The notes beneath the pieces are model-generated. The model worked only from the letters and a program-made list of their open reading frames with translations, was not told the DNA's origin and made no database searches. 64,000 nt of DNA, from contig NZ_CP018787.1 of the NCBI RefSeq assembly GCF_002127965.1, positions 1,054,001 to 1,118,000 on the forward strand, in the 5' to 3' direction. The stretch's first letter is position 1; the number at the start of each line of letters is the position of its first letter. A program made the position numbers and the translations under genes. This DNA is from Oxalobacter formigenes. GTDB lineage: Bacteria; Pseudomonadota; Gammaproteobacteria; Burkholderiales; Burkholderiaceae_D. Below are positions 1-64,000 of this stretch, piece by piece.

Positions 1-728
1 AACGAGGCCCCTATCAGCACGGCCAGACCGTTTGCCCAGATTTTGGAAATCATGATTTCAGTCGCTCCCAGCGGCATCGCCAGAAGATGCTCCAGTGTCC
101 CGTGCTCCCGCTCCCGGATATAGGCGGCGCCGACAAGAATGATGGTCAGCATGTTGACGTTGTTGATGACTTCCATCACGCCACCGAACCAGAAACCGGT
201 CAGGTTCGGGTTGAAGCGGACATGCGTGACCAGATCGATAGGCGGCGCTGACGAGGTATCCGTCGTCCTGTTCAGGTATTCGGCAATCTCCCGCTCGAAA
301 ATGCTTTGTATGTAACCGGAACCGATAAAGGCCTGACTCATCACGGTTGCGTCGATATTCAGCTGGATCTTCGGGCTGCGTCCGGCTTGCATGTCTTTCT
401 GGAAACTGGGCGGTATGATGACGGCAAAAGAATAGTAGCCGCGGTCAAGCGCTTCATCCATGTCTTTCAACGAAATGACATCCGGTTTTTTGAAGAAAGG
501 CTGGGTCAGCGAGCCGATCAGGCGTTGCGACAGCTGGGAATGGTCTTCATCGACAATGGCGACCGGTGCGTTATGCAGTTCCTGCGATACGCCTTTGGCA
601 GCGCTGTAAATGCCTCCCGTGAATGCCCAGATGATCAGAAACAGCAATACCTTGTCTGCCCAGAGACTGTTGAGTTCCTTGACGCCCAGACGGTAGATGT
701 TGCTGAGATGTATTCTGAATTTCGACAT
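1..728 (-). CDS. yhhJ: ABC-2 type transport permease, YhhJ-like (partial)
   Basis: The 3' end lies outside the window, so only about 242 N-terminal residues are visible. The protein starts MSKFRIHLSNIYRLGVKEL, followed by a membrane segment near residues 25-45 (VLLFLIIWAFTGGIYSAA) and a long hydrophilic part. Close to the cut end is the run REREHGTLEHLLAMPLG, typical of ABC-2 permeases. The ATG at 728 follows the TAA of the rbbA-like gene with no spacing, so the two are translationally linked. In the family it is the separate inner-membrane permease of a tripartite exporter with an HlyD-type adaptor and a double-ATPase protein, which is the order seen here. The substrate is unknown. Assignment to the YhhJ/YbhR permease family is firm; the gene symbol rests on the neighbourhood. 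Confidence 0.85.
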   Translation of the reverse strand, partial: MSKFRIHLSNIYRLGVKELNSLWADKVLLFLIIWAFTGGIYSAAKGVSQELHNAPVAIVDEDHSQLSQRLIGSLTQPFFKKPDVISLKDMDEALDRGYYSFAVIIPPSFQKDMQAGRSPKIQLNIDATVMSQAFIGSGYIQSIFEREIAEYLNRTTDTSSAPPIDLVTHVRFNPNLTGFWFGGVMEVINNVNMLTIILVGAAYIREREHGTLEHLLAMPLGATEIMISKIWANGLAVLIGAS

Positions 729-3452
729 TTATTTCTCCTGTTTGGGCAAGAACAGCCAGGCAAGGAATGTCAGGGCCGGTATGAAAAGAGCCAGCGAGAT
801 GAGCGGCCCCATCAGGTCGGAAAAGCCCAGTGCCTTGGTGAATACGCCACGGGAGAGGATAAGGAAATAGGTGGCAGGGAAAAATTGCCCGATCCAGTAG
901 GCACCGCCTTCAAGTGAACCGACGGGTGTGGTCAGCCCTGAAAACTGGGCGGTTGGAAGCATGGTCAGGATGGCCGTGCCGAACAGGGCGGAAATCTGGG
1001 TATTGGTGAACGTCGAAATGACGAGTCCGAGTCCTGTCGTTGCCGTGACGTAAAGAAGGGCACCGACTGTCAGGGCAAGAAAACTGCCTTTTAACGGCAC
1101 ATGGAAGAAAAATACGGCACACCCAACCATCAGGAAATAACTGATCATGGAGAGAACAATATAGGGAAGCTGTTTTCCGACCAGAAATTCGAATTTGGTG
1201 ACAGGGGTGACGTACAGGTTGGTAATCGAGCCCAGTTCCTTTTCACGCACGATACCCAGCGCCATCAGGATGGCGGGAATCAGCATCAGCAACAGGGGGA
1301 TAATGGCCGGAACCATGGCGTAAAGGCTCTTGAAATCCTGATTGTACCGGTATCGGAGTTCCAGACTGGACGAGGCTGTCTTGCCGGAACCGCTTGTCTC
1401 GCTTGCCAGTTGTTGCAGGTATTTCGAGTGAAGACCCTGAACATATCCCTTGATGGTTTCGCCACGGTAAGGCATCGCGCCATCCACCCAGGCTCCAATT
1501 TGCGGATTTTTCCCCTGCGTCAGGTCACGGCCGAAGCCCGACGGGATTTCAATGGCAACGCTGATTTTGCCGCTTTCCATCCGTTTTTCAAGATCCTTGC
1601 TGTCTTTCAGGGCAGGTTGTTCGATAAAGTATCGTGAGCCGGCAATATTGTGTATGTAATCACGCGATTGCGGCGTCTGGTCATAGTCCAGTACGGCGAA
1701 TTTCAGGTTTTCCACGTCCATCGAAATACCGCCGCCGAGAACGAAGAAGAGCAGGATGCTGCCCAGTATGGCGAAACCGAGCCGGATAGGGTCGCGCCGC
1801 AGTTCCAGCATTTCACGCGATGCGTAAGCCAGAAGACGCCTCAAACTGAAGTAAGGCGATTCTTCTTCGTGTTTTTCAGGCTCGAGTTCAACCTCTTCAC
1901 TGAACGTTGATTTTTCTGATCCGGAAGCTTCTTCGAGGTATTCGATGAAGGCCTGTTCCAGCGTTTCGGCGTGTTTGCTTTCCTGCAGTTCTTTCGGTTT
2001 GCCGCTGGCAAGCACCTTCCCGGCGTGCATCAGGGAAATGCGGTCGCAACGTTCCGCTTCATTCATGAAGTGGGTCGAGATGAAAATGGTCACATTCTGT
2101 TCGCGAGACATCTCGATCAAAAGCTGCCAGAAATCGTCCCGTGCAACCGGATCGACACCGGAAGTCGGTTCATCCAGAATCAGCAGTTTCGGATTGTGCA
2201 CCACGGCGACGGCCAGTGACAGGCGTTGGCGGATACCAAGAGGCAGCTCGGCAGCTGCAGAATGCAGATAGGCTTCCAGACCGAAACGGTCGACCAGACT
2301 TTTGACGCGTCCGGGGATTTCCTGTTTCGGAAGATGGAAAAGATGGGCATGCAGTTCCAGATTCTGCAATACGGTCAATTCACCATAGAGCGAGAATGCC
2401 TGCGACATGTAGCCGACGTCTTTGCGGCTCTCGATATTTTTGGCGTCGACCGGTTTGCCGAAGGTCATGGCCGATCCCGACGTCGGAGGCAAGAGCCCGG
2501 TCAGCATCTTCATGGTCGTGGTCTTGCCGCAGCCGTTCGAACCGAGGAAGCCGAAAATTTCGCCCTGTGGAATCTTGAAGCTGACGTGATCGACAGCGAC
2601 GAAATCGCCGAATTGCTGGGTCAGGCCGTCCGCTTCGATGGCATATACCTGATTTTCTTCTTCCTTTAGTGGCGGAATGACCAGTTCATGATAATTTTCG
2701 CGGCGTTCTTCAGGCAGCAGCTGGATGAAGGCACGTTCGAGCGTGTCCTTGCCGGTTTTCTGCATCATTTCTTCGGCTGTGCCGGTCGCCAGTATCTTGC
2801 CGCCATACATGGCAGCGAGCCAGTCGAACTGTGCCGCTTCTTCCATATAGGCGGTCGCCACAATCACGCTCATTTGCGGGCGGCGTTTGCGGATGGAATC
2901 GATCAGTTCCCAGAATTGTCGGCGCGACAACGGGTCGACGCCGGTGGTCGGTTCGTCAAGGATCAGCAAATCAGGGTCATGAACCAGCGAACAGCACAGG
3001 CCCAGTTTCTGTTTCATGCCGCCGGAGAGTTTCCCCGCAGGCCGATCCAGAAAAGGATGAAGGCCAGTCGCTTCCGTCAGTTCATTGATGCGCCGGTCGC
3101 GTTCCTCGAAATCCTGACCGAACAGCCGGGCGAAAAAGTCGATGTTTTCCCGTACGGAAAGGGTTGGATACAGGTTCTTGCCCAAACCCTGCGGCATGTA
3201 GGCGACACGAGGGAGAAGGGCATTGCGGATTTTGGTATCGGAAATATCCTCGTCAAGGACTTCGATATGGCCTTTCTGGATCTTCTTGGCACAGGAAACG
3301 AGCGACAGCAGGGATGATTTGCCCACGCCGTCAGGACCGATCAGGCCCACCATGCAGCCCCCTGGAATGTCCAGGGTAACGTCATCAAGCGCCAGAACAT
3401 CTCCATACTGGAGAGTGACGCCTTCGAGTTTCGCTGCAATGAGCCCGTTCAT
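729..3452 (-). CDS. rbbA: Fused double-ATPase/permease ABC protein, RbbA/YhiH-like
   Basis: The 907 residues match the length of E. coli RbbA. The first nucleotide-binding domain has a Walker A near residues 39-46 (GPDGVGKS), signature [10 protein letters not shown] and Walker [14 protein letters not shown]. The second has a Walker [10 protein letters not shown] and [13 protein letters not shown], but its signature reads LPLGIRQRL instead of LSGGQ, so that site looks degenerate. From about residue 530 the chain becomes an ABC-2 permease with one membrane helix, a large external loop and a cluster of helices at the C terminus. RbbA was named for ribosome-associated ATPase activity in E. coli, but its placement between an HlyD adaptor and an ABC-2 permease points to export across the envelope. 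The gene lies 1 base after the adaptor gene and directly abuts the permease gene. Confidence 0.85.
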
Positions 3453-3453
3453 A

Positions 3454-4389
3454 TCACTTTACCTGAAGGTTGGCGGGCCAGACAGCATCCGGGTTGGTCT
3501 TGACCCAGCCGATACCCGGCATGCCCGGTTTGGCGATCGTCGCATTTTGTGCCAGCCAGTCCGGATCGACTTTCAGCTTGACGCGGAACATGAATTTTTC
3601 GCGTTCGTCTTTGGTTTCGACTTCTTTCGGGGTGAACTGGTTTTTCGGGGAAACGTAGGTGACCTTGCAGGGAATAGGCATATCCGGCAACGCGTCCAGC
3701 AGAATCCTGGCATCGCTTCCCAGCTGGACATTTCCGGAATCGGCAGCGGAAAGGTAGATGTACATATAGACGTCATTCAGGTCAAGCATCGAAAAGACAC
3801 GACCACCGGCAGGCAGGACTTCACCCGGTTCGGCGAGACGGTAGAGAATACGGCCGTTGACAGGGGATTTCAGCGTCAGATCGTTCAGGTTGGCTTGGAG
3901 GGACGCCACTTTGGCATCCGCTTCGGCAACACGACTCTTTGCGGCAGCAAGACTGGCATTGGCCGTTCTCATGGCGCTGACATCCTTGTCGAGCTGGGCT
4001 GCTGAAATGAAACCTTTCTTGATCAGTTCCTGGGTACGTCTTAAGGTGACACCGGCCAGTTCCTGCTGGCTCATCGCACTTTTTACGTCTTCACGTGCCT
4101 GTTCGGCGACAGCCTGTGCCGCCTTGATATCGGCTTTCAGGGGAATATCGTCGAGCTGTGCGGCGACTTCATCGACTTTGAGATCGGCCCCTTCACGGAA
4201 AAAGACTTCGGTCAGTTTGCCCTGGACTTTGGTTGAGACGGCTGTTTCCGTCGCTTCGAGGCGGCCATTGCCGGAAGCAAGGCCTTCAGGGCCGGCAGAC
4301 GGTTTCAGAAAGTACCATGCAACAGCTGCGACGATCGCAGCGAGCACAATGATGATGATCAGTTTCTTGTTGCGTAAAAGGGCTGACAT
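3454..4389 (-). CDS. yhiI: HlyD-family membrane fusion protein, YhiI-like
   Basis: 311 residues with one N-terminal membrane anchor (about residues 9-27, [19 protein letters not shown]), then a biotinyl-lipoyl-like half motif ([18 protein letters not shown]), an alpha-helical hairpin rich in Ala, Gln and Lys (about 75-170) and the second lipoyl half ([20 protein letters not shown]). This is the usual layout of periplasmic adaptor proteins linking an inner-membrane ABC exporter to an outer-membrane channel. It is the first gene of the three-gene minus-strand operon and is divergent from ubiU across a 210-bp gap. No outer-membrane TolC-type gene is visible, so a shared channel elsewhere is likely. 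What is exported cannot be told from the sequence. Confidence 0.88.
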
Positions 4390-4599
4390 TGTTTAGCTCC
4401 CGGGGATGGCTAAAATATGAGACGGTTAAATAAACGAACACGACGTACAATTAGGGAGATTATATCCAGTTATTCTCCATGAGCGTTTATTTTCACCAGA
4501 CTTTTTGGATGACGAAACGTTTCTTTGGGGCAATGTGACGACAGTTTTCGTCATAATGAGTAAAATTACGTTCTTCTAGAAAAACTTTCTTGATAATTT

Positions 4600-5640
4600 T
4601 TGAAAACTCTACCGATTTCCAGCGATTTGACACAAAACACACAAATTGAACTGGTCTGCCCTGCAGGCAGCCTGCCAGCCTTGAAGCTGGCAGTCGATCA
4701 TGGAGCCGATTGTGTTTATCTCGGTTTCAAGGACGCGACCAATGCCCGCAATTTTGCCGGCCTGAATTTCGATGAAAAGGCCATCCTCGAAGGTATTGCA
4801 TATGCTCATGCGAAACAGTGCAAGGTTTTGCTGGCCCTGAATACCTATCCCGTTCCGTCCTCATGGGATGTCTGGAAGAAAGCGGTCGACCGGGCTGCAC
4901 GTTATGGTGTGGATGCACTTATCGTTGCCGATCCCGGCCTTATGCAATATGCGAGGGAAAAACATCCTGATTTGCGTTTGCACCTGTCGGTTCAGGGTTC
5001 CGCGACCAATTACGAGGCGATCAATTTTTATGCGCGGCATTTCGGTATTTCAAGAGTGGTTTTGCCGCGTGTCCTGTCCATCGAGCAGGTGGAACTGGTT
5101 GCCGGTAATACTGACGTGGAAATCGAGGTATTCGGTTTCGGCAGCCTGTGCGTGATGGTGGAAGGCCGGTGCGCCTTGTCATCTTACGTGACGGGTGAAG
5201 CGCCGAACAATAACGGTGTTTGCTCTCCGGCCAAAGCGGTGCGTTGGCAGCCGACGCCGAAAGGACTCGAATCCCGGTTGAACGGTGTCCTGATCGACCT
5301 GTACGCAGATGATGAAAACGCCAGTTATCCGACACTATGCAAAGGTCGTTTCATGGTCAACGGGGACAGTTATTACGCCATTGAGGAACCGGCAAGCTTG
5401 AATACGCTTGAACTCCTGCCGAGACTGAAAAAGCTGGGTGTGTCCGCCATCAAGATCGAAGGCCGACAGCGCAGTCCGGCTTATACGGCACAGGCGACGA
5501 AAGTATGGCGTGAGGCACTGGATCTTTGCCTGAAGGACGATGCCGCTTACTCTGTCAAACCGGAGTGGATGAATGCGCTTGCCAAACTCTCCGAGGGGCA
5601 GCAACAGACGCTGGGTGCCTATCACCGTTCGTGGAAATGA
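4600..5640 (+). CDS. ubiU: O2-independent ubiquinone hydroxylase subunit UbiU (peptidase U32 family)
   Basis: 346 residues of the U32 family, close in motif pattern to E. coli UbiU (YhbU): [49 protein letters not shown] and the C-terminal [10 protein letters not shown]. Four conserved cysteines sit in [15 protein letters not shown] and PTLCKGR, matching the ligands of the 4Fe-4S cluster described for UbiU. With UbiV and UbiT it carries out the hydroxylations of ubiquinone synthesis without oxygen. The start is a TTG with no clear ribosome binding site, and it adds about 15 residues before the point where E. coli UbiU begins, so the true start is uncertain. ubiV follows after 13 bp. Confidence 0.92.
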
Positions 5641-5653
5641 AGGAAGAATACAG

Positions 5654-6544
5654 ATGAAACTTTCCCTCGGACCTTTGCTCTATTACTGGCCAAAAGAGCG
5701 TGTCATTCAGTTTTATCGTGAAATGGCCACCTCTCCTGTCGATATCGTCTATCTGGGAGAAACGGTTTGCGCGCGACGGCATGAATTGCGGGTCGAAGAC
5801 TGGCTGGAGCTGGGTCACATGCTGGCGGAATCGGGCAAGGAAGTCGTGATGTCGACTCAGGTTTTGCTGGAGTCCGGCGCGCATCTTCAGGCAATGCACG
5901 AGGTTGTCGAAAACGGACATTTCACTGTCGAGGCGAACGATATGGGCGCAGCCGGTTCTCTGGCAGGAAAAAAACCGTTTGTCGCCGGGCCTCATTTGAA
6001 TCTCTACAATCCGGCAGCCCTGCAATTTATGGCCGGGTTGGGCGCGAAACGCTGGGTTATGCCCCTTGAAATGACGTGTGATGCCCTGAAAGGAATGATT
6101 GGAACACTTGCCGACAATATGGAAACGGAAGTGTTCGCATATGGGAGAATGCCGCTGGCTTTTTCTGCACGCTGTTTTACGGCGCGGCATCATAATTTGC
6201 CTAAAGACCAGTGTGCTTTCAAATGTATGGATTACCCGGACGGCTTGCCGGTACAGACACGTGAAGAACAATCTTTCCTTGTTTTCAACGGCATCCAGAC
6301 CCAGTCGGCAAAAGTTTATAATCTGATATCGGAAGTGCCGGTTCTTGCCGGTTTGAATGTCAATGTGTTGAGAATCAGCCCGCAATCCGGAAATACGCCT
6401 GAGATATGCAGCGTTTTTGCCGATACAATGGCAGGGAAATGTTCCGGAAAAGAAGCGCTTGAAAAAATGAAAGACTTCATGCCTGCCGCTTCATGTAACG
6501 GTTACTGGCATGGCAGGCCCGGAATGGAATGGCATGAACAGTGA
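5654..6544 (+). CDS. ubiV: O2-independent ubiquinone hydroxylase subunit UbiV (peptidase U32 family)
   Basis: 296 residues starting [20 protein letters not shown], preceded by AGGAAG at a good distance, which decides this ATG over longer upstream readings. The four cysteines of the UbiV iron-sulfur cluster are visible: one in GETVCARR near residue 38 and three in a group ([15 protein letters not shown]). The family forms a heterodimer with UbiU and supports ubiquinone hydroxylation under anaerobic conditions. The gene lies between ubiU and ubiT on the same strand, giving the complete ubiUVT set. Identification is firm from motif and context together. Confidence 0.92.
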
Positions 6545-6571
6545 TTTGCGATTTATTCATTGGAGAGGGGT

Positions 6572-7039
6572 ATGAACCGGTTTAGCGTCCCGAAAGTGCT
6601 TGGCGACATGATTTCCCTGTTGCCTGCTTATCCCGGTTCCGTACTCTTCGTATCGGCCCTGAACGTGATTCTGACACCACGGCTACCAGAAGACGTGCGT
6701 GAAATGATTCTGGGCAAGCAATTGCGGCTGACCATCATGGACGCCCGGCTAGATTTCAATTTCGTCTGGACGAAGGGCGGTTTCGTTGCCGGATGGGGAA
6801 ATGTCGAACCGGACATGATCATTTCGGCAAGCGCTTATGATTTTTACCAGTTGTCCAGACGGGAAGAAGATCCCGATACCCTTTTTTTCAGCCGTCGTCT
6901 TGTCATGGCAGGCGATACGGAACTGGGGCTTGTACTGAAGAACACGATCGATGCAATGGATCTGAACGTGTTCGAACTGGTGAAATCGGTTCCTGTCCGT
7001 AAATTTCTTGAATTGATCCCCGGCTATAAAAAGCCTTGA
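6572..7039 (+). CDS. ubiT: SCP2-domain ubiquinone biosynthesis accessory factor UbiT
   Basis: 155 residues with a sterol carrier protein 2 fold (VEPDMIISASAYDFYQLSRR near the centre). In E. coli UbiT (YhbT) binds lipids and is required for O2-independent ubiquinone synthesis, probably by presenting hydrophobic intermediates to UbiU-UbiV. The ATG at 6572 follows GGAGAGGGG directly; an in-frame TTG twelve bases upstream lies inside that ribosome binding site and is not the start. It is 27 bp after ubiV and clearly co-transcribed. Confidence 0.9.
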   Translation: MNRFSVPKVLGDMISLLPAYPGSVLFVSALNVILTPRLPEDVREMILGKQLRLTIMDARLDFNFVWTKGGFVAGWGNVEPDMIISASAYDFYQLSRREEDPDTLFFSRRLVMAGDTELGLVLKNTIDAMDLNVFELVKSVPVRKFLELIPGYKKP

Positions 7040-7183
7040 CGCTGCCAATCTTTTCCCGGCTTTGCGAAAAGCAGAATCTTCCTGATTTTTATCAAACCGG
7101 CATTCCTTCCTGCAGGGGAATAAACAAACCTTGCTCAGCTGTTTGCCCTAATGTATCGGTATATCCGATCGAGAGGCAAAAAG

Positions 7184-7807
7184 ATGAATATCGCTTTTGT
7201 CATCAAAAAAACGCTGATTCTGCTGGCTCTGGTGGACCCGTTCATGGCGATTCCACTTTTCATATGCGCAACGGCAGACCTTTCCCTGCCATTCAAGGAA
7301 CGGTATAGCCGTCATCTGGGCATTACAGTGGCCTTGTCGCTTTTGTTCGGCGGCCTGTTCGGGCTGCATCTTCTGAATTTCATGGGAGTGACACTGGCGG
7401 CCATTCAGGTGGCTGGCGGCATCATTATGTTCATTGTTTCGCTGGCCATGGTGATCGCCAAGGAAGAAACGATCAAATACACGCCCGGCGAGTCGCAGGA
7501 AGCGGCTTCAGGGCCGTCCATCGTGCCGCTCGGCATCCCTTTGCTGGCGGGGCCTGCCGCGCTTTCCTACGTGATGGCAACTTCCCAGATAACGGAGATC
7601 TGTGACTGGCTGGGAGTGCTGTTTCCTCCGTTTGTGGTAGGCGTTGCCACCTGGCTGTGTTTCCGGTTTGTTTCCAAAGGCGGAAAGATCCTGACTCCGG
7701 GAGCCCTTAAGATTATCGGCCGTCTGGCCGGCTTTTTGCTGACGGCCATTTCTGTCGAAATGATGGCGACGGGTTTCAGGCATATGTTCCCGATCCTGAC
7801 CAGCTAA
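7184..7807 (+). CDS. MarC family integral membrane protein
   Basis: 207 residues with six predicted membrane segments, starting MNIAFVIKKTLILLALVDPF and containing the MarC-family region VPLGIPLLAGPAALSYVMA. GAGAGG at 7171-7176 supports the ATG at 7184 over one 33 bases upstream. MarC proteins (UPF0056) are inner-membrane proteins of unsettled function; the old link to multiple antibiotic resistance in E. coli was not upheld. The gene follows ubiT by 144 bp, so co-transcription is possible but not shown. A bidirectional terminator lies 40 bp downstream. Confidence 0.85.
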   Translation: MNIAFVIKKTLILLALVDPFMAIPLFICATADLSLPFKERYSRHLGITVALSLLFGGLFGLHLLNFMGVTLAAIQVAGGIIMFIVSLAMVIAKEETIKYTPGESQEAASGPSIVPLGIPLLAGPAALSYVMATSQITEICDWLGVLFPPFVVGVATWLCFRFVSKGGKILTPGALKIIGRLAGFLLTAISVEMMATGFRHMFPILTS

Positions 7808-7846
7808 ACAAGGTTTTTAAATAACAGACACCGCGTCCGGAAACAA

Positions 7847-7874
7847 AAAAAGCATGTTTTCCAACATGCTTTTT
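7847..7874. terminator. Bidirectional intrinsic terminator between marC and the 7897-8442 gene
   Basis: A perfect 12-bp stem (AAAAAGCATGTT / AACATGCTTTTT) around a 4-base loop has a T-run on each strand's 3' side. It can end transcription of the plus-strand marC gene and of the convergent minus-strand gene. Confidence 0.9.
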
Positions 7875-7896
7875 AACTTGCGAAAACAACCGCTTT

Positions 7897-8442
7897 TTAG
7901 TGTTTCGCTCTCTGCATAATGGTGTCCCAGCCAAATTTGATGGCATCCTTGTTTCTGTCCCAGGACATTTCGGAATCACGGTTATACAGTTCCCATGCAG
8001 CATGAGCCGAAGGTTCGACTTCTTCCCAGGTACGGTTCAGGTGTTTCAGTTCGTTCTCTGCCAGCTGGGCACCGTACTGGAAGGCAGGCTGATAGTCTTC
8101 ATATTTGCCGCCCGATGTCCAGTAACTGGTTTTCCATTCTTTAATGAAAGCTTCTTCATTGTATTTGCTGTCCGTTCCGGAATCAGCGTAAGTGTTTTTC
8201 TTGTCGTCCATATCGTGATCATCCTTGTTGAACATGTCCTTGATTTTGTCGCCGGCCTTTTTCATGGCGTCAGATGTTTTGTCGACTGCCTTGCCCATGG
8301 CATCGGAAGTGGCATCCGCTGCATTTTGTACAGCGTCTTTTGTCTTGTCGCTGGCATTTTTCAGGGAGTCCTTGGCGTTGTCGGCTGCCTGATTCATTTT
8401 TTTATTGAAATCGGAGCCGGTTTCCGGCGTATTCATATCCAT
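7897..8442 (-). CDS. Hydrophilic LEA/apolipoprotein-like repeat protein
   Basis: 181 residues with no signal peptide and no membrane segment. Residues about 10-75 are an Ala/Lys/Asp-rich amphipathic run built from near 11-residue units (such as ASDKTKDAVQNAADATSDAM and VDKTSDAMKKAGDKIKDMF), as in late-embryogenesis-abundant and apolipoprotein-like proteins. A separate C-terminal half is aromatic-rich: YQPAFQYGAQLAENEL and NRTWEEVEPSAHAAWELY. I recall that kind of C-terminal module from uncharacterised stress-associated proteins but cannot name a family. AGAGAGGG upstream of 8442 supports the start. A stress or desiccation protection role is a guess from composition. It stands alone, convergent to marC. 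Confidence 0.75.
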   Translation of the reverse strand: MDMNTPETGSDFNKKMNQAADNAKDSLKNASDKTKDAVQNAADATSDAMGKAVDKTSDAMKKAGDKIKDMFNKDDHDMDDKKNTYADSGTDSKYNEEAFIKEWKTSYWTSGGKYEDYQPAFQYGAQLAENELKHLNRTWEEVEPSAHAAWELYNRDSEMSWDRNKDAIKFGWDTIMQRAKH

Positions 8443-8819
8443 GATATTCCCTCTCTATCAGTATCGGTTTTTTTAACAGGCACTTCGGTATCTGGCTGAA
8501 AACCGGGTGCCGCGCATGTCGTTTCAATGTTGGAATCGGGTCGGCCATATCTGAAAATCGGGTGACCGCTGTCGTGATGATTCCTGCCTTTTTAAAACTT
8601 TTGTGTTTTCAATGACTACAATCAGATTGGCAGGATGCTTTCAAGTTCCGGATTTTTGACTGAAGAGCCGATTTTTCAAAGGAGGCTTGATATTTGTGCG
8701 GATGTTCGCCAGAAATTTTGTTTGAATAAAAGATAATGGAAGATAATTTTTAAATGGATGAATTCAAGCAAAGTTAACAACAGAAATTGTTGTGGCAAAC
8801 CAGTTCGGGGGAGACGGAA
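8443..8819. other. Intergenic region between divergent small genes
   Basis: About 377 bp separate the divergent genes at 8442 (minus) and 8820 (plus). It must hold both promoters. The 100 bp nearest the plus gene are AT-rich (for example AAAGATAATGGAAGATAATT near 8730-8750), but I see no convincing -35/-10 pair, repeat or RNA structure. Confidence 0.5.
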
Positions 8820-9059
8820 ATGATCAGCGAAATGGAATACAGGAAAGGTAATTACATTGCACGGATGGCCGTTCTGGATACGGATAACCGGCGCTTTCGC
8901 GGAATGGTTTTGATCCGCAAACATGGTGAGGAAGAGATCGAGAAGTTCTGTGCCGCTGTTGAAAGCGATAATGTAGACGATGCGATGGACGAAGCACGTG
9001 CGCTGGCGCACAAGATTCTGAACGAACGGGTTGTTTACGGACAGCCGGATGAAGATTGA
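8820..9059 (+). CDS. Small uncharacterised protein (79 aa)
   Basis: The ATG at 8820 follows GGGGGAGACGGA closely, so the protein begins MISEMEYRKGNYIARMAVLD. It is acidic, without membrane or signal segments, and reads as a small alpha-beta protein: a strand region (YIARMAVLDTDNRRFRGMV) followed by a helical C terminus (VDDAMDEARALAHKILNE). I do not recognise the family. It stands alone between a divergent gene and an intrinsic terminator. The ribosome binding site and even codon use support a real gene. Confidence 0.7.
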   Translation: MISEMEYRKGNYIARMAVLDTDNRRFRGMVLIRKHGEEEIEKFCAAVESDNVDDAMDEARALAHKILNERVVYGQPDED

Positions 9060-9470
9060 TTGGTTTTCTTTTTGCTCATAAATCTTGGTCATGTGTTCGT
9101 GGCGTGATTTTTTGCGGTTTCATTCTATTTACAAGCCAGTTTCAAAGCTGGCTTTGTTGTTTATTCAATTTCCTGTAAATTTTCAGAATGCAGGGTTATT
9201 CCAGTGTGCATACCGTTTTTTATACCTGTGATTGCCATCGGAAAAATAAAGGAAACACTTTGAAAAGTTGATATTGATTCTGCATTATATCTACGTTATG
9301 CTTGGTGTCTCGCAAGTCTCTCTTGATGACGTTCCTGCATAAGGTGACTTTTCGCCAGAGCCTGTTTTTCGTTTTCGGCTTGAAAAGAATTTTCTGTATA
9401 TAGTCTTGATTTCCAGATTCACGCTCAATAATAACAGTGAACAGGCACTGAAGGTTTCCGAAGCAATAAA
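9060..9470. other. Intergenic region before the acyltransferase pair
   Basis: A 411-bp gap holds the terminator at 9133-9158 and then about 300 bp of AT-rich sequence leading to the MBOAT gene. Short minus-strand readings here lack a ribosome binding site and family features. The promoter for the acyltransferase operon should be in it, but I cannot place it with confidence. Confidence 0.5.
9133..9158 (+). terminator. Intrinsic terminator after the 79-aa gene
   Basis: A 7-bp stem AAGCCAG / CTGGCTT with an 8-base loop is followed by a T-rich stretch (TGTTGTTTATT). It lies about 75 bp after the stop of the small gene. Confidence 0.65.
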
Positions 9471-10889
9471 ATGGTATTTTCGTCAATCTCTTTCATATTT
9501 TTCCTCTTTCCCATATTTCTTCTGATTGATTTTTCATTCAGGAAAACAACCAAGGCCCGGAATATTGCCATCATTATATTCAGCCTGTTTTTTTATACAT
9601 GGGGAGAAGGTGTCAATGTTGTCATTCTTGTCATTCTCGGTTTTTTTACATTTCTCGCCGGTCTTGTGCTTTTCCGAAGTATGGAACAGAGAAAGAAAAA
9701 GTATCTTTTCCTGTTTATCGGATTTTCACTTTTAACACTGATCGGTTACAAATATCTCTATTGGCTTCTTTATAACCTCACCAGTTTCGTTCCCTATTTG
9801 CAAAAAGTGGCGTTTTTCAGCCGGTACGCTTCTCCTGTTCCCCAAATCCCGCCACTTGGGATCAGTTTCTTCACTTTTCACAGTATCAGTTATCTGATCG
9901 ATATATACAGAAAGAAAATTACTGAAAAACCCCGTCTTTCGGATTTTTTGTGCTACTTCTTCATGTTTCCCCACCTTGTCGCGGGGCCTATCGTCCGATA
10001 TGTTCATATCCAGAATGATCTGGGTTCGCGGCAATTCAGCAAACAGCTTTTTGAATACGGCATAGCAAGATTTCTCATTGGACTGAACAAGAAGATTTTG
10101 ATTGCCAATTCTGTGGCACCTCTGGCTGATGTCGCTTTTTTTCATAATTCATCACTTGGCCTTTTTGACGCATGGCTTGGAATTATTGCCTACGCCGTTC
10201 AGATTTATTTTGATTTTTCAGGATATTCCGATATGGCTATCGGGTTGGCGGCCATGATGGGGTTCCACTTTCATGAAAACTTCAATTCGCCTTATCGGAG
10301 CAAAAGCATCAGGGAATTCTGGCAAAGGTGGCATATTTCGCTGTCAACATGGTTACGGGATTATTTGTATATTCCACTGGGCGGCAGTCATGGTTCATCC
10401 ATCAGGACATATATTAACCTGTTTATTGTTTTCGTCTTATGCGGTTTGTGGCACGGTGCGCAATATACTTTCCTGTTATGGGGAATCTTTCACGGTTTCC
10501 TCCTCTTTGTCGAAAGGCTCGGGATCGGAAGCTGGCTGGAAAGACAAACGGCTTTCGTCTCACGAACTTATTGTCTGTTGATGGTGACGATGAGCTGGGT
10601 TTTTTTCAGGGCCGGTTCACTCGATCAGGCCAGTCATTATTTCGCGTCACTGTTTTTCGGAAATACCGATCCCGGCATGATGGTCATCCTGCTGGAACCA
10701 CTGAATCTTGTGGCTTTAGGGATTGGCATCTGGATAGCGTTGTTCCCATTGAAACGCTTCTCTGCGGGATCGGCTCAAACGCCTGTTTATGCCTTGTTTC
10801 CTTATATCGTCAACGTTTTGCTGGCATTCCTTTCTCTGACAGTTTTATTCATGGGGGCGAGAAATCCATTCATTTATTTTAATTTCTGA
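9471..10889 (+). CDS. MBOAT family O-acyltransferase (AlgI/PatA-like)
   Basis: 472 residues with about ten membrane segments. MBOAT landmarks are clear: PPLGISFFTFHSISYLID, MFPHLVAGPIVRY, QIYFDFSGYSDMAIGLA, EFWQRWHISLSTWLRDY and the invariant histidine in CGLWHGAQYTF. In alginate (AlgI), cellulose and peptidoglycan (PatA) systems this protein moves acetyl groups across the inner membrane. The ATG of the next gene shares one base with this TGA, so the two products are made together. No alginate, cellulose or other polysaccharide synthesis genes are next to it, so the acceptor is unknown. The pair is visibly more AT-rich than the genes on both sides. Confidence 0.9.
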   Translation: MVFSSISFIFFLFPIFLLIDFSFRKTTKARNIAIIIFSLFFYTWGEGVNVVILVILGFFTFLAGLVLFRSMEQRKKKYLFLFIGFSLLTLIGYKYLYWLLYNLTSFVPYLQKVAFFSRYASPVPQIPPLGISFFTFHSISYLIDIYRKKITEKPRLSDFLCYFFMFPHLVAGPIVRYVHIQNDLGSRQFSKQLFEYGIARFLIGLNKKILIANSVAPLADVAFFHNSSLGLFDAWLGIIAYAVQIYFDFSGYSDMAIGLAAMMGFHFHENFNSPYRSKSIREFWQRWHISLSTWLRDYLYIPLGGSHGSSIRTYINLFIVFVLCGLWHGAQYTFLLWGIFHGFLLFVERLGIGSWLERQTAFVSRTYCLLMVTMSWVFFRAGSLDQASHYFASLFFGNTDPGMMVILLEPLNLVALGIGIWIALFPLKRFSAGSAQTPVYALFPYIVNVLLAFLSLTVLFMGARNPFIYFNF

Positions 10890-12058
10890 TGGCACAAATG
10901 AATAAAGTAAAAACGATTTTTACCATTTTGATCCTGGTCGTTTTTTGCGGATTTTTCTTTATCGGTTCCCTGTTCGTCAATTCTGAAACGGTACTGGATA
11001 GCGAGAGGAGAAAAGTTACCGGGTTTCATATGTTAACCTCCCTGAAAAAACAGGAAATAAAGGACTTTTTCTCCAGACTGGATTTGTTTATTGCCGACAG
11101 GTTGCTATTCAAGGATCGGATATTCAAAACGGTTTCGACATTGCATGCGGATTATTTCTTTGACTTTGACATCAACAAAGCGGTTAAAGGAAAAGACAAT
11201 TGGTATTTTCTTGGAAATTCATTCGGTAGAGTCATTGATAAACATACTGCAGATATTCCTTCTCTGAACAGGGAAACACTGGCTCATATTCAGGAAATGG
11301 CAGAATTGAAAGAATTTGCCGAATCGATGGATTCCTCTTTTTTCTATGTAATATGTCCTGACAAACATGGTATTTATCATGAGTATCTCCCGGATTATCT
11401 GGCAGGAAAAAATCATGAAGAACATCGATATGTGAATAAAGTCATTCCGCTTTTGCGTGCGGATAAAATAAATGTCATGGACCTGTACAGTATCCTCAAA
11501 TCAAACAAGCAAGCCGGAAATTTGTATTACAGAACAGATACGCATTGGAACATGCACGGTGCCAGTATCGGTTTTGAGAGTATTTATGGGGGAATGAAAG
11601 CGATGTTGCCCGATAAAAAAATAAAAGATATTGCTTTTCTTTCAAAGTACAGTCTCAAGATAATACCATCGTCAAATGGTGATCTGATCTCTATTGGAGG
11701 ATTTTATAACGCTCTCTTGAAGAACGATGATAATTATGCAATGACATACGAACCGGATTCCACTATTGTCTGGACAATTGATGGAAAAGAAGAGGTTGCC
11801 CCTGTTTCAAGAGGTAAATTGATCAATAATGCCAAAGCTGAGAACCCGATCAAGATGCATAATCAAAATGCAGCAAATAAAATGAAACTGGTAGTGATCG
11901 GTGACTCCTTTTTTCAAGCATTGTCTCCGTTTTTCAATGCTTCATTTTCAGATATTGTCTATATAGCCCATACGATTCCAATTCATGATCAAGAACAGGT
12001 TATCCAGAAGTTTAAACCGGATATCGTTGTTTATGAAACAGTTGAACGACATATCTGA
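10889..12058 (+). CDS. AlgX/AlgJ-like SGNH acetyltransferase partner
   Basis: 389 residues with one N-terminal membrane anchor (about 7-29, IFTILILVVFCGFFFIGSLF) and a periplasmic body. The AlgX/AlgJ catalytic signatures are present: FYVICPDKHGIY, the Asp-x-His motif in RTDTHWNMHG (about residue 217) and the serine block VVIGDSFFQAL (about 334). In the family this enzyme takes acetyl from the MBOAT partner and attaches it to a polysaccharide in the periplasm. It is shorter than AlgX and seems to lack a carbohydrate-binding C-terminal domain, closer to AlgJ. Its codons are AT-rich like those of the partner gene. Confidence 0.85.
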   Translation: MAQMNKVKTIFTILILVVFCGFFFIGSLFVNSETVLDSERRKVTGFHMLTSLKKQEIKDFFSRLDLFIADRLLFKDRIFKTVSTLHADYFFDFDINKAVKGKDNWYFLGNSFGRVIDKHTADIPSLNRETLAHIQEMAELKEFAESMDSSFFYVICPDKHGIYHEYLPDYLAGKNHEEHRYVNKVIPLLRADKINVMDLYSILKSNKQAGNLYYRTDTHWNMHGASIGFESIYGGMKAMLPDKKIKDIAFLSKYSLKIIPSSNGDLISIGGFYNALLKNDDNYAMTYEPDSTIVWTIDGKEEVAPVSRGKLINNAKAENPIKMHNQNAANKMKLVVIGDSFFQALSPFFNASFSDIVYIAHTIPIHDQEQVIQKFKPDIVVYETVERHI

Positions 12059-12090
12059 AAATTGCCTATAAGGCTTGCCTGAAAACTTCC

Positions 12091-15000
12091 TTATTTTTTG
12101 GAAGAGGCTGTCAGTGAACGGATGGTTGATTTGATTTGGGCGACCCGTGCATCCAGATTCGGCATTTTTGCCGTGACTTTCAGCTTTTCAGGGCCATTCA
12201 GACGGATATGTTTGTTTTTCTGGATTATCTCGATAATCCGGATGGCATCGATTGGCGGATTCGGGACAAATTGCATGACAGCCGCTTCCGTATGGGCGTC
12301 GATCTTGATGATACCCACTGTTTTGGCCTGAATGCGCAGACGATGGGTTTCGACCAGTGCCTGAGCCGCTTCAGGCAGTTTTCCGAAGCGGTCAATGAGT
12401 TCTTCCTGCAAATCGTTAACCTGTTCCTGTGTTTCACAGTTGGCGAATCGTTTGTACAGGGAAAGCCGTTCATTGACACCGGGGCAATAGTCTCCCGGCA
12501 ACAGGGCCGGTGTATGCAGATTGATTTCCGTCGTCGTGGTGAAAGGCGCGTCGTAATCCGGTTCTTCGCCTTTTTTCATGGCACGAACCGCTTCTTTCAG
12601 CATATCGGAGTACATCTGGAATCCGATTTCGACCATTTCACCGGATTGTTCTTCTCCCAGCACTTCGCCAGCACCACGGATTTCGAGATCGTGCATGGCG
12701 AGGAAGAACCCGCTGCCCAACTCTTCCATCTGGCGGATGGCTTCCAGACGCCTCTGCGCCTGCTTGGACAGGGTCTGCGTATCGTTGACGAGCAGGTAGG
12801 CATAAGCCTGATGGTGCGAACGGCCGATACGGCCACGCAACTGGTGCAATTGGGCGAGCCCGAACTTGTCGGCGCGATGCATGACCATTGTATTGGCGTT
12901 CGGGACGTCGATGCCGGTTTCGATAATCGTCGTGCACAGCAGGATGTTATAGCGGTGCGAAACGAAGTCACGCATGACTTTTTCAAGTTCGCGTTCATGC
13001 ATCTGGCCGTGAGCGACGCCGATACGCGCTTCCGGCAAGAGGTTTTCCAGCATGATGCGCCGGTTTTCGATCGTTTCGACTTCGTTGTGCAGAAAGTAAA
13101 CCTGACCGCCACGCTTGAGTTCGCGCATACAGGCTTCCCGGATGACGGAGTCGTTTTCGGAACGCACGAAAGTTTTAATTGCCAGCCGTTTTTGCGGGGC
13201 GGTCGCAATGATCGAAAAGCTGCGCAGGCCATCCAGCGCCATGCCGAGCGTTCGCGGGATCGGGGTTGCCGTCAGGGTCAGGACATCCACTTCGGCGCGA
13301 ATGGCTTTTAAGGCTTCCTTCTGGCGGACGCCGAAACGGTGTTCCTCATCGATGATGATCAGGCCAAGTCGGTTGAATGAAACGTCTTTGGACAAAAGCT
13401 TGTGGGTACCGATAACGATATCGACGGTGCCGTCTTCCATGCCCTTGATGGTCTGGTTGACCTGTTTCTGGGTACGGAAGCGGGACAGTTCCGAAATGCG
13501 GACAGGCCAGTCGGCAAACCGGTCGCGGAAGGTCTGGGCATGCTGCTCGGCCAGCAGGGTGGTCGGTGCCAGCAGGGCTACCTGTTTGCCGCCCATGACG
13601 GCGATAAAAGCCGCACGCAAGGCCACTTCGGTCTTGCCGAAACCGACATCGCCGCAAATCAGCCGGTCCATCGGTTTGTCGGAGGTCATGTCTTCCATGA
13701 CGGAAGCGATGGCAGCGGCCTGATCCGGTGTTTCCTCGAAACCAAAACTGTCGGCAAAGGCCTCGTAATCGTTTTTCGTCAATGGGAAAGGGAAACCCTT
13801 GCGCATGGAGCGGCGGGCATACAGATCAAGCAGCTCGGCGGCGGTATCGTGAATCTGTTGTGCGGCTTTCTGTTTGGCTTTTTCCCACTGGCCCGATCCA
13901 AGAGTATGGAGAGGAGCGTCATCCGCCGATGTCCCGGCATAGCGGGAAATGACGTGAAGCTGCGAAACGGGAACGTAAAGCTTGGTGTCTTTCGCGTATT
14001 GCAGATGCAGAAACTCGGTTTCGCCTTCGCCCAGATCGACGGTGACCAGCCCGCGATAGCGACCGATGCCGTGATTGGCGTGCACGACCGGATCGCCGAT
14101 TTTCAGTTCAGACAGGTCGCGGACGATCGATTCGATATGGGCGACGGCTTCAGTACGCTTGCGTCCTGCGCGACGTCCTGAATTGGCGTAAAGCTCGGTT
14201 TCGGTAATGAAAGCCAGATCACCGAAAACATAACCCAGCGCAAAACCTTTCTGAACCGGCGAAATGCCGAACATCACCTGTTCCTTGCTTGTGGCAAAGT
14301 CGGCAAAACCGGTGCAGGGTGTGACCTTGAAATCGTATTCGTTGAAGAACTGCTGCATCGTTTCGCGCCGTCCGGGCGATTCTGCGCAGATCATCACGCG
14401 TTTGTCGGCACGTTTGATATAAGCTCGCAGGTTCGCAAGCGGATCGTCTGCACGCCGGTTGACGGATACGTCGGGAATCGGGGCGGACAATTCGGATGGC
14501 GCGTCGTCTGTCTGGATGACCCAGCGGGCGAACGGCTGTGCCAGAACAAAAAAATCCTCGCTGGTCAAAAACAGTTTTTCAGGCGCCAGAAGTGGCCGTT
14601 CACGGTCGGATTTCAGGAAATTGTAACGCGACTGCGTATCGGCCCAGAAACGCTGGAACGCTTCGTTGACATTGCCGATCATCGCGAAAACGGCGTTTTC
14701 CGGCAGGTAACGGAACAGGGTCGTCGTTTCCTCGAAGAAAAGCGGCAAATAGTATTCGATACCGGCCGAGGCAATGCCACTGGCGATATCGCGGTAAATG
14801 ACGGAAAGGGTCGGATCGCCCTCGAAGACTTCGCGCCAGCGGCTTCTGAAAAAGGCGCGGGAATTCTCGTCCATCGGGAATTCATGGCCGGGCAGCATCC
14901 GGATTTCCCTGACCGGATAAAGCGAGCGCTGATTGTCCGGATCGAAAGTACGGATAGTTTCGATGGTGTCGCCGAACAGGTCGAGCCGGTAAGGCAGTTT

Positions 15001-15549
15001 CGATCCCATCGGGAACAGGTCGATCAGGCCGCCACGGACGGAATATTCACCCGGCGACATGACTTGCGATACGTGGTTGTATCCGGCAATCGTCAGTTGC
15101 GACTTGAGTTTTTCTTCGTCGAGCGTTTCACCCTGTTTGAAATAAAAGGTGTGTGCCGCGAGAAAAGCGGGCGGCGCGATGCGCAAGAGGGCGGTCGAGG
15201 CAGGAACGAGCAGAACGTCACAACGTCCGTTTGACACTTCGTAGAGCGTCGCCAGACGCTGCGATACCAGATCCTGATGCGGGGAAAACGAGTCGTATGG
15301 CAGCGTTTCCCAGTCGGGCAGCAAGTGGCAGCGCAAGGGTTCTTCCGTTTCATCTGAAAACCAGGGGATTTCTTCCAGAAGGCGTCGTGCGTCCGATGCG
15401 TTGGCAACGATGGCGACCAGCATTTGCTGACGCGATTTCAGATCCTGTGCGGCTTTGGCGAGCACGAGGGCATCTGCCGAGCCGTGAAGGGCTGGCATCG
15501 CGTAGCGTTGTCCGGGACGGGGAAGAAATTTCTTGAGATCGAAAGGCAT
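12091..15549 (-). CDS. mfd: Transcription-repair coupling factor Mfd
   Basis: 1152 residues from the ATG at 15549; an in-frame TTG at 15582 would add 11 residues, but MPFDLKKFL is the more natural beginning. Domains in order: UvrB-like N-terminal part with PYDSFSPHQD, RNA polymerase interaction domain with VHANHGIGRYRGL, helicase motor with Walker A GDVGFGKTEVA and DEEH box IIDEEHRFGVRQKE, translocation motif GRIGRSHHQAYAY and a C-terminal TRCF domain. Mfd removes RNA polymerase stalled at DNA lesions and recruits UvrA. It is full length, monocistronic and divergent from ispD. Confidence 0.97.
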   Translation of the reverse strand: MPFDLKKFLPRPGQRYAMPALHGSADALVLAKAAQDLKSRQQMLVAIVANASDARRLLEEIPWFSDETEEPLRCHLLPDWETLPYDSFSPHQDLVSQRLATLYEVSNGRCDVLLVPASTALLRIAPPAFLAAHTFYFKQGETLDEEKLKSQLTIAGYNHVSQVMSPGEYSVRGGLIDLFPMGSKLPYRLDLFGDTIETIRTFDPDNQRSLYPVREIRMLPGHEFPMDENSRAFFRSRWREVFEGDPTLSVIYRDIASGIASAGIEYYLPLFFEETTTLFRYLPENAVFAMIGNVNEAFQRFWADTQSRYNFLKSDRERPLLAPEKLFLTSEDFFVLAQPFARWVIQTDDAPSELSAPIPDVSVNRRADDPLANLRAYIKRADKRVMICAESPGRRETMQQFFNEYDFKVTPCTGFADFATSKEQVMFGISPVQKGFALGYVFGDLAFITETELYANSGRRAGRKRTEAVAHIESIVRDLSELKIGDPVVHANHGIGRYRGLVTVDLGEGETEFLHLQYAKDTKLYVPVSQLHVISRYAGTSADDAPLHTLGSGQWEKAKQKAAQQIHDTAAELLDLYARRSMRKGFPFPLTKNDYEAFADSFGFEETPDQAAAIASVMEDMTSDKPMDRLICGDVGFGKTEVALRAAFIAVMGGKQVALLAPTTLLAEQHAQTFRDRFADWPVRISELSRFRTQKQVNQTIKGMEDGTVDIVIGTHKLLSKDVSFNRLGLIIIDEEHRFGVRQKEALKAIRAEVDVLTLTATPIPRTLGMALDGLRSFSIIATAPQKRLAIKTFVRSENDSVIREACMRELKRGGQVYFLHNEVETIENRRIMLENLLPEARIGVAHGQMHERELEKVMRDFVSHRYNILLCTTIIETGIDVPNANTMVMHRADKFGLAQLHQLRGRIGRSHHQAYAYLLVNDTQTLSKQAQRRLEAIRQMEELGSGFFLAMHDLEIRGAGEVLGEEQSGEMVEIGFQMYSDMLKEAVRAMKKGEEPDYDAPFTTTTEINLHTPALLPGDYCPGVNERLSLYKRFANCETQEQVNDLQEELIDRFGKLPEAAQALVETHRLRIQAKTVGIIKIDAHTEAAVMQFVPNPPIDAIRIIEIIQKNKHIRLNGPEKLKVTAKMPNLDARVAQIKSTIRSLTASSKK

Positions 15550-15667
15550 TGACGCAAAAAGACGACTTCCGGGGAAAGCCAATTGTCCTGTTTCAGATTA
15601 CAATCAAGTCTGTCATTATAAACGATAGCGGTTCTTTGCGCCGCTTCATTTTTGCTTCACAAGATGG

Positions 15668-16414
15668 ATGAATCTTATGGCTTTGACGAATGCCAATGAA
15701 ATTGTCGCGCGTTATTTCGCGCTGATACCCGCAGCCGGGGTCGGGAGCCGCATGGGTGCGGATTGTCCGAAACAGTATCTCTTTTTGCAGGGAAAACCAG
15801 TCTTGCAGCACACGATTGAAGCGTTTCTGGCCTGCGACGGGATTGAAAGTGTGTTTGTTGTCGTCAGTCCTGAAGATGAATGGCTGGACGATTTTGTCGC
15901 TTCGTCTCCGAAATGGGATGCCAGTCGTGTCCGTTTTTTGCGTTGCGGAGGAAACACACGCCGTGACTCCGTTCTGAACGGCCTTCATGCCCTTTTTCTG
16001 GAGTGCGCACCGAAGGACTGGATTCTGGTTCACGATGCCGCCCGTCCGGGGCTGACGCCCGAGCTGGTACGCAAGCTGATCGAGACGATCGGGCCGGAGG
16101 ATATCGGTGGCTTGCTGGCCTTGCCGGTGGTGGATACGGTCAAAAAGCAGAGCGAAGAAGGTGTCCAGACGGTTTCACGGGAAGGTTTGTGGCTGGCGCA
16201 GACCCCACAGATGTTTCCCTATGCCTATTTGATGGATGCACTTGAACAACAGTCGGACGTGACCGATGAGGCGAGTGCCATCGAAGCGATGGGACAGGTT
16301 CCGAAACTGGTCGAGGGGCATCTGTGCAATTCCAAGATTACAAAGCCGGATGATTTGCCTCTGGTCGAACTGTTCATGTCGATTGATACCGGCATTCAGA
16401 AAAAGCTTTTTTAA
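15668..16414 (+). CDS. ispD: 2-C-methyl-D-erythritol 4-phosphate cytidylyltransferase IspD
   Basis: 248 residues. The nucleotidyltransferase signature [19 protein letters not shown] is at residues about 19-38, with [14 protein letters not shown] and [16 protein letters not shown] later. IspD joins CTP and MEP in the third step of the non-mevalonate isoprenoid pathway in the cytoplasm. The next step but one is catalysed by IspF, encoded 29 bp downstream on the same strand. A second in-frame ATG three codons in (15677) is an equally possible start. The isoprenoid product feeds, among others, the ubiquinone side chain. Confidence 0.96.
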
Positions 16415-16443
16415 TACGGAAACACAAGATAAAAGAAGAAAAA

Positions 16444-16935
16444 ATGAGCCATTTAGCTTTCAGGATCGGACAGGGTTACGACTGTCACGCATTGGTGGAA
16501 AATCGCAGACTGATTATCGGTGGGATAGACATCCCGCATGCCAAAGGATTGAAAGGGCATTCCGATGCGGATGTCCTGCTTCATGCGATTACCGATGCCT
16601 TGCTGGGCGCGCTGGCGTTAGGCGATATCGGCAAGCATTTTCCGGATACGGACGAGCGCTACAGGGGAGCGGATTCCCGCGTGCTGCTTAAGGAAGCGAT
16701 GAAACTGGTCAAAACGCACGGTTATATTGTCGGGAACGTCGATTCCACGATCATTGCGCAGGCACCGAAAATGGCGCCGCATATCGCATCCATGACGGCC
16801 AATATCGCCAGCGATCTGGACGTTTCCGTTTCGCAGGTGAGCGTCAAGGCCAAGACGAATGAAAGGCTCGGTTATCTGGGGCGTGAAGAAGGGATAGCCG
16901 CCGAGGCGGTGGTGTTGCTTGTCAGGCAGGAATAA
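16444..16935 (+). CDS. ispF: 2-C-methyl-D-erythritol 2,4-cyclodiphosphate synthase IspF
   Basis: 163 residues, the family's normal size. It has the zinc-binding and active-site motifs [13 protein letters not shown] (IspF usually has DxH here; the pair D-C-H is present), [19 protein letters not shown] and IGKHFPDTD, and ends with the conserved [11 protein letters not shown]. It forms the cyclic diphosphate in the MEP pathway. It follows ispD by 29 bp with a purine-rich leader and is followed by a strong bidirectional terminator. Confidence 0.96.
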
Positions 16936-16948
16936 GCGGTATTTCTGT

Positions 16949-16978
16949 AAAAAAGCCAACTTTAAAGTTGGCTTTTTT
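16949..16978. terminator. Bidirectional terminator between ispF and lolA
   Basis: A perfect palindrome with 15-base arms centred between 16963 and 16964 has a GCCAAC/GTTGGC core flanked by A-run and T-run. It suits termination of ispF on the plus strand and of lolA on the minus strand. Confidence 0.92.
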
Positions 16979-16997
16979 GTTATCCCTGCGTAAGAAG

Positions 16998-17627
16998 TCA
17001 GTTCCTGAAAACATCCGCCCCTTTCGGCGTCACGAATTTGAAGGTGCTGGCCGAAACAGGCGGGTTTTTCGTGAATTTCGTGAATTTGATGAGCGAAAGC
17101 TGGCCGAGCGAATCGTACAGCTCCATGGCTTCAGGCATGCCGTTTTTCATGCCGATGTTGATTTTTTCAAATGGCGTGTCTTTTGTTTTCGGGATGGCTT
17201 CGACCCATTCATAACCTCCATGTGCCCCGGCGTTTCTGAGTTTGAAGCTTTTTTCCAGATCGTTACTGCCGAAAAGGATGGCAGCAGGGCTGGAACCCAG
17301 TGCATTGCCGAGTTTTTTGACGGTGACCTGATTTAAGTCCTTGTCGTAAATGTACAGGTTGACACCATCGGCCTGAAGCACCTGTTCATACGGTTTTTTG
17401 TATGTCCAGATGAATTTGCCTGGTCGGGAAAAAATGAAAGTGCCCGAGGCCAGGTTGGTGATCCGGGCCTTGTCGCCTCCCTTGACTTGTCCCTGGCTGA
17501 ATTCGCCTTTGGCGGAACGGGCGTTGGTTGAAAAGCTTTTCAGCTGGTCAAGCGCTGTCGCGCTGGCAAATGCAGGGATGAGAACGAATAAAGCCATTGC
17601 TATGGCTTTTGAGAAAAATGGTCGCAT
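16998..17627 (-). CDS. lolA: Outer-membrane lipoprotein carrier protein LolA
   Basis: 209 residues with a signal peptide (MRPFFSKAIAMALFVLIPAF, cleavage near ASA-TALDQL). The LolA core follows: FSQGQVKGGD, SGTFIFSRPGKFIWTYKKPY, LYIYDKDLNQVTVKKLG and a conserved C-terminal half. LolA carries lipoproteins through the periplasm from LolCDE to LolB. The gene is 68 bp after ftsK on the same strand, a common ftsK-lolA arrangement in betaproteobacteria, and is followed by the shared terminator. Confidence 0.95.
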   Translation of the reverse strand: MRPFFSKAIAMALFVLIPAFASATALDQLKSFSTNARSAKGEFSQGQVKGGDKARITNLASGTFIFSRPGKFIWTYKKPYEQVLQADGVNLYIYDKDLNQVTVKKLGNALGSSPAAILFGSNDLEKSFKLRNAGAHGGYEWVEAIPKTKDTPFEKINIGMKNGMPEAMELYDSLGQLSLIKFTKFTKNPPVSASTFKFVTPKGADVFRN

Positions 17628-17695
17628 GATGTTTTGTCTGTTCGAAAAATGAATGTGTTTTTGACTGAAAAAATCCGTTTTCGTTTCTTTTACAC

Positions 17696-20026
17696 TTATT
17701 CGTTACTGGATGTTGGCACCAGTATTTCACGGTTGCCGTTGCTTTGCATCGGTGAAACGAGTCCGCTTCTTTCCATTTGTTCCAGAAGGCGTGCGGCACG
17801 GTTGTATCCGATGCGCAAATGGCGCTGGACAAGCGAAATGGAAGCCCGGCGGTTTTTGAGGACGATGGCGACGGCCTGATCGTACAGGACGTCCGATTCA
17901 TCGTCTCCGCCTCCGTTTTCGCCGAAAGCGGCATTCGGATCGTCTTCCAGTGTACCCCCTTCAAGAATACCCTCGATATAATCGGCTTCGCCATGTTCTT
18001 TCAGGAAGGTGACGACGCGATGAACTTCGTCATCAGAGACGAAAGCGCCATGCACGCGGTTCGGCAGGCCTGATCCCGGTGGCAGGTAAAGCATGTCGCC
18101 CAGACCCAGCAGGGTTTCCGCACCCATCTGGTCGAGGATGGTACGGGAGTCGATTTTGCTGCTGACCTGAAATGCCATACGCGTCGGGATATTGGCCTTG
18201 ATCAGGCCGGTAATGACATCGACGGATGGGCGCTGGGTCGCGAGGATCAGGTGAATGCCTGCCGCACGCGCTTTCTGGGCAATACGGGCAATCAGTTCTT
18301 CCACTTTCTTGCCCACGACCATCATCAGGTCGGCGAATTCATCGACGATGATGACGATCTGGGGCATTTTTTCCAGCGGTTCCGGTGAATCCGGTGTGAT
18401 GGAGAAAGGATTAGGGATTTTTTCCTCTTTCTTTTCCGCCTCGATGATGCGGGCGTTGTATCCGGCCAGATTCCGGACGCCGAGATGCGACATCAGCCGG
18501 TAGCGTTTCTCCATTTCCGCTACGGCCCAGTTCAGGGCGTGGCCTGCCTGCCGCATGTCGGTGACGACCGGGGCGAGCAGGTGGGGAATACCCTCGTAGA
18601 TCGACAGTTCGAGCATTTTCGGGTCAATCAGGATCAGCCGGACCTGACTCGGATCGGCCTTGTAGAGCAGGGACAGAATGGTGGCATTGATACCGACGGA
18701 TTTGCCGGAACCGGTCGTGCCTGCAATCAACAGATGAGGCATTCTGGCAAGATCGGCGACAACCGGATTGCCTGCAATATCTTTACCCAGCGCGATGGTC
18801 AGTCTGGAAGAGGCGTCACTATAGACTTTGGAACTCAGGATTTCCGTAAGGCGGACGATCTGGCGTTTGGAGTTCGGCAATTCGAGTGCCATGTAATTCT
18901 TGCCGGGAATCGTTTCGATGACCCGGATGGAAACCAGCGAGAGCGATCGGGCGAGATCGCGTGCCAGATTGACGATGGTGCTACCCTTGACGCCGGTGTC
19001 CGGTTCGATTTCGTAACGGGTGACGACTGGCCCTGGATAGGCGGCGACGACACGGACGGTCACACCGAAGTCGGACAGTTTCTTTTCGATCAGCCGGCTG
19101 GTGAATTCTAGGGTTTCGACGCTGACGGTTTCCTGCTGGGCGCCCACAGGGTCAAGCAGGGAAAGCGGTGGCAGTTCGCCATCGTGCATGTCGGAAAAGA
19201 GAACGACCTGTTTTTCTTTCTCGACACGTTCGGATTTCGGCACGTCGACAACTTGCGGTTCGATGTGCATCGGTGGTGCTTCGGTTACTCTGGCTTTTTC
19301 CTGACTGACGGTTTCCTCGCGTTTGACGGAAGCGACCTGTCCGATTTTCCGGTCTTCCCGCGCCGCTTTGGCTTTCATGAAAAAACCGAATACGGTTTCA
19401 AGTCCCGCTCCGATATTTTCCACGAGTTGCAGCCAGGACATTTGCAGGAAAAGGGAAAAACCCACAGCGCATAAAAGCAACAGCAGCAGGGTTCCGGACA
19501 TGAATCCCAGATAATGCTGCGCCGTATTGCCGACGATTTCACCGACGACTCCGCCGGGAATACGAGGTAACTGGATGCGCATGTTATACATGCGCAGATA
19601 TTCGACGCCGCTGCTGGAAAACAGCAGGATCAGAAAGCCGATGTTTTTGAGAATCCGGTCCCTGAACCATGACGGTTCGGGTTCTTCCTGCAAGAGGAGC
19701 AAACGGGAGATGCGTTTGTATCCTGTCCAGGACGCTTTCAGAAACCAGAGGACGACCCACCATGCAGACAGGCCGAATGTGAAAAACAGGATATCGGCGA
19801 TGAAAGCGCCGATGCGTCCGCCCAGATTGGAAATGTGGGTGATCTGGCTGGCGTGCGACCAGCCGGGATCAGTCTTGTCGTAACTCAGAAAAATGAGCAG
19901 GAAGTAAAGGGTAATGGCGATCAGGACAAACCATCCCGCTTCCTTGATCAGTCGGGAAGAACGGCTGGGCGTATCCGGTTTGATTTCCGGTTTTTTTCGG
20001 TCGTAGCTGGATATGTTTTTGCTCAT
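17696..20026 (-). CDS. ftsK: DNA translocase FtsK
   Basis: 776 residues from the ATG at 20026 ([12 protein letters not shown]); a GTG ten codons upstream is an alternative. It has four or five N-terminal membrane helices (residues about 30-190), a short linker of about 100 residues, then the motor with Walker [15 protein letters not shown] and Walker [14 protein letters not shown], and a C-terminal winged-helix gamma domain ([20 protein letters not shown]). FtsK pumps DNA at the septum and activates XerCD at dif; the gamma domain reads KOPS sites. The linker is much shorter than in E. coli, as is usual outside the enterics. Confidence 0.96.
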
Positions 20027-20223
20027 GAATCCGGTTATTTTGAAATGCAAAATCACTGCAATACGGAGTATTGTATTCGTATTTCTTCAAGAGCCAAAAT
20101 ACAGGGATAAAAATCAAGGAATGGACAGTTAAAGTGAAACTGTTGTGACCGCATTCGTATCCTGTATTTCCGTTTCGTCTATAATCTTAGCAATAATTGG
20201 CAGGACTGATTGAAAATTGCTGA

Positions 20224-21255
<1,032 letters not shown>

Positions 21256-21267
21256 CGGTGAAGGGAA

Positions 21268-21906
21268 ATGGCTTCATCGAAAAAGATTACGGATCTCAAG
21301 GCACTGAAAAAAGTCGTCAAAAAGGCCAATGAGGATCGAAAGAAAGAGGAAGAGGAACGGAAAAGGGCTGAAAGGCAGTCCGTTTCCGACCGTGACCTTT
21401 TCCTGAAAAGTATCGGCGATGTGACGCCTATCGATAACAGGGATCGCGTCGCTCCTGTGTTTTCGTCGCCCAAACCGATTCCGGTACAAAGGATGGAGGA
21501 TGAAAAACGGGCTCTCATGGAATCGCTTTCCGATGAGTTCAGTGTGGAAAGCCTGCTTGAAACGGATGATGCCTTAAGCTATGCGCGCAACGGTATCGGA
21601 CCGGATGTCGTCCGGAAATTGCGGCGCGGTCACTGGGTGATCGGTGACCAGCTTGATCTGCACGGTTTCCGTCGCGACGAGGCACGGGAAATGCTGGTGG
21701 AGTTTTTGCGTCGCGCTTCCATAAGGGGTATCCGTTGCGTTCGCATCATTCACGGAAAGGGGCTCGGGTCGGTCAATCAGGAACCGGTTTTGAAAAAACT
21801 CGTTCACAAATGGCTGGTTCAGCGTGCGGATGTTGTCGCGTTCTGTCAGGCCAAACCGGCCGATGGCGGTTCCGGTGCGGTTGTCGTGCTGTTAAAAGGG
21901 AGTTAA
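21268..21906 (+). CDS. Smr-domain (MutS2 C-terminal-like) protein
   Basis: 212 residues. The N-terminal third is a charged Lys/Glu-rich helix (KKEEEERKRAERQ); the C-terminal half is a Smr domain with its two signatures, LDLHGFRRDEA and IIHGKGLGS. Smr domains are nucleic-acid-binding, often with nicking or RNA endonuclease activity; stand-alone proteobacterial versions (SmrA/SmrB) include a ribosome-collision endonuclease. Which subtype this is cannot be decided here. It starts 12 bp after trxB. Confidence 0.85.
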   Translation: MASSKKITDLKALKKVVKKANEDRKKEEEERKRAERQSVSDRDLFLKSIGDVTPIDNRDRVAPVFSSPKPIPVQRMEDEKRALMESLSDEFSVESLLETDDALSYARNGIGPDVVRKLRRGHWVIGDQLDLHGFRRDEAREMLVEFLRRASIRGIRCVRIIHGKGLGSVNQEPVLKKLVHKWLVQRADVVAFCQAKPADGGSGAVVVLLKGS

Positions 21907-22019
21907 TCGGCTCAGGGACGCTGGTGTGAAAAGCATTGACCCGATATACTTGTCTTTTATGCCGGTTTGCCGGTTTATTCAAAATTCATGGTTGTTCAGG
22001 TTTATAAAGAGGGTTTTTC

Positions 22020-22472
22020 ATGTTTTCTTTTCTGAAAAAAGCGGTTCCGGTCAGTCTCGTTCTGGTTTCTGTCGGGGTTTTGTCTGCCTGTACTACAGGA
22101 CAGGAAATGACGGCCAAGTTGACGGCACAGGCGGAAAAGGGGGATGTGGAAGCGATGGTCGAGCTGGCGGAGGTTTATTGCGGTGGCAAAAACATCGAAC
22201 AGGACGACCAGATTTGCGGCATGTGGATGAAACGGGCAGCTGAAAAAGGCCATGTCCGTGCCCAGTATATGCTCGGCAGAATGTATGAACTGGGTCTGGG
22301 TATGAGAGCCGATCCGGTACAGGCATACAAGTGGTATAGCTTGTCTGCCCCCCATTATCATATGTCCCAGACTGGTGCAGAGACTGTATATGCCGTCATG
22401 ACACCTGTCCAGCAGTCAGAAGCCAGAAAAGTGGCTGATGAGGCGAAGAAAACCATTCCTTCAAAACAATAA
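22020..22472 (+). CDS. Sel1-repeat lipoprotein
   Basis: 150 residues beginning with a lipoprotein signal (MFSFLKKAVPVSLVLVSVGV, lipobox LSAC, Cys at residue 25). Two Sel1-like repeats follow: KGDVEAMVELAEVYCGG...AAEKG and GHVRAQYMLGRMYELGLGM...AYKWYSLSA. Such proteins are envelope scaffolds or adaptors with no fixed function. Asp follows CTTGQE only later, so outer-membrane sorting is plausible. The gene has its own 113-bp upstream gap after the Smr gene. Confidence 0.85.
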   Translation: MFSFLKKAVPVSLVLVSVGVLSACTTGQEMTAKLTAQAEKGDVEAMVELAEVYCGGKNIEQDDQICGMWMKRAAEKGHVRAQYMLGRMYELGLGMRADPVQAYKWYSLSAPHYHMSQTGAETVYAVMTPVQQSEARKVADEAKKTIPSKQ

Positions 22473-22488
22473 TTTTTTCAATGATGTT

Positions 22489-22511
22489 GCCTGCATGTTT
22501 GCCATGCAGGC
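22489..22511 (+). other. Hairpin directly upstream of the GNAT gene
   Basis: A 9-bp perfect stem GCCTGCATG / CATGCAGGC with a 5-base loop lies 13 bases before the ATG at 22524. The sequence after it (GATGCTGTTTTT) is only weakly U-rich. It may terminate the Sel1 gene or act as a leader structure for the GNAT gene. Confidence 0.6.
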
Positions 22512-22523
22512 GATGCTGTTTTT

Positions 22524-23108
22524 ATGCTTATCAGAAAGTTTCAGGAAGCCGATGTCCATGCCGCTGGCCAGATGGCTTACGATACATGGTCGTATGAACT
22601 GAATGGTGTCGGGCACGATTTGAACCGGTTTATCCATGAATACATGGTCCGTTATTACGATACGAACCGCCAGTATTCTTTCAGTCTGGTCGACCAGTCA
22701 TTGAATGCCTTTTTACTGGCCGGTTTCAAAACGGATCAGGCCGGCTGCAATAAGTGGTTTGAAAACACGCTTTCCCGGTTTTTGCCTGAGGAAAAGGAAG
22801 TCGCCCTGGAATATCGGGACTATCTTTCCAGAAACGGTTCCGCCGTCAAAAAATATATGAAGGACGGGGATATCATGATGAACCTGTTCATGAGCAAGGG
22901 CGGTGGAACAGGACGGAGACTCTTGACCAGCTTCGAGGCGCTTTGCAGGAAAAATGCCGTTGAAAATATTTTCCTGTGGGCGGACGTAACCTGCAATTAT
23001 TCTTATTACGAAAAGAACGGGTTTGAGATTCTGGAACGGTTCGCGAACAGGACACCGGTCGATATCGGATGTCTCGATACGTATATTTTCAAAAAGAGAC
23101 TGAATTGA
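22524..23108 (+). CDS. GNAT family N-acetyltransferase
   Basis: 194 residues. The acetyl-CoA binding loop GGGTGRRLLTSFEALCRK is near residue 132 and the C-terminal GNAT element NYSYYEKNGFEILERF near 156, with the typical first strand MLIRKFQEADVHAAGQMAY. Substrate cannot be predicted. There is no good ribosome binding site; the ATG follows T-rich sequence 3' of a hairpin, so translation may be weak or controlled. It ends at a strong bidirectional terminator. Confidence 0.85.
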   Translation: MLIRKFQEADVHAAGQMAYDTWSYELNGVGHDLNRFIHEYMVRYYDTNRQYSFSLVDQSLNAFLLAGFKTDQAGCNKWFENTLSRFLPEEKEVALEYRDYLSRNGSAVKKYMKDGDIMMNLFMSKGGGTGRRLLTSFEALCRKNAVENIFLWADVTCNYSYYEKNGFEILERFANRTPVDIGCLDTYIFKKRLN

Positions 23109-23128
23109 TCGCTGATCTCTGAAATATG

Positions 23129-23157
23129 AAAAAGGGGAGCCATCGGCTCCCCTTTTT
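23129..23157. terminator. Bidirectional terminator between the GNAT gene and glnB
   Basis: A 13-bp stem (AAAAAGGGGAGCC / GGCTCCCCTTTTT) with a 3-base loop. It ends the GNAT transcript on the plus strand and nadE-glnB on the minus strand. Confidence 0.93.
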
Positions 23158-23182
23158 CATCCTGTTCATTTGCAGGCGGAAT

Positions 23183-23581
<399 letters not shown>

Positions 23582-23597
23582 TTAAAACATTTTGTTT

Positions 23598-25211
23598 TCA
23601 ATCGCGATATTTCGATGTGATCGGGCATCTCCAGTCGCGTCCGAAACCGCGTGGCGTAATCCGGATACCGATCGGTGCCTGACGCCGTTTGTATTCGTTG
23701 ATACGCATCAGACGAACAATTCGTTCCACGACGGTGGTGTTGTAACCGTTTTTGACGATTTCGCCCACGCTCCGGTTTTCTTCCATGAACATTCTGACGA
23801 TGGTGTCCAGCACTTCGTATGGTGGCAGCGTGTCCTGATCGAACTGGTTCGGTTTCAGTTCGGCCGTCGGCGCACGGGTCAACATGCGTTCGGGGATGAC
23901 GTCCGAGATCGAATTGCGGTAGTGGCAGAGTCGATAGACCAGCGTTTTGTAGATGTCCTTGATAACGGCGAATCCACCGGCCATATCGCCGTAAAGAGTA
24001 CAGTAACCGACGGCCATTTCACTCTTGTTGCCGGTTGTCAGGACGATGGAACCGAATTTGTTCGACAGGGCCATCAGAAGGGTTCCGCGAATGCGAGCCT
24101 GAAGGTTTTCTTCCGTCGAATCTTCGGGAAGCTTGTTGAACTGTGGCGCCAGTGTACTTAAAAATGAGGAGAAACAGTCGGAAATCGGAATTTCGTCGTA
24201 GGCGACTTTCAGGCGTCCAGCCATATCGCTGGCATCAATTTGTGAGATGTCGCTGGTATACGGGGAAGGCATCATGACAGCCCGGACTTTTTCAGGCCCG
24301 AGTGCATCGACGGCGATCGCCAGAACCAGTGCGGAATCGACACCGCCGGACAAGCCGATGATGACACCGGGAAAGCCGTTTTTGGTGACGTAGTCGCGCA
24401 CGCCCAGAACCAGTGCACGATAAACCTCGCTTTCGACAGTCGGATGCTCCTCCATCCTGCCGTTGACGGGCTGTTTGTTATCGAACGAAACGATTTCAAG
24501 GTCTTCTTCGCATTGTTTCAGCTGGACACAAACTTTGCCATCGGTATTCATCGCGAATGAGCAACCGTCAAAGACCAGTTCGTCCTGACCGCCGACCAGA
24601 TTGGCGTAAATGGCAGACATGCCTTGTCCGATGACGTTCTGGCGGACGATAACGGGACGCTGGTGCATTTTGCCCATGTGGTATGGTGAGCTGTTCATGA
24701 CCAGCATGACATCGGCACCGGCAGCCCGTGCTTTTTGTGGGGGCAATGGAAACCACACGTCTTCGCAAATGCCGATTCCGAAACAGACACCTTTGACCTT
24801 GAACACGAGCGGTTCATTGCCCGGGGCAAAGTATCTCTTTTCGTCGAAAACGGTGTAGTTCGGCAATTCCTGTTTGAAATAGGTACCGATGATGGTGCCG
24901 TTTACCAGAATGGAACAGGCGTTGTAACACAGTCCACCCTTGATCAGATGATGGCCCACCAGTACAAATACATTGTCAAGATCGGCCAGTTCGTTTTTAA
25001 GCCTGTCCAGTTCCAGTTGTGTGGAAGAATGAAAACTGTGTTGCAAAAGCAGGTCTTCAGGAGGATAGCCGGTCAGGGACAGTTCAGGTGTCAGGACGAT
25101 ATCGGCTCCGAGCGCAGCCGCTTTCCGGACGAATTCTGCAATGCGTTCGCGATTGCCGGACAGATCTCCGACGGTACTGTTGATTTGGGCGATGGCGACT
25201 TTGGGAGACAT
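23598..25211 (-). CDS. nadE: Glutamine-dependent NAD+ synthetase NadE
   Basis: 537 residues, the two-domain form. The N-terminal nitrilase-type glutaminase has the triad Glu in LTPELSLTGYPPEDLL, Lys in DEKRYF and Cys in FGIGICEDVWF. The C-terminal synthetase has the ATP loop [19 protein letters not shown] and LTTGNKSEMAVGY. It amidates nicotinic acid adenine dinucleotide to NAD+. It is divergent from thrC and probably co-transcribed with glnB. The last steps before this (nadA, nadC) are encoded at 42.8-44.7 kb; nadB and nadD are not in the window. Confidence 0.97.
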   Translation of the reverse strand: MSPKVAIAQINSTVGDLSGNRERIAEFVRKAAALGADIVLTPELSLTGYPPEDLLLQHSFHSSTQLELDRLKNELADLDNVFVLVGHHLIKGGLCYNACSILVNGTIIGTYFKQELPNYTVFDEKRYFAPGNEPLVFKVKGVCFGIGICEDVWFPLPPQKARAAGADVMLVMNSSPYHMGKMHQRPVIVRQNVIGQGMSAIYANLVGGQDELVFDGCSFAMNTDGKVCVQLKQCEEDLEIVSFDNKQPVNGRMEEHPTVESEVYRALVLGVRDYVTKNGFPGVIIGLSGGVDSALVLAIAVDALGPEKVRAVMMPSPYTSDISQIDASDMAGRLKVAYDEIPISDCFSSFLSTLAPQFNKLPEDSTEENLQARIRGTLLMALSNKFGSIVLTTGNKSEMAVGYCTLYGDMAGGFAVIKDIYKTLVYRLCHYRNSISDVIPERMLTRAPTAELKPNQFDQDTLPPYEVLDTIVRMFMEENRSVGEIVKNGYNTTVVERIVRLMRINEYKRRQAPIGIRITPRGFGRDWRCPITSKYRD

Positions 25212-25446
25212 AATATTCGTTCAAATAAATGAGTGACATCCGGTGAAGCTGGAAAGAATAGCATATAACTTTTTCCATTTTCATGTTTGGACCTTTTCCA
25301 AAATGATAGACGAAATGGCGATGTCAATGTCTAAGGCCGCGGAATTTGGTTACAATGTCAAATCTCGTTGGGCCGATTGTTGCCGGTTTGTTGTTTGTAA
25401 ACCGTTTTTTGTATTGTCGGCCTTGTTCAACTGCTGGATTTTGTAA

Positions 25447-26925
25447 ATGGTTCGTATGCAATACGTTTCGACTCGCGCACAAGACAAAAATGGAGCAAAA
25501 CGCTCTTTTTCCCAAATCCTGCTCGAAGGACTGGCTCCCGACGGCGGTCTGTACATGCCGGATGCCTATCCATCTGTCACGAAGGCAGAGCTGGATTCAT
25601 GGCGTTCCCTGTCTTATGCCGGTCTCGCCTTTGAGATTCTCAAGAAATTTGCCGATGATATTCCAGAGGCCGACCTGAAAGCGCTGGTCGAAAAGACCTA
25701 TACGTCCGAAGTCTATAAAAATGTCCGTTCCGGCGATTCGAAGGATGCGATCACGCCTTTGCGTCTTCTGGAAGAAAAGGACGGCAAGACGCTCATGCTG
25801 CTTGGACTCTCGAATGGCCCGACTCTGGCATTCAAGGATATGGCGATGCAGATGCTCGGCAATCTTTTCGAATACGAATTGACCCGCAAAAATGCCGAAC
25901 TGAATATTCTGGGTGCGACTTCAGGCGATACCGGCAGTGCTGCCGAATATGCCATGAGAGGCAAGAAGGGCATCCGGGTGTTCATGCTGTCGCCGCACCG
26001 GAAAATGAGCGCTTTCCAGACGGCACAGATGTTCAGCCTGCAAGACCCGAACATTTTCAACATCGCTATCGAAGGGGTATTCGACGATTGTCAGGATATC
26101 GTGAAAGCCGTTTCCAACGATCTGGAATACAAGACGCGCCAAAAGATCGGGACAGTCAATTCGATCAACTGGGCGCGTGTCGTCGCTCAGGTGGTTTATT
26201 ACTTCCGTGCGTATCTGCTGGCGACGCAAAACAGTGAACAGAAAGTGTCGTTTACTGTTCCGTCCGGCAATTTCGGAAATGTGTGTGCAGGGCATATCGC
26301 GCGCATGATGGGCCTGCCGATCGACAGGCTGGTCGTGGCCACGAATGAGAACGACGTTCTGGACGAATTTTTCCGTACGGGCATTTATCGCGTCCGCAAA
26401 TCTGCGGAAACCTGGCATACCAGCAGTCCGTCGATGGATATTTCCAAGGCGTCCAATTTCGAACGCTTTATTTACGATTTGCTCGGCAAAGACAGTGTTC
26501 GCGTCAACAAACTGTTCAAACAGATCGAATCCAAAGGCTTTTTCGACCTGTCGGGCAAGCCGGGCAGCGATGGCGACGAGTTCGCGCTAGTCGGCGGTTT
26601 CGGTTTCGAATCCGGAAAATCCACCCACGCAGACCGTCTGGAAACGATCCGTTTCGTACAGAAAGAGTATGGCATCATGATCGATACGCATACGGCAGAC
26701 GGCCTGAAAGTGGCGCGCGAACATCAGCAAAAAGGGATTCCGATGATCGTGCTGGAAACGGCTCAGGCAGCGAAATTCAATGAGACGATTTTCGAGGCGC
26801 TGGGCAAAAATGCCGATCGTCCGGCCGGTTTCGGGAAGATCGAAGACTTGCCGCAGCGTTTTACTGTCATGTCGGCTGATGCTGGCGAAGTCAAGGATTT
26901 CATTGCGGCACGAACGGGACTTTGA
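25447..26925 (+). CDS. thrC: Threonine synthase
   Basis: 492 residues of the long ThrC class. MQYVSTRAQDKNG and APDGGLYMPDAYP are N-terminal; the PLP lysine is in SNGPTLAFKDMAMQ and the phosphate loop in GATSGDTGSAAEYA. It converts O-phosphohomoserine to threonine. An ATG nine bases later (25456) gives the more usual MQYVSTR start; neither has a good ribosome binding site. It is upstream of moeA and moaD on the same strand. In related genomes hom usually precedes thrC, but here hom is 30 kb away, next to alaA. Confidence 0.95.
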   Translation: MVRMQYVSTRAQDKNGAKRSFSQILLEGLAPDGGLYMPDAYPSVTKAELDSWRSLSYAGLAFEILKKFADDIPEADLKALVEKTYTSEVYKNVRSGDSKDAITPLRLLEEKDGKTLMLLGLSNGPTLAFKDMAMQMLGNLFEYELTRKNAELNILGATSGDTGSAAEYAMRGKKGIRVFMLSPHRKMSAFQTAQMFSLQDPNIFNIAIEGVFDDCQDIVKAVSNDLEYKTRQKIGTVNSINWARVVAQVVYYFRAYLLATQNSEQKVSFTVPSGNFGNVCAGHIARMMGLPIDRLVVATNENDVLDEFFRTGIYRVRKSAETWHTSSPSMDISKASNFERFIYDLLGKDSVRVNKLFKQIESKGFFDLSGKPGSDGDEFALVGGFGFESGKSTHADRLETIRFVQKEYGIMIDTHTADGLKVAREHQQKGIPMIVLETAQAAKFNETIFEALGKNADRPAGFGKIEDLPQRFTVMSADAGEVKDFIAARTGL

Positions 26926-26988
26926 TTTTTTTGTCAAAGTTCAGAATCGTTTTTCCGACTTGAACGAAATTTGAGAGGCAGGCCTGAT

Positions 26989-28212
26989 ATGCTGACAGTC
27001 AACGAAGCTCTGAAGTGTTTGCTTGAAATGGCTGCACAGGTTCCGGAATCGGAAATGCTTGCCATTTCAAAGGCTAATGGACGTGTGCTGGCAGAGTCGC
27101 AGTATTCCGGAATCGATGTACCGAATGCCGATAACGCCGCCATGGACGGCTACGCCATTCGTTTTTCCGATCTCAATGGAACCGGGACGGTTTTGACCGT
27201 CAGGCAAAGAGTTCCGGCCGGACACATTGGCGGCAAACTGCAAAACGGTGAAGCGGCCCGTATTTTTACCGGTGCTCCCATACCGGAAGGCGCCGATACG
27301 GTTGTCAGGCAGGAATGGTGTGAAGTCGATGGAGACCGGTTGATATTCACGCGTTTGCCTGAGAAAAAAGGCGAATCGGTCCGATATCGCGGAGAAGATC
27401 TTGAAGAGGGCGATCTTGTTCTGAAAAAAGGAACCCGGTTGCAGGCGCAACATCTTGGCGTTGCCGCTTCTGTGGGTCTGGTGGATCTTCCTGTTACCCG
27501 TCGTCTGAAAGTGGCACTGATGTCGACAGGCGACGAGCTGGTCATGCAGGGTGAATCGTTGACCCCGGGGAAAATTTACAATTCCAATCGTTACACTTTG
27601 CGGGCTTTGCTGGAAAACCTCGGCTGTACCGTAACGGATTTCGGCATCATTGCCGACAACCTCAAGGCAACACAGGCCGCGCTTGCCGAAGCGGCAAGGA
27701 CAGGACACGACCTGATCCTCACATCCGGGGGCGTTTCTGTCGGCGAAGAAGATCATATCAAACCGGCTATCGAATCACTGGGACGTTTGCATTTCTGGCG
27801 TGTGGCGGTCAAACCGGGAAAACCGCTTGTATTCGGTGAAATCGATGAACGCTCAGGGCTGTCCTCCGCGTCGGCTGCCATCATCGGCTTGCCCGGCAAT
27901 CCGGTTTCCAGTTTCGTCACTTTCCTGCTTTTCGTACGGCCATTCCTCTTGCGGATGCAGGGAGTGGAAAATGTGTTTCCAAAATCATTTTCGCTTCGTG
28001 CGGATTTCACACTGGACAATCCCGATGAACGGAACGAATTTTTAAGAGTCAAATTGAATGAAGCCGGGGGGCTCGAACCTTTCGGCAATCAGGGATCAGG
28101 TGTGATGTCTTCAACAGTCTGGGGAGATGGCCTGATCGATAATCCACCCGGACAGCTCATCAAAAAGGGCGACTTTGTCCGTTTCATTCCTTTCAGTGAA
28201 TTGTTGAACTAA
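26989..28212 (+). CDS. moeA: Molybdopterin molybdenumtransferase MoeA
   Basis: 407 residues from the ATG at 26989, which is placed just after GAGAGGCAGG; an upstream TTG reading lies inside that site. Motifs: DVPNADNAAMDGYAIRF, IFTGAPIPEGADTVVRQEW, STGDELV, TSGGVSVGEEDHIK and GLPGNPVSSFVTF. It inserts molybdate into the pterin cofactor. Its TAA shares the A with the ATG of moaD, so the pair is translationally coupled. Confidence 0.96.
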   Translation: MLTVNEALKCLLEMAAQVPESEMLAISKANGRVLAESQYSGIDVPNADNAAMDGYAIRFSDLNGTGTVLTVRQRVPAGHIGGKLQNGEAARIFTGAPIPEGADTVVRQEWCEVDGDRLIFTRLPEKKGESVRYRGEDLEEGDLVLKKGTRLQAQHLGVAASVGLVDLPVTRRLKVALMSTGDELVMQGESLTPGKIYNSNRYTLRALLENLGCTVTDFGIIADNLKATQAALAEAARTGHDLILTSGGVSVGEEDHIKPAIESLGRLHFWRVAVKPGKPLVFGEIDERSGLSSASAAIIGLPGNPVSSFVTFLLFVRPFLLRMQGVENVFPKSFSLRADFTLDNPDERNEFLRVKLNEAGGLEPFGNQGSGVMSSTVWGDGLIDNPPGQLIKKGDFVRFIPFSELLN

Positions 28213-28466
28213 TGAAAATCAGATTGCGATATTTTGCCCGCGTCAGGGAAAAACTCGGTGTCGCAGAAGAATGGGTGACGCTACCTGATGATATCAGGAC
28301 GGTTGACGATGTCCGGCTTTTCCTGATGAAAAGAGGCGGGGTATGGTCAGAGGTATTGTCGGCAGGGCAGTTGAAAATGGCTTGTCAATTGCAAATGGCA
28401 CAGCCTGATACAAAAGTGACTGAAGGGTGTGAAATCGCCTTTTTCCCGCCCGTCACAGGGGGTTGA
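28212..28466 (+). CDS. moaD: Molybdopterin synthase small subunit MoaD
   Basis: 84 residues, ubiquitin-like, starting MKIRLRYFARVREKLGVAEE and ending FFPPVTGG with the Gly-Gly tail that is thiocarboxylated. It supplies sulfur to molybdopterin synthase. The large subunit MoaE is not next to it as usual but at 47.0 kb. Translation overlaps moeA by one base. Confidence 0.95.
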   Translation: MKIRLRYFARVREKLGVAEEWVTLPDDIRTVDDVRLFLMKRGGVWSEVLSAGQLKMACQLQMAQPDTKVTEGCEIAFFPPVTGG

Positions 28467-28492
28467 ACCCTTCATTTTCTGACATTTTTGAT

Positions 28493-28536
28493 TTTTACCC
28501 GGATAATATTGCATTGGTAATATTATCCGGGTAAAA
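28493..28536. promoter_or_regulatory. Perfect 18-bp inverted repeat, likely operator
   Basis: Arms at 28493-28510 and 28519-28536 are exact reverse complements (TTTTACCCGGATAATATT and its partner) around an 8-base spacer. It ends 33 bases before the ATG of the DUF2239-like gene. No T-run follows the right arm on either strand, so it does not look like an intrinsic terminator; the site's symmetry and place suggest a protein-binding operator. Which protein binds is unknown. Confidence 0.65.
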
Positions 28537-28569
28537 TGCGATTTTCATTTTATATGCACTGGATCGCAA

Positions 28570-29190
28570 ATGAATCATTCTCCTCTTGCGCAATGGATCG
28601 CTTTTTCCGGAAACGACTGCATCGCTTCCGGTGTTCCGGAAAATGTTGCGACAGATGTCAAACGTTTTGTCGACTCACATCCGGTCGAGCCTGTTCTGGT
28701 TTTCGATGCAAAAACGAGCGCCATTATCGAAGTGGATTTTCGGGGGCCTTTAGCGGATGTCCTTGTTCGTTTGCCTGTCGGAAAAGAGCCGCCAACGGAA
28801 ACGGGTTCAATAATGAAAGCGCCTGCCAGACAGGGTGCAGGACGTCCGAAACTGGGTGTTGTTCCGCGGGAAGTGACCTTGTTGCCGAGACATTGGGAAT
28901 GGCTTGCGACGCAAGCTGGAGGAGCATCGGTGACGCTTCGAAAGCTGGTCGAGCATGCCATGCGTGCGGCAAGGGAATCAGACAGAATGCGTCAGGCGCA
29001 GGAAGCGGCTTATAATTTCATGGTGGCAATGGCCGGGAACAATCAGGGTTTTGAAGAAGCGTCCCGAGCCTTGTTTGCCGGGAACATCGATCACTTCAGA
29101 CAGTGTATTGGTAATTGGCCCGCTGATATCAGGGATCACCTCTTTTCTTTGGCAAGCGCTATTGATACTGTGTCAGGAGGCGCAAGTTGA
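28570..29190 (+). CDS. DUF2239 family protein
   Basis: 206 residues. The central block GAGRPKLGVVPREVTLLP, RHWEWLATQAGGASVTLR and KLVEHAMRAA is the DUF2239 hallmark; it reads like a ribbon-helix-helix style DNA-contact segment followed by a helical tail. The N-terminal 75 residues form a separate alpha-beta part. Function is not established. The location just downstream of a perfect palindrome fits an autoregulated DNA-binding protein, but that is inference. It is followed by a bidirectional terminator and is not part of the moeA-moaD unit by any close spacing (103 bp gap). Confidence 0.8.
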   Translation: MNHSPLAQWIAFSGNDCIASGVPENVATDVKRFVDSHPVEPVLVFDAKTSAIIEVDFRGPLADVLVRLPVGKEPPTETGSIMKAPARQGAGRPKLGVVPREVTLLPRHWEWLATQAGGASVTLRKLVEHAMRAARESDRMRQAQEAAYNFMVAMAGNNQGFEEASRALFAGNIDHFRQCIGNWPADIRDHLFSLASAIDTVSGGAS

Positions 29191-29216
29191 AGCTCTTATT
29201 TAAGGCAAGTCCAGAC

Positions 29217-29247
29217 AAAAAAGCCGACAAATACATGTCGGCTTTTT
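29217..29247. terminator. Bidirectional terminator between DUF2239 gene and rpmG
   Basis: A stem of 11-12 bp (AAAAAAGCCGAC / GTCGGCTTTTT) with an 8-base loop, T-runs on both strands. It ends the convergent plus gene and the rpmB-rpmG operon. Confidence 0.92.
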
Positions 29248-29268
29248 GCATAAGAAAGCGATGAAGAC

Positions 29269-29436
29269 CTACTTGATCTTCGTTTCCTTGTAAGGAACAT
29301 GCTTTCTTGCCTTGGGATCGAACTTGACGATTTCAATCTTGTCAGGCGTCGTACGCTTGTTTTTGGTCGTCGTATAAAAATGACCCGTACCTGCCGTCGA
29401 TTCCAGCTTGATCTTCTCTCTACCAGCCTTAGCCAT
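29269..29436 (-). CDS. rpmG: 50S ribosomal protein L33
   Basis: A 55-residue basic protein, [20 protein letters not shown] at the start and [10 protein letters not shown] at the end, which is the L33 pattern. The cysteine-free form ([19 protein letters not shown]) lacks the zinc-binding CxxC pairs. An AGAGGG site precedes the ATG. It lies 23 bp after rpmB on the same strand, the standard rpmB-rpmG operon. Its short length means it can be missed by size-limited gene calls. Confidence 0.96.
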
Positions 29437-29459
29437 AACAAAAACCCTCTAAAAAAACT

Positions 29460-29696
29460 TTAAACCTTCTCACCACGAGCGCGCAAATCAGCCAGGACCG
29501 CATCGATCCCCAGCTTGTCAATCACGCGCAAACCGGCATTCGACACCCGCAGGGAAACCCAGCGATTCTCCGATTCCACAAAAAAACGACGGTAATGCAA
29601 ATTCGGCATAAAACGGCGTCTCGTCTTATTATTGGCATGAGAAACCTTGTTACCCGACATCGGCTTCTTACCTGTAATCTGGCAAACACGAGCCAT
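29460..29696 (-). CDS. rpmB: 50S ribosomal protein L28
   Basis: 78 residues starting [20 protein letters not shown], which fixes the ATG at 29696 rather than one 39 bases upstream. The rest ([32 protein letters not shown]) is typical L28. GGAGG-type sequence (GGAGGTTTTTTC) precedes the ATG. First gene of rpmB-rpmG. Confidence 0.97.
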
Positions 29697-30038
29697 GAAA
29701 AAACCTCCAGACAAAAACAGAAAAAAACAAAACAAAAAACGGAAGTCCGGATTCTACCCCGAAACGATTGAAAAACACAATAAAAAACAGGCACTTGTTA
29801 ATATTTATTGTGTCGCGATATTTATAATAAAGTCACAATCGGGATGCAATTCTGTTCAAGATCATGTTTTTGAAGGGGTTTTCGAGATGATATCTCCTGT
29901 CCGGAATTTCTTTGCGCATTGTGCAGTTTCAGGGAATTTTTCATCTTTACTGACTATAATGTCCAAAAAACAGGTTGACTGGCATGCAATCACCAGAACC
30001 GGAATTCATCACCCATTTGCAGAAAGGCAGGTTTTTCT
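29697..30038. other. Intergenic region between rpmB and the hydroxyacid dehydrogenase gene
   Basis: A 342-bp gap between divergent genes. It contains AT-rich stretches with TATAAT-like hexamers (for example 29955-29960 on the plus strand), but no -35 element at proper spacing that I would commit to. No repeat or RNA gene seen. Confidence 0.5.
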
Positions 30039-31007
30039 ATGGCAGATGCCCTGATTGTCATTACTGATTGTAATCATATCAATATCGATGCCGAAAAGGC
30101 TGTATTTGAAGCGGCTGGCATTCCCTGGAAATTATTTCAATGCAGGACCGAGGATGACCTGATTGCCAATTGTCAGGGAGCGGTTGCCGCATGCAACCAG
30201 CGCGCCCCTTTTACGGAAAAGGTGTTTGCAGCGCTCCCGGAACTGAAGATGGTGGTCCGATATGGTGACGGGGTCGACAATGTCGATCTTGAAGCGGCTA
30301 CACGGCATGGTGTGCAGGTTTGCAATGTGCCCGATTACGGCACTTCCGAAGTGGCCAACCATGCGCTGGCCATGATGCTTGCCATTACCCGCAAGATTTG
30401 CCAGGCCAACGAGCAGGTCAGGGAAGGACGATGGACGTACCGGGAAATGGTGCCGATCCAGCATTTGTCCAATATGACGATTGGCGTCATCGGGCTCGGG
30501 CGTATCGGGCTTGCTTTTGCCAAACGTGTGCATGCACTGGGTTGCAAGGTGATCGGTTTCGATATTTTTACCGAGCATCTCAAAGGCGATCCCGAGAGTT
30601 CTTTCATTGAACTGACGTCTGAAGACGATGTCATTGAAAGGGCTGACCTTTTATCCTTGCATTGCAGCCTGAATTCACAGGATGCAGGCCTGATGAATGC
30701 AAAGACCTTTGCCAAAATGAAACCGGGAGCCATGTTCATCAACGTTACCCGTGGCGGGCTTGTCGATGAGAAAGCTCTGGCTGACGCCCTGAATTCAGGG
30801 CATCTGTCCGCGGCCGCTCTGGACGTGACTGCCAAAGAACCGTTGCCAATGGACAGTCCCCTGCGATCCGCTCCGAACATTCTCATTACACCTCATATGG
30901 CATGGTATTCGGTTCAGGCGGAATCCAATCTCAAAACGCGATGTGCTGAAGAGGCAGTGCGCGGGTTTCGGGGTGAAAAGCCTCGCAATCCGGTAAACAA
31001 ACTCTAG
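30039..31007 (+). CDS. D-2-hydroxyacid dehydrogenase (NAD-dependent, CtBP/phosphoglycerate dehydrogenase-like)
   Basis: 322 residues. The Rossmann motif GVIGLGRIGLAFAKR is near residue 149; catalytic residues are in NVTRGGLVDEKAL (Arg), DVTAKEPLP (Glu) and ITPHMAWYS (His). The N-terminal part has DGVDNVDLEAATRHGVQVCN, shared by 2-hydroxyacid dehydrogenases of the CtBP/hydroxypyruvate reductase group. Substrate cannot be fixed; glyoxylate or hydroxypyruvate would fit a C2-metabolising organism, but this is speculation. It stands alone, upstream of guaB by 269 bp with several inverted repeats between. Confidence 0.85.
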   Translation: MADALIVITDCNHINIDAEKAVFEAAGIPWKLFQCRTEDDLIANCQGAVAACNQRAPFTEKVFAALPELKMVVRYGDGVDNVDLEAATRHGVQVCNVPDYGTSEVANHALAMMLAITRKICQANEQVREGRWTYREMVPIQHLSNMTIGVIGLGRIGLAFAKRVHALGCKVIGFDIFTEHLKGDPESSFIELTSEDDVIERADLLSLHCSLNSQDAGLMNAKTFAKMKPGAMFINVTRGGLVDEKALADALNSGHLSAAALDVTAKEPLPMDSPLRSAPNILITPHMAWYSVQAESNLKTRCAEEAVRGFRGEKPRNPVNKL

Positions 31008-31049
31008 GAGTTTATTTCCGTTGGGGCTTCTTTCGTCAATAACGAAAAA

Positions 31050-31084
31050 TTCAAATGGATGCGGTATTTTTGCATCCATTTGAA
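31050..31084 (-). terminator. 13-bp inverted repeat; terminator-like only on the minus strand
   Basis: Perfect arms TTCAAATGGATGC / GCATCCATTTGAA around a 9-base spacer. On the minus strand the hairpin is followed by five T and CGTT; on the plus strand there is no T-run. There is no minus-strand gene close by to terminate, so its role is unclear. Confidence 0.45.
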
Positions 31085-31220
31085 GCTGAACCTTTCCGGA
31101 TTTGGAGTAAACTACTCCGATTAAGCCTGTTTTGTGAAAAAACAGGCGGAAATGGCGTTAGTTTTGCGTTTTTCGGAAGCAACAGCCGGTGAAATATTTT
31201 GCCAGATGCAAAAATTATGG

Positions 31221-32740
<1,520 letters not shown>

Positions 32741-32754
32741 AGCCAGATAGACAG

Positions 32755-32773
32755 GGGCCGGTTTTTCCGGCCC
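32755..32773 (+). terminator. Hairpin between guaB and guaA
   Basis: A 7-bp GC stem GGGCCGG / CCGGCCC with a TTTTT loop, followed by only a weak T-stretch (TTCACGTTTTC). Possible attenuator within the gua operon. Confidence 0.5.
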
Positions 32774-32810
32774 TTCACGTTTTCAGAATCCGTTTTTACA
32801 GATATTTCCC

Positions 32811-34418
32811 ATGCATTCCAGAATACTCATTATCGATTTCGGTTCTCAGGTTACTCAATTGATTGCCCGTCGTGTACGGGAAGCCGGTGTTTTTTCAGAA
32901 GTCGTTCCTTACGATGTCGGATCTGACTTCATTCGTGATTATGCGAAGGATGGTTCCTTAAAAGGCGTTATTTTATCCGGCGGCCAGAATAGCGTGACGG
33001 ATGACGATACGCCACGTGTTCCGCAAATCGTGTTTGAACTGGGCGTTCCTGTATTGGGTATTTGTTATGGCATGCAGGCGATGGCGGACCAGCTTGGCGG
33101 CAAAGTCGAAAACGGCAAAGTCCGCGAGTTCGGATATGCCGAGGTTCGTGCCCGCAATCACACCAGATTGCTGGAAGGCATTGCGGATTTCGTCACGGCT
33201 GACGGCGCCAATATGCTAAAAGTCTGGATGAGCCATGGCGACAAGGTCACTGAAATTCCACCGGGCTTTACGGTCATGCTGTCGAACGATTCATGCCCGA
33301 TTGCCGGTATGGCGGACGAATCCAGAAAATTCTATGCCTTGCAGTTCCATCCTGAAGTCACCCATACCGTACAGGGCAAGGCGATCATCAACCGTTTCGT
33401 GCACGACATTTGTGGTGCAAAAGCGGACTGGAACATGCCGGATTACGTTTCGGAAGCGATTGAAGCGATCCGCAAGAAAGTCGGCAAGGACGACGTCATT
33501 CTCGGTTTGTCCGGTGGTGTCGATTCCAGTGTTGCCGCTGCACTGATCCATCGAGCCATCGGCGACCAGCTGACCTGCGTTTTCGTCGATCATGGCCTTC
33601 TGCGCCTGAATGAAGGCAAGATGGTCATGGACATGTTCGCCAAAAATCTGGGCGTCAAGGTCATTCACGTCGATGCATCGGAACAGTTCATGGGCCAGTT
33701 GGCCGGTGTGACCGATCCGGAAGAAAAAAGAAAGATTATTGGCCGCGAATTTGTCGAAGTCTTCCAGACAGAAGCGGGCAAGATCAAAAATGCCAAATGG
33801 CTGGCGCAGGGAACGATTTATCCGGACGTGATCGAAAGTGCAGGCAAGGGCAAGAAGGGCCAGACGATCAAGAGCCATCACAACGTCGGTGGCTTGCCTG
33901 ATACCCTGAATCTGCAATTGCTGGAGCCGCTACGGGAATTGTTCAAGGATGAAGTCCGTGAATTGGGGCTGGCTTTGGGGTTGCCTCGTGAAATGGTTTA
34001 TCGCCATCCTTTCCCCGGACCGGGGCTGGGCGTTCGTATCCTCGGCGAAGTCAAAAAACAGTATGCCGACCTCCTGCGTGAAGCGGATGCGATCTTTATC
34101 GAGGAATTGTGGAATACGCCTTCCGATACTGTAAATGACAGGGGAGAAGCTATCAGCTGGTACGATGCGACCAGTCAGGCGTTTGCCGTTTTTCTGCCGG
34201 TCAAGTCAGTTGGTGTAATGGGTGATGGCCGTACCTATGAATACGTCGTTGCCTTGCGCGCGGTCCAGACGCAGGATTTCATGACGGCTCATTGGGCACA
34301 TCTTCCGCATGAACTGCTTGGAAGGGTATCTAACAGGATTATCAACGAGGTAAGAGGCATCAACCGCGTCGTTTACGACATTTCCGGCAAACCGCCTGCC
34401 ACGATTGAGTGGGAATAA
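32811..34418 (+). CDS. guaA: GMP synthase (glutamine-hydrolysing)
   Basis: 535 residues. Class I amidotransferase domain with nucleophile Cys in [11 protein letters not shown] and His-Glu in FHPEVTHT, then the ATP-pyrophosphatase domain with [19 protein letters not shown] and a C-terminal dimerisation domain ending [12 protein letters not shown]. It converts XMP to GMP. Same strand and probably same operon as guaB; ends at a strong terminator. Confidence 0.98.
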
Positions 34419-34469
34419 AGATAAATCCCATGTAAACAGGTTCAGGGATGTTTGCAAGTGCACTCACTG

Positions 34470-34504
34470 AAAACTGCTATTTCCAGTCTGGAAATAGCAG
34501 TTTT
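34470..34504 (+). terminator. Intrinsic terminator of guaA
   Basis: A 16-bp perfect stem (AAAACTGCTATTTCCA / TGGAAATAGCAGTTTT) with a 3-base loop, followed by more T. It starts about 50 bp after the guaA stop. Confidence 0.93.
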
Positions 34505-34666
34505 TTACTTTGTCATGACTCTTGTTCATATCATAAATGTTCCGCAAGTACATTAAAAATGTGTGAAATCCGGTTTATCCAGCAAATCGGATAAAAGATA
34601 TTTTCCGAATGTATTGAACAGTTTTCTTCATGTCTTTTTTCAAAAAAAGGATTCAGCCGGTTTGAA

Positions 34667-34704
34667 GATATAAAAAAGCCTCCTTTATGGGGGTTTTTTA
34701 TATC
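34667..34704. terminator. Orphan terminator-like palindrome
   Basis: Arms GATATAAAAAAGCCTCC and GGGGGTTTTTTATATC pair with one bulge and G-T/A-T closure around a short loop; T-run present on the plus strand. No gene ends here; it could close a small transcript starting after 34504 or a minus-strand one from the AT-rich block. Confidence 0.6.
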
Positions 34705-35265
34705 CGGCATCAGCCTGATTTCATTATTAATCAATTGAAAAAAGAATTTTTATAAATCGCTGAACTTGATTCTTATAAAAAATATTGTTTATTTTATAAT
34801 GAATTAATTATTAAAAAGTTAATAATTTAAATAATAAAAATTTTCTATCCATTTTAATATTTGAATATAAAAAAACGACAAGTTCTAAATAAAGATATCT
34901 TTTTATTAATAAAAGTTATGAAATTAGAAGAGTGAAAAATTTTTTATTCTCATATGGGATTAATAATATAATGAATTAAAACAATTTTAAACATAATTAA
35001 TCAAAAATGAGATACTGTTGCAAATAAAAAAGTTGTAAATTCAATGTTCAGGGGTTGTGTTTTCAGGCTAAACCGTTTTTATATGATCTTTATCAATATT
35101 GGATGTTTGACGAAAATTATTATTTTTGAATTGTGATCATTCAATTGGTTCCAGTTATTGACTTTCGCGAAATTTTCGGTTTACGAATGATTCTGTGCAG
35201 CTTGAAGACACAACGTTTTTCAATCAAGAGAAATCTGTTTCTTTCTTACAGAAAACAAGAAAAAT

Positions 35266-38265
35266 ATGCTGAACACTATTTCTGATTTGATGGCAAGGGT
35301 GAAAGGTAGGGAAATACTGGATTCTTCGGTTTATTTCATGATCAGCTGCTTTGGAATGCTGACCTCTGTCTTTATCATTTCGCTGATATTTGATTCGATA
35401 GACAGAATAGACCGACTCAAGATTTATTATAAATTTATCTTTGTTGTCACTTCTCTTATGCTTGTATTCTTTGCGGGCATAAGCTTGCTGAAATTCCTGT
35501 CAAAATGCAAATCAAAAATAGCACTTAATATTCGGCTATCTCTTTATCTGATCAAAAAACATAAAGTTCCCCTTTTTGTTGTTTCTCTTTTAATAACAGC
35601 CATCGCTTACATGATTTTCCTGAACATGGCGAAAACAGAGGCCATGATGGTGGAAAGAAATATTTCTGAAATAGCAAAATTCAAAGTCAAACATGTCAAT
35701 GCATGGAGAAATCAGCAGATCAATCTGGCAAATAACGGAAATCTGACCATCAACAAAAAACTGAATACGGTTTCCATTCAGAAACTTAACATTGAAAACA
35801 AAGATGCCGGTTTCAATGAATCGGTCAAGGGAAATTCAGATGCCGGAAAACACAATGCATATGAATTTCCCTTTTCTTATTCAAACAATCGTGAATTTTT
35901 GCAAGCGATCAGGAACAATCATATATGGATGGGGCCTGTCCGGTTTATTGAAAATGAAGATGGAAGCCGTAACCGCGTATTGAATATGGTTGCGCCGGTA
36001 ATGAAAAACGGTCCGAGAGGCCGGGTCGCTGAAATCCGTTCTTACTATATCGATCCCGATATTGCTCTGGGGCCAATTGTGACGGCATGGCCAAAAACTG
36101 ACAAAACAGCTAAAGCTTTTTTGTTTAGCCGCAATGGTGAGGAAATCACAATATTGAATAATTCAGGTGATCACGATGTGATCTATCCAATGGATTTGAG
36201 CAAAACCAGCCGGGTCCAGTGGCTGAAGAAAATGAGTGAGTCCCCGTCAGGTATTTTCCATGAGGCTGATGACAGAGGCAAATTGGTCATCGGGTATGTG
36301 GAGAAGATTCCCGATTCAGACTGGTCTTTGATGATCAAGATCGATGAAAGGGAAGCTTACGGACATATCCAGAAAACTGCCTGGTACATTTTGTTGCTTG
36401 CGTTTCTGGTGATTGTCATGACAGGACTGGGCATGGTGTTTTACATGCGTCACAGGCATATGCAGCACAAAACGGAGCGTTTGAGAATGGAACTGAAACA
36501 AAAAGCCTTGCGTCAGCATTACGATTATTTGAGCAAATATGCCAATGACGTGATTATTCTGATGGATGGCAACGGAACGATGATCGAAGCGAATGATCGT
36601 TCGGAAAAAATGTTCGGCAAGTCGAGAGCGGAAATGATCGGACAGAATATCCGCTGTGTTTTCGACTTGAAAGACACGTCTGTTTTTGAAGAAAAATGGA
36701 TGGAGCTGAAACTTGAAAAAGGGCTGATTTTCGAGGCGTATGGCAAGCATACCAATGGCAGTATTTTTCCTGTTGAAATCAGTTCGAGAGTGATCGAAAC
36801 GGATGGACGCCTCTTCGTTCAATTTATCATTCGGGATATTTCGGAAAAGAAAAAGGCAGAGGAAATGGTCTGGCGTCATGCCAATTATGACCAGATTTCC
36901 GGATTGCCTAACAGGAGAATGTTTACTGAAAAGCTGTTTTTCGAAACCAGAAAGGCACAGAGAAGCGATGCATCCGTCGCCTTGATGTTCCTCGATCTGG
37001 ATCATTTCAAGGATGTCAACGATACGATGGGTCATGGTGTAGGCGATTGTCTGTTGAAAGAAGCCAGTGACAGACTCCGGGTTTGCGTTCGTGAAACCGA
37101 TACGGTTGCCAGACTCGGTGGCGATGAATTTACGGTGATTGTTTCCGATATCGATGATTTCAAGGATGTGGAACGCGTCGCACAATGCATTCTGGATGAA
37201 TTGTCCGAACCGTTTACCCTCGAAGGGCAGTCCGTTCATATTTCAGCCAGTATCGGCATTACGTTTTTTCCACAGGATGCCAAAGACACGCACGATTTGA
37301 TGAAAAACGCCGATCAGGCCATGTATGCAGCAAAAAGTCTGGGCGGAAACCAGTATCACTACTTTACGCCTTCGATGCAGGAAGCCGTTCAGAAAAGAAT
37401 GCACATGATCAACGATCTGCACGTTGCTCTTGAAAACAACCAGTTCGAAACGGTCTTTCAACCGATCATCGATTTGAAAACCGGGGATATCTGCCGTGCC
37501 GAGGCCCTGATCCGATGGCATCATCCGGTTCACGGCCTTATCAATCCGGCATCGTTTGTTCCACTGGCAGAGGATACCGGCCTGATTCAGGCTTTCGGTG
37601 ACTGGGTATTTCTTGAAGCGGCCAAGGCGGCGTCGAGGTGGAGAAAATATGTCCCGGATTTTCAGGTCAGCGTGAATATTTCTCCGGTTCAGTTCAAGAA
37701 TGAAGGGATCGATACGAATGTCTGGTTTGCCCATTTGAAGAGTCTGAATCTTCCACCGGAAGCGATTGTCATCGAGATAACGGAAGGCCTTTTGCTGGAT
37801 ATCGACGAACATACCAGCAATCAGCTTCTTGCCTTGAGCGATGCCGGTATCGAAGTGGCACTGGACGATTTCGGAACAGGCTATTCTTCTCTGGCCTACC
37901 TGAAGAAACTTGATATCGATTATGTCAAAATCGATCAGATGTTCGTCAAGAATCTGACGACAAGTGAAGAGGATCGCGTCTTGTGCGAAGCGATGACCGT
38001 GATGGCCCATAAACTGGATATCGCTGTCATTGCCGAAGGTGTCGAAACGCTTGCACAGTTGCGCATGCTCGCTTCGTTCAATTGCGATTATGGTCAGGGT
38101 TATTACATTTCAGGTCCGGTAAATGATGAAGAATTCGAGGAACTTCTGGCTGCGTCAAGAAATCCTGATGGAAATGCACCGGGAACGATGATGGGCCATG
38201 TTGCCAAAACGATGACTAAAAATCCAATAGGTGAGAGAATACCGGATTATCCTTTGAATGGATGA
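35266..38265 (+). CDS. Membrane PAS-GGDEF-EAL cyclic-di-GMP signalling protein
   Basis: 999 residues. Three N-terminal membrane helices (about 20-42, 54-78, 99-119), a periplasmic sensor of about 245 residues with Cache-like segments (IWMGPVRFIENEDGSRNRVL, YIDPDIALGPIV), a fourth helix (about 370-393), PAS domain (about 415-535, VILMDGNGTMIEANDRSEKM), GGDEF domain with intact RLGGDEF (about 618) and EAL domain with intact AEALIRW (about 745) and DDFGTGYSSL. Both active sites look complete, so synthesis and hydrolysis of cyclic-di-GMP are both possible, with one likely dominant. The last 8 bases overlap queE. Sensor ligand unknown; its codons become more AT-rich toward the 5' end. Confidence 0.93.
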   Translation: MLNTISDLMARVKGREILDSSVYFMISCFGMLTSVFIISLIFDSIDRIDRLKIYYKFIFVVTSLMLVFFAGISLLKFLSKCKSKIALNIRLSLYLIKKHKVPLFVVSLLITAIAYMIFLNMAKTEAMMVERNISEIAKFKVKHVNAWRNQQINLANNGNLTINKKLNTVSIQKLNIENKDAGFNESVKGNSDAGKHNAYEFPFSYSNNREFLQAIRNNHIWMGPVRFIENEDGSRNRVLNMVAPVMKNGPRGRVAEIRSYYIDPDIALGPIVTAWPKTDKTAKAFLFSRNGEEITILNNSGDHDVIYPMDLSKTSRVQWLKKMSESPSGIFHEADDRGKLVIGYVEKIPDSDWSLMIKIDEREAYGHIQKTAWYILLLAFLVIVMTGLGMVFYMRHRHMQHKTERLRMELKQKALRQHYDYLSKYANDVIILMDGNGTMIEANDRSEKMFGKSRAEMIGQNIRCVFDLKDTSVFEEKWMELKLEKGLIFEAYGKHTNGSIFPVEISSRVIETDGRLFVQFIIRDISEKKKAEEMVWRHANYDQISGLPNRRMFTEKLFFETRKAQRSDASVALMFLDLDHFKDVNDTMGHGVGDCLLKEASDRLRVCVRETDTVARLGGDEFTVIVSDIDDFKDVERVAQCILDELSEPFTLEGQSVHISASIGITFFPQDAKDTHDLMKNADQAMYAAKSLGGNQYHYFTPSMQEAVQKRMHMINDLHVALENNQFETVFQPIIDLKTGDICRAEALIRWHHPVHGLINPASFVPLAEDTGLIQAFGDWVFLEAAKAASRWRKYVPDFQVSVNISPVQFKNEGIDTNVWFAHLKSLNLPPEAIVIEITEGLLLDIDEHTSNQLLALSDAGIEVALDDFGTGYSSLAYLKKLDIDYVKIDQMFVKNLTTSEEDRVLCEAMTVMAHKLDIAVIAEGVETLAQLRMLASFNCDYGQGYYISGPVNDEEFEELLAASRNPDGNAPGTMMGHVAKTMTKNPIGERIPDYPLNG

Positions 38266-38917
38266 TTGCCAGGATATTGTTTTGACCTATAGCGTTAAGG
38301 AAATTTTTTACACTTTACAGGGGGAGGGTGCTCGCAGCGGGCGCCCTGCCGTTTTCTGCCGTTTTTCCGGTTGCAATCTATGGTCAGGTCGCGAGGCCGA
38401 CCGTTCCCGTTCTGTCTGCCGTTTCTGCGATACGGACTTTGTCGGCACTGACGGGGTGAATGGCGGGAAGTTTGCGCAGGCAGAAGATCTGTCTTCTTTC
38501 ATTGAATCGCTCTGGCCAGCCGGTTTTATGGAAAACCGTTATGTCGTGTTTACAGGTGGTGAGCCTTTATTGCAACTGGATGCGGCATTGATCGATGCCA
38601 TGCATGGCAAAGGGTTTGAAATTGCCATCGAAACGAACGGGACGCTTGCCGTTCCGGATGGAATCGACTGGGTCTGTGTCAGCCCTAAAGCGGGGGCGGA
38701 TCTGGCCGTTGCAGGTGGGGATGAACTGAAAGTCGTCGTTCCCCAGCCCGGCCAGATTCTGGCCGATTACGAAAGTCTGGCTTTCACCCATTTTTACGTT
38801 CAGCCAATGGATGGAGAAAATCGGCTACAAAACGTTAAAATAGCGATTGATACCTGTTTGCAAAATCCGAAATGGAAATTGAGTTTGCAAACGCATAAAT
38901 ATTTACAGATACCCTGA
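38258..38917 (+). CDS. queE: 7-carboxy-7-deazaguanine synthase QueE
   Basis: 219 residues, radical SAM family. The cluster-binding cysteines are in FCRFSGCNLW and SVCRFCDTDFVGTDG, the longer-spaced CX14CX2C pattern typical of QueE. Other motifs: EIFYTLQGEGARSGRPAV, VFTGGEPLLQLD, IAIETNGTLAV and ending LSLQTHKYLQIP. It ring-contracts carboxytetrahydropterin to CDG in queuosine synthesis. The ATG at 38258 overlaps the upstream gene by 8 bp; a TTG at 38282 preceded by AGGAT would give the more usual LTYSVKEIFYT start. queD follows by 6 bp. Confidence 0.94.
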   Translation: MDDCQDIVLTYSVKEIFYTLQGEGARSGRPAVFCRFSGCNLWSGREADRSRSVCRFCDTDFVGTDGVNGGKFAQAEDLSSFIESLWPAGFMENRYVVFTGGEPLLQLDAALIDAMHGKGFEIAIETNGTLAVPDGIDWVCVSPKAGADLAVAGGDELKVVVPQPGQILADYESLAFTHFYVQPMDGENRLQNVKIAIDTCLQNPKWKLSLQTHKYLQIP

Positions 38918-38923
38918 TTTTTC

Positions 38924-39890
<967 letters not shown>

Positions 39891-39928
39891 ACACTCTGGC
39901 CGATTTATTCTGGAGCCGGACGATAAAG

Positions 39929-41032
39929 ATGAAAAAGTTTATTGTTTCAGTGTTTTTATTGGGATGGCTTCCGTTATATGCTGCCGGTTCTTCTTTGCAG
40001 GAAACAGAAGAAGTCGCTGTGGCAAATGAAATGAGTGAAGCCGGTTCGGTCGATACAGATCGTTTCAATGTTCCATTGCAAAAAGAAAAGAAGCGCCAGT
40101 CACCTCGTGAAAAACAAAAAAGAGTGATGAATACAGAGAAAACAGGTATTGCGATCATCGCACCCGGCGGTTATGTTCCGGATTCGGACCTTCAGCGGGC
40201 AATCGGTGTGCTGAAGTCCAGGGGATATGAGGTTTTCAATTATGTTGATCCCCAAAAACGTCATGAACGTTTTGCGGCAAATGATGAAGAGCGAAGCCGT
40301 CAGATTATGGAAGCGGCAACGAATCCGGATGTGAAGATTGTGATTGCATTGCGGGGTGGCTACGGGACGACGCGGCTTTTGCACGATCTTGATTTTGCCA
40401 AACTGGCCAAAAGCGGAAAACTCTTTGTCGGTCACAGCGATTTCACGGTTTTCGAAATGGCATTGTTAAAGCATGGAGCCGTCAGTTTTTCCGGCCCGAT
40501 GATTCAAAGCGATTTTACGCGAGGTGATCTGAGCGCTTTTACCTTGAATCATTTCGATGAAACCATGACATCGCCGGAAACATCGGTCAAGTGGGTTTCC
40601 AAAGACAATCCCGATGTCGATGTCGAGGGAACGCTGTGGGGCGGCAACCTGACAATGCTGGCTCATATGGCCGGGACTCCCTGGATGCCGGACATTTCCG
40701 GTGGCATTCTGTTTGTGGAAGACATTCACGAACATCCCTATCGCGTCGAGCGTATGCTGCTCCAGCTGGATGAATCAGGTATCCTCAAGAAACAGAAAGC
40801 TCTCGTGTTGGGACATTTTTCCGAATTCAAACTTTCCGACTACGATAATGGCTACGATTTCAACGCCATGCTTTCCTGGCTCCGTTCGCGTCTGTCGATA
40901 CCCGTTGTGACCGGTTTGCCTTTCGGGCATACGAAAGACAAAGTCACTTTGCCTGTCGGGGGCAGAGCGCATTTGATGTCCAAGGCAGGCAAGATTCAAC
41001 TCGATATTGGGGATTATCCAACGGTAAGGTAA
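39929..41032 (+). CDS. LD-carboxypeptidase (peptidase S66, LdcA-like) with N-terminal signal
   Basis: 367 residues. The S66 core begins near residue 70 (GIAIIAPGGYVPDSDL) and carries the catalytic serine in FVGHSDFTVF, the glutamate in VEGTLWGGNL and the histidine in GLPFGHTKDKVTLP. The family trims the terminal D-Ala from murein tetrapeptides during recycling, normally in the cytoplasm. Here an apparent signal peptide (MKKFIVSVFLLGWLPLYAAG) and a basic linker precede it. An internal ATG at 40127 (MNTEKTGIAIIA) would give a 301-residue protein of normal LdcA length, so dual or misread starts are possible. Gene follows tadA by 38 bp. Confidence 0.85.
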   Translation: MKKFIVSVFLLGWLPLYAAGSSLQETEEVAVANEMSEAGSVDTDRFNVPLQKEKKRQSPREKQKRVMNTEKTGIAIIAPGGYVPDSDLQRAIGVLKSRGYEVFNYVDPQKRHERFAANDEERSRQIMEAATNPDVKIVIALRGGYGTTRLLHDLDFAKLAKSGKLFVGHSDFTVFEMALLKHGAVSFSGPMIQSDFTRGDLSAFTLNHFDETMTSPETSVKWVSKDNPDVDVEGTLWGGNLTMLAHMAGTPWMPDISGGILFVEDIHEHPYRVERMLLQLDESGILKKQKALVLGHFSEFKLSDYDNGYDFNAMLSWLRSRLSIPVVTGLPFGHTKDKVTLPVGGRAHLMSKAGKIQLDIGDYPTVR

Positions 41033-41069
41033 AATAGGCAGTTTTACTGAAACTGTTTAAGAGGTTACC

Positions 41070-42668
41070 GTGCTTTCAACCGCCAATATTACCGTACAGT
41101 TCGGCCCCAAGCCCCTGTTCGAAAATATTTCCGTCAAATTCGGTGAAGGAAACCGTTACGGCCTGATCGGGGCCAACGGTTCCGGCAAGTCGACGTTCGT
41201 CAAAATTCTGGGCGGTGACCGGGAAGCTACTTCCGGGACTGTCACACTCGACCAGAATGAACGCCTTGGCAAACTGAATCAGGATCAGTTCGCGTATGAG
41301 GATATGCGCGTTCTCGATGTCGTCATGATGGGGCACAAGGAGATGTGGGAAACCATGTCGGAACGCGATGCCATTTATGCCAATCCCGATGCGACCGATG
41401 AAGATTACATGAAGGCGGCCGAGCTCGAAGCCAGATTTGCCGAATACGACGGCTATACGGCGGAAGCAAGGGCAGGCGAATTGCTCCTCGGCGTCGGTAT
41501 CGCTCTGGAATTGCATGAAGGCCTGATGAGTGCCGTTGCACCGGGCTGGAAGTTGCGGGTCTTGCTCGCACAGGCCCTGTTTTCCGATCCGGATATTTTG
41601 CTGCTGGACGAACCGACCAATAACCTCGACATCAATACGATTCGCTGGCTGGAAAATGTGTTGAACGAACGCAATTCCACCATGATCATCATTTCGCATG
41701 ATCGTCATTTTCTGAATCAGGTATGTACCCATATTGCCGATATGGACTATGGGACGCTGAAGATCTATCCTGGAACCTATGATGATTACATGCTGGCGTC
41801 CGCTCAGGCCAAGGCGCAGCAACAGGCGGCGAACGCCAAGGCGAAGGAACGGGTTGCCGAGTTGCAGGAATTTGTCCGCCGGTTTTCTGCCAACAAATCG
41901 AAAGCCAAACAGGCGACTTCCCGTGCCCGCCAGATTGAGAAGATCAAGGTGGAAGACGTCAAGCCGTCCAGCCGTGTCCACCCATTTATCCGGTTCGAGG
42001 CCAGCAAAAAATTGCATCGGCTTGCTGTTGAAGCGGAAAAATTGTCCAAGTCGTATGACAAGCCGATTTTCAGGGATTTCAGTATCATGATCGAGGCGGG
42101 CGAAAAGGTCGCTATCATCGGTGCCAACGGTGCCGGTAAAACGACGCTCTTGCGTTGCCTCGGTGGAGAGGTCTGCAATATGAAGCCGGATTCCGGAACG
42201 GTCAAATGGGCTGAACATGCCGATATCGGTTACATGGCGCAGGATTCAAACGAGGAATTCGAAAACGAGCAGAACCTGACGGACTGGATGACCCGTTTTA
42301 CGCAGGAAGGTGACGACGATCAGGCTGTCCGTTCCATTCTGGGACGCCTCCTTTTCTCGGGCGATGAAGTCAGAAAACAGGCCAAGGTGCTGTCCGGCGG
42401 TGAAAAAGGCCGGATGATGTACGGCAAGCTGATGCTCGGACGCCACAACGTCATGCTGATGGATGAACCGACCAACCATATGGATATGGAATCCATCGAA
42501 GCGTTGAATATTGCGCTGGAAAAATATACCGGTACCCTGATTTTCGTTTCGCATGACCGGGAATTCGTTTCTTCTCTGGCTACACGTATCATTGAAATCA
42601 GGGACGGCGAAATTATCGACTTCAAGGGGAATTACGAGGAATACCTGAACAGTCAGGGTATCGAATAA
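41070..42668 (+). CDS. ybiT: ABC-F family ATPase, YbiT-like
   Basis: 532 residues from a GTG start preceded by GAGG. Two ATPase domains: [17 protein letters not shown] and [39 protein letters not shown] and [10 protein letters not shown]. The linker has the P-site tRNA interaction motif region ([20 protein letters not shown]). No membrane segments. Length and the [20 protein letters not shown] insert fit YbiT of E. coli. ABC-F proteins act on the ribosome rather than in transport. Stand-alone gene between ldcA-like and nadA. Confidence 0.9.
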
Positions 42669-42752
42669 GACGGATGAAACGGTTTTCCTGACAATTTTTC
42701 CGGTTTGTGCGATAGTTAATGAATGTGCTTTTAATTTTTTTCGACCGATAAA

Positions 42753-43877
42753 ATGCAAGATTCTGACATCAAGGAAGTGGAATACGATTTGCCTGAAATG
42801 CAAAGCGGGGCGGTTTGCGTTGCCAACGCATGGGCGCGTGTGCCCGCCGAATTGTCCCGGAAAGAAAAACAGGAACTGAAAGAGAAGATCAAGCGGCTCC
42901 TGAAGGAGAAGAACGCTGTACTGGTCGCGCATTATTACGTCGATGGCGACATTCAGGATCTCGCTGAGGAAACCGGCGGGTGTGTTGCCGATTCGCTGGA
43001 AATGGCGCGATTCGGACGGGACAATCCGGCAAAAACGCTGGTTGTAGCCGGTGTACGTTTTATGGGTGAAACGGCAAAAATCCTGTCACCGGACAAAAAA
43101 ATCCTGATGCCCGATCTGGATGCCTGCTGCTCGCTCGATCTGGGGTGTCCTATCGGGGAATTCACCGCTTTCTGTGATGCCCATCCGGACAGGACGGTGG
43201 TCGTTTATGCCAATACCAGCGCCGATGTCAAAGCGCGTGCCGACTGGATGGCGACGTCTTCCATCGGTCTGGACATTGTCAAAAAACTTCATGCGGAAGG
43301 CAAGAAAATTTTGTGGGGACCCGACCGTCATCTGGGCACCTATATTCAGGAACAGACCGGAGCCGATATGTTGCTCTGGCAGGGGTCGTGCCTTGTTCAT
43401 GACGAATTCAAGGCGGCCGAACTGGCTTACCTGAAAAAACAGATGCCGGATGCCAAAGTGCTGGTTCATCCCGAATCGCCAGCATCCGTCGTTGCACTGG
43501 CCGATGTCGTCGGTTCGACCTCCCAGATCATCAATGCCGCCAAAACCATGGATGCACAGACATTCATTGTGGCGACCGACAAGGGTATTTTTCACAAGAT
43601 GCAACAGGCTGTTCCCGGCAAGACACTGATTGAAGCGCCGACGGCGGGTAACAGTGCAAGCTGCAAGAGCTGTGCGCAATGCCCGTGGATGGCGATGAAT
43701 TCACTCTCGAATCTGGCAGACGTGCTGGAAAAAGAGCAAAACGTGATTTCAGTCGATCCTGAAATCGGAGAAAAGGCGATTGTCTGCATTCAGAGAATGC
43801 TCGATTTTGCGGCCGAACAGAAAAACAGGGCAAAGGACAAGGAAGCGACATTGACTTCCGGCATGGGGGCGGCATGA
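42753..43877 (+). CDS. nadA: Quinolinate synthase NadA
   Basis: 374 residues of the long type. The three 4Fe-4S cysteines appear in [14 protein letters not shown], in the region [11 protein letters not shown] and in [16 protein letters not shown]. NadA condenses iminoaspartate with dihydroxyacetone phosphate to quinolinate; the cluster is oxygen-sensitive. The TGA overlaps the ATG of nadC by four bases. nadB is not visible in the window. Confidence 0.96.
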
Positions 43878-44737
43878 ACCGTCAAAATATGTCCGGATAT
43901 GATGACATTCTTGAAGCGACGATCGCAACCAATGTTGAAGCTGCTCTGGTCGAGGATATCGGCTCCGGCGACTTGACAGCTTCGTTGCTGCCGGAAAATG
44001 AAGTCGTTTCCGCCCGTGTGATCGTGCGGGAAAATGCCGTTTTGTGCGGAATCCGCTGGTTTGAAGGTGTCATGAAGGCGCTGGATTCCCGCACTGAAAT
44101 CGAGTGGTCTTACCGCGAAGGTGATTTGATGAGGGCAGGAAGTGAAGTCTGTCGCGTGACAGGTTCTGTCCGTTCCCTTTTGACGGGTGAAAGAACCGCA
44201 CTGAATTTCCTTCAAATGCTCTCCGCAGTGGCGACAGCGACAAGGGAATACGTCGAACTGGTTGCAGGGACGTCTGCCCGGATTTACGATACCCGAAAGA
44301 CGCTGCCGGGACTTCGTGTGGCACAAAAATATGCCGTTTCCATTGGTGGCGGGGAAAACCAGCGGATGGCCTTGTACGATGCGATTCTCATCAAGGAAAA
44401 CCATATTGCAGCGGCCGGAGGCATTCGCGAAGCTCTTGAAGCGGCTTTCAGACAGTCCGGTATTCCCGTCCAGATCGAAGTCGAAACGATTGACCAGTTG
44501 AAAGAAGCGTTAAAAGCCGGTGCGAAATCGGTCATGCTGGACAATTTCAGTCTGGAGAACATGCGTGAAGCCGTCCGCATAACGAAAGAGTCGAAAACGG
44601 GAGCAGTCCTTGAGGCATCGGGGGGAATAGACCGGGATACCGTTCGTGCCATTGCCGAAACAGGGGTAGACAGGATTTCGGTTGGAGAGCTGACCAAGCA
44701 TGTGAAGGCGACGGATTTCTCGATGCGGATCGTCTGA
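43874..44737 (+). CDS. nadC: Nicotinate-nucleotide pyrophosphorylase NadC
   Basis: 287 residues. Family motifs: [51 protein letters not shown] and [20 protein letters not shown]. It decarboxylates and ribosylates quinolinate to nicotinate mononucleotide. ATGA overlap with nadA; a strong terminator follows 25 bp after the stop. Together with nadE at 23.6 kb it gives much of de novo NAD synthesis. Confidence 0.96.
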
Positions 44738-44762
44738 TTGTTACAATTTCTGAAGTTTCAAG

Positions 44763-44795
44763 AGGCCTGTATTCATATTGAATACAGGCCTTTTT
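44763..44795 (+). terminator. Intrinsic terminator of nadA-nadC
   Basis: A 13-bp perfect stem (AGGCCTGTATTCA / TGAATACAGGCCT) with a 3-base loop and a T-run. Confidence 0.93.
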
Positions 44796-44983
44796 CATTT
44801 CTTCCAGCCAGGTTTTCCTGTGAATCGGGCGTTAATACCGGTAATTTTGTTGTATTACAGGCAATATTGGATCGTGTAATAAATGTAATAAGTTATGAAT
44901 TATGTTTATTAACTTTTGATTTGGGCAATAATGAATCATCTGAAGACAATTGCATAAAAGCAAATTTTTATGCGGAGACGATC

Positions 44984-46933
44984 ATGAAAACGAGTGGTGG
45001 CAGTATTCCTTTCAAAAAGACGTTTTGCCTCCTGGGCATGTGCGTACTGGGTTGTTTTGTAACGCTTGGCGCGAATGCGCAGGACGCTTCGCCCAATGCC
45101 ATTCCCAGATCGGCTGCTGCTGCGCAGGCGCCCATGTTTTCGGATGCCGAACTGGACCAGATGCTGGCGCCGATTGCCCTTTATCCTGATGTTTTGCTGA
45201 CCCAGACCCTGATTGCATCCACCTATCCTTCTGAAGCGATCGAGGCGGGGAACTGGCTGAAGGCCAATCCGAATCTGAGAGGCAAGGAAGCGGTTGAAGC
45301 GGCCAGTCAGACCAATTGGGACGACAGCATCAAATCCCTTGCGGCTTTTCCTGAAATTCTGGTTCCGATGGCAGAATATCCCGACTGGACGGCTGGACTT
45401 GGAAACGCTTTTCTTTCGCAACAGCAACAGCTTATGAACCGCGTCCAGTTTCTGAGACAAAAAGCGAAGGAACAGGGAAATCTCAAAACGAACGAACAGG
45501 TCAAGGTCCAGACGACAGGGCAGGCGGCCAACCAGACAATCGTGATCGAACCGGCCACGACGCAAATCGTTTATGTCCCTTACTATAATCCGACTGTTGT
45601 TTACGGCACATGGTGGTGGCCTGCCTATACCCCGGTCTACTGGAACCCCTGGCCTTATGCCGGTTATGCGACAGGTTACAGTACCGGGTTTATGTGGAGC
45701 GGAGTGGGTCTGTGGTTTTCCTATACCTCCTATCGTCCCGTTTACGACTGGCATTATCATCGTGTCTACATTGTTGACCGGCATTCCCGCAGGCCCGGGC
45801 CACACAGGAAACCGATGCCGAGACGGGAATGGAATCACCGGCCCGATCACCGGCATGATGTTTCCTATCGTGACAAGACCTACAAACCGGGTCCGAATAC
45901 ACCAAAGCCCGGGCAGCATGGAAAACCTGACCAGAAACCGCACGGGACACCGGGAGACAGGTCTCAAGGCAAACCCGGAAGCAAGCATATGCCGGGAAAA
46001 AATGATCGGCTTTCTTTCGATAAAGATAAACGGCCCGGTTCTTCCCGGATGGGCTTTACGGACAATAAGCATAATGGAAGCCGTCCGGGTCCTTCAAAAG
46101 GAAAGCCGACCGATATTCCAAGAAAAGACAACACTTCGGCCAATCATAACCGTCCTTCCAGTGGACATGGCAATCCTGCAGGCCCCGGGATGTCAGGTAC
46201 CCGTCCTGTCGTCATTCCGCAGGGACAGGGGGGCTCTGTCAACAAATCGCCTGTGCGACCTGAAATGAATGGTACCTCTGACAGAGGACTGAATAACCGT
46301 CCGGGAGATAAGCAGAATATCGGCAATTCCGTGAATAAGCGGCCAGCACAGGACCAGCCTTTTGTCAGACCGGGCAGCAATCGGCCGATGCAAATCCCGC
46401 CTGTCAACAGGCCGGGAAACAACCGTCCTGTTACCACTCAGCAGCCTGATCATGCGGGAAGTAACAGACCGGTGACAAACCCGGTTAACAAACCAACGGA
46501 AAGTCGTCCGGTTCAGGGTCTTTCAGCAAACAGCCCGGTAAATAACCGGCCGTCACAGCGTCCGGACACGAACAGGCCCTCTGGCAATCAGGCTGCTCCG
46601 ACACACACAGCCAACCGTCCCGCGATGAATCGTCCTGCACCGGCTCCATCGGTCAGCAGGCCATCTGAAAATGCAAGACCGGCCAATCGCCCGGGGCCTT
46701 CGGCTAGCCGACCTGCCGTCAATACACGGCCGCCTTCGTCTCCATCTGCGAACAGCCGGCCATCATCTCCACCGGCAGCGAACAGGCCCGCCCCGAGTCA
46801 TGCGGCATCGGGTCGTCCATCGGGTGGAGGAGGAAATCATGCTGCGTCAGCTCCTTCCAGACCATCGCCGAGTCACGAAAGCAAATCCTCAGGTTCGGAC
46901 AGGGGAAACAATGATCGGGGTCATGGAAGATAG
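44984..46933 (+). CDS. DUF3300 secreted protein with long Asn/Arg/Pro-rich tail
   Basis: 649 residues from the ATG at 44984, supported by GCGGAGACG upstream; longer readings run into the nadC terminator. A signal peptide (CLLGMCVLGCFVTLGANAQD) is followed by a DUF3300 domain (about 50-220: DQMLAPIALYPDVLLTQTL, PSEAIEAGNWLKANP, TTQIVYVPYYNPTVVYGTWW), a Trp/Tyr-rich stretch, then from about residue 265 some 380 residues of low-complexity, basic, repeat-like sequence with many NRP, RPS and RPA units (GNNRPV, GSNRPV, VNNRPS). The tail is likely disordered, extracytoplasmic and able to bind polyanions. The domain's function is unknown. The tail's composition favours repeat expansion. Confidence 0.85.
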   Translation: MKTSGGSIPFKKTFCLLGMCVLGCFVTLGANAQDASPNAIPRSAAAAQAPMFSDAELDQMLAPIALYPDVLLTQTLIASTYPSEAIEAGNWLKANPNLRGKEAVEAASQTNWDDSIKSLAAFPEILVPMAEYPDWTAGLGNAFLSQQQQLMNRVQFLRQKAKEQGNLKTNEQVKVQTTGQAANQTIVIEPATTQIVYVPYYNPTVVYGTWWWPAYTPVYWNPWPYAGYATGYSTGFMWSGVGLWFSYTSYRPVYDWHYHRVYIVDRHSRRPGPHRKPMPRREWNHRPDHRHDVSYRDKTYKPGPNTPKPGQHGKPDQKPHGTPGDRSQGKPGSKHMPGKNDRLSFDKDKRPGSSRMGFTDNKHNGSRPGPSKGKPTDIPRKDNTSANHNRPSSGHGNPAGPGMSGTRPVVIPQGQGGSVNKSPVRPEMNGTSDRGLNNRPGDKQNIGNSVNKRPAQDQPFVRPGSNRPMQIPPVNRPGNNRPVTTQQPDHAGSNRPVTNPVNKPTESRPVQGLSANSPVNNRPSQRPDTNRPSGNQAAPTHTANRPAMNRPAPAPSVSRPSENARPANRPGPSASRPAVNTRPPSSPSANSRPSSPPAANRPAPSHAASGRPSGGGGNHAASAPSRPSPSHESKSSGSDRGNNDRGHGR

Positions 46934-46999
46934 AAAATGGCTTGAGCGAACGGGAAAAATCGTTTAAAAAGGAAGTCCTTTTTCCGAACCTGTTTGATT

Positions 47000-47449
47000 A
47001 TGTCTATACGCATCCAGACTGAAGACTTTGATTTATCGGCTGAACTGGACCGGCTGCGCTCCGATCATCGGGATATCGGCGCAGTCGTTTCCTTTGTCGG
47101 AACCGTGCGAGACGTGAATGATGACGATGGTATCCTGTCGATGGAACTGGAACATTATCCGGGGATGACCGAGGCGGCGCTGGAGGAAATCGAAAGCCGT
47201 GCACGGCAGCGCTGGGACATTCTGGATTCGATCATAATTCACCGGGTCGGTGTGTTGAAACCGGCAGACCAGATCGTTCTGGTTGCCGTTGCATCCCGCC
47301 ATCGTGGTGAAGCGTTCAGGGCATGCGAATATATGATCGATGCCTTGAAGACACAGGCGCCTTTCTGGAAAAAAGAGCAGACAGCCAAAGGGGGTGTGCG
47401 CTGGGTCAAGGCGAAAGATTCGGATGAATCCGCCCTGAAGAAATGGTGA
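47000..47449 (+). CDS. moaE: Molybdopterin synthase large subunit MoaE
   Basis: 149 residues starting MSIRIQTEDFDLSAEL (ATG at 47000; a TTG two codons earlier is possible). Motifs: GAVVSFVGTVRD, LEHYPGMTEAALEE, IIHRVGVLKPADQIVLVAVA, HRGEAFRACEYMIDALK and the MoaD-contact FWKKEQT. It uses the MoaD thiocarboxylate to make molybdopterin. It is unusually far (18.5 kb) from moaD and follows the DUF3300 gene. Confidence 0.95.
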   Translation: MSIRIQTEDFDLSAELDRLRSDHRDIGAVVSFVGTVRDVNDDDGILSMELEHYPGMTEAALEEIESRARQRWDILDSIIIHRVGVLKPADQIVLVAVASRHRGEAFRACEYMIDALKTQAPFWKKEQTAKGGVRWVKAKDSDESALKKW

Positions 47450-47473
47450 ATCCCGGTTTTCCTGCGTTCAGGT

Positions 47474-48001
47474 TCAATACAGGATCACACCCGCAATCCC
47501 GGCCAGACAGATCATCAGGATAGGATGGACATTGAATTTCCAGCTGAGCACGAAAGCGGCGAAGAAAATCAGTACACTCTTGTAATCGATGAAATTGTCT
47601 CCGTTCATCAGTACCAGCGCAGCGGCAGCGATCAGGCCGATGGTGACGGGACGCAGACCGGTGAAAGCGGCAGAGACGTAACGATTTTCCCGGAATTTTG
47701 CAAAGAACACCGATATTGCCAGTACCATCAAAAACGACGGCAGGGAAACGGCAACGGTTGCCAGAATCGCTCCCCAGACATTTCCTGTAACGGTATAACC
47801 GATGTAAGTGGCACTGTTGATGCCGATGGGCCCCGGCGTCATCTGGGATATGGCGATCACGTCCGTGAATTCGGCAAGGCTTAACCAGTGGTATTTGTCG
47901 ACGACCTCATGCTGGATCAGGGACAGCATGGCGTAGCCACCGCCGAAACCGAAAATCCCGATTTTGGTATAGGCATAGAAGAGTTGCCAGTAAACAATCA
48001 T
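47474..48001 (-). CDS. Chromate transporter family protein, second half-size subunit
   Basis: 175 residues with about five membrane segments and the CHR motif FGGGYAMLSLIQHEVV, followed by ISQMTPGPIGINSATYIGY. It overlaps the gene upstream by four bases (ATGA). Short-chain CHR proteins usually come as two subunits that together equal one full ChrA and export chromate by proton antiport. Actual substrate in this organism is unknown; sulfate or chromate are the family's ligands. Confidence 0.88.
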   Translation of the reverse strand: MIVYWQLFYAYTKIGIFGFGGGYAMLSLIQHEVVDKYHWLSLAEFTDVIAISQMTPGPIGINSATYIGYTVTGNVWGAILATVAVSLPSFLMVLAISVFFAKFRENRYVSAAFTGLRPVTIGLIAAAALVLMNGDNFIDYKSVLIFFAAFVLSWKFNVHPILMICLAGIAGVILY

Positions 48002-48582
48002 GGCTCACTCCTCTTCAATTTGTCTTTCAACCAGAGGCTGTAGAGCAGGCCACCGGCAATGCCGCCAAGAACGATCCATATAGGGGATACGCCGCATAAC
48101 CAGATCAGGAGTGCAGCCAGCAAGGGAAAAACGAGTTCCAGACGCGACAGGCGCATGGCTTTGGCTGCCGTAATGCAGGGCACCAGAATGAGCGCGACAA
48201 CAGCAGGACGGATGCCATTGAAAACCTTGATGACCCAGACGTTTTCCTGAAATTGCTTAAAGAAAAGGGCGATGACAAGCATGATAAAAAAAGCGGGCAA
48301 AATGGTCCCGAGTGCGCACCAGATACTGCCCCATGTTTTTTTGATCCTGTAACCGACGAAAATGGCGATATTGACGGCAAAAACACCGGGAAGGGAATTG
48401 GTGACTGCCAGCAGGTCGATGAATTCTTCCTGCTTCAGCCAGCCACGGCCGACGATGTCGCGTTCGATCAAGGGGATCATCGCCTGACCTCCGCCAATGG
48501 TGAACATGCCGATTTTGGTGAAGACGAGAAACAGTGTGAAATAAGTCATTCGGATGGTAAAAAGCGTCCTGAGTCCGTTCAT
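47998..48582 (-). CDS. Chromate transporter family protein, first half-size subunit
   Basis: 194 residues from the ATG at 48582, which has GAGGT at 48591-48595; a more distal start at 48630 is less supported. Motif IGGGQAMIPLIERDIV and TNSLPGVFAVNIAIFVGYR correspond to the N-terminal half of ChrA. Overlap with the downstream subunit gives coupled translation. The pair is divergent from the fluoride-controlled crcB gene. Confidence 0.88.
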   Translation of the reverse strand: MNGLRTLFTIRMTYFTLFLVFTKIGMFTIGGGQAMIPLIERDIVGRGWLKQEEFIDLLAVTNSLPGVFAVNIAIFVGYRIKKTWGSIWCALGTILPAFFIMLVIALFFKQFQENVWVIKVFNGIRPAVVALILVPCITAAKAMRLSRLELVFPLLAALLIWLCGVSPIWIVLGGIAGGLLYSLWLKDKLKRSEP

Positions 48583-48663
48583 GACATGATACCTCAGGAG
48601 GTAAACGACTTGGTTGTAACGGTCTTGCATGTTACAAAATTAAAGGATATGCTTTCTCTTTCA

Positions 48664-48765
48664 AGGTGATGGTGATCCACCTTTTCCAACCGCCACGTTT
48701 TTTGTGGATGATGACGCCTGATATGCTTCACTTCGACAGTGAAGGTATCGGCGTTTTTGTTTTTC
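48664..48765 (+). promoter_or_regulatory. Fluoride riboswitch (crcB motif) with intrinsic terminator
   Basis: The conserved aptamer elements are readable in order: AGGTGATGGTGATCCACC (48664-48681), AACCGCCAC (48688-48696), GTGGATGATGACGCCTGA (48704-48721). An overlapping terminator uses ACGCC-GATA-CTTCAC (48714-48732) against GTGAAG-TATC-GGCGT (48739-48754) and ends in TTTTGTTTTT. Fluoride binding should stabilise the aptamer, keep ACGCC out of the terminator and let crcB be transcribed. It fits the crcB RNA consensus and its known gene partner. Confidence 0.85.
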
Positions 48766-48851
48766 CCCGCCTGTTGCCTTCATTACGGAGTCTCCTGTTG
48801 TTTGAGAGCGTGTAAATGCTTTGATGAATTGAAAAAAAGGAAAGTAAAAAA

Positions 48852-49229
48852 ATGAGCTGGCTTGCGGTAGGTCTGGGCGCTGCGATAGGCGCGTGGTCAA
48901 GATGGTGTCTGGGAATGTGGATGAATAACATACACCAGCACATTCCACTGGGTACGCTGGTCGCCAATCTGGTCGGTGGTTTCATCATCGGCATGGCGAC
49001 ATCCTTCTTTTTCTGGCACAACAACCTGAGTCCGGAATGGCGACTGTTTATCATTACCGGTTTTCTGGGGGGGCTGACGACCTTTTCGACGTTCTCGGCA
49101 GAAACGGTATTGATGCTCCAACGTGGCGAATATCTCTGGGCCAGCGTCCAGATTCTGCTGCATGTGGCCGGTTCCATCCTGATGTGTATTGCCGGGTTTG
49201 CCGCATATCGTTACCTGTCAACACTGTAA
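48852..49229 (+). CDS. crcB: Fluoride ion transporter CrcB (Fluc)
   Basis: 125 residues with four membrane helices. Fluc motifs are clear: GAAIGAWSRWCLGMW, PLGTLVANLVGGFIIG, GFLGGLTTFSTFSAET. It is a dual-topology dimeric fluoride channel that lowers internal fluoride. A GGAAAG ribosome binding site precedes the ATG. It is the only gene downstream of the riboswitch before the clpB promoter. Confidence 0.96.
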   Translation: MSWLAVGLGAAIGAWSRWCLGMWMNNIHQHIPLGTLVANLVGGFIIGMATSFFFWHNNLSPEWRLFIITGFLGGLTTFSTFSAETVLMLQRGEYLWASVQILLHVAGSILMCIAGFAAYRYLSTL

Positions 49230-49285
49230 TCAGGAATTTTTTTGAAAATATCGTTTCACTTTCCTTATTTCGCAATAAAAAAAAG

Positions 49286-49314
49286 CTTGAAATGAGGTAT
49301 GCTGATCCCAATAT
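49286..49314 (+). promoter_or_regulatory. clpB: Sigma-32 heat-shock promoter of clpB
   Basis: CTTGAAA at 49286-49292 and CCCAATAT at 49307-49314, spaced by 14 bp, are one mismatch from the RpoH consensus (CTTGAAA-N14-CCCCATNT). The ClpB ATG is 30 bp downstream. Confidence 0.88.
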
Positions 49315-49344
49315 TAAAAGAATGTTAGATATTGGGAGGTTGCA

Positions 49345-51939
49345 ATGCGTCAAGACAAGTTGACTACAAAATTACAGGAAGCCATTGCAGATGCACATAG
49401 TATGGCTGTCGGAAACGATAACCAGTATGTCGATCCTGTTCATCTGGTTTCTGCCCTGCTGCGGCAGGACGACGGTAGCGCCAAATCCCTGTTGCAACGG
49501 GCGGGCGTGAACGTCAACAAGCTGGCCAGTTCGCTGAATTCGGCCGTTGACCGTTTGCCGAAAGTATCCGGAACGGGTGGCGATGTCCAGATCGGGCGTG
49601 AACTGATGAACGTGCTGAATCTGGCCGACAAGGAAGCGCAAAAACGCAACGACCAGTTCATTGCCAGTGAAATGATTTTGCTGGCTCTTCTGGACGACAA
49701 ATCCGAAGCGGGCCGTCTGGCGCGCGAAAGCGGTTTGTCGCGCAGCGCACTGGAAGCGGCGATCAAGGCCGTTCGCGGTGACACCAACGTCAATTCCGCC
49801 GATGCGGAAGGCCAACGGGAAGCGCTGAAAAAATATACGCTCGACCTGACCGAACGGGCCCGTCAGGGCAAACTCGATCCGGTGATAGGCCGTGACGACG
49901 AAATCCGTCGCGCCATTCAGGTTTTACAGCGCCGGACGAAAAACAATCCGGTACTGATCGGGGAACCGGGGGTCGGTAAAACGGCGATTGTCGAAGGGCT
50001 GGCCCAGCGTATCGTGAACGATGAAGTGCCTGAAAGCCTGAAAGGCAAACGGGTGCTGGCACTCGATATGGCTGCCTTGCTGGCGGGTGCGAAATTTCGC
50101 GGGGAATTCGAGGAACGCCTGAAAGCCGTTTTGAACGAACTGGCGAAAGACGAAGGCCAGGATATCGTTTTCATCGACGAAATCCATACGATGGTCGGTG
50201 CGGGCAAGGCTGAAGGTGCGATGGATGCAGGCAATATGCTGAAACCGGCGCTGGCTCGCGGTGAACTGCATTGCGTGGGCGCGACGACGCTGGATGAATA
50301 CCGGAAATACATCGAAAAGGATGCCGCTCTTGAACGCCGGTTCCAGAAAATCATGGTCGATGAACCGACGGTTGAAGACACCATTGCTATTTTGCGTGGC
50401 TTGCAGGAAAAATATGAACTGCATCACGGTGTCGAAATTACCGATCCGGCGATTATTGCGGCGGCCGAATTGTCGCAGCGGTACATTACCGACCGTTTTC
50501 TGCCGGACAAGGCAATCGATCTGATTGACGAGGCGGCTTCACGCATCAAGATGGAAATCGATTCCAAACCGGAAGTCATGGATAAGCTCGATCGCCGTAT
50601 TATCCAGCTGAAGATCGAACGCGAAGCGGTCAAGAAAGAAACGGATGAGGCGTCTTTGAAACGTCTGGCCCTGATCGAGGAAGAGATCAACAAGCTGGAA
50701 AAAGAATACGCCGATTACGATGAAATCCTGAAAGCGGAAAAAGCGGGCGTCGAAGGGTCCAAGCATATCAAGGAAGAAATCGAAAAAGTCCGCCTTGAAA
50801 TGGATGAAGCCAAACGGCGCGGCGATTTCCAGAAGATGTCCGAGCTGATGTACGGCAAACTGCCTGAGCTGGAAAAAGCGCTGGCTGCCGACGACCAGAA
50901 GGAAACAAAACTGGAAACGGATCATCCGAAACTGTTGCGTACCCATGTGGATGCCGAAGAGATTGCGGAAGTCGTCTCCCGTGCAACCGGTATTCCGGTT
51001 TCCAAGATGATGCAGGGTGAACGCGACAAGCTCTTGCATATGGAAGATTACCTGCATAAACGGGTGGTCGGCCAGCATGAAGCGATTGTGGCGGTTTCCG
51101 AGGCAATCCGCCGTTCGCGTGCCGGGCTGTCCGATCCGAACAGGCCATACGGTTCATTCATGTTCCTTGGGCCGACCGGTGTCGGTAAGACCGAATTGTG
51201 CAAGGCACTGGCTTCGTTCCTCTTCGATACCGAAGACGCGATGATCCGGATCGACATGAGTGAATTCATGGAAAAACACTCGGTTGCCCGCCTGATCGGT
51301 GCGCCTCCGGGATATGTCGGTTACGAGGAGGGCGGTTATCTGACAGAGGCTGTTCGCCGCAAACCGTATAGCGTTATCCTGCTCGATGAAATCGAAAAAG
51401 CGCATCCGGACGTGTTCAACGTGCTGTTGCAGGTACTGGACGACGGCCGGATGACCGATGGTCAGGGACGCACGGTGGACTTCAAGAATACCGTGATCGT
51501 CATGACCTCGAACCTTGGTTCGCACCTGATCCAGTCGATGACCGGCAGTGAACAGGATCTGGTCAAGGTCGCCGTGATGGATGAAGTGCGCAAGCATTTC
51601 CGTCCGGAATTCATCAACCGTGTGGACGAAATCGTCGTTTTCCACGCTCTGGATGAAAAGAACATCGGCGCGATTGCGAAGATCCAGCTGGAATTGCTGA
51701 ACAAGCGTCTGGAAAAAATGGAAATGTCTCTGGACGTTTCGGAAAAGGCACTGCACAAGATCGCGGAAGCCGGTTTCGATCCCCTGTTCGGTGCCCGTCC
51801 TTTGAAGAGGGCGATCCAGAACCAGATCGAAAACCCGATTTCCAAGTACATTCTGGAAGGCTATTATGGTCCGAAAGATGTCATTGTCGTCGACGAAAAA
51901 GACGGCAAGCTGGAATTCGAAAAACGGATTCAGGATTAA
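49345..51939 (+). CDS. clpB: ATP-dependent disaggregase ClpB
   Basis: 864 residues. N-terminal Clp repeat domain, first AAA+ domain ([16 protein letters not shown], Walker [12 protein letters not shown]), a coiled-coil middle domain (about 410-530), second AAA+ ([31 protein letters not shown]). ClpB works with DnaK to solubilise aggregates; the coiled-coil separates it from ClpA. GGGAGG just upstream of the ATG. Monocistronic, heat-shock controlled, ends at a bidirectional terminator shared with phoH. Confidence 0.98.
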
Positions 51940-51960
51940 AAGTCCTTTATTCTTTCCACA

Positions 51961-51988
51961 AAAAAACCGGGCAAAAGCCCGGTTTTTT
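51961..51988. terminator. Bidirectional terminator between clpB and phoH
   Basis: A perfect 12-bp stem AAAAAACCGGGC / GCCCGGTTTTTT with an AAAA loop and T-runs on both strands. Confidence 0.95.
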
Positions 51989-52003
51989 TATTGCTCTTGC
52001 CAG

Positions 52004-53725
52004 TTAAAGAACGTCTGTGGCGTAGTCAGCCAGTCGTGAACGTTCGCCACGGGCCAGCATGACGTGGCCGCCGTGTTCCCATCCACGGAAACGGTCGACG
52101 ACGTAGGTCAGGCCGCTGGAACCTTCCGTCAGGTAAGGCGTGTCGATCTGCGCGATGTTGCCCAGACAGACGATTTTGGTTCCCGGGCCTGCACGGGTAA
52201 TCAGGGTTTTCATCTGTTTCGGCGTCAGGTTCTGCGCTTCATCGATGATCAGGAACTTGTTGACGAAGGTACGGCCCCGCATGAAGTTCAGGGATTTGAC
52301 CGAAATGCGTGAACGGATGAGTTCCTGAGTCGTGGCACGACCCCATTCACCGCCTTCACTCTGGTCGGATTTGGAGAGGACTTCAAGGTTGTCGTCCAGT
52401 GCGCCCATCCAGGGTGACATCTTTTCTTCTTCGGTGCCGGGCAAAAAGCCGATGTCTTCGCCGACCGGGATGGTGACACGGGTGACGATGACTTCGTTAT
52501 AGCGTTTCGTTTCCAGTACCTGAGCCAGCCCGGCTGCCAGTGCCAGGAGGGTTTTGCCGGTACCGGCCTGACCGACGAGCGTAACGATGTCGATATCCGG
52601 ATTCAACAGGATATTGAAGGCAAAATTCTGTTCCCGGTTACGTGCGGTAATGCCCCAGACATTGTTTTTGCTGTGCATGTAGTCGTGCAGCGTTTCCAGC
52701 ACGGCCGTTTTTCCGTTGAGCTCCTTTACCTGTGCCTGAAAGGGTGTTTCGCCGTCCTGTGGCTCCATATAGACGAACTGGTTGACGACCATGGAAGGAA
52801 CGAGCGGGCCGCTGATGCGGTAAAAAGTCTGGCTGACGCCATGGTGGTCGTTTTCGTGCCAGGTTTCGATATTCTTGCCGTGTTTTTCCCAGAAGTCCGC
52901 CGGCAGTTGCAGGGTACCCGGATAGAGCAGGTCGGAATCTTCCAGAACCTGATCGTTGAAATAGTCTTCGGAAGACAATCCCAGTGCGCGAGCCTTGATG
53001 CGCATGTTGATGTCTTTGGAGACCATAACGATGGCACGGGTGGGATGCGTTGCCACAAGCCCCATCATGACGCCGAGAATCTGGTTGTCGGCCTTGTCGG
53101 AAGCCAGATCTTTCGGCAGTGGCGCCGCTTCCACTTTGGTCTGGAAATAAAGGTGCCCCTGTGCTTCCTTGTTGCCAAGCTTGTTTAGGGGAATGCCTTT
53201 TTCCATCAGTTCCGTTTCGTCGACGTCGGCAACAAGCTGGTCCAGTGTACGGGTTACCTGCCGGACGTTTCGGGCGACGTCAGACATGCCGCGCTTGTGG
53301 TTGTCCAGTTCTTCCAGCGTGATCATCGGGAGGTAGATATCGTGTTCCTCGAAACGGAAGAGGCAGGTCGGGTCATGCATCAGGACGTTCGTATCCAGTA
53401 CGAACAGTTTTGTTTCGCCGGATTGGCTGGCGGCACGGGACAGAGGCGACTGTTTCGTCGTTTCAACCAGTTTTTTGCGGGGTGGGCGCGGAGGCAGTTT
53501 TGCCTTTGAAACAGGCTGTGCCGTTTTTTGTCCATTTTTCGGTGCCGCTTTGGCAGCGGATGTCGATGCTTTGGCTGTCGTTGTTTCCGGCTTGGCCGTT
53601 ACTGCCGTTTTTGTTGCGGGTTTTTTCTTTGCTTTGGGTGTGGCGTTGGCTGGCAGTTTGGTGGCTGCCATGTCTTTTTGCGTTATGGTATCCGCAGGCT
53701 TGGTTGGCATTTTCGGTAATGGCAT
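52004..53725 (-). CDS. phoH: PhoH family PIN-ATPase protein
   Basis: 573 residues. An Ala/Lys/Pro-rich, likely disordered N-terminal region (about 1-105) precedes a PIN ribonuclease-like domain (LFVLDTNVLMHDPTCLFRF, LEELDNHKRG) and a PhoH ATPase (GQAGTGKTLLALAAGLA, FLIIDEAQNLTPKQMKTLI). PIN-PhoH fusions have RNA helicase and RNase activity in studied cases. GAGG precedes the ATG at 53725. It follows the peroxiredoxin gene on the minus strand by 123 bp. Symbol by family. Confidence 0.92.
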   Translation of the reverse strand: MPLPKMPTKPADTITQKDMAATKLPANATPKAKKKPATKTAVTAKPETTTAKASTSAAKAAPKNGQKTAQPVSKAKLPPRPPRKKLVETTKQSPLSRAASQSGETKLFVLDTNVLMHDPTCLFRFEEHDIYLPMITLEELDNHKRGMSDVARNVRQVTRTLDQLVADVDETELMEKGIPLNKLGNKEAQGHLYFQTKVEAAPLPKDLASDKADNQILGVMMGLVATHPTRAIVMVSKDINMRIKARALGLSSEDYFNDQVLEDSDLLYPGTLQLPADFWEKHGKNIETWHENDHHGVSQTFYRISGPLVPSMVVNQFVYMEPQDGETPFQAQVKELNGKTAVLETLHDYMHSKNNVWGITARNREQNFAFNILLNPDIDIVTLVGQAGTGKTLLALAAGLAQVLETKRYNEVIVTRVTIPVGEDIGFLPGTEEEKMSPWMGALDDNLEVLSKSDQSEGGEWGRATTQELIRSRISVKSLNFMRGRTFVNKFLIIDEAQNLTPKQMKTLITRAGPGTKIVCLGNIAQIDTPYLTEGSSGLTYVVDRFRGWEHGGHVMLARGERSRLADYATDVL

Positions 53726-53848
53726 CAGAACCTCGTTTCGTTATGGGTATTCAAATGATCCAGCAGCTTTAACCGATGAGTCCGGTCCGGTTTGAAATAA
53801 TTTACTGCTTTAAAAGTCCCACTGCTTTGTCCGTTTATAAAAGAACGT

Positions 53849-54325
53849 TTATTTGTTCAATTGCCGGGCTGCTTCGAGAATTTCCTCAATATGGCCGGCT
53901 ACCTTGACGCCGCGCCATTCTTTCACCAGTTTGCCGTTCCGGTCGATCAGGAAAGTGCTGCGTTCGATACCACGGCCCGGCTTGCCGTAACGGATCTTGG
54001 TTTTCATCACGTTAAAGCGGTTGCAGACGGTTTCCTCAGGATCTGAAATCAGGGGAAAAGGCAAATCGAATTTTTTCGCGAAGTTTTCATGCGAACGCAT
54101 ACTGTCCCGCGAGAGGCCGACGATTTCGGTATTGGCCTTCTGAAATTCAGGATAGTATTCGCGAAAATCGATACTTTCGGCTGTACAGCCGGGTGTATTG
54201 TCTTTGGGGTAGAAATAGATGATGAGGTTTTTACCCTTGTAATCCGACAGTTTGAATGGCTTGACAGTAGCTTCTGCGGTGAAGTCGGGGATGATCTGGT
54301 CAAGCTGAACGGTTTCTTCTGACAT
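53849..54325 (-). CDS. bcp: Peroxiredoxin of the Bcp/PrxQ family
   Basis: 158 residues. The peroxidatic cysteine is in DNTPGCTAES (Cys47). E. coli Bcp and most PrxQ have a resolving cysteine five residues later, but position 52 here is Ile. A second Cys is at 101 (EETVCNRFNV), matching Cys99 of E. coli. It reduces peroxides with thioredoxin or another thiol. Upstream of phoH on the same strand and 84 bp downstream of the Mth938-like gene. Confidence 0.92.
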   Translation of the reverse strand: MSEETVQLDQIIPDFTAEATVKPFKLSDYKGKNLIIYFYPKDNTPGCTAESIDFREYYPEFQKANTEIVGLSRDSMRSHENFAKKFDLPFPLISDPEETVCNRFNVMKTKIRYGKPGRGIERSTFLIDRNGKLVKEWRGVKVAGHIEEILEAARQLNK

Positions 54326-54409
54326 TTTTTTTGCTTTCTTTTATGTTTTTTATGGCGGGAAAAGCCATATGCGGTCAAAAAAACGCTACGACGACAGTGT
54401 AACCTTTTT

Positions 54410-54802
54410 TTACTGTTTTATCTCTTCCATCTCTTCCATAATGAGGGCGAGAAGGGCATGTCGGTCTTCTGCCACGATCAGGTTGTACGCCCCACAGGCA
54501 GCACGGTTGTTCATGCATTCGATCAGGATGCCTTTTTCAAGTAGCAGGAAAGTTTCTTCCTGCCTTAAAAAGCGGGTTTTCCGTCCTGTTCCCAGTACAA
54601 TGATGTCCGGTTTGTATTGTTCCAGTTCAATCAGATCTGGCAGTGTCAGTTCGTCGAATGAGTGAATGGGCCATAAGACGGGCAACATGTCCGGCATGAC
54701 AATCAGGCTGTGTGTGTAGCCGGTGCCATTAATCGTAATGGTTTCATCGGTAACGGCGGTAACGGTCTGGGAAGCGCCGGTGTTTTCGGGTTCGATATTC
54801 AT
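54410..54802 (-). CDS. Mth938-like domain (DUF498) protein
   Basis: 130 residues. DUF498 features: GYTHSLIVMPD, SFDELTLPDLIELEQYKPDI, IVLGTGRKTRFL and IECMNNRAACGAYNLIVAED. The family is a small alpha-beta protein related to NDUFAF3; bacterial function unknown. Same strand as bcp and phoH, divergent from alaA across 212 bp. Confidence 0.88.
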   Translation of the reverse strand: MNIEPENTGASQTVTAVTDETITINGTGYTHSLIVMPDMLPVLWPIHSFDELTLPDLIELEQYKPDIIVLGTGRKTRFLRQEETFLLLEKGILIECMNNRAACGAYNLIVAEDRHALLALIMEEMEEIKQ

Positions 54803-55014
54803 ATGATGCGAATGTTACTGTCATTAGTGAAAGCGGGCTATGAAATTTGGCAAAAAGCGAACCAAACGATTTTTTTCTTACCTAATTCCTCATAAAGTGA
54901 TAGGCTTTACTATTTGGCGGCATCACTCTTGATTCCCGCTGAAGTATTGGTCAGAATGATATATTGTCCTGGCTGAAAAGGGCACCATCCTTAAACGAAC
55001 TCCGGGAGCACACA

Positions 55015-56301
55015 ATGCACCTAATTAACAAATCGAAGAAGTTGGCAAATGTATGTTACGACATCCGTGGACCTGTTCTCGAAAGAGCGCGGGAGATGGA
55101 AGCGGATGGACAGAAGATCATCAAGCTGAACATCGGCAATGTCGGCGCGTTCGGTTTCGATCCACCGGATGAAATTGTCCGCGACATGATCAAGAACATG
55201 CAAAATGCCGCGCCATACTCGGATTCGAAAGGGATGTTCGCCTCACGCAAGGCGATTATGCAGTATACGCAGCAGAAAAACATTGAAGGCGTCACGATCG
55301 ACGATATTTACATCGGCAATGGCGCTTCCGAACTGATCATGCTTTCCATGCACGCGTTGCTGGACAATGGTGACGAAGTGCTGGTTCCGACGCCTGATTA
55401 TCCGCTGTGGACCGCTGCCGTGAATCTGGCCGGTGGCAAGGCTGTGCATTACATGTGCAATGAAGAAAAGGACTGGATGCCCGATATCGCCGATATCGAG
55501 GCGAAAATCACGCCGCACACCAAGGCAATCGTCGTCATCAACCCGAACAATCCGACAGGTGCCCTGTATCCGGATGAGTTGTTGAAGAAGATCGTCGATC
55601 TGGCCCGTGAACACCAGTTGATCGTTTTTGCAGACGAAATTTATGACAAATGCCTGTATGACGGCGTTACGCACACGTCGATGGCGTCTCTTGCCAACGA
55701 TGTTCTTTTCATCACCATGAACGGCCTCTCCAAGAATTACCGTTCCTGTGGCTATCGCGTAGGCTGGATGGTCGTGTCCGGTGAAAAGAAATATGCCAGG
55801 GATTATATTGTCGGGCTGGATATGCTCTCGTCGATGCGCCTGTGCTCGAATGTGCCGGGACAATACGCCATTCAGACCGCACTCGGCGGTTACCAGAGTA
55901 TCAACGATCTGGTCGCGCCGAACGGCAGACTGACCCGTCAGCGCGATCTGTCGCACAAGCTGTTGACCGATATTCCGGGTGTGACCTGTGTCAAGGCGAA
56001 AGCCGCCCTGTACATGTTCCCGAAACTCGATCCGGAAATTTATCCGATCGAGGATGACAAACAGTTCGCTTACGATTTGCTGGAACGGGAAAAGGTTCTG
56101 ATCGTCCAGGGTACCGGTTTCAACTGGGTGGCTCCGGATCACTTCCGTGTCGTCTTCCTGCCGAATTCGGACGATCTGACACATGCCATCGAACGTATCG
56201 CGCGCTTCCTCGATTTTTATCGCAAGAAGTACGGTACGGAAGAACTGGCAATGCGAAAATATGGAAAACCTCAAAAAGAAAAAGAATTGAGAATCGTTTA
56301 A
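55015..56301 (+). CDS. alaA: Alanine/glutamate-pyruvate aminotransferase AlaA-like
   Basis: 428 residues from the ATG at 55015 (MHLINKSKKLANVCYDIRGP), the usual AlaA start, with GGGAG upstream; a reading 17 codons longer is unlikely. PLP class I/II fold: INPNNPTGALYPDELL, FADEIYDKCLYDG, PLP lysine in NGLSKNYRSCGYRVGW. It probably makes alanine from pyruvate and glutamate. hom follows by 25 bp, a common pair in betaproteobacteria. Confidence 0.92.
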   Translation: MHLINKSKKLANVCYDIRGPVLERAREMEADGQKIIKLNIGNVGAFGFDPPDEIVRDMIKNMQNAAPYSDSKGMFASRKAIMQYTQQKNIEGVTIDDIYIGNGASELIMLSMHALLDNGDEVLVPTPDYPLWTAAVNLAGGKAVHYMCNEEKDWMPDIADIEAKITPHTKAIVVINPNNPTGALYPDELLKKIVDLAREHQLIVFADEIYDKCLYDGVTHTSMASLANDVLFITMNGLSKNYRSCGYRVGWMVVSGEKKYARDYIVGLDMLSSMRLCSNVPGQYAIQTALGGYQSINDLVAPNGRLTRQRDLSHKLLTDIPGVTCVKAKAALYMFPKLDPEIYPIEDDKQFAYDLLEREKVLIVQGTGFNWVAPDHFRVVFLPNSDDLTHAIERIARFLDFYRKKYGTEELAMRKYGKPQKEKELRIV

Positions 56302-56326
56302 GACTTTATTTATTCATCAAGGAAAT

Positions 56327-57637
56327 ATGAAGCCTGTAAAAGTTGGAATTTTGGGATTGGGAACCGTCGGTTCCGGTACGTTCAATGTATTGAAGCGTAA
56401 CCAGAAAGAAATCCGGGGTCGCGCGGGTCGTGGTATTGAAGTCGCCATGGTTGCCGACCGTGATGTCGAACGGGCACGGAAAATCGTCGGTGGCGATTGC
56501 GAAGTCGTTTCGGACGGTAATCTGGTTGTCAACAACCCGGATATCGATATTGTCGTTGAACTGATCGGCGGCTACGACGTTGCCAAAGACTTTGTCCTGA
56601 AGGCGATTGCCAATGGCAAGCATGTCGTTACCGCCAACAAGGCCTTGCTGGCCTTGCACGGCAATGAAATTTTTCAGGCCGCTCAGGAAAAGAAAGTCAT
56701 CGTCGCTTTCGAAGCCGCTGTCGCCGGTGGCATTCCGATCATCAAGGCCTTGCGTGAAGGGCTGACAGCCAATCGTATCGAATGGATTGCCGGCATCATC
56801 AACGGTACGACCAATTTCATCCTCTCCGAAATGCGGGAGAAGGGACTGGATTTCGATACGGTTCTGAAAGAAGCGCAGGCACTCGGCTACGCCGAAGCCG
56901 ATCCGACTTTCGATATTGAAGGCTACGACGCCGCTCACAAGGTCACGATCATGTCCGCTCTGGCTTTCGGTATTCCCGTCCAGTTCAACAAGGCGCACGT
57001 CGAAGGCATCAACAAGCTCAACGCGATTGATATCAAGTATGCTGAACAGCTCGGTTATCGCATCAAATTGCTGGGTATCACCAAGCGGATGCCCGATGGT
57101 ATCGAATTGCGCGTTCATCCGACCCTGATTCCGGCGAAGCGCCTGATCGCCAATGTGGAAGGCGCGATGAATGCGGTGCTGGTCAACAGTGACGCAGTTG
57201 GCGCTACCCTGTATTACGGCAAGGGCGCCGGTTCGGAACCGACGGCGTCAGCCGTGATTGCGGATCTGGTCGATATCGCCCGTCTGGAATCGGTCAATCC
57301 GGAACATCGTGTTCCGCCTCTGGCATTCCAGCCGGATGCGATGAAGAATACACCGGTTCTGCCGATGTCCGAAGTGACGACAAGTTATTATCTGCGCATG
57401 CAGGTCAAGGATCAGCCGGGTGTTCTCGCCGAGATTACCCGTATTCTGGCCGATCTCAATATTTCCATCGACGCATTCCTGCAGAAAGAACCTCAGGAAG
57501 GCGAAACGCTGGTCGACATCATTATCCTGACTCACCTGACTCAGGAGAAAAATATGGATGCCGCGATAGAAAAAGTGGAAAATCTGTCGACGGTCATGGG
57601 AAAAGTGACAAAAATACGACTTGAAGAATTGATGTAA
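56327..57637 (+). CDS. hom: Homoserine dehydrogenase
   Basis: 436 residues. NAD(P)-binding GILGLGTVGSGTFNVL, VVTANKALLALHG, GGIPIIKALREGLTANRI, catalytic region GYAEADPTFDIEGYDAAHK, and a C-terminal ACT domain (SYYLRMQVKDQPGVLAEITR) for threonine feedback. It reduces aspartate semialdehyde to homoserine. In relatives thrC is next to it; here it is replaced by a universal stress gene and thrC lies at 25.4 kb. Confidence 0.97.
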   Translation: MKPVKVGILGLGTVGSGTFNVLKRNQKEIRGRAGRGIEVAMVADRDVERARKIVGGDCEVVSDGNLVVNNPDIDIVVELIGGYDVAKDFVLKAIANGKHVVTANKALLALHGNEIFQAAQEKKVIVAFEAAVAGGIPIIKALREGLTANRIEWIAGIINGTTNFILSEMREKGLDFDTVLKEAQALGYAEADPTFDIEGYDAAHKVTIMSALAFGIPVQFNKAHVEGINKLNAIDIKYAEQLGYRIKLLGITKRMPDGIELRVHPTLIPAKRLIANVEGAMNAVLVNSDAVGATLYYGKGAGSEPTASAVIADLVDIARLESVNPEHRVPPLAFQPDAMKNTPVLPMSEVTTSYYLRMQVKDQPGVLAEITRILADLNISIDAFLQKEPQEGETLVDIIILTHLTQEKNMDAAIEKVENLSTVMGKVTKIRLEELM

Positions 57638-57750
57638 TCCGACTCTTGATTTAGTCTATGGATCAGGGGCTGTTTTGTCGATAGCGTCAAACAGGCGTCA
57701 AAGTCCGATAAATATATTAAAACTGCTGGTTGTTCCCAGGGGAGATCGCT

Positions 57751-58209
57751 ATGTTCAATAAAATCATGATTCCAACCGACGGCTCGGATCCTTCCACAGC
57801 CGCTGCACTGGAAGGTATCGCTTTTGCCGCCGACAACAAGTCCGAAGTGATCGGTGTCTATGTCGCACCTGAATATCAATATCCGGTTTATGTTGAAATC
57901 ATTCCGCCGACTTATCCGATCGAAGAAGAATACGACGCCCTGATGCGCAAGGTCGGAATGGAATATCTCCAGCCGATGAAAGAAGCCGCTGAAAAGGCTG
58001 GTGTGAAATTCTCCAGCATGATCCTGTTTTCCAATACCGCCGGTTCAGCGATTGCCGATGCAGCAACCGAACAGGCATGCGATTTGATCTTCATGGGTTC
58101 CCACGGCCGTTCCGGTCTGGGACAACTTTTGTTGGGTAGCGTGACGACCAAAGTGCTGAACCTGTGTCAGATTCCTGTTCTGGTTCATCATATGAAGAAG
58201 AAAAAATAA
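57751..58209 (+). CDS. Universal stress protein UspA family
   Basis: 152 residues from the ATG at 57751 after GGGGAG. ATP-binding type: KIMIPTDGSDPSTAAALEG at the N terminus and the loop FMGSHGRSGLGQLLLGSVTTKVL at 119-141, which is the G-2x-G-9x-G(S/T) motif. Function is a general stress role. Stands alone after hom and ends at its own terminator. Confidence 0.93.
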   Translation: MFNKIMIPTDGSDPSTAAALEGIAFAADNKSEVIGVYVAPEYQYPVYVEIIPPTYPIEEEYDALMRKVGMEYLQPMKEAAEKAGVKFSSMILFSNTAGSAIADAATEQACDLIFMGSHGRSGLGQLLLGSVTTKVLNLCQIPVLVHHMKKKK

Positions 58210-58225
58210 GCGTTTCTATTCAGGT

Positions 58226-58260
58226 AAAACGGCAGGCTTGTCAAAGAGCCTGCCGTTTTT
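58226..58260 (+). terminator. Intrinsic terminator of the usp gene
   Basis: A 13-bp stem AAAACGGCAGGCT / AGCCTGCCGTTTT with an 8-base loop and T-run. Confidence 0.9.
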
Positions 58261-58337
58261 TCATGATGTCTTTTCACTGTAAAAAATGGGATGTCCTGGT
58301 CAGTGATATTGAATAGGGACTGAACAGGTAATGAGGC

Positions 58338-58370
58338 AAAAAAAATCCCGGACATCGTCCGGGATTTTTT
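58338..58370. terminator. Terminator of the rpsF-priB-rpsR-rplI operon
   Basis: A long stem around an ATC loop, core TCCCGGAC / GTCCGGGA flanked by A- and T-runs, 17 bp after the rplI stop on the minus strand. Symmetric, so also usable on the plus strand. Confidence 0.92.
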
Positions 58371-58387
58371 ATTGAGCGCAGTTCGAA

Positions 58388-58840
58388 TCAAACGTGTTCG
58401 CCGAGAACGGAAACGGTGATGTCGACAACAACGTCGGAGTGCAGGGCGATAGAAACAGGGAAGTCACCAACGGTCTTGAATGGACCTTCTGGCAGACGAA
58501 CCTGAGCCTTGTGAATGTCAAAGCCCTGTTTGGTCAATGCTTCTGCGATGTCGAAGTTGGTGACGGAACCGAACAGACGACCGTCAACACCGGATTTCTG
58601 CAGGATCTGAACGGTCAGGCCGTCCATTTTTTCACCCTGAGCGGCAGCGGCAGCCAGTTTTTCAGCAGCGGCTTTTTCCAGTTCGGCACGTTTTGCTTCG
58701 AATTCCTCGATGGCAGCCTGGGTTGCACGGCGGGCCATACGTTGCGGGATCAGATAATTGCGGGCATATCCGTCTTTCACTTTGACGATTTCGCCAAGGT
58801 TACCGAGATTGCCGACTTTTTCCATCAAAATAACTTGCAT
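58388..58840 (-). CDS. rplI: 50S ribosomal protein L9
   Basis: 150 residues: [40 protein letters not shown], a long central helix and the C-terminal domain ending VSVLGEHV. Normal length. It is the last gene of the rpsF-priB-rpsR-rplI operon, 37 bp after rpsR. Confidence 0.97.
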
Positions 58841-58877
58841 GTTTTTCTCCAGTATTCTTTAGATTATCCGTCAGCGA

Positions 58878-59162
58878 TCAGGCGGAATGCAGGGAAGTGT
58901 ATGGCAGCAGGGCCAGGAAACGGGCGCGCTTGATGGCGGTGTCTACCTGACGTTGGTAATGTGCCTTGGTTCCTGTCAGACGTGCTGGCATGATCTTGCA
59001 GTTTTCCTGGATGAAATCTTTCAGGGTATCGATATCTTTGTAATCGATCTGTTCTACGCCTGCAGCGGTGAAGCGGCAGAATTTTTTACGTTTGAACAGA
59101 GGATTTTGCTGTTTGCGTTTATCTTTGTTTTTGTTCTTGTCAAATTTTTTACCAAATGCCAT
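58878..59162 (-). CDS. rpsR: 30S ribosomal protein S18
   Basis: 94 residues, slightly longer than E. coli S18 because of a basic N terminus ([18 protein letters not shown]) and a short C-terminal tail (SLHSA). Core motifs: [48 protein letters not shown]. It binds S6 on the platform of the small subunit. 29 bp after priB. Confidence 0.97.
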
Positions 59163-59191
59163 TTTAGGCTCCTGTATGTAAAAGGTTTGGA

Positions 59192-59494
59192 CTATTCAAT
59201 TGATGAAATGCCGGTTATGTGAAACACGAGACTTCTGCTTTTGGCGCTTTTCGTTGCCATGAATCCCTTGAAAAGATAGAAAGAATCGGAGGACAGTTTT
59301 TCGAATTCTTTTGAAATGTCGCCGATAGCGATGGCTGGCATTTCGAATTCCACGTTCCGGTTCGTTCCCGATTCCATTTGCTGCGAACGGTGCCAGAGTC
59401 TGGCGGAGATCACAGGAATGCCAGCTGGTGTATAACGGATCGATTCACGTTCTATCGGTCTGGCAATCAGATGAAAAAGGTTTTCAGGGTTCAG
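59192..59494 (-). CDS. priB: Primosomal replication protein PriB, apparent CTG start
   Basis: 100 residues if begun at the CTG at 59494. The sequence [20 protein letters not shown] then [19 protein letters not shown] and [16 protein letters not shown] is a PriB OB-fold. In this frame a TGA directly precedes the CTG, and no ATG, GTG or TTG occurs until the GTG at 59413, which would remove the first strand (27 codons). AGGAG at 59501-59505 is 6 bases before the CTG, ideal spacing. Thus either CTG is the start or the usual start was mutated. PriB helps reload DnaB at restarted forks. Position between rpsF and rpsR is standard. Confidence 0.85.
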
Positions 59495-59500
59495 TCAGGT

Positions 59501-59505
59501 CTCCT
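59501..59505 (-). promoter_or_regulatory. priB: Ribosome binding site deciding the priB start
   Basis: AGGAG read on the minus strand, 6 bases before the CTG codon at 59494-59492 and 80+ bases from the only later GTG. It argues that translation begins at the CTG. Confidence 0.7.
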
Positions 59506-59517
59506 GTCGGTTATCAA

Positions 59518-59883
59518 TCAGGCGGAAGCTTGTTCAGCAGCTGCTTTTGGAGCTTCTTCTTTCTGAGCCGATTTCATCATTGGAGAAGGACCGGTTTCAG
59601 CATGTTTCATTTTGACGGTCAGATGACGCAAAATGGCATCGTTGAATTTGAATGCGGTTTCCAGTTCGTTCAGTGTTTCACCGTCGCATTCGATGTTCAT
59701 CAATACGTAGTGAGCCTTGGCGAATTTGTTGATCATGTAAGCCAGTTGACGGCGGCCCCAGTCTTCGACGCGATGGATTTTGCCGCCGCGGGTCGTTACG
59801 CTGTTTTTGTAACGTTCGATCATGGCCGGAACCTGTTCGCTCTGGTCCGGATGAACGATAAATACGATTTCATAGTGACGCAT
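59518..59883 (-). CDS. rpsF: 30S ribosomal protein S6
   Basis: 121 residues: [56 protein letters not shown] and [15 protein letters not shown]-like core; Ala/Glu-rich tail ([14 protein letters not shown]). First gene of the operon with priB, rpsR and rplI; 23 bp before the priB CTG. Confidence 0.97.
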
Positions 59884-60088
59884 GTATGCTCCTTATGGAC
59901 ATTAATAAAATTGCCTGCCCCGGCGTCAAGTCAGGTGCAGGAAGAAGAAAACCAGCTATTTTACTTCGGACAATGATTTAGTGCAATATCCTGTTGTTAA
60001 TTAAGGACTTGAAGGTGTGGCGTAAAAGAATCGCAATGTTTGATGGGGGTTATTGATTCAAAACGGAAATACTGGTTAAATTAACAGA

Positions 60089-60104
60089 CTATAAAAATAT
60101 ACAG
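60089..60104 (+). promoter_or_regulatory. lexA: SOS (LexA) box upstream of lexA
   Basis: CTAT-AAAAATAT-ACAG matches the CTGT-N8-ACAG palindrome with one change in the left half and the AT-rich centre expected of betaproteobacterial SOS boxes. It ends 28 bases before the lexA ATG and likely serves autoregulation. Confidence 0.7.
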
Positions 60105-60132
60105 TTTTCCGATTTTTTCAAGTGAGGCGCCT

Positions 60133-60771
60133 ATGATCAAGCTGACTGTCCGTCAACAGGAAATTCTGGATCTGATTGCCAGATCGATTGATCAGACCGG
60201 GTTTCCTCCCACCCGTGCCGAAATTGCGGCCGAACTGGGTTTCAAATCCGTGAATGCCGCTGAAGAGCACTTGCAGGCGCTGGCACGCAAGGGCGTCATC
60301 GAAATGGTTCCCGGGATTTCACGGGGCATTCGTCTGGTTCAGACGGATGTGGCCGTGCCTTTTGTCGCCCGTGAAAACCAGATCCAGTATTCTGTCCCGC
60401 TGGTCGGGCGTGTCGCTGCCGGGTCGCCGATTCTGGCGCAGGAACATATTGAAAAGAATTACCAGCTCGATCCGGCGCTCTTTACTGACAAGCCGGACTA
60501 TTTGCTGAAAGTGCGTGGCCTGTCGATGCGCGACATCGGTATTCTGGAAGGTGATCTGATCGCCGTGAAGAAAACGGAAAAAGCGCGGGATGGCCAGATT
60601 ATCGTGGCACGTCTGGGCGACGATGTGACCGTCAAGCGTTTCAAAAAGGTCGGGCAGTCCGTTGAACTGATTTCCGAAAATCCCGATTTCGCGCCCATCA
60701 AGGTCAACAGGGAATCCGATAACTTCCAGATCGAGGGGCTGGTAGTCGGTCTTTTGCGTACCTGGCAATAA
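60133..60771 (+). CDS. lexA: LexA repressor
   Basis: 212 residues. Winged-helix N terminus ([20 protein letters not shown]), Ala-Gly cleavage site in [15 protein letters not shown] (about residue 96-97) and catalytic Ser in [15 protein letters not shown] and Lys in [11 protein letters not shown]. It represses SOS genes and self-cleaves with RecA. SOS box upstream. Convergent with trmJ. The note 'GLSMRDIGI' places the Ser near 131. Confidence 0.97.
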
Positions 60772-60788
60772 GATTTTTTACCAGGCGT

Positions 60789-61562
60789 TCATTTCTTGCC
60801 GGTAGATTGTTTCTCAATCTGCCGGGCAATCCCTCTCAATATATTGACTTCTTCCGTTTCCAGACTGGAGCGTGAAAACAGGCGTCGCAGACGTGGCATC
60901 AGTTTTTTGGGGTTGTCCGGATTCAGGAAGCCGATAGTCGTCAGTGCCGTTTCGAGATGGATGAACATCCTGTTGATCTGATCGACGGAAGCAGGCTCTC
61001 CGTGAAAACCGATGTGTTCGTCCCGTGTGGGCAAATTTTCCTTGTCCAGTATGGCCATCCGGCATTCATAGGCCAGTATCTGAATGGCCTGAGCCAGATT
61101 CAGGGAACTGTAATCCGGATTGGCTGGGATGTTGATCAGGGCGTGGCATTGTTCCACGTCTTCGTTGGACAGGCCGTAGCGTTCGCTTCCGAATACCAGA
61201 GCGCAATTGGCATGTTCACCTGTGAAGATATTGTCTGCAAATTGTCTCGGTGTAAAAATTGGAGGAGAAAATTCCCGAAGCCGGGCGGAAAGGGCTGCCG
61301 CAAAGTGGCAATCTTCAAGAGCTTCTTCCAGCGTTTCGACGATAAGGGCATTTTCAAGTATATCCTGTGCGCCACTGGCAAATGCGATGGCTTCTTCCTG
61401 TTTCAGGACATCTCCAAAACGGGGCTTGACAAGAACAAGCCGGGAAAATCCCATTGTCTTGATGGCTCTGGCGGCAGCGCCCACATTGCCGGGATGACTG
61501 GTTCCGACCAATATAAAACGCAAAGTTGAAAAAACGGATGTGTCGGTTTTTCGCTGGTTCAT
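60789..61562 (-). CDS. trmJ: tRNA (cytidine/uridine-2'-O-) methyltransferase TrmJ
   Basis: 257 residues, SPOUT (TrmH) superfamily. FILVGTSHPGNVGAAARAIK is the TrmJ N-terminal motif; ALVFGSERYGLSNEDVEQCH and IPANPDYSSLNLAQAIQILAYE are the SPOUT motifs with the knot. It methylates position 32 of tRNA. The C-terminal ~90 residues (RMFIHLETALTTIGFLNP) match the family's extension. Divergent from suhB across 146 bp. Confidence 0.93.
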   Translation of the reverse strand: MNQRKTDTSVFSTLRFILVGTSHPGNVGAAARAIKTMGFSRLVLVKPRFGDVLKQEEAIAFASGAQDILENALIVETLEEALEDCHFAAALSARLREFSPPIFTPRQFADNIFTGEHANCALVFGSERYGLSNEDVEQCHALINIPANPDYSSLNLAQAIQILAYECRMAILDKENLPTRDEHIGFHGEPASVDQINRMFIHLETALTTIGFLNPDNPKKLMPRLRRLFSRSSLETEEVNILRGIARQIEKQSTGKK

Positions 61563-61708
61563 TTACAATATCAGGTTTTGGGAAACAAAGTATTCAAATC
61601 GACTACAATAAAGTCAGGTTCTTTGTTCCACCGGTTTTTTAATTATTTATTATGACACCGCGCCGGATTTTCCGATATGCGTGTTGTCGCCATTTTTACG
61701 GAAGCACT

Positions 61709-62506
61709 ATGCAACCAATGCTTAACACGGCGGTCAGAGCCGCCCGTCGTGCCGCTACGATTATCAATCGCGCGTCCTTCGATCTCGAACAGATTCAGGT
61801 TGAACAAAAAGCGCCAAACGATTATGTGACTGAAGTCGATAAAGCCGCTGAGGAGGCCATTATCGATGTCCTGATATCGGCTTATCCGACCCATGCCGTT
61901 CTGGCTGAGGAATCGGGTGGTTCGAACAACCTGAATGACGAAAGCGAAAACGTCTGGATCATCGATCCGCTGGATGGCACGACCAATTTCATTCACCAGT
62001 TCCCGGCGTACTGTATTTCGATTGCCCTTCAACAGAAGGGAGTCATTACACAAGCCGTTATTTATGATCCGGTTCATAACGACCTGTTTACGGCCACGAA
62101 GGGTGGTGGTGCATTCCTGAACAACAAGCGTATCCGCGTCAGCAAGACCGATCGCCTCTCAAAAGCATTGCTCGGCACCGGTTTTGCCAACCGTAACAAA
62201 GATGAAAAGGCGCTGAAAGAATTCCTGAGGATGTTCGAAGTGATGACCCTGAATTCACAGGGCTTGCGTCGTCCGGGCTCGGCTGCGCTGGATCTGGCGT
62301 ATGTGGCCTGTGGCCGTTACGACGGTTATTTTGAAAAGAATCTGAAGATATGGGATATTGCAGCGGGTTCCCTGATCGTTTCGGAAGCAGGCGGTATCGT
62401 TGCTGATTTCGACGGTGAAGCTGCTTATCTGAAATCCGGCAATATCGTGGCAGGCAGCCCGAGAATTTTCGGCCAGATGCTTCCGTTGCTGCAATCGGCG
62501 ATTTAA
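61709..62506 (+). CDS. suhB: Inositol-1-monophosphatase family protein SuhB
   Basis: 265 residues from the ATG at 61709 ([17 protein letters not shown]), with GGAAGC upstream; M4 at 61718 is equally possible. Metal site motifs: [28 protein letters not shown], and C-terminal [17 protein letters not shown]. SuhB also assists rRNA antitermination complexes. The trmJ-suhB divergent pair is common in proteobacteria. Confidence 0.95.
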
Positions 62507-62534
62507 GCGTTAACTTTTTCTTTCTTATTGAAAT

Positions 62535-63692
62535 ATGGCATCGTCGCTGCGAATCGATCTGTTTTGTGAAGTGATCGATAATTTCGGCGATGCCGGTGTC
62601 TGCTGGCGTCTGGCACGCCAGCTTGTCAATGAACATAACTGTCGGGTCACCTTATGGATAGACAAGCCTTCCGTGTTGAAACGGATCAGTCCAGAGGTCG
62701 ATTCCGATTTCGACAGGCAAACGGTCTCCGGTGTGGATATCCGTTTGTGGCGGGAAGATTTTCCACGCGTGCCACTGGGCGATATTCCCGACGTCGTGAT
62801 TGAAGGATTTGGCGCACACTTGCCAGAGAGCTACGTGCGCCAGATGGCTCAAAATTTACCCCAGCCTGTCTGGATCAATCTGGAATACCTCTCTGCCGAA
62901 TCCTGGGTTGAAGACAGTCATTTGATGCCTTCGCCCCAATCATGGATACCCTTGACGAAATATTTTTATTTCCCGGGCTTCACTGAACGGACGGGGGGAT
63001 TGATCCGTGAAAAACAGCTTGTTTCGGAGCGTGAGAATTTTCAGGTCGACCGGCAAAATGCGATTCGTTTTTTGTCGAAACTCGGTGTAAAAGCATCTCC
63101 TGAACAATGGATCGTTTCAATATTCTCTTATTCCGATGCACCTGTCACCCCACTTTTGAAAAGCCTTTCAGAGAATAAAAAAAATGTGTTATGCCTGATT
63201 CCGGAAGGGGTTGCAACAGAGCAGGTCGGTTCATTCATCGGAAAAGCAGCGGCAGCAGGGACGCGTTTCAAGAAAGATAATCTGACGGTTCAGATTTTGC
63301 CGATGATCGAACAGGACGATTTTGACCGCCTGTTATGGTTGTGCGATTTCAATTTCATTCGGGGTGAAGATTCGTTCGTTCGTGCCCAATGGGCGGCCAG
63401 ACCGTTTGTGTGGCACATTTATCCTCAGGATGAAGAGGCCCATATGGTCAAATTGCACGCATTTCTCGATATGTATCTGTCCGGTTTGCCAAAGGATGCA
63501 GCAGATAATATCCGCCGTTTCTGGGCTATGTGGAACGACCGGGAAAATATAAAAACCGTTTCGGAAAACCGCCTGAATCTGGGCGAAATCGCTCCGGAGT
63601 GGAGCCAATATGCGACGGACTGGTTCAAAAAACTGACAGTTCAGGACGATTTGGCTTGCCGTTTGCTTCGATTTATCAATACTTTGCGTTAA
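62535..63692 (+). CDS. earP: EF-P arginine rhamnosyltransferase EarP
   Basis: 385 residues. EarP motifs: FCEVIDNFGDAGVCWRLARQL (read FCEVIDNFGDAGVCWRLA), WINLEYLSAESWVED, KYFYFPGFTERTGGLIRE, FNFIRGEDSFVRAQWAARPF and WHIYPQDEEAHMVK. It moves rhamnose from dTDP-rhamnose to Arg32 of EF-P. efp follows by 99 bp, the normal pair. The GEDSFVRAQ region holds the conserved Asp/Glu-Arg residues used for the nucleotide. Confidence 0.96.
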   Translation: MASSLRIDLFCEVIDNFGDAGVCWRLARQLVNEHNCRVTLWIDKPSVLKRISPEVDSDFDRQTVSGVDIRLWREDFPRVPLGDIPDVVIEGFGAHLPESYVRQMAQNLPQPVWINLEYLSAESWVEDSHLMPSPQSWIPLTKYFYFPGFTERTGGLIREKQLVSERENFQVDRQNAIRFLSKLGVKASPEQWIVSIFSYSDAPVTPLLKSLSENKKNVLCLIPEGVATEQVGSFIGKAAAAGTRFKKDNLTVQILPMIEQDDFDRLLWLCDFNFIRGEDSFVRAQWAARPFVWHIYPQDEEAHMVKLHAFLDMYLSGLPKDAADNIRRFWAMWNDRENIKTVSENRLNLGEIAPEWSQYATDWFKKLTVQDDLACRLLRFINTLR

Positions 63693-63791
63693 AATAGGCC
63701 TTTTTTTACGTAGCGCTTTTTCAGAGTCGGCTCGAAAATGACCGGCAGACAGAACTGAAGCCTTGATTTTTAATTATTTTTTTACAAATTT

Positions 63792-64000
63792 ATGAAAACA
63801 GCACAAGAAGTACGCGCCGGCAACGTTGTCATGGTCAACAATGAACCGATGGTGGTTTTGAAATCCGAATATACCAAATCCGGTCGCAATTCCTCCGTTT
63901 GCAAAATGAAGATGAAGAATCTGCTTTCCGGCACGAATATGGAATCCGTGTATCGTGCAGATGACAAGTTCGACGTCGTCGTTCTGGATAAAAAAGAAGT
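63792..64000 (+). CDS. efp: Elongation factor P (partial)
   Basis: The first 69 residues are in the window; the 3' end is cut. [20 protein letters not shown] starts the protein and Arg32 sits in [10 protein letters not shown], the loop rhamnosylated by EarP. EF-P relieves ribosome stalling at polyproline. The downstream neighbour is outside the window. Context with earP makes the modification type certain in practice. Confidence 0.96.

Follow-up and report, generated by a model that had tools for sequence, protein, structure and literature searches.

The priB locus of Oxalobacter formigenes

We analysed a window of 64,000 nucleotides (the whole stretch of DNA under study; contig NZ_CP018787.1, positions 1,054,001 to 1,118,000) from the genome of the gut bacterium Oxalobacter formigenes, which consists of one contig of 2.47 Mb and has O. 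paraformigenes as its nearest match; a plasmid search gave no match. On the minus strand of the window, priB (59192..59494) lies between rpsF (ribosomal protein S6; 59518..59883) and rpsR (ribosomal protein S18; 58878..59162), followed by rplI (ribosomal protein L9; 58388..58840), which is the cluster position characteristic of PriB. The sequence and the listing of open reading frames give ATG starts for the three ribosomal protein genes. The coding sequence of priB comprises 100 codons and a TAG stop (59192..59194), and at its 5' end the minus strand reads AGGAG ACC TGA CTG AAC CCT GAA AAC. It thus contains an AGGAG Shine-Dalgarno sequence (59501..59505; anti-SD duplex energy -7.4), an in-frame TGA (59495..59497) that shuts the priB frame upstream and, abutting the TGA, the candidate CTG start codon (59492..59494), the sole plausible start past this stop. 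The first-pass annotation had placed the TGA at 59497-59495 and the first canonical start, a GTG, at 59413, with CTG as the first codon after the TGA, six bases behind AGGAG, and with 27 intervening codons that lack ATG, GTG and TTG and encode the conserved N-terminal part of PriB including RYTPAGIP; the minus-strand sequence agrees with each of these points, and from the in-frame stop to the conserved protein we found not a single canonical start.

Judged by its sequence, the 100-residue open reading frame is PriB, a replication restart factor whose biochemical hallmarks are single-strand DNA binding and interaction with PriA and DnaT. The product scored 86.6 bits against the NCBIfam model TIGR04418 (primosomal replication protein N; curated cut-off 72), aligning with model positions 1-95 of 96, and matched Pfam PF22657. 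PriB residue 5 corresponds to the first position of TIGR04418, and solved PriB chains (e.g., 4fdb and 3fhw) also align starting at residue 5.

The GTG at codon 28 (59411..59413) encodes the internal Val of RYTPAGIPV. A listing of open reading frames that admits only ATG, GTG and TTG returns a priB form of 73 residues beginning there, as had been predicted for standard gene callers, and a conserved replication gene is therefore at risk of truncation or omission wherever such callers are used. Although this GTG is the earliest in-frame canonical start, it is most improbable that translation begins at it to give a 73-residue protein, because the product would lose RYTPAGIP, which is kept order-wide and inside the solved PriB chains, and because the short form reached only 57.1 bits, under the TIGR04418 cut-off. 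The GTG also has no good Shine-Dalgarno sequence (anti-SD energy -2.2 ahead of GTG versus -7.4 ahead of CTG). Moreover, codons 1-27 differ between O. formigenes and O. paraformigenes by 6 synonymous and 7 amino-acid changes, proportions similar to those in the remaining priB codons (20 and 16, respectively), and the region therefore evolves as coding sequence. On the failure against TIGR04418, the coding-like character of codons 1-27 and the poor anti-SD pairing, we rejected a start at 59413. Frameshifting or read-through from rpsF, which ends at 59518, was rejected as well, because any ribosome that entered the frame of priB would halt at the TGA directly ahead of CTG.

Conservation of the CTG codon in Oxalobacter and across the order

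Codon positions in relatives were counted from the R of RYTPAG, which puts the CTG of O. formigenes at -19, and each Oxalobacter species was represented by one genome. Aligning relatives, as the first-pass annotation had proposed, revealed the same codon as CTG at -19 in three further Oxalobacter species, O. paraformigenes (PriB identity to O. formigenes 77%), G124 (49%) and G110, each with GGAG or AGGAG six bases before it. The four CTG species form one clade (support 99), and the remaining Oxalobacter on the tree start priB with TTG. G110 also has a GTG at -16, three codons after CTG, and CTG is the better start there because this GTG lies 15 bases from its Shine-Dalgarno sequence. In G041, which belongs to another genus of the Oxalobacteraceae, the gene opens with CTG AAT CCC GAA AAC, encoding the same LNPEN. 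A sequencing error at this codon, or a recent strain-level mutation of a canonical start, has almost no probability: CTG is a single base change away from ATG, GTG and TTG, but it is shared by the three further Oxalobacter species, whose genomes were assembled independently, and recurs in other genera, and we rejected a base error on the strength of these independent genomes. As a separate observation, the priB match in another Oxalobacter genome (L113/L114, G093:C1:2253040-2253328) consists of two segments that overlap but lie in different frames, which hints at a frameshift or an erroneous base in that sequence.

The wider comparison comprised 298 distinct priB loci, with E. coli kept apart. 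Among them, 64 have no canonical start within -25 to -12, a count that should not be read as a frequency, because the sample is enriched in CTG clades (additional members of two genera were fetched). At -16, preceding a nearly invariant Asn, the 298 loci carry GTG (68), CTG (47), ATG (15) and TTG (11); the other Leu codons are nearly missing from this position (CTC 1, TTA 1, CTT 0, CTA 0). In an order sample of 128 loci, drawn from the list of sequences similar to an Azonexus query, the inferred priB starts were GTG in 69, TTG in 38, ATG in about 9 and CTG in 7, with five unclear. CTG takes the place of the GTG or TTG of relatives in other genera of the Oxalobacteraceae, in Azonexus/Dechloromonas and in gut Zoogloeaceae, and in six loci (L041, L067, L073, L075, L155 and L158) an in-frame stop lies at most one codon ahead of the CTG.

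It is the codon that is kept at this position, and not merely the amino acid. Over four groups the start codon is CTG in 40/40 loci (19/19, 6/6, 11/11 and 4/4), whereas most conserved Leu columns inside the protein use more than one codon (every such column in three groups, 3/6 in the small Zoogloeaceae group), and CTG makes up 40% of the Leu codons in these priB genes overall. On a tree of rpsF, priB (start excluded) and rpsR from 138 loci, parsimony required seven changes between strict CTG and canonical starts, compared with 17-21 among the five shuffles listed. The CTG start thus appears to have arisen about five to seven times, a range chosen because the tree was built quickly from short proteins and has some weak branches. 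Taken together, the conservation at species level, the constant six-base spacing, the invariance of CTG and the repeated replacement of GTG or TTG by CTG at the start of priB support the initiation at CTG suggested by the first-pass annotation, and this codon is very likely the start of priB.

Two further features of the priB loci were recorded. In seven of them, Rhodocyclaceae-like and others (L040, L042, L068, L076, L032, L257 and L162), the expected start is devoid of ATG, GTG and TTG and mostly also of a well-placed CTG; translation might begin there at ATT, ATC or ATA, or at an upstream site. Furthermore, the codon preceding RYTPAG is most commonly TTG (100/298 loci, e.g., L046 and L116) and approaches fixation in the Azonexus group (18/19), versus a TTG share of about 21% among Leu codons across priB.

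Strength of the start and the level of PriB

In the order as a whole, priB avoids the strong start signals of its neighbours. The start is ATG in 287/292 rpsF loci versus about 9/128 for priB, and median anti-SD energies were -8.3 (rpsF), -6.6 (rpsR) and -3.0 to -4.3 (priB), all of these medians being approximate because the start calls rely in part on Shine-Dalgarno pairing. Within the O. formigenes cluster, the Shine-Dalgarno sequences of rpsF, priB, rpsR and rplI look similar, and priB stands out most clearly by its start codon. Local mRNA structure was considered as an alternative throttle, but predicted folding near the four starts showed no clear difference, apart from a somewhat more paired Shine-Dalgarno region in priB (unpaired probability 0.25 versus 0.35-0.41). 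Among priB genes, pairing is stronger at CTG than at GTG starts (p ~1e-9, kinship ignored), which is the pattern that compensation of a poor codon by good Shine-Dalgarno pairing would predict; non-AUG starts in general tend to have stronger Shine-Dalgarno sequences (PMC5622118). Expression from CTG about 10 times less than from TTG is cited in PMC11983097.

We propose that the 30S subunit would bind AGGAG, that initiator fMet-tRNA would read the CTG at 59494-59492, and that inefficient initiation at this codon would hold PriB well under the levels of the ribosomal proteins, whose genes are highly expressed. The CTG of Oxalobacter would then represent the extreme of an order-wide trend towards GTG, TTG or CTG as the start of priB, with ATG seldom used. 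The first-pass annotation had suggested such a throttle relative to the ribosomal proteins, and the order-wide avoidance of ATG in priB, together with a weak Shine-Dalgarno sequence unlike those of rpsF and rpsR, now lends it indirect support, while the throttle itself is still something we infer. The combined reading, that priB starts at CTG and that this weak start would throttle PriB, is very likely; that CTG throttles translation of priB because a low level of PriB has been selected is the more demanding claim, which we think probable.

The E. coli operon has the same gene order, rpsF-priB-rpsR-rplI, and has been described as an example of an open reading frame of low translation amid better translated ones (PMC5318159), with which a throttle on priB would agree. 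However, E. coli priB starts with ATG, and a weak start codon is therefore not the only route to setting the level of PriB. This ATG, and the wide variation of priB start codons among relatives, ATG included, favour the view that CTG is the start but that its weakness is unselected, little PriB being needed, so that poor starts are tolerated and the codon drifts among GTG, TTG and CTG. We consider this explanation possible though rather doubtful, because ATG is rare in priB (about 9/128) even though it is the most frequent start generally and genes throughout genomes are as a rule selected to start with AUG (PMC5622118), and because CTG is kept throughout whole genera and is paired with a stronger Shine-Dalgarno sequence than GTG. 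The excess of non-ATG starts could nevertheless in part reflect drift in a gene under little demand for strong translation, alongside the selected throttle that we prefer.

Near-cognate starts in other genes and in the same genome

Near-cognate starts as such are already known from infC, pcnB and the FIB replicon rep gene. One parallel to priB is the rep gene of the FIB replicon on E. coli plasmids, likewise encoding a replication protein, with a CTG start, a good ribosome-binding site and a GTG downstream at which it is commonly misannotated; changing CTG to CTC abolished its function, and the authors suggest that CTG provides just enough expression (PMC11983097). Unlike priB, rep is a plasmid gene and its start is experimentally proven, whereas priB is chromosomal, lies in the rpsF operon and has a start supported by comparison. 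The AUU start of E. coli pcnB was reported as limiting translation (Binns and Masters 2002, as cited in PMC9410913); it resembles that of priB in being a non-AUG start on the chromosome, but codon and gene differ and pcnB lies outside a ribosomal-protein operon.

Genes that start with CTG are very rare. A figure of 20 genes annotated with this start out of nearly 85,000 is quoted in PMC11983097, and another survey counted 2 switches to CUG in 61,358 ancestral AUG starts and 1 in 5,080 GUG starts (PMC5622118). A search of the literature on priB, primosomal protein and CTG starts, most subscription journals lying outside its scope, found no prior report of CTG in priB. What appears to be new, as far as sequence comparison indicates, is a chromosomal CTG start that is kept across species and was repeatedly gained in a gene family avoiding ATG. 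The series of priB genes with CTG, gained several times and kept over species and genera, offers a natural system in which to study the setting of protein ratios within an operon by start codons.

The AUU start of E. coli infC, which encodes IF3, is also chromosomal and limits translation, and IF3 discriminates against it (PMC9410913). It is a near-cognate start in a chromosomal gene, as in priB, but infC is under the control of the protein it encodes, whereas PriB is no initiation factor and the codon of priB is CTG. In O. formigenes, infC lies outside the window, on the minus strand (L306, G000:C1 near 2280686). Its first canonical start comes only at codon 56, after the conserved SHRLNGEI motif, and its start region reads GGGGA ATCAAG ATA GCT ACT, with ATA behind GGGGA. 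The codon is ATA in five Oxalobacter genomes, including O. formigenes, and ATC in one. Near-cognate starts therefore do occur in O. formigenes, and in the gene for which E. coli already provides an example. By analogy, CTG might render priB sensitive to IF3 in the manner of infC and make replication restart depend on translational state. We regard this coupling as unlikely, since priB shares only the class of its start codon with infC and most relatives start priB with GTG or TTG. A broader version, in which the priB start throughout the order (Burkholderiales in the broad GTDB sense) would be a selected rheostat that avoids ATG and so keeps translation of priB low within a ribosomal-protein operon, and independent moves to CTG in several lineages, including Oxalobacter, would in addition make PriB, and with it replication restart, dependent on IF3 and on the state of the initiation machinery, is offered as speculation that may well not hold. 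Gene callers restricted to canonical starts would truncate or miss the infC of O. formigenes.
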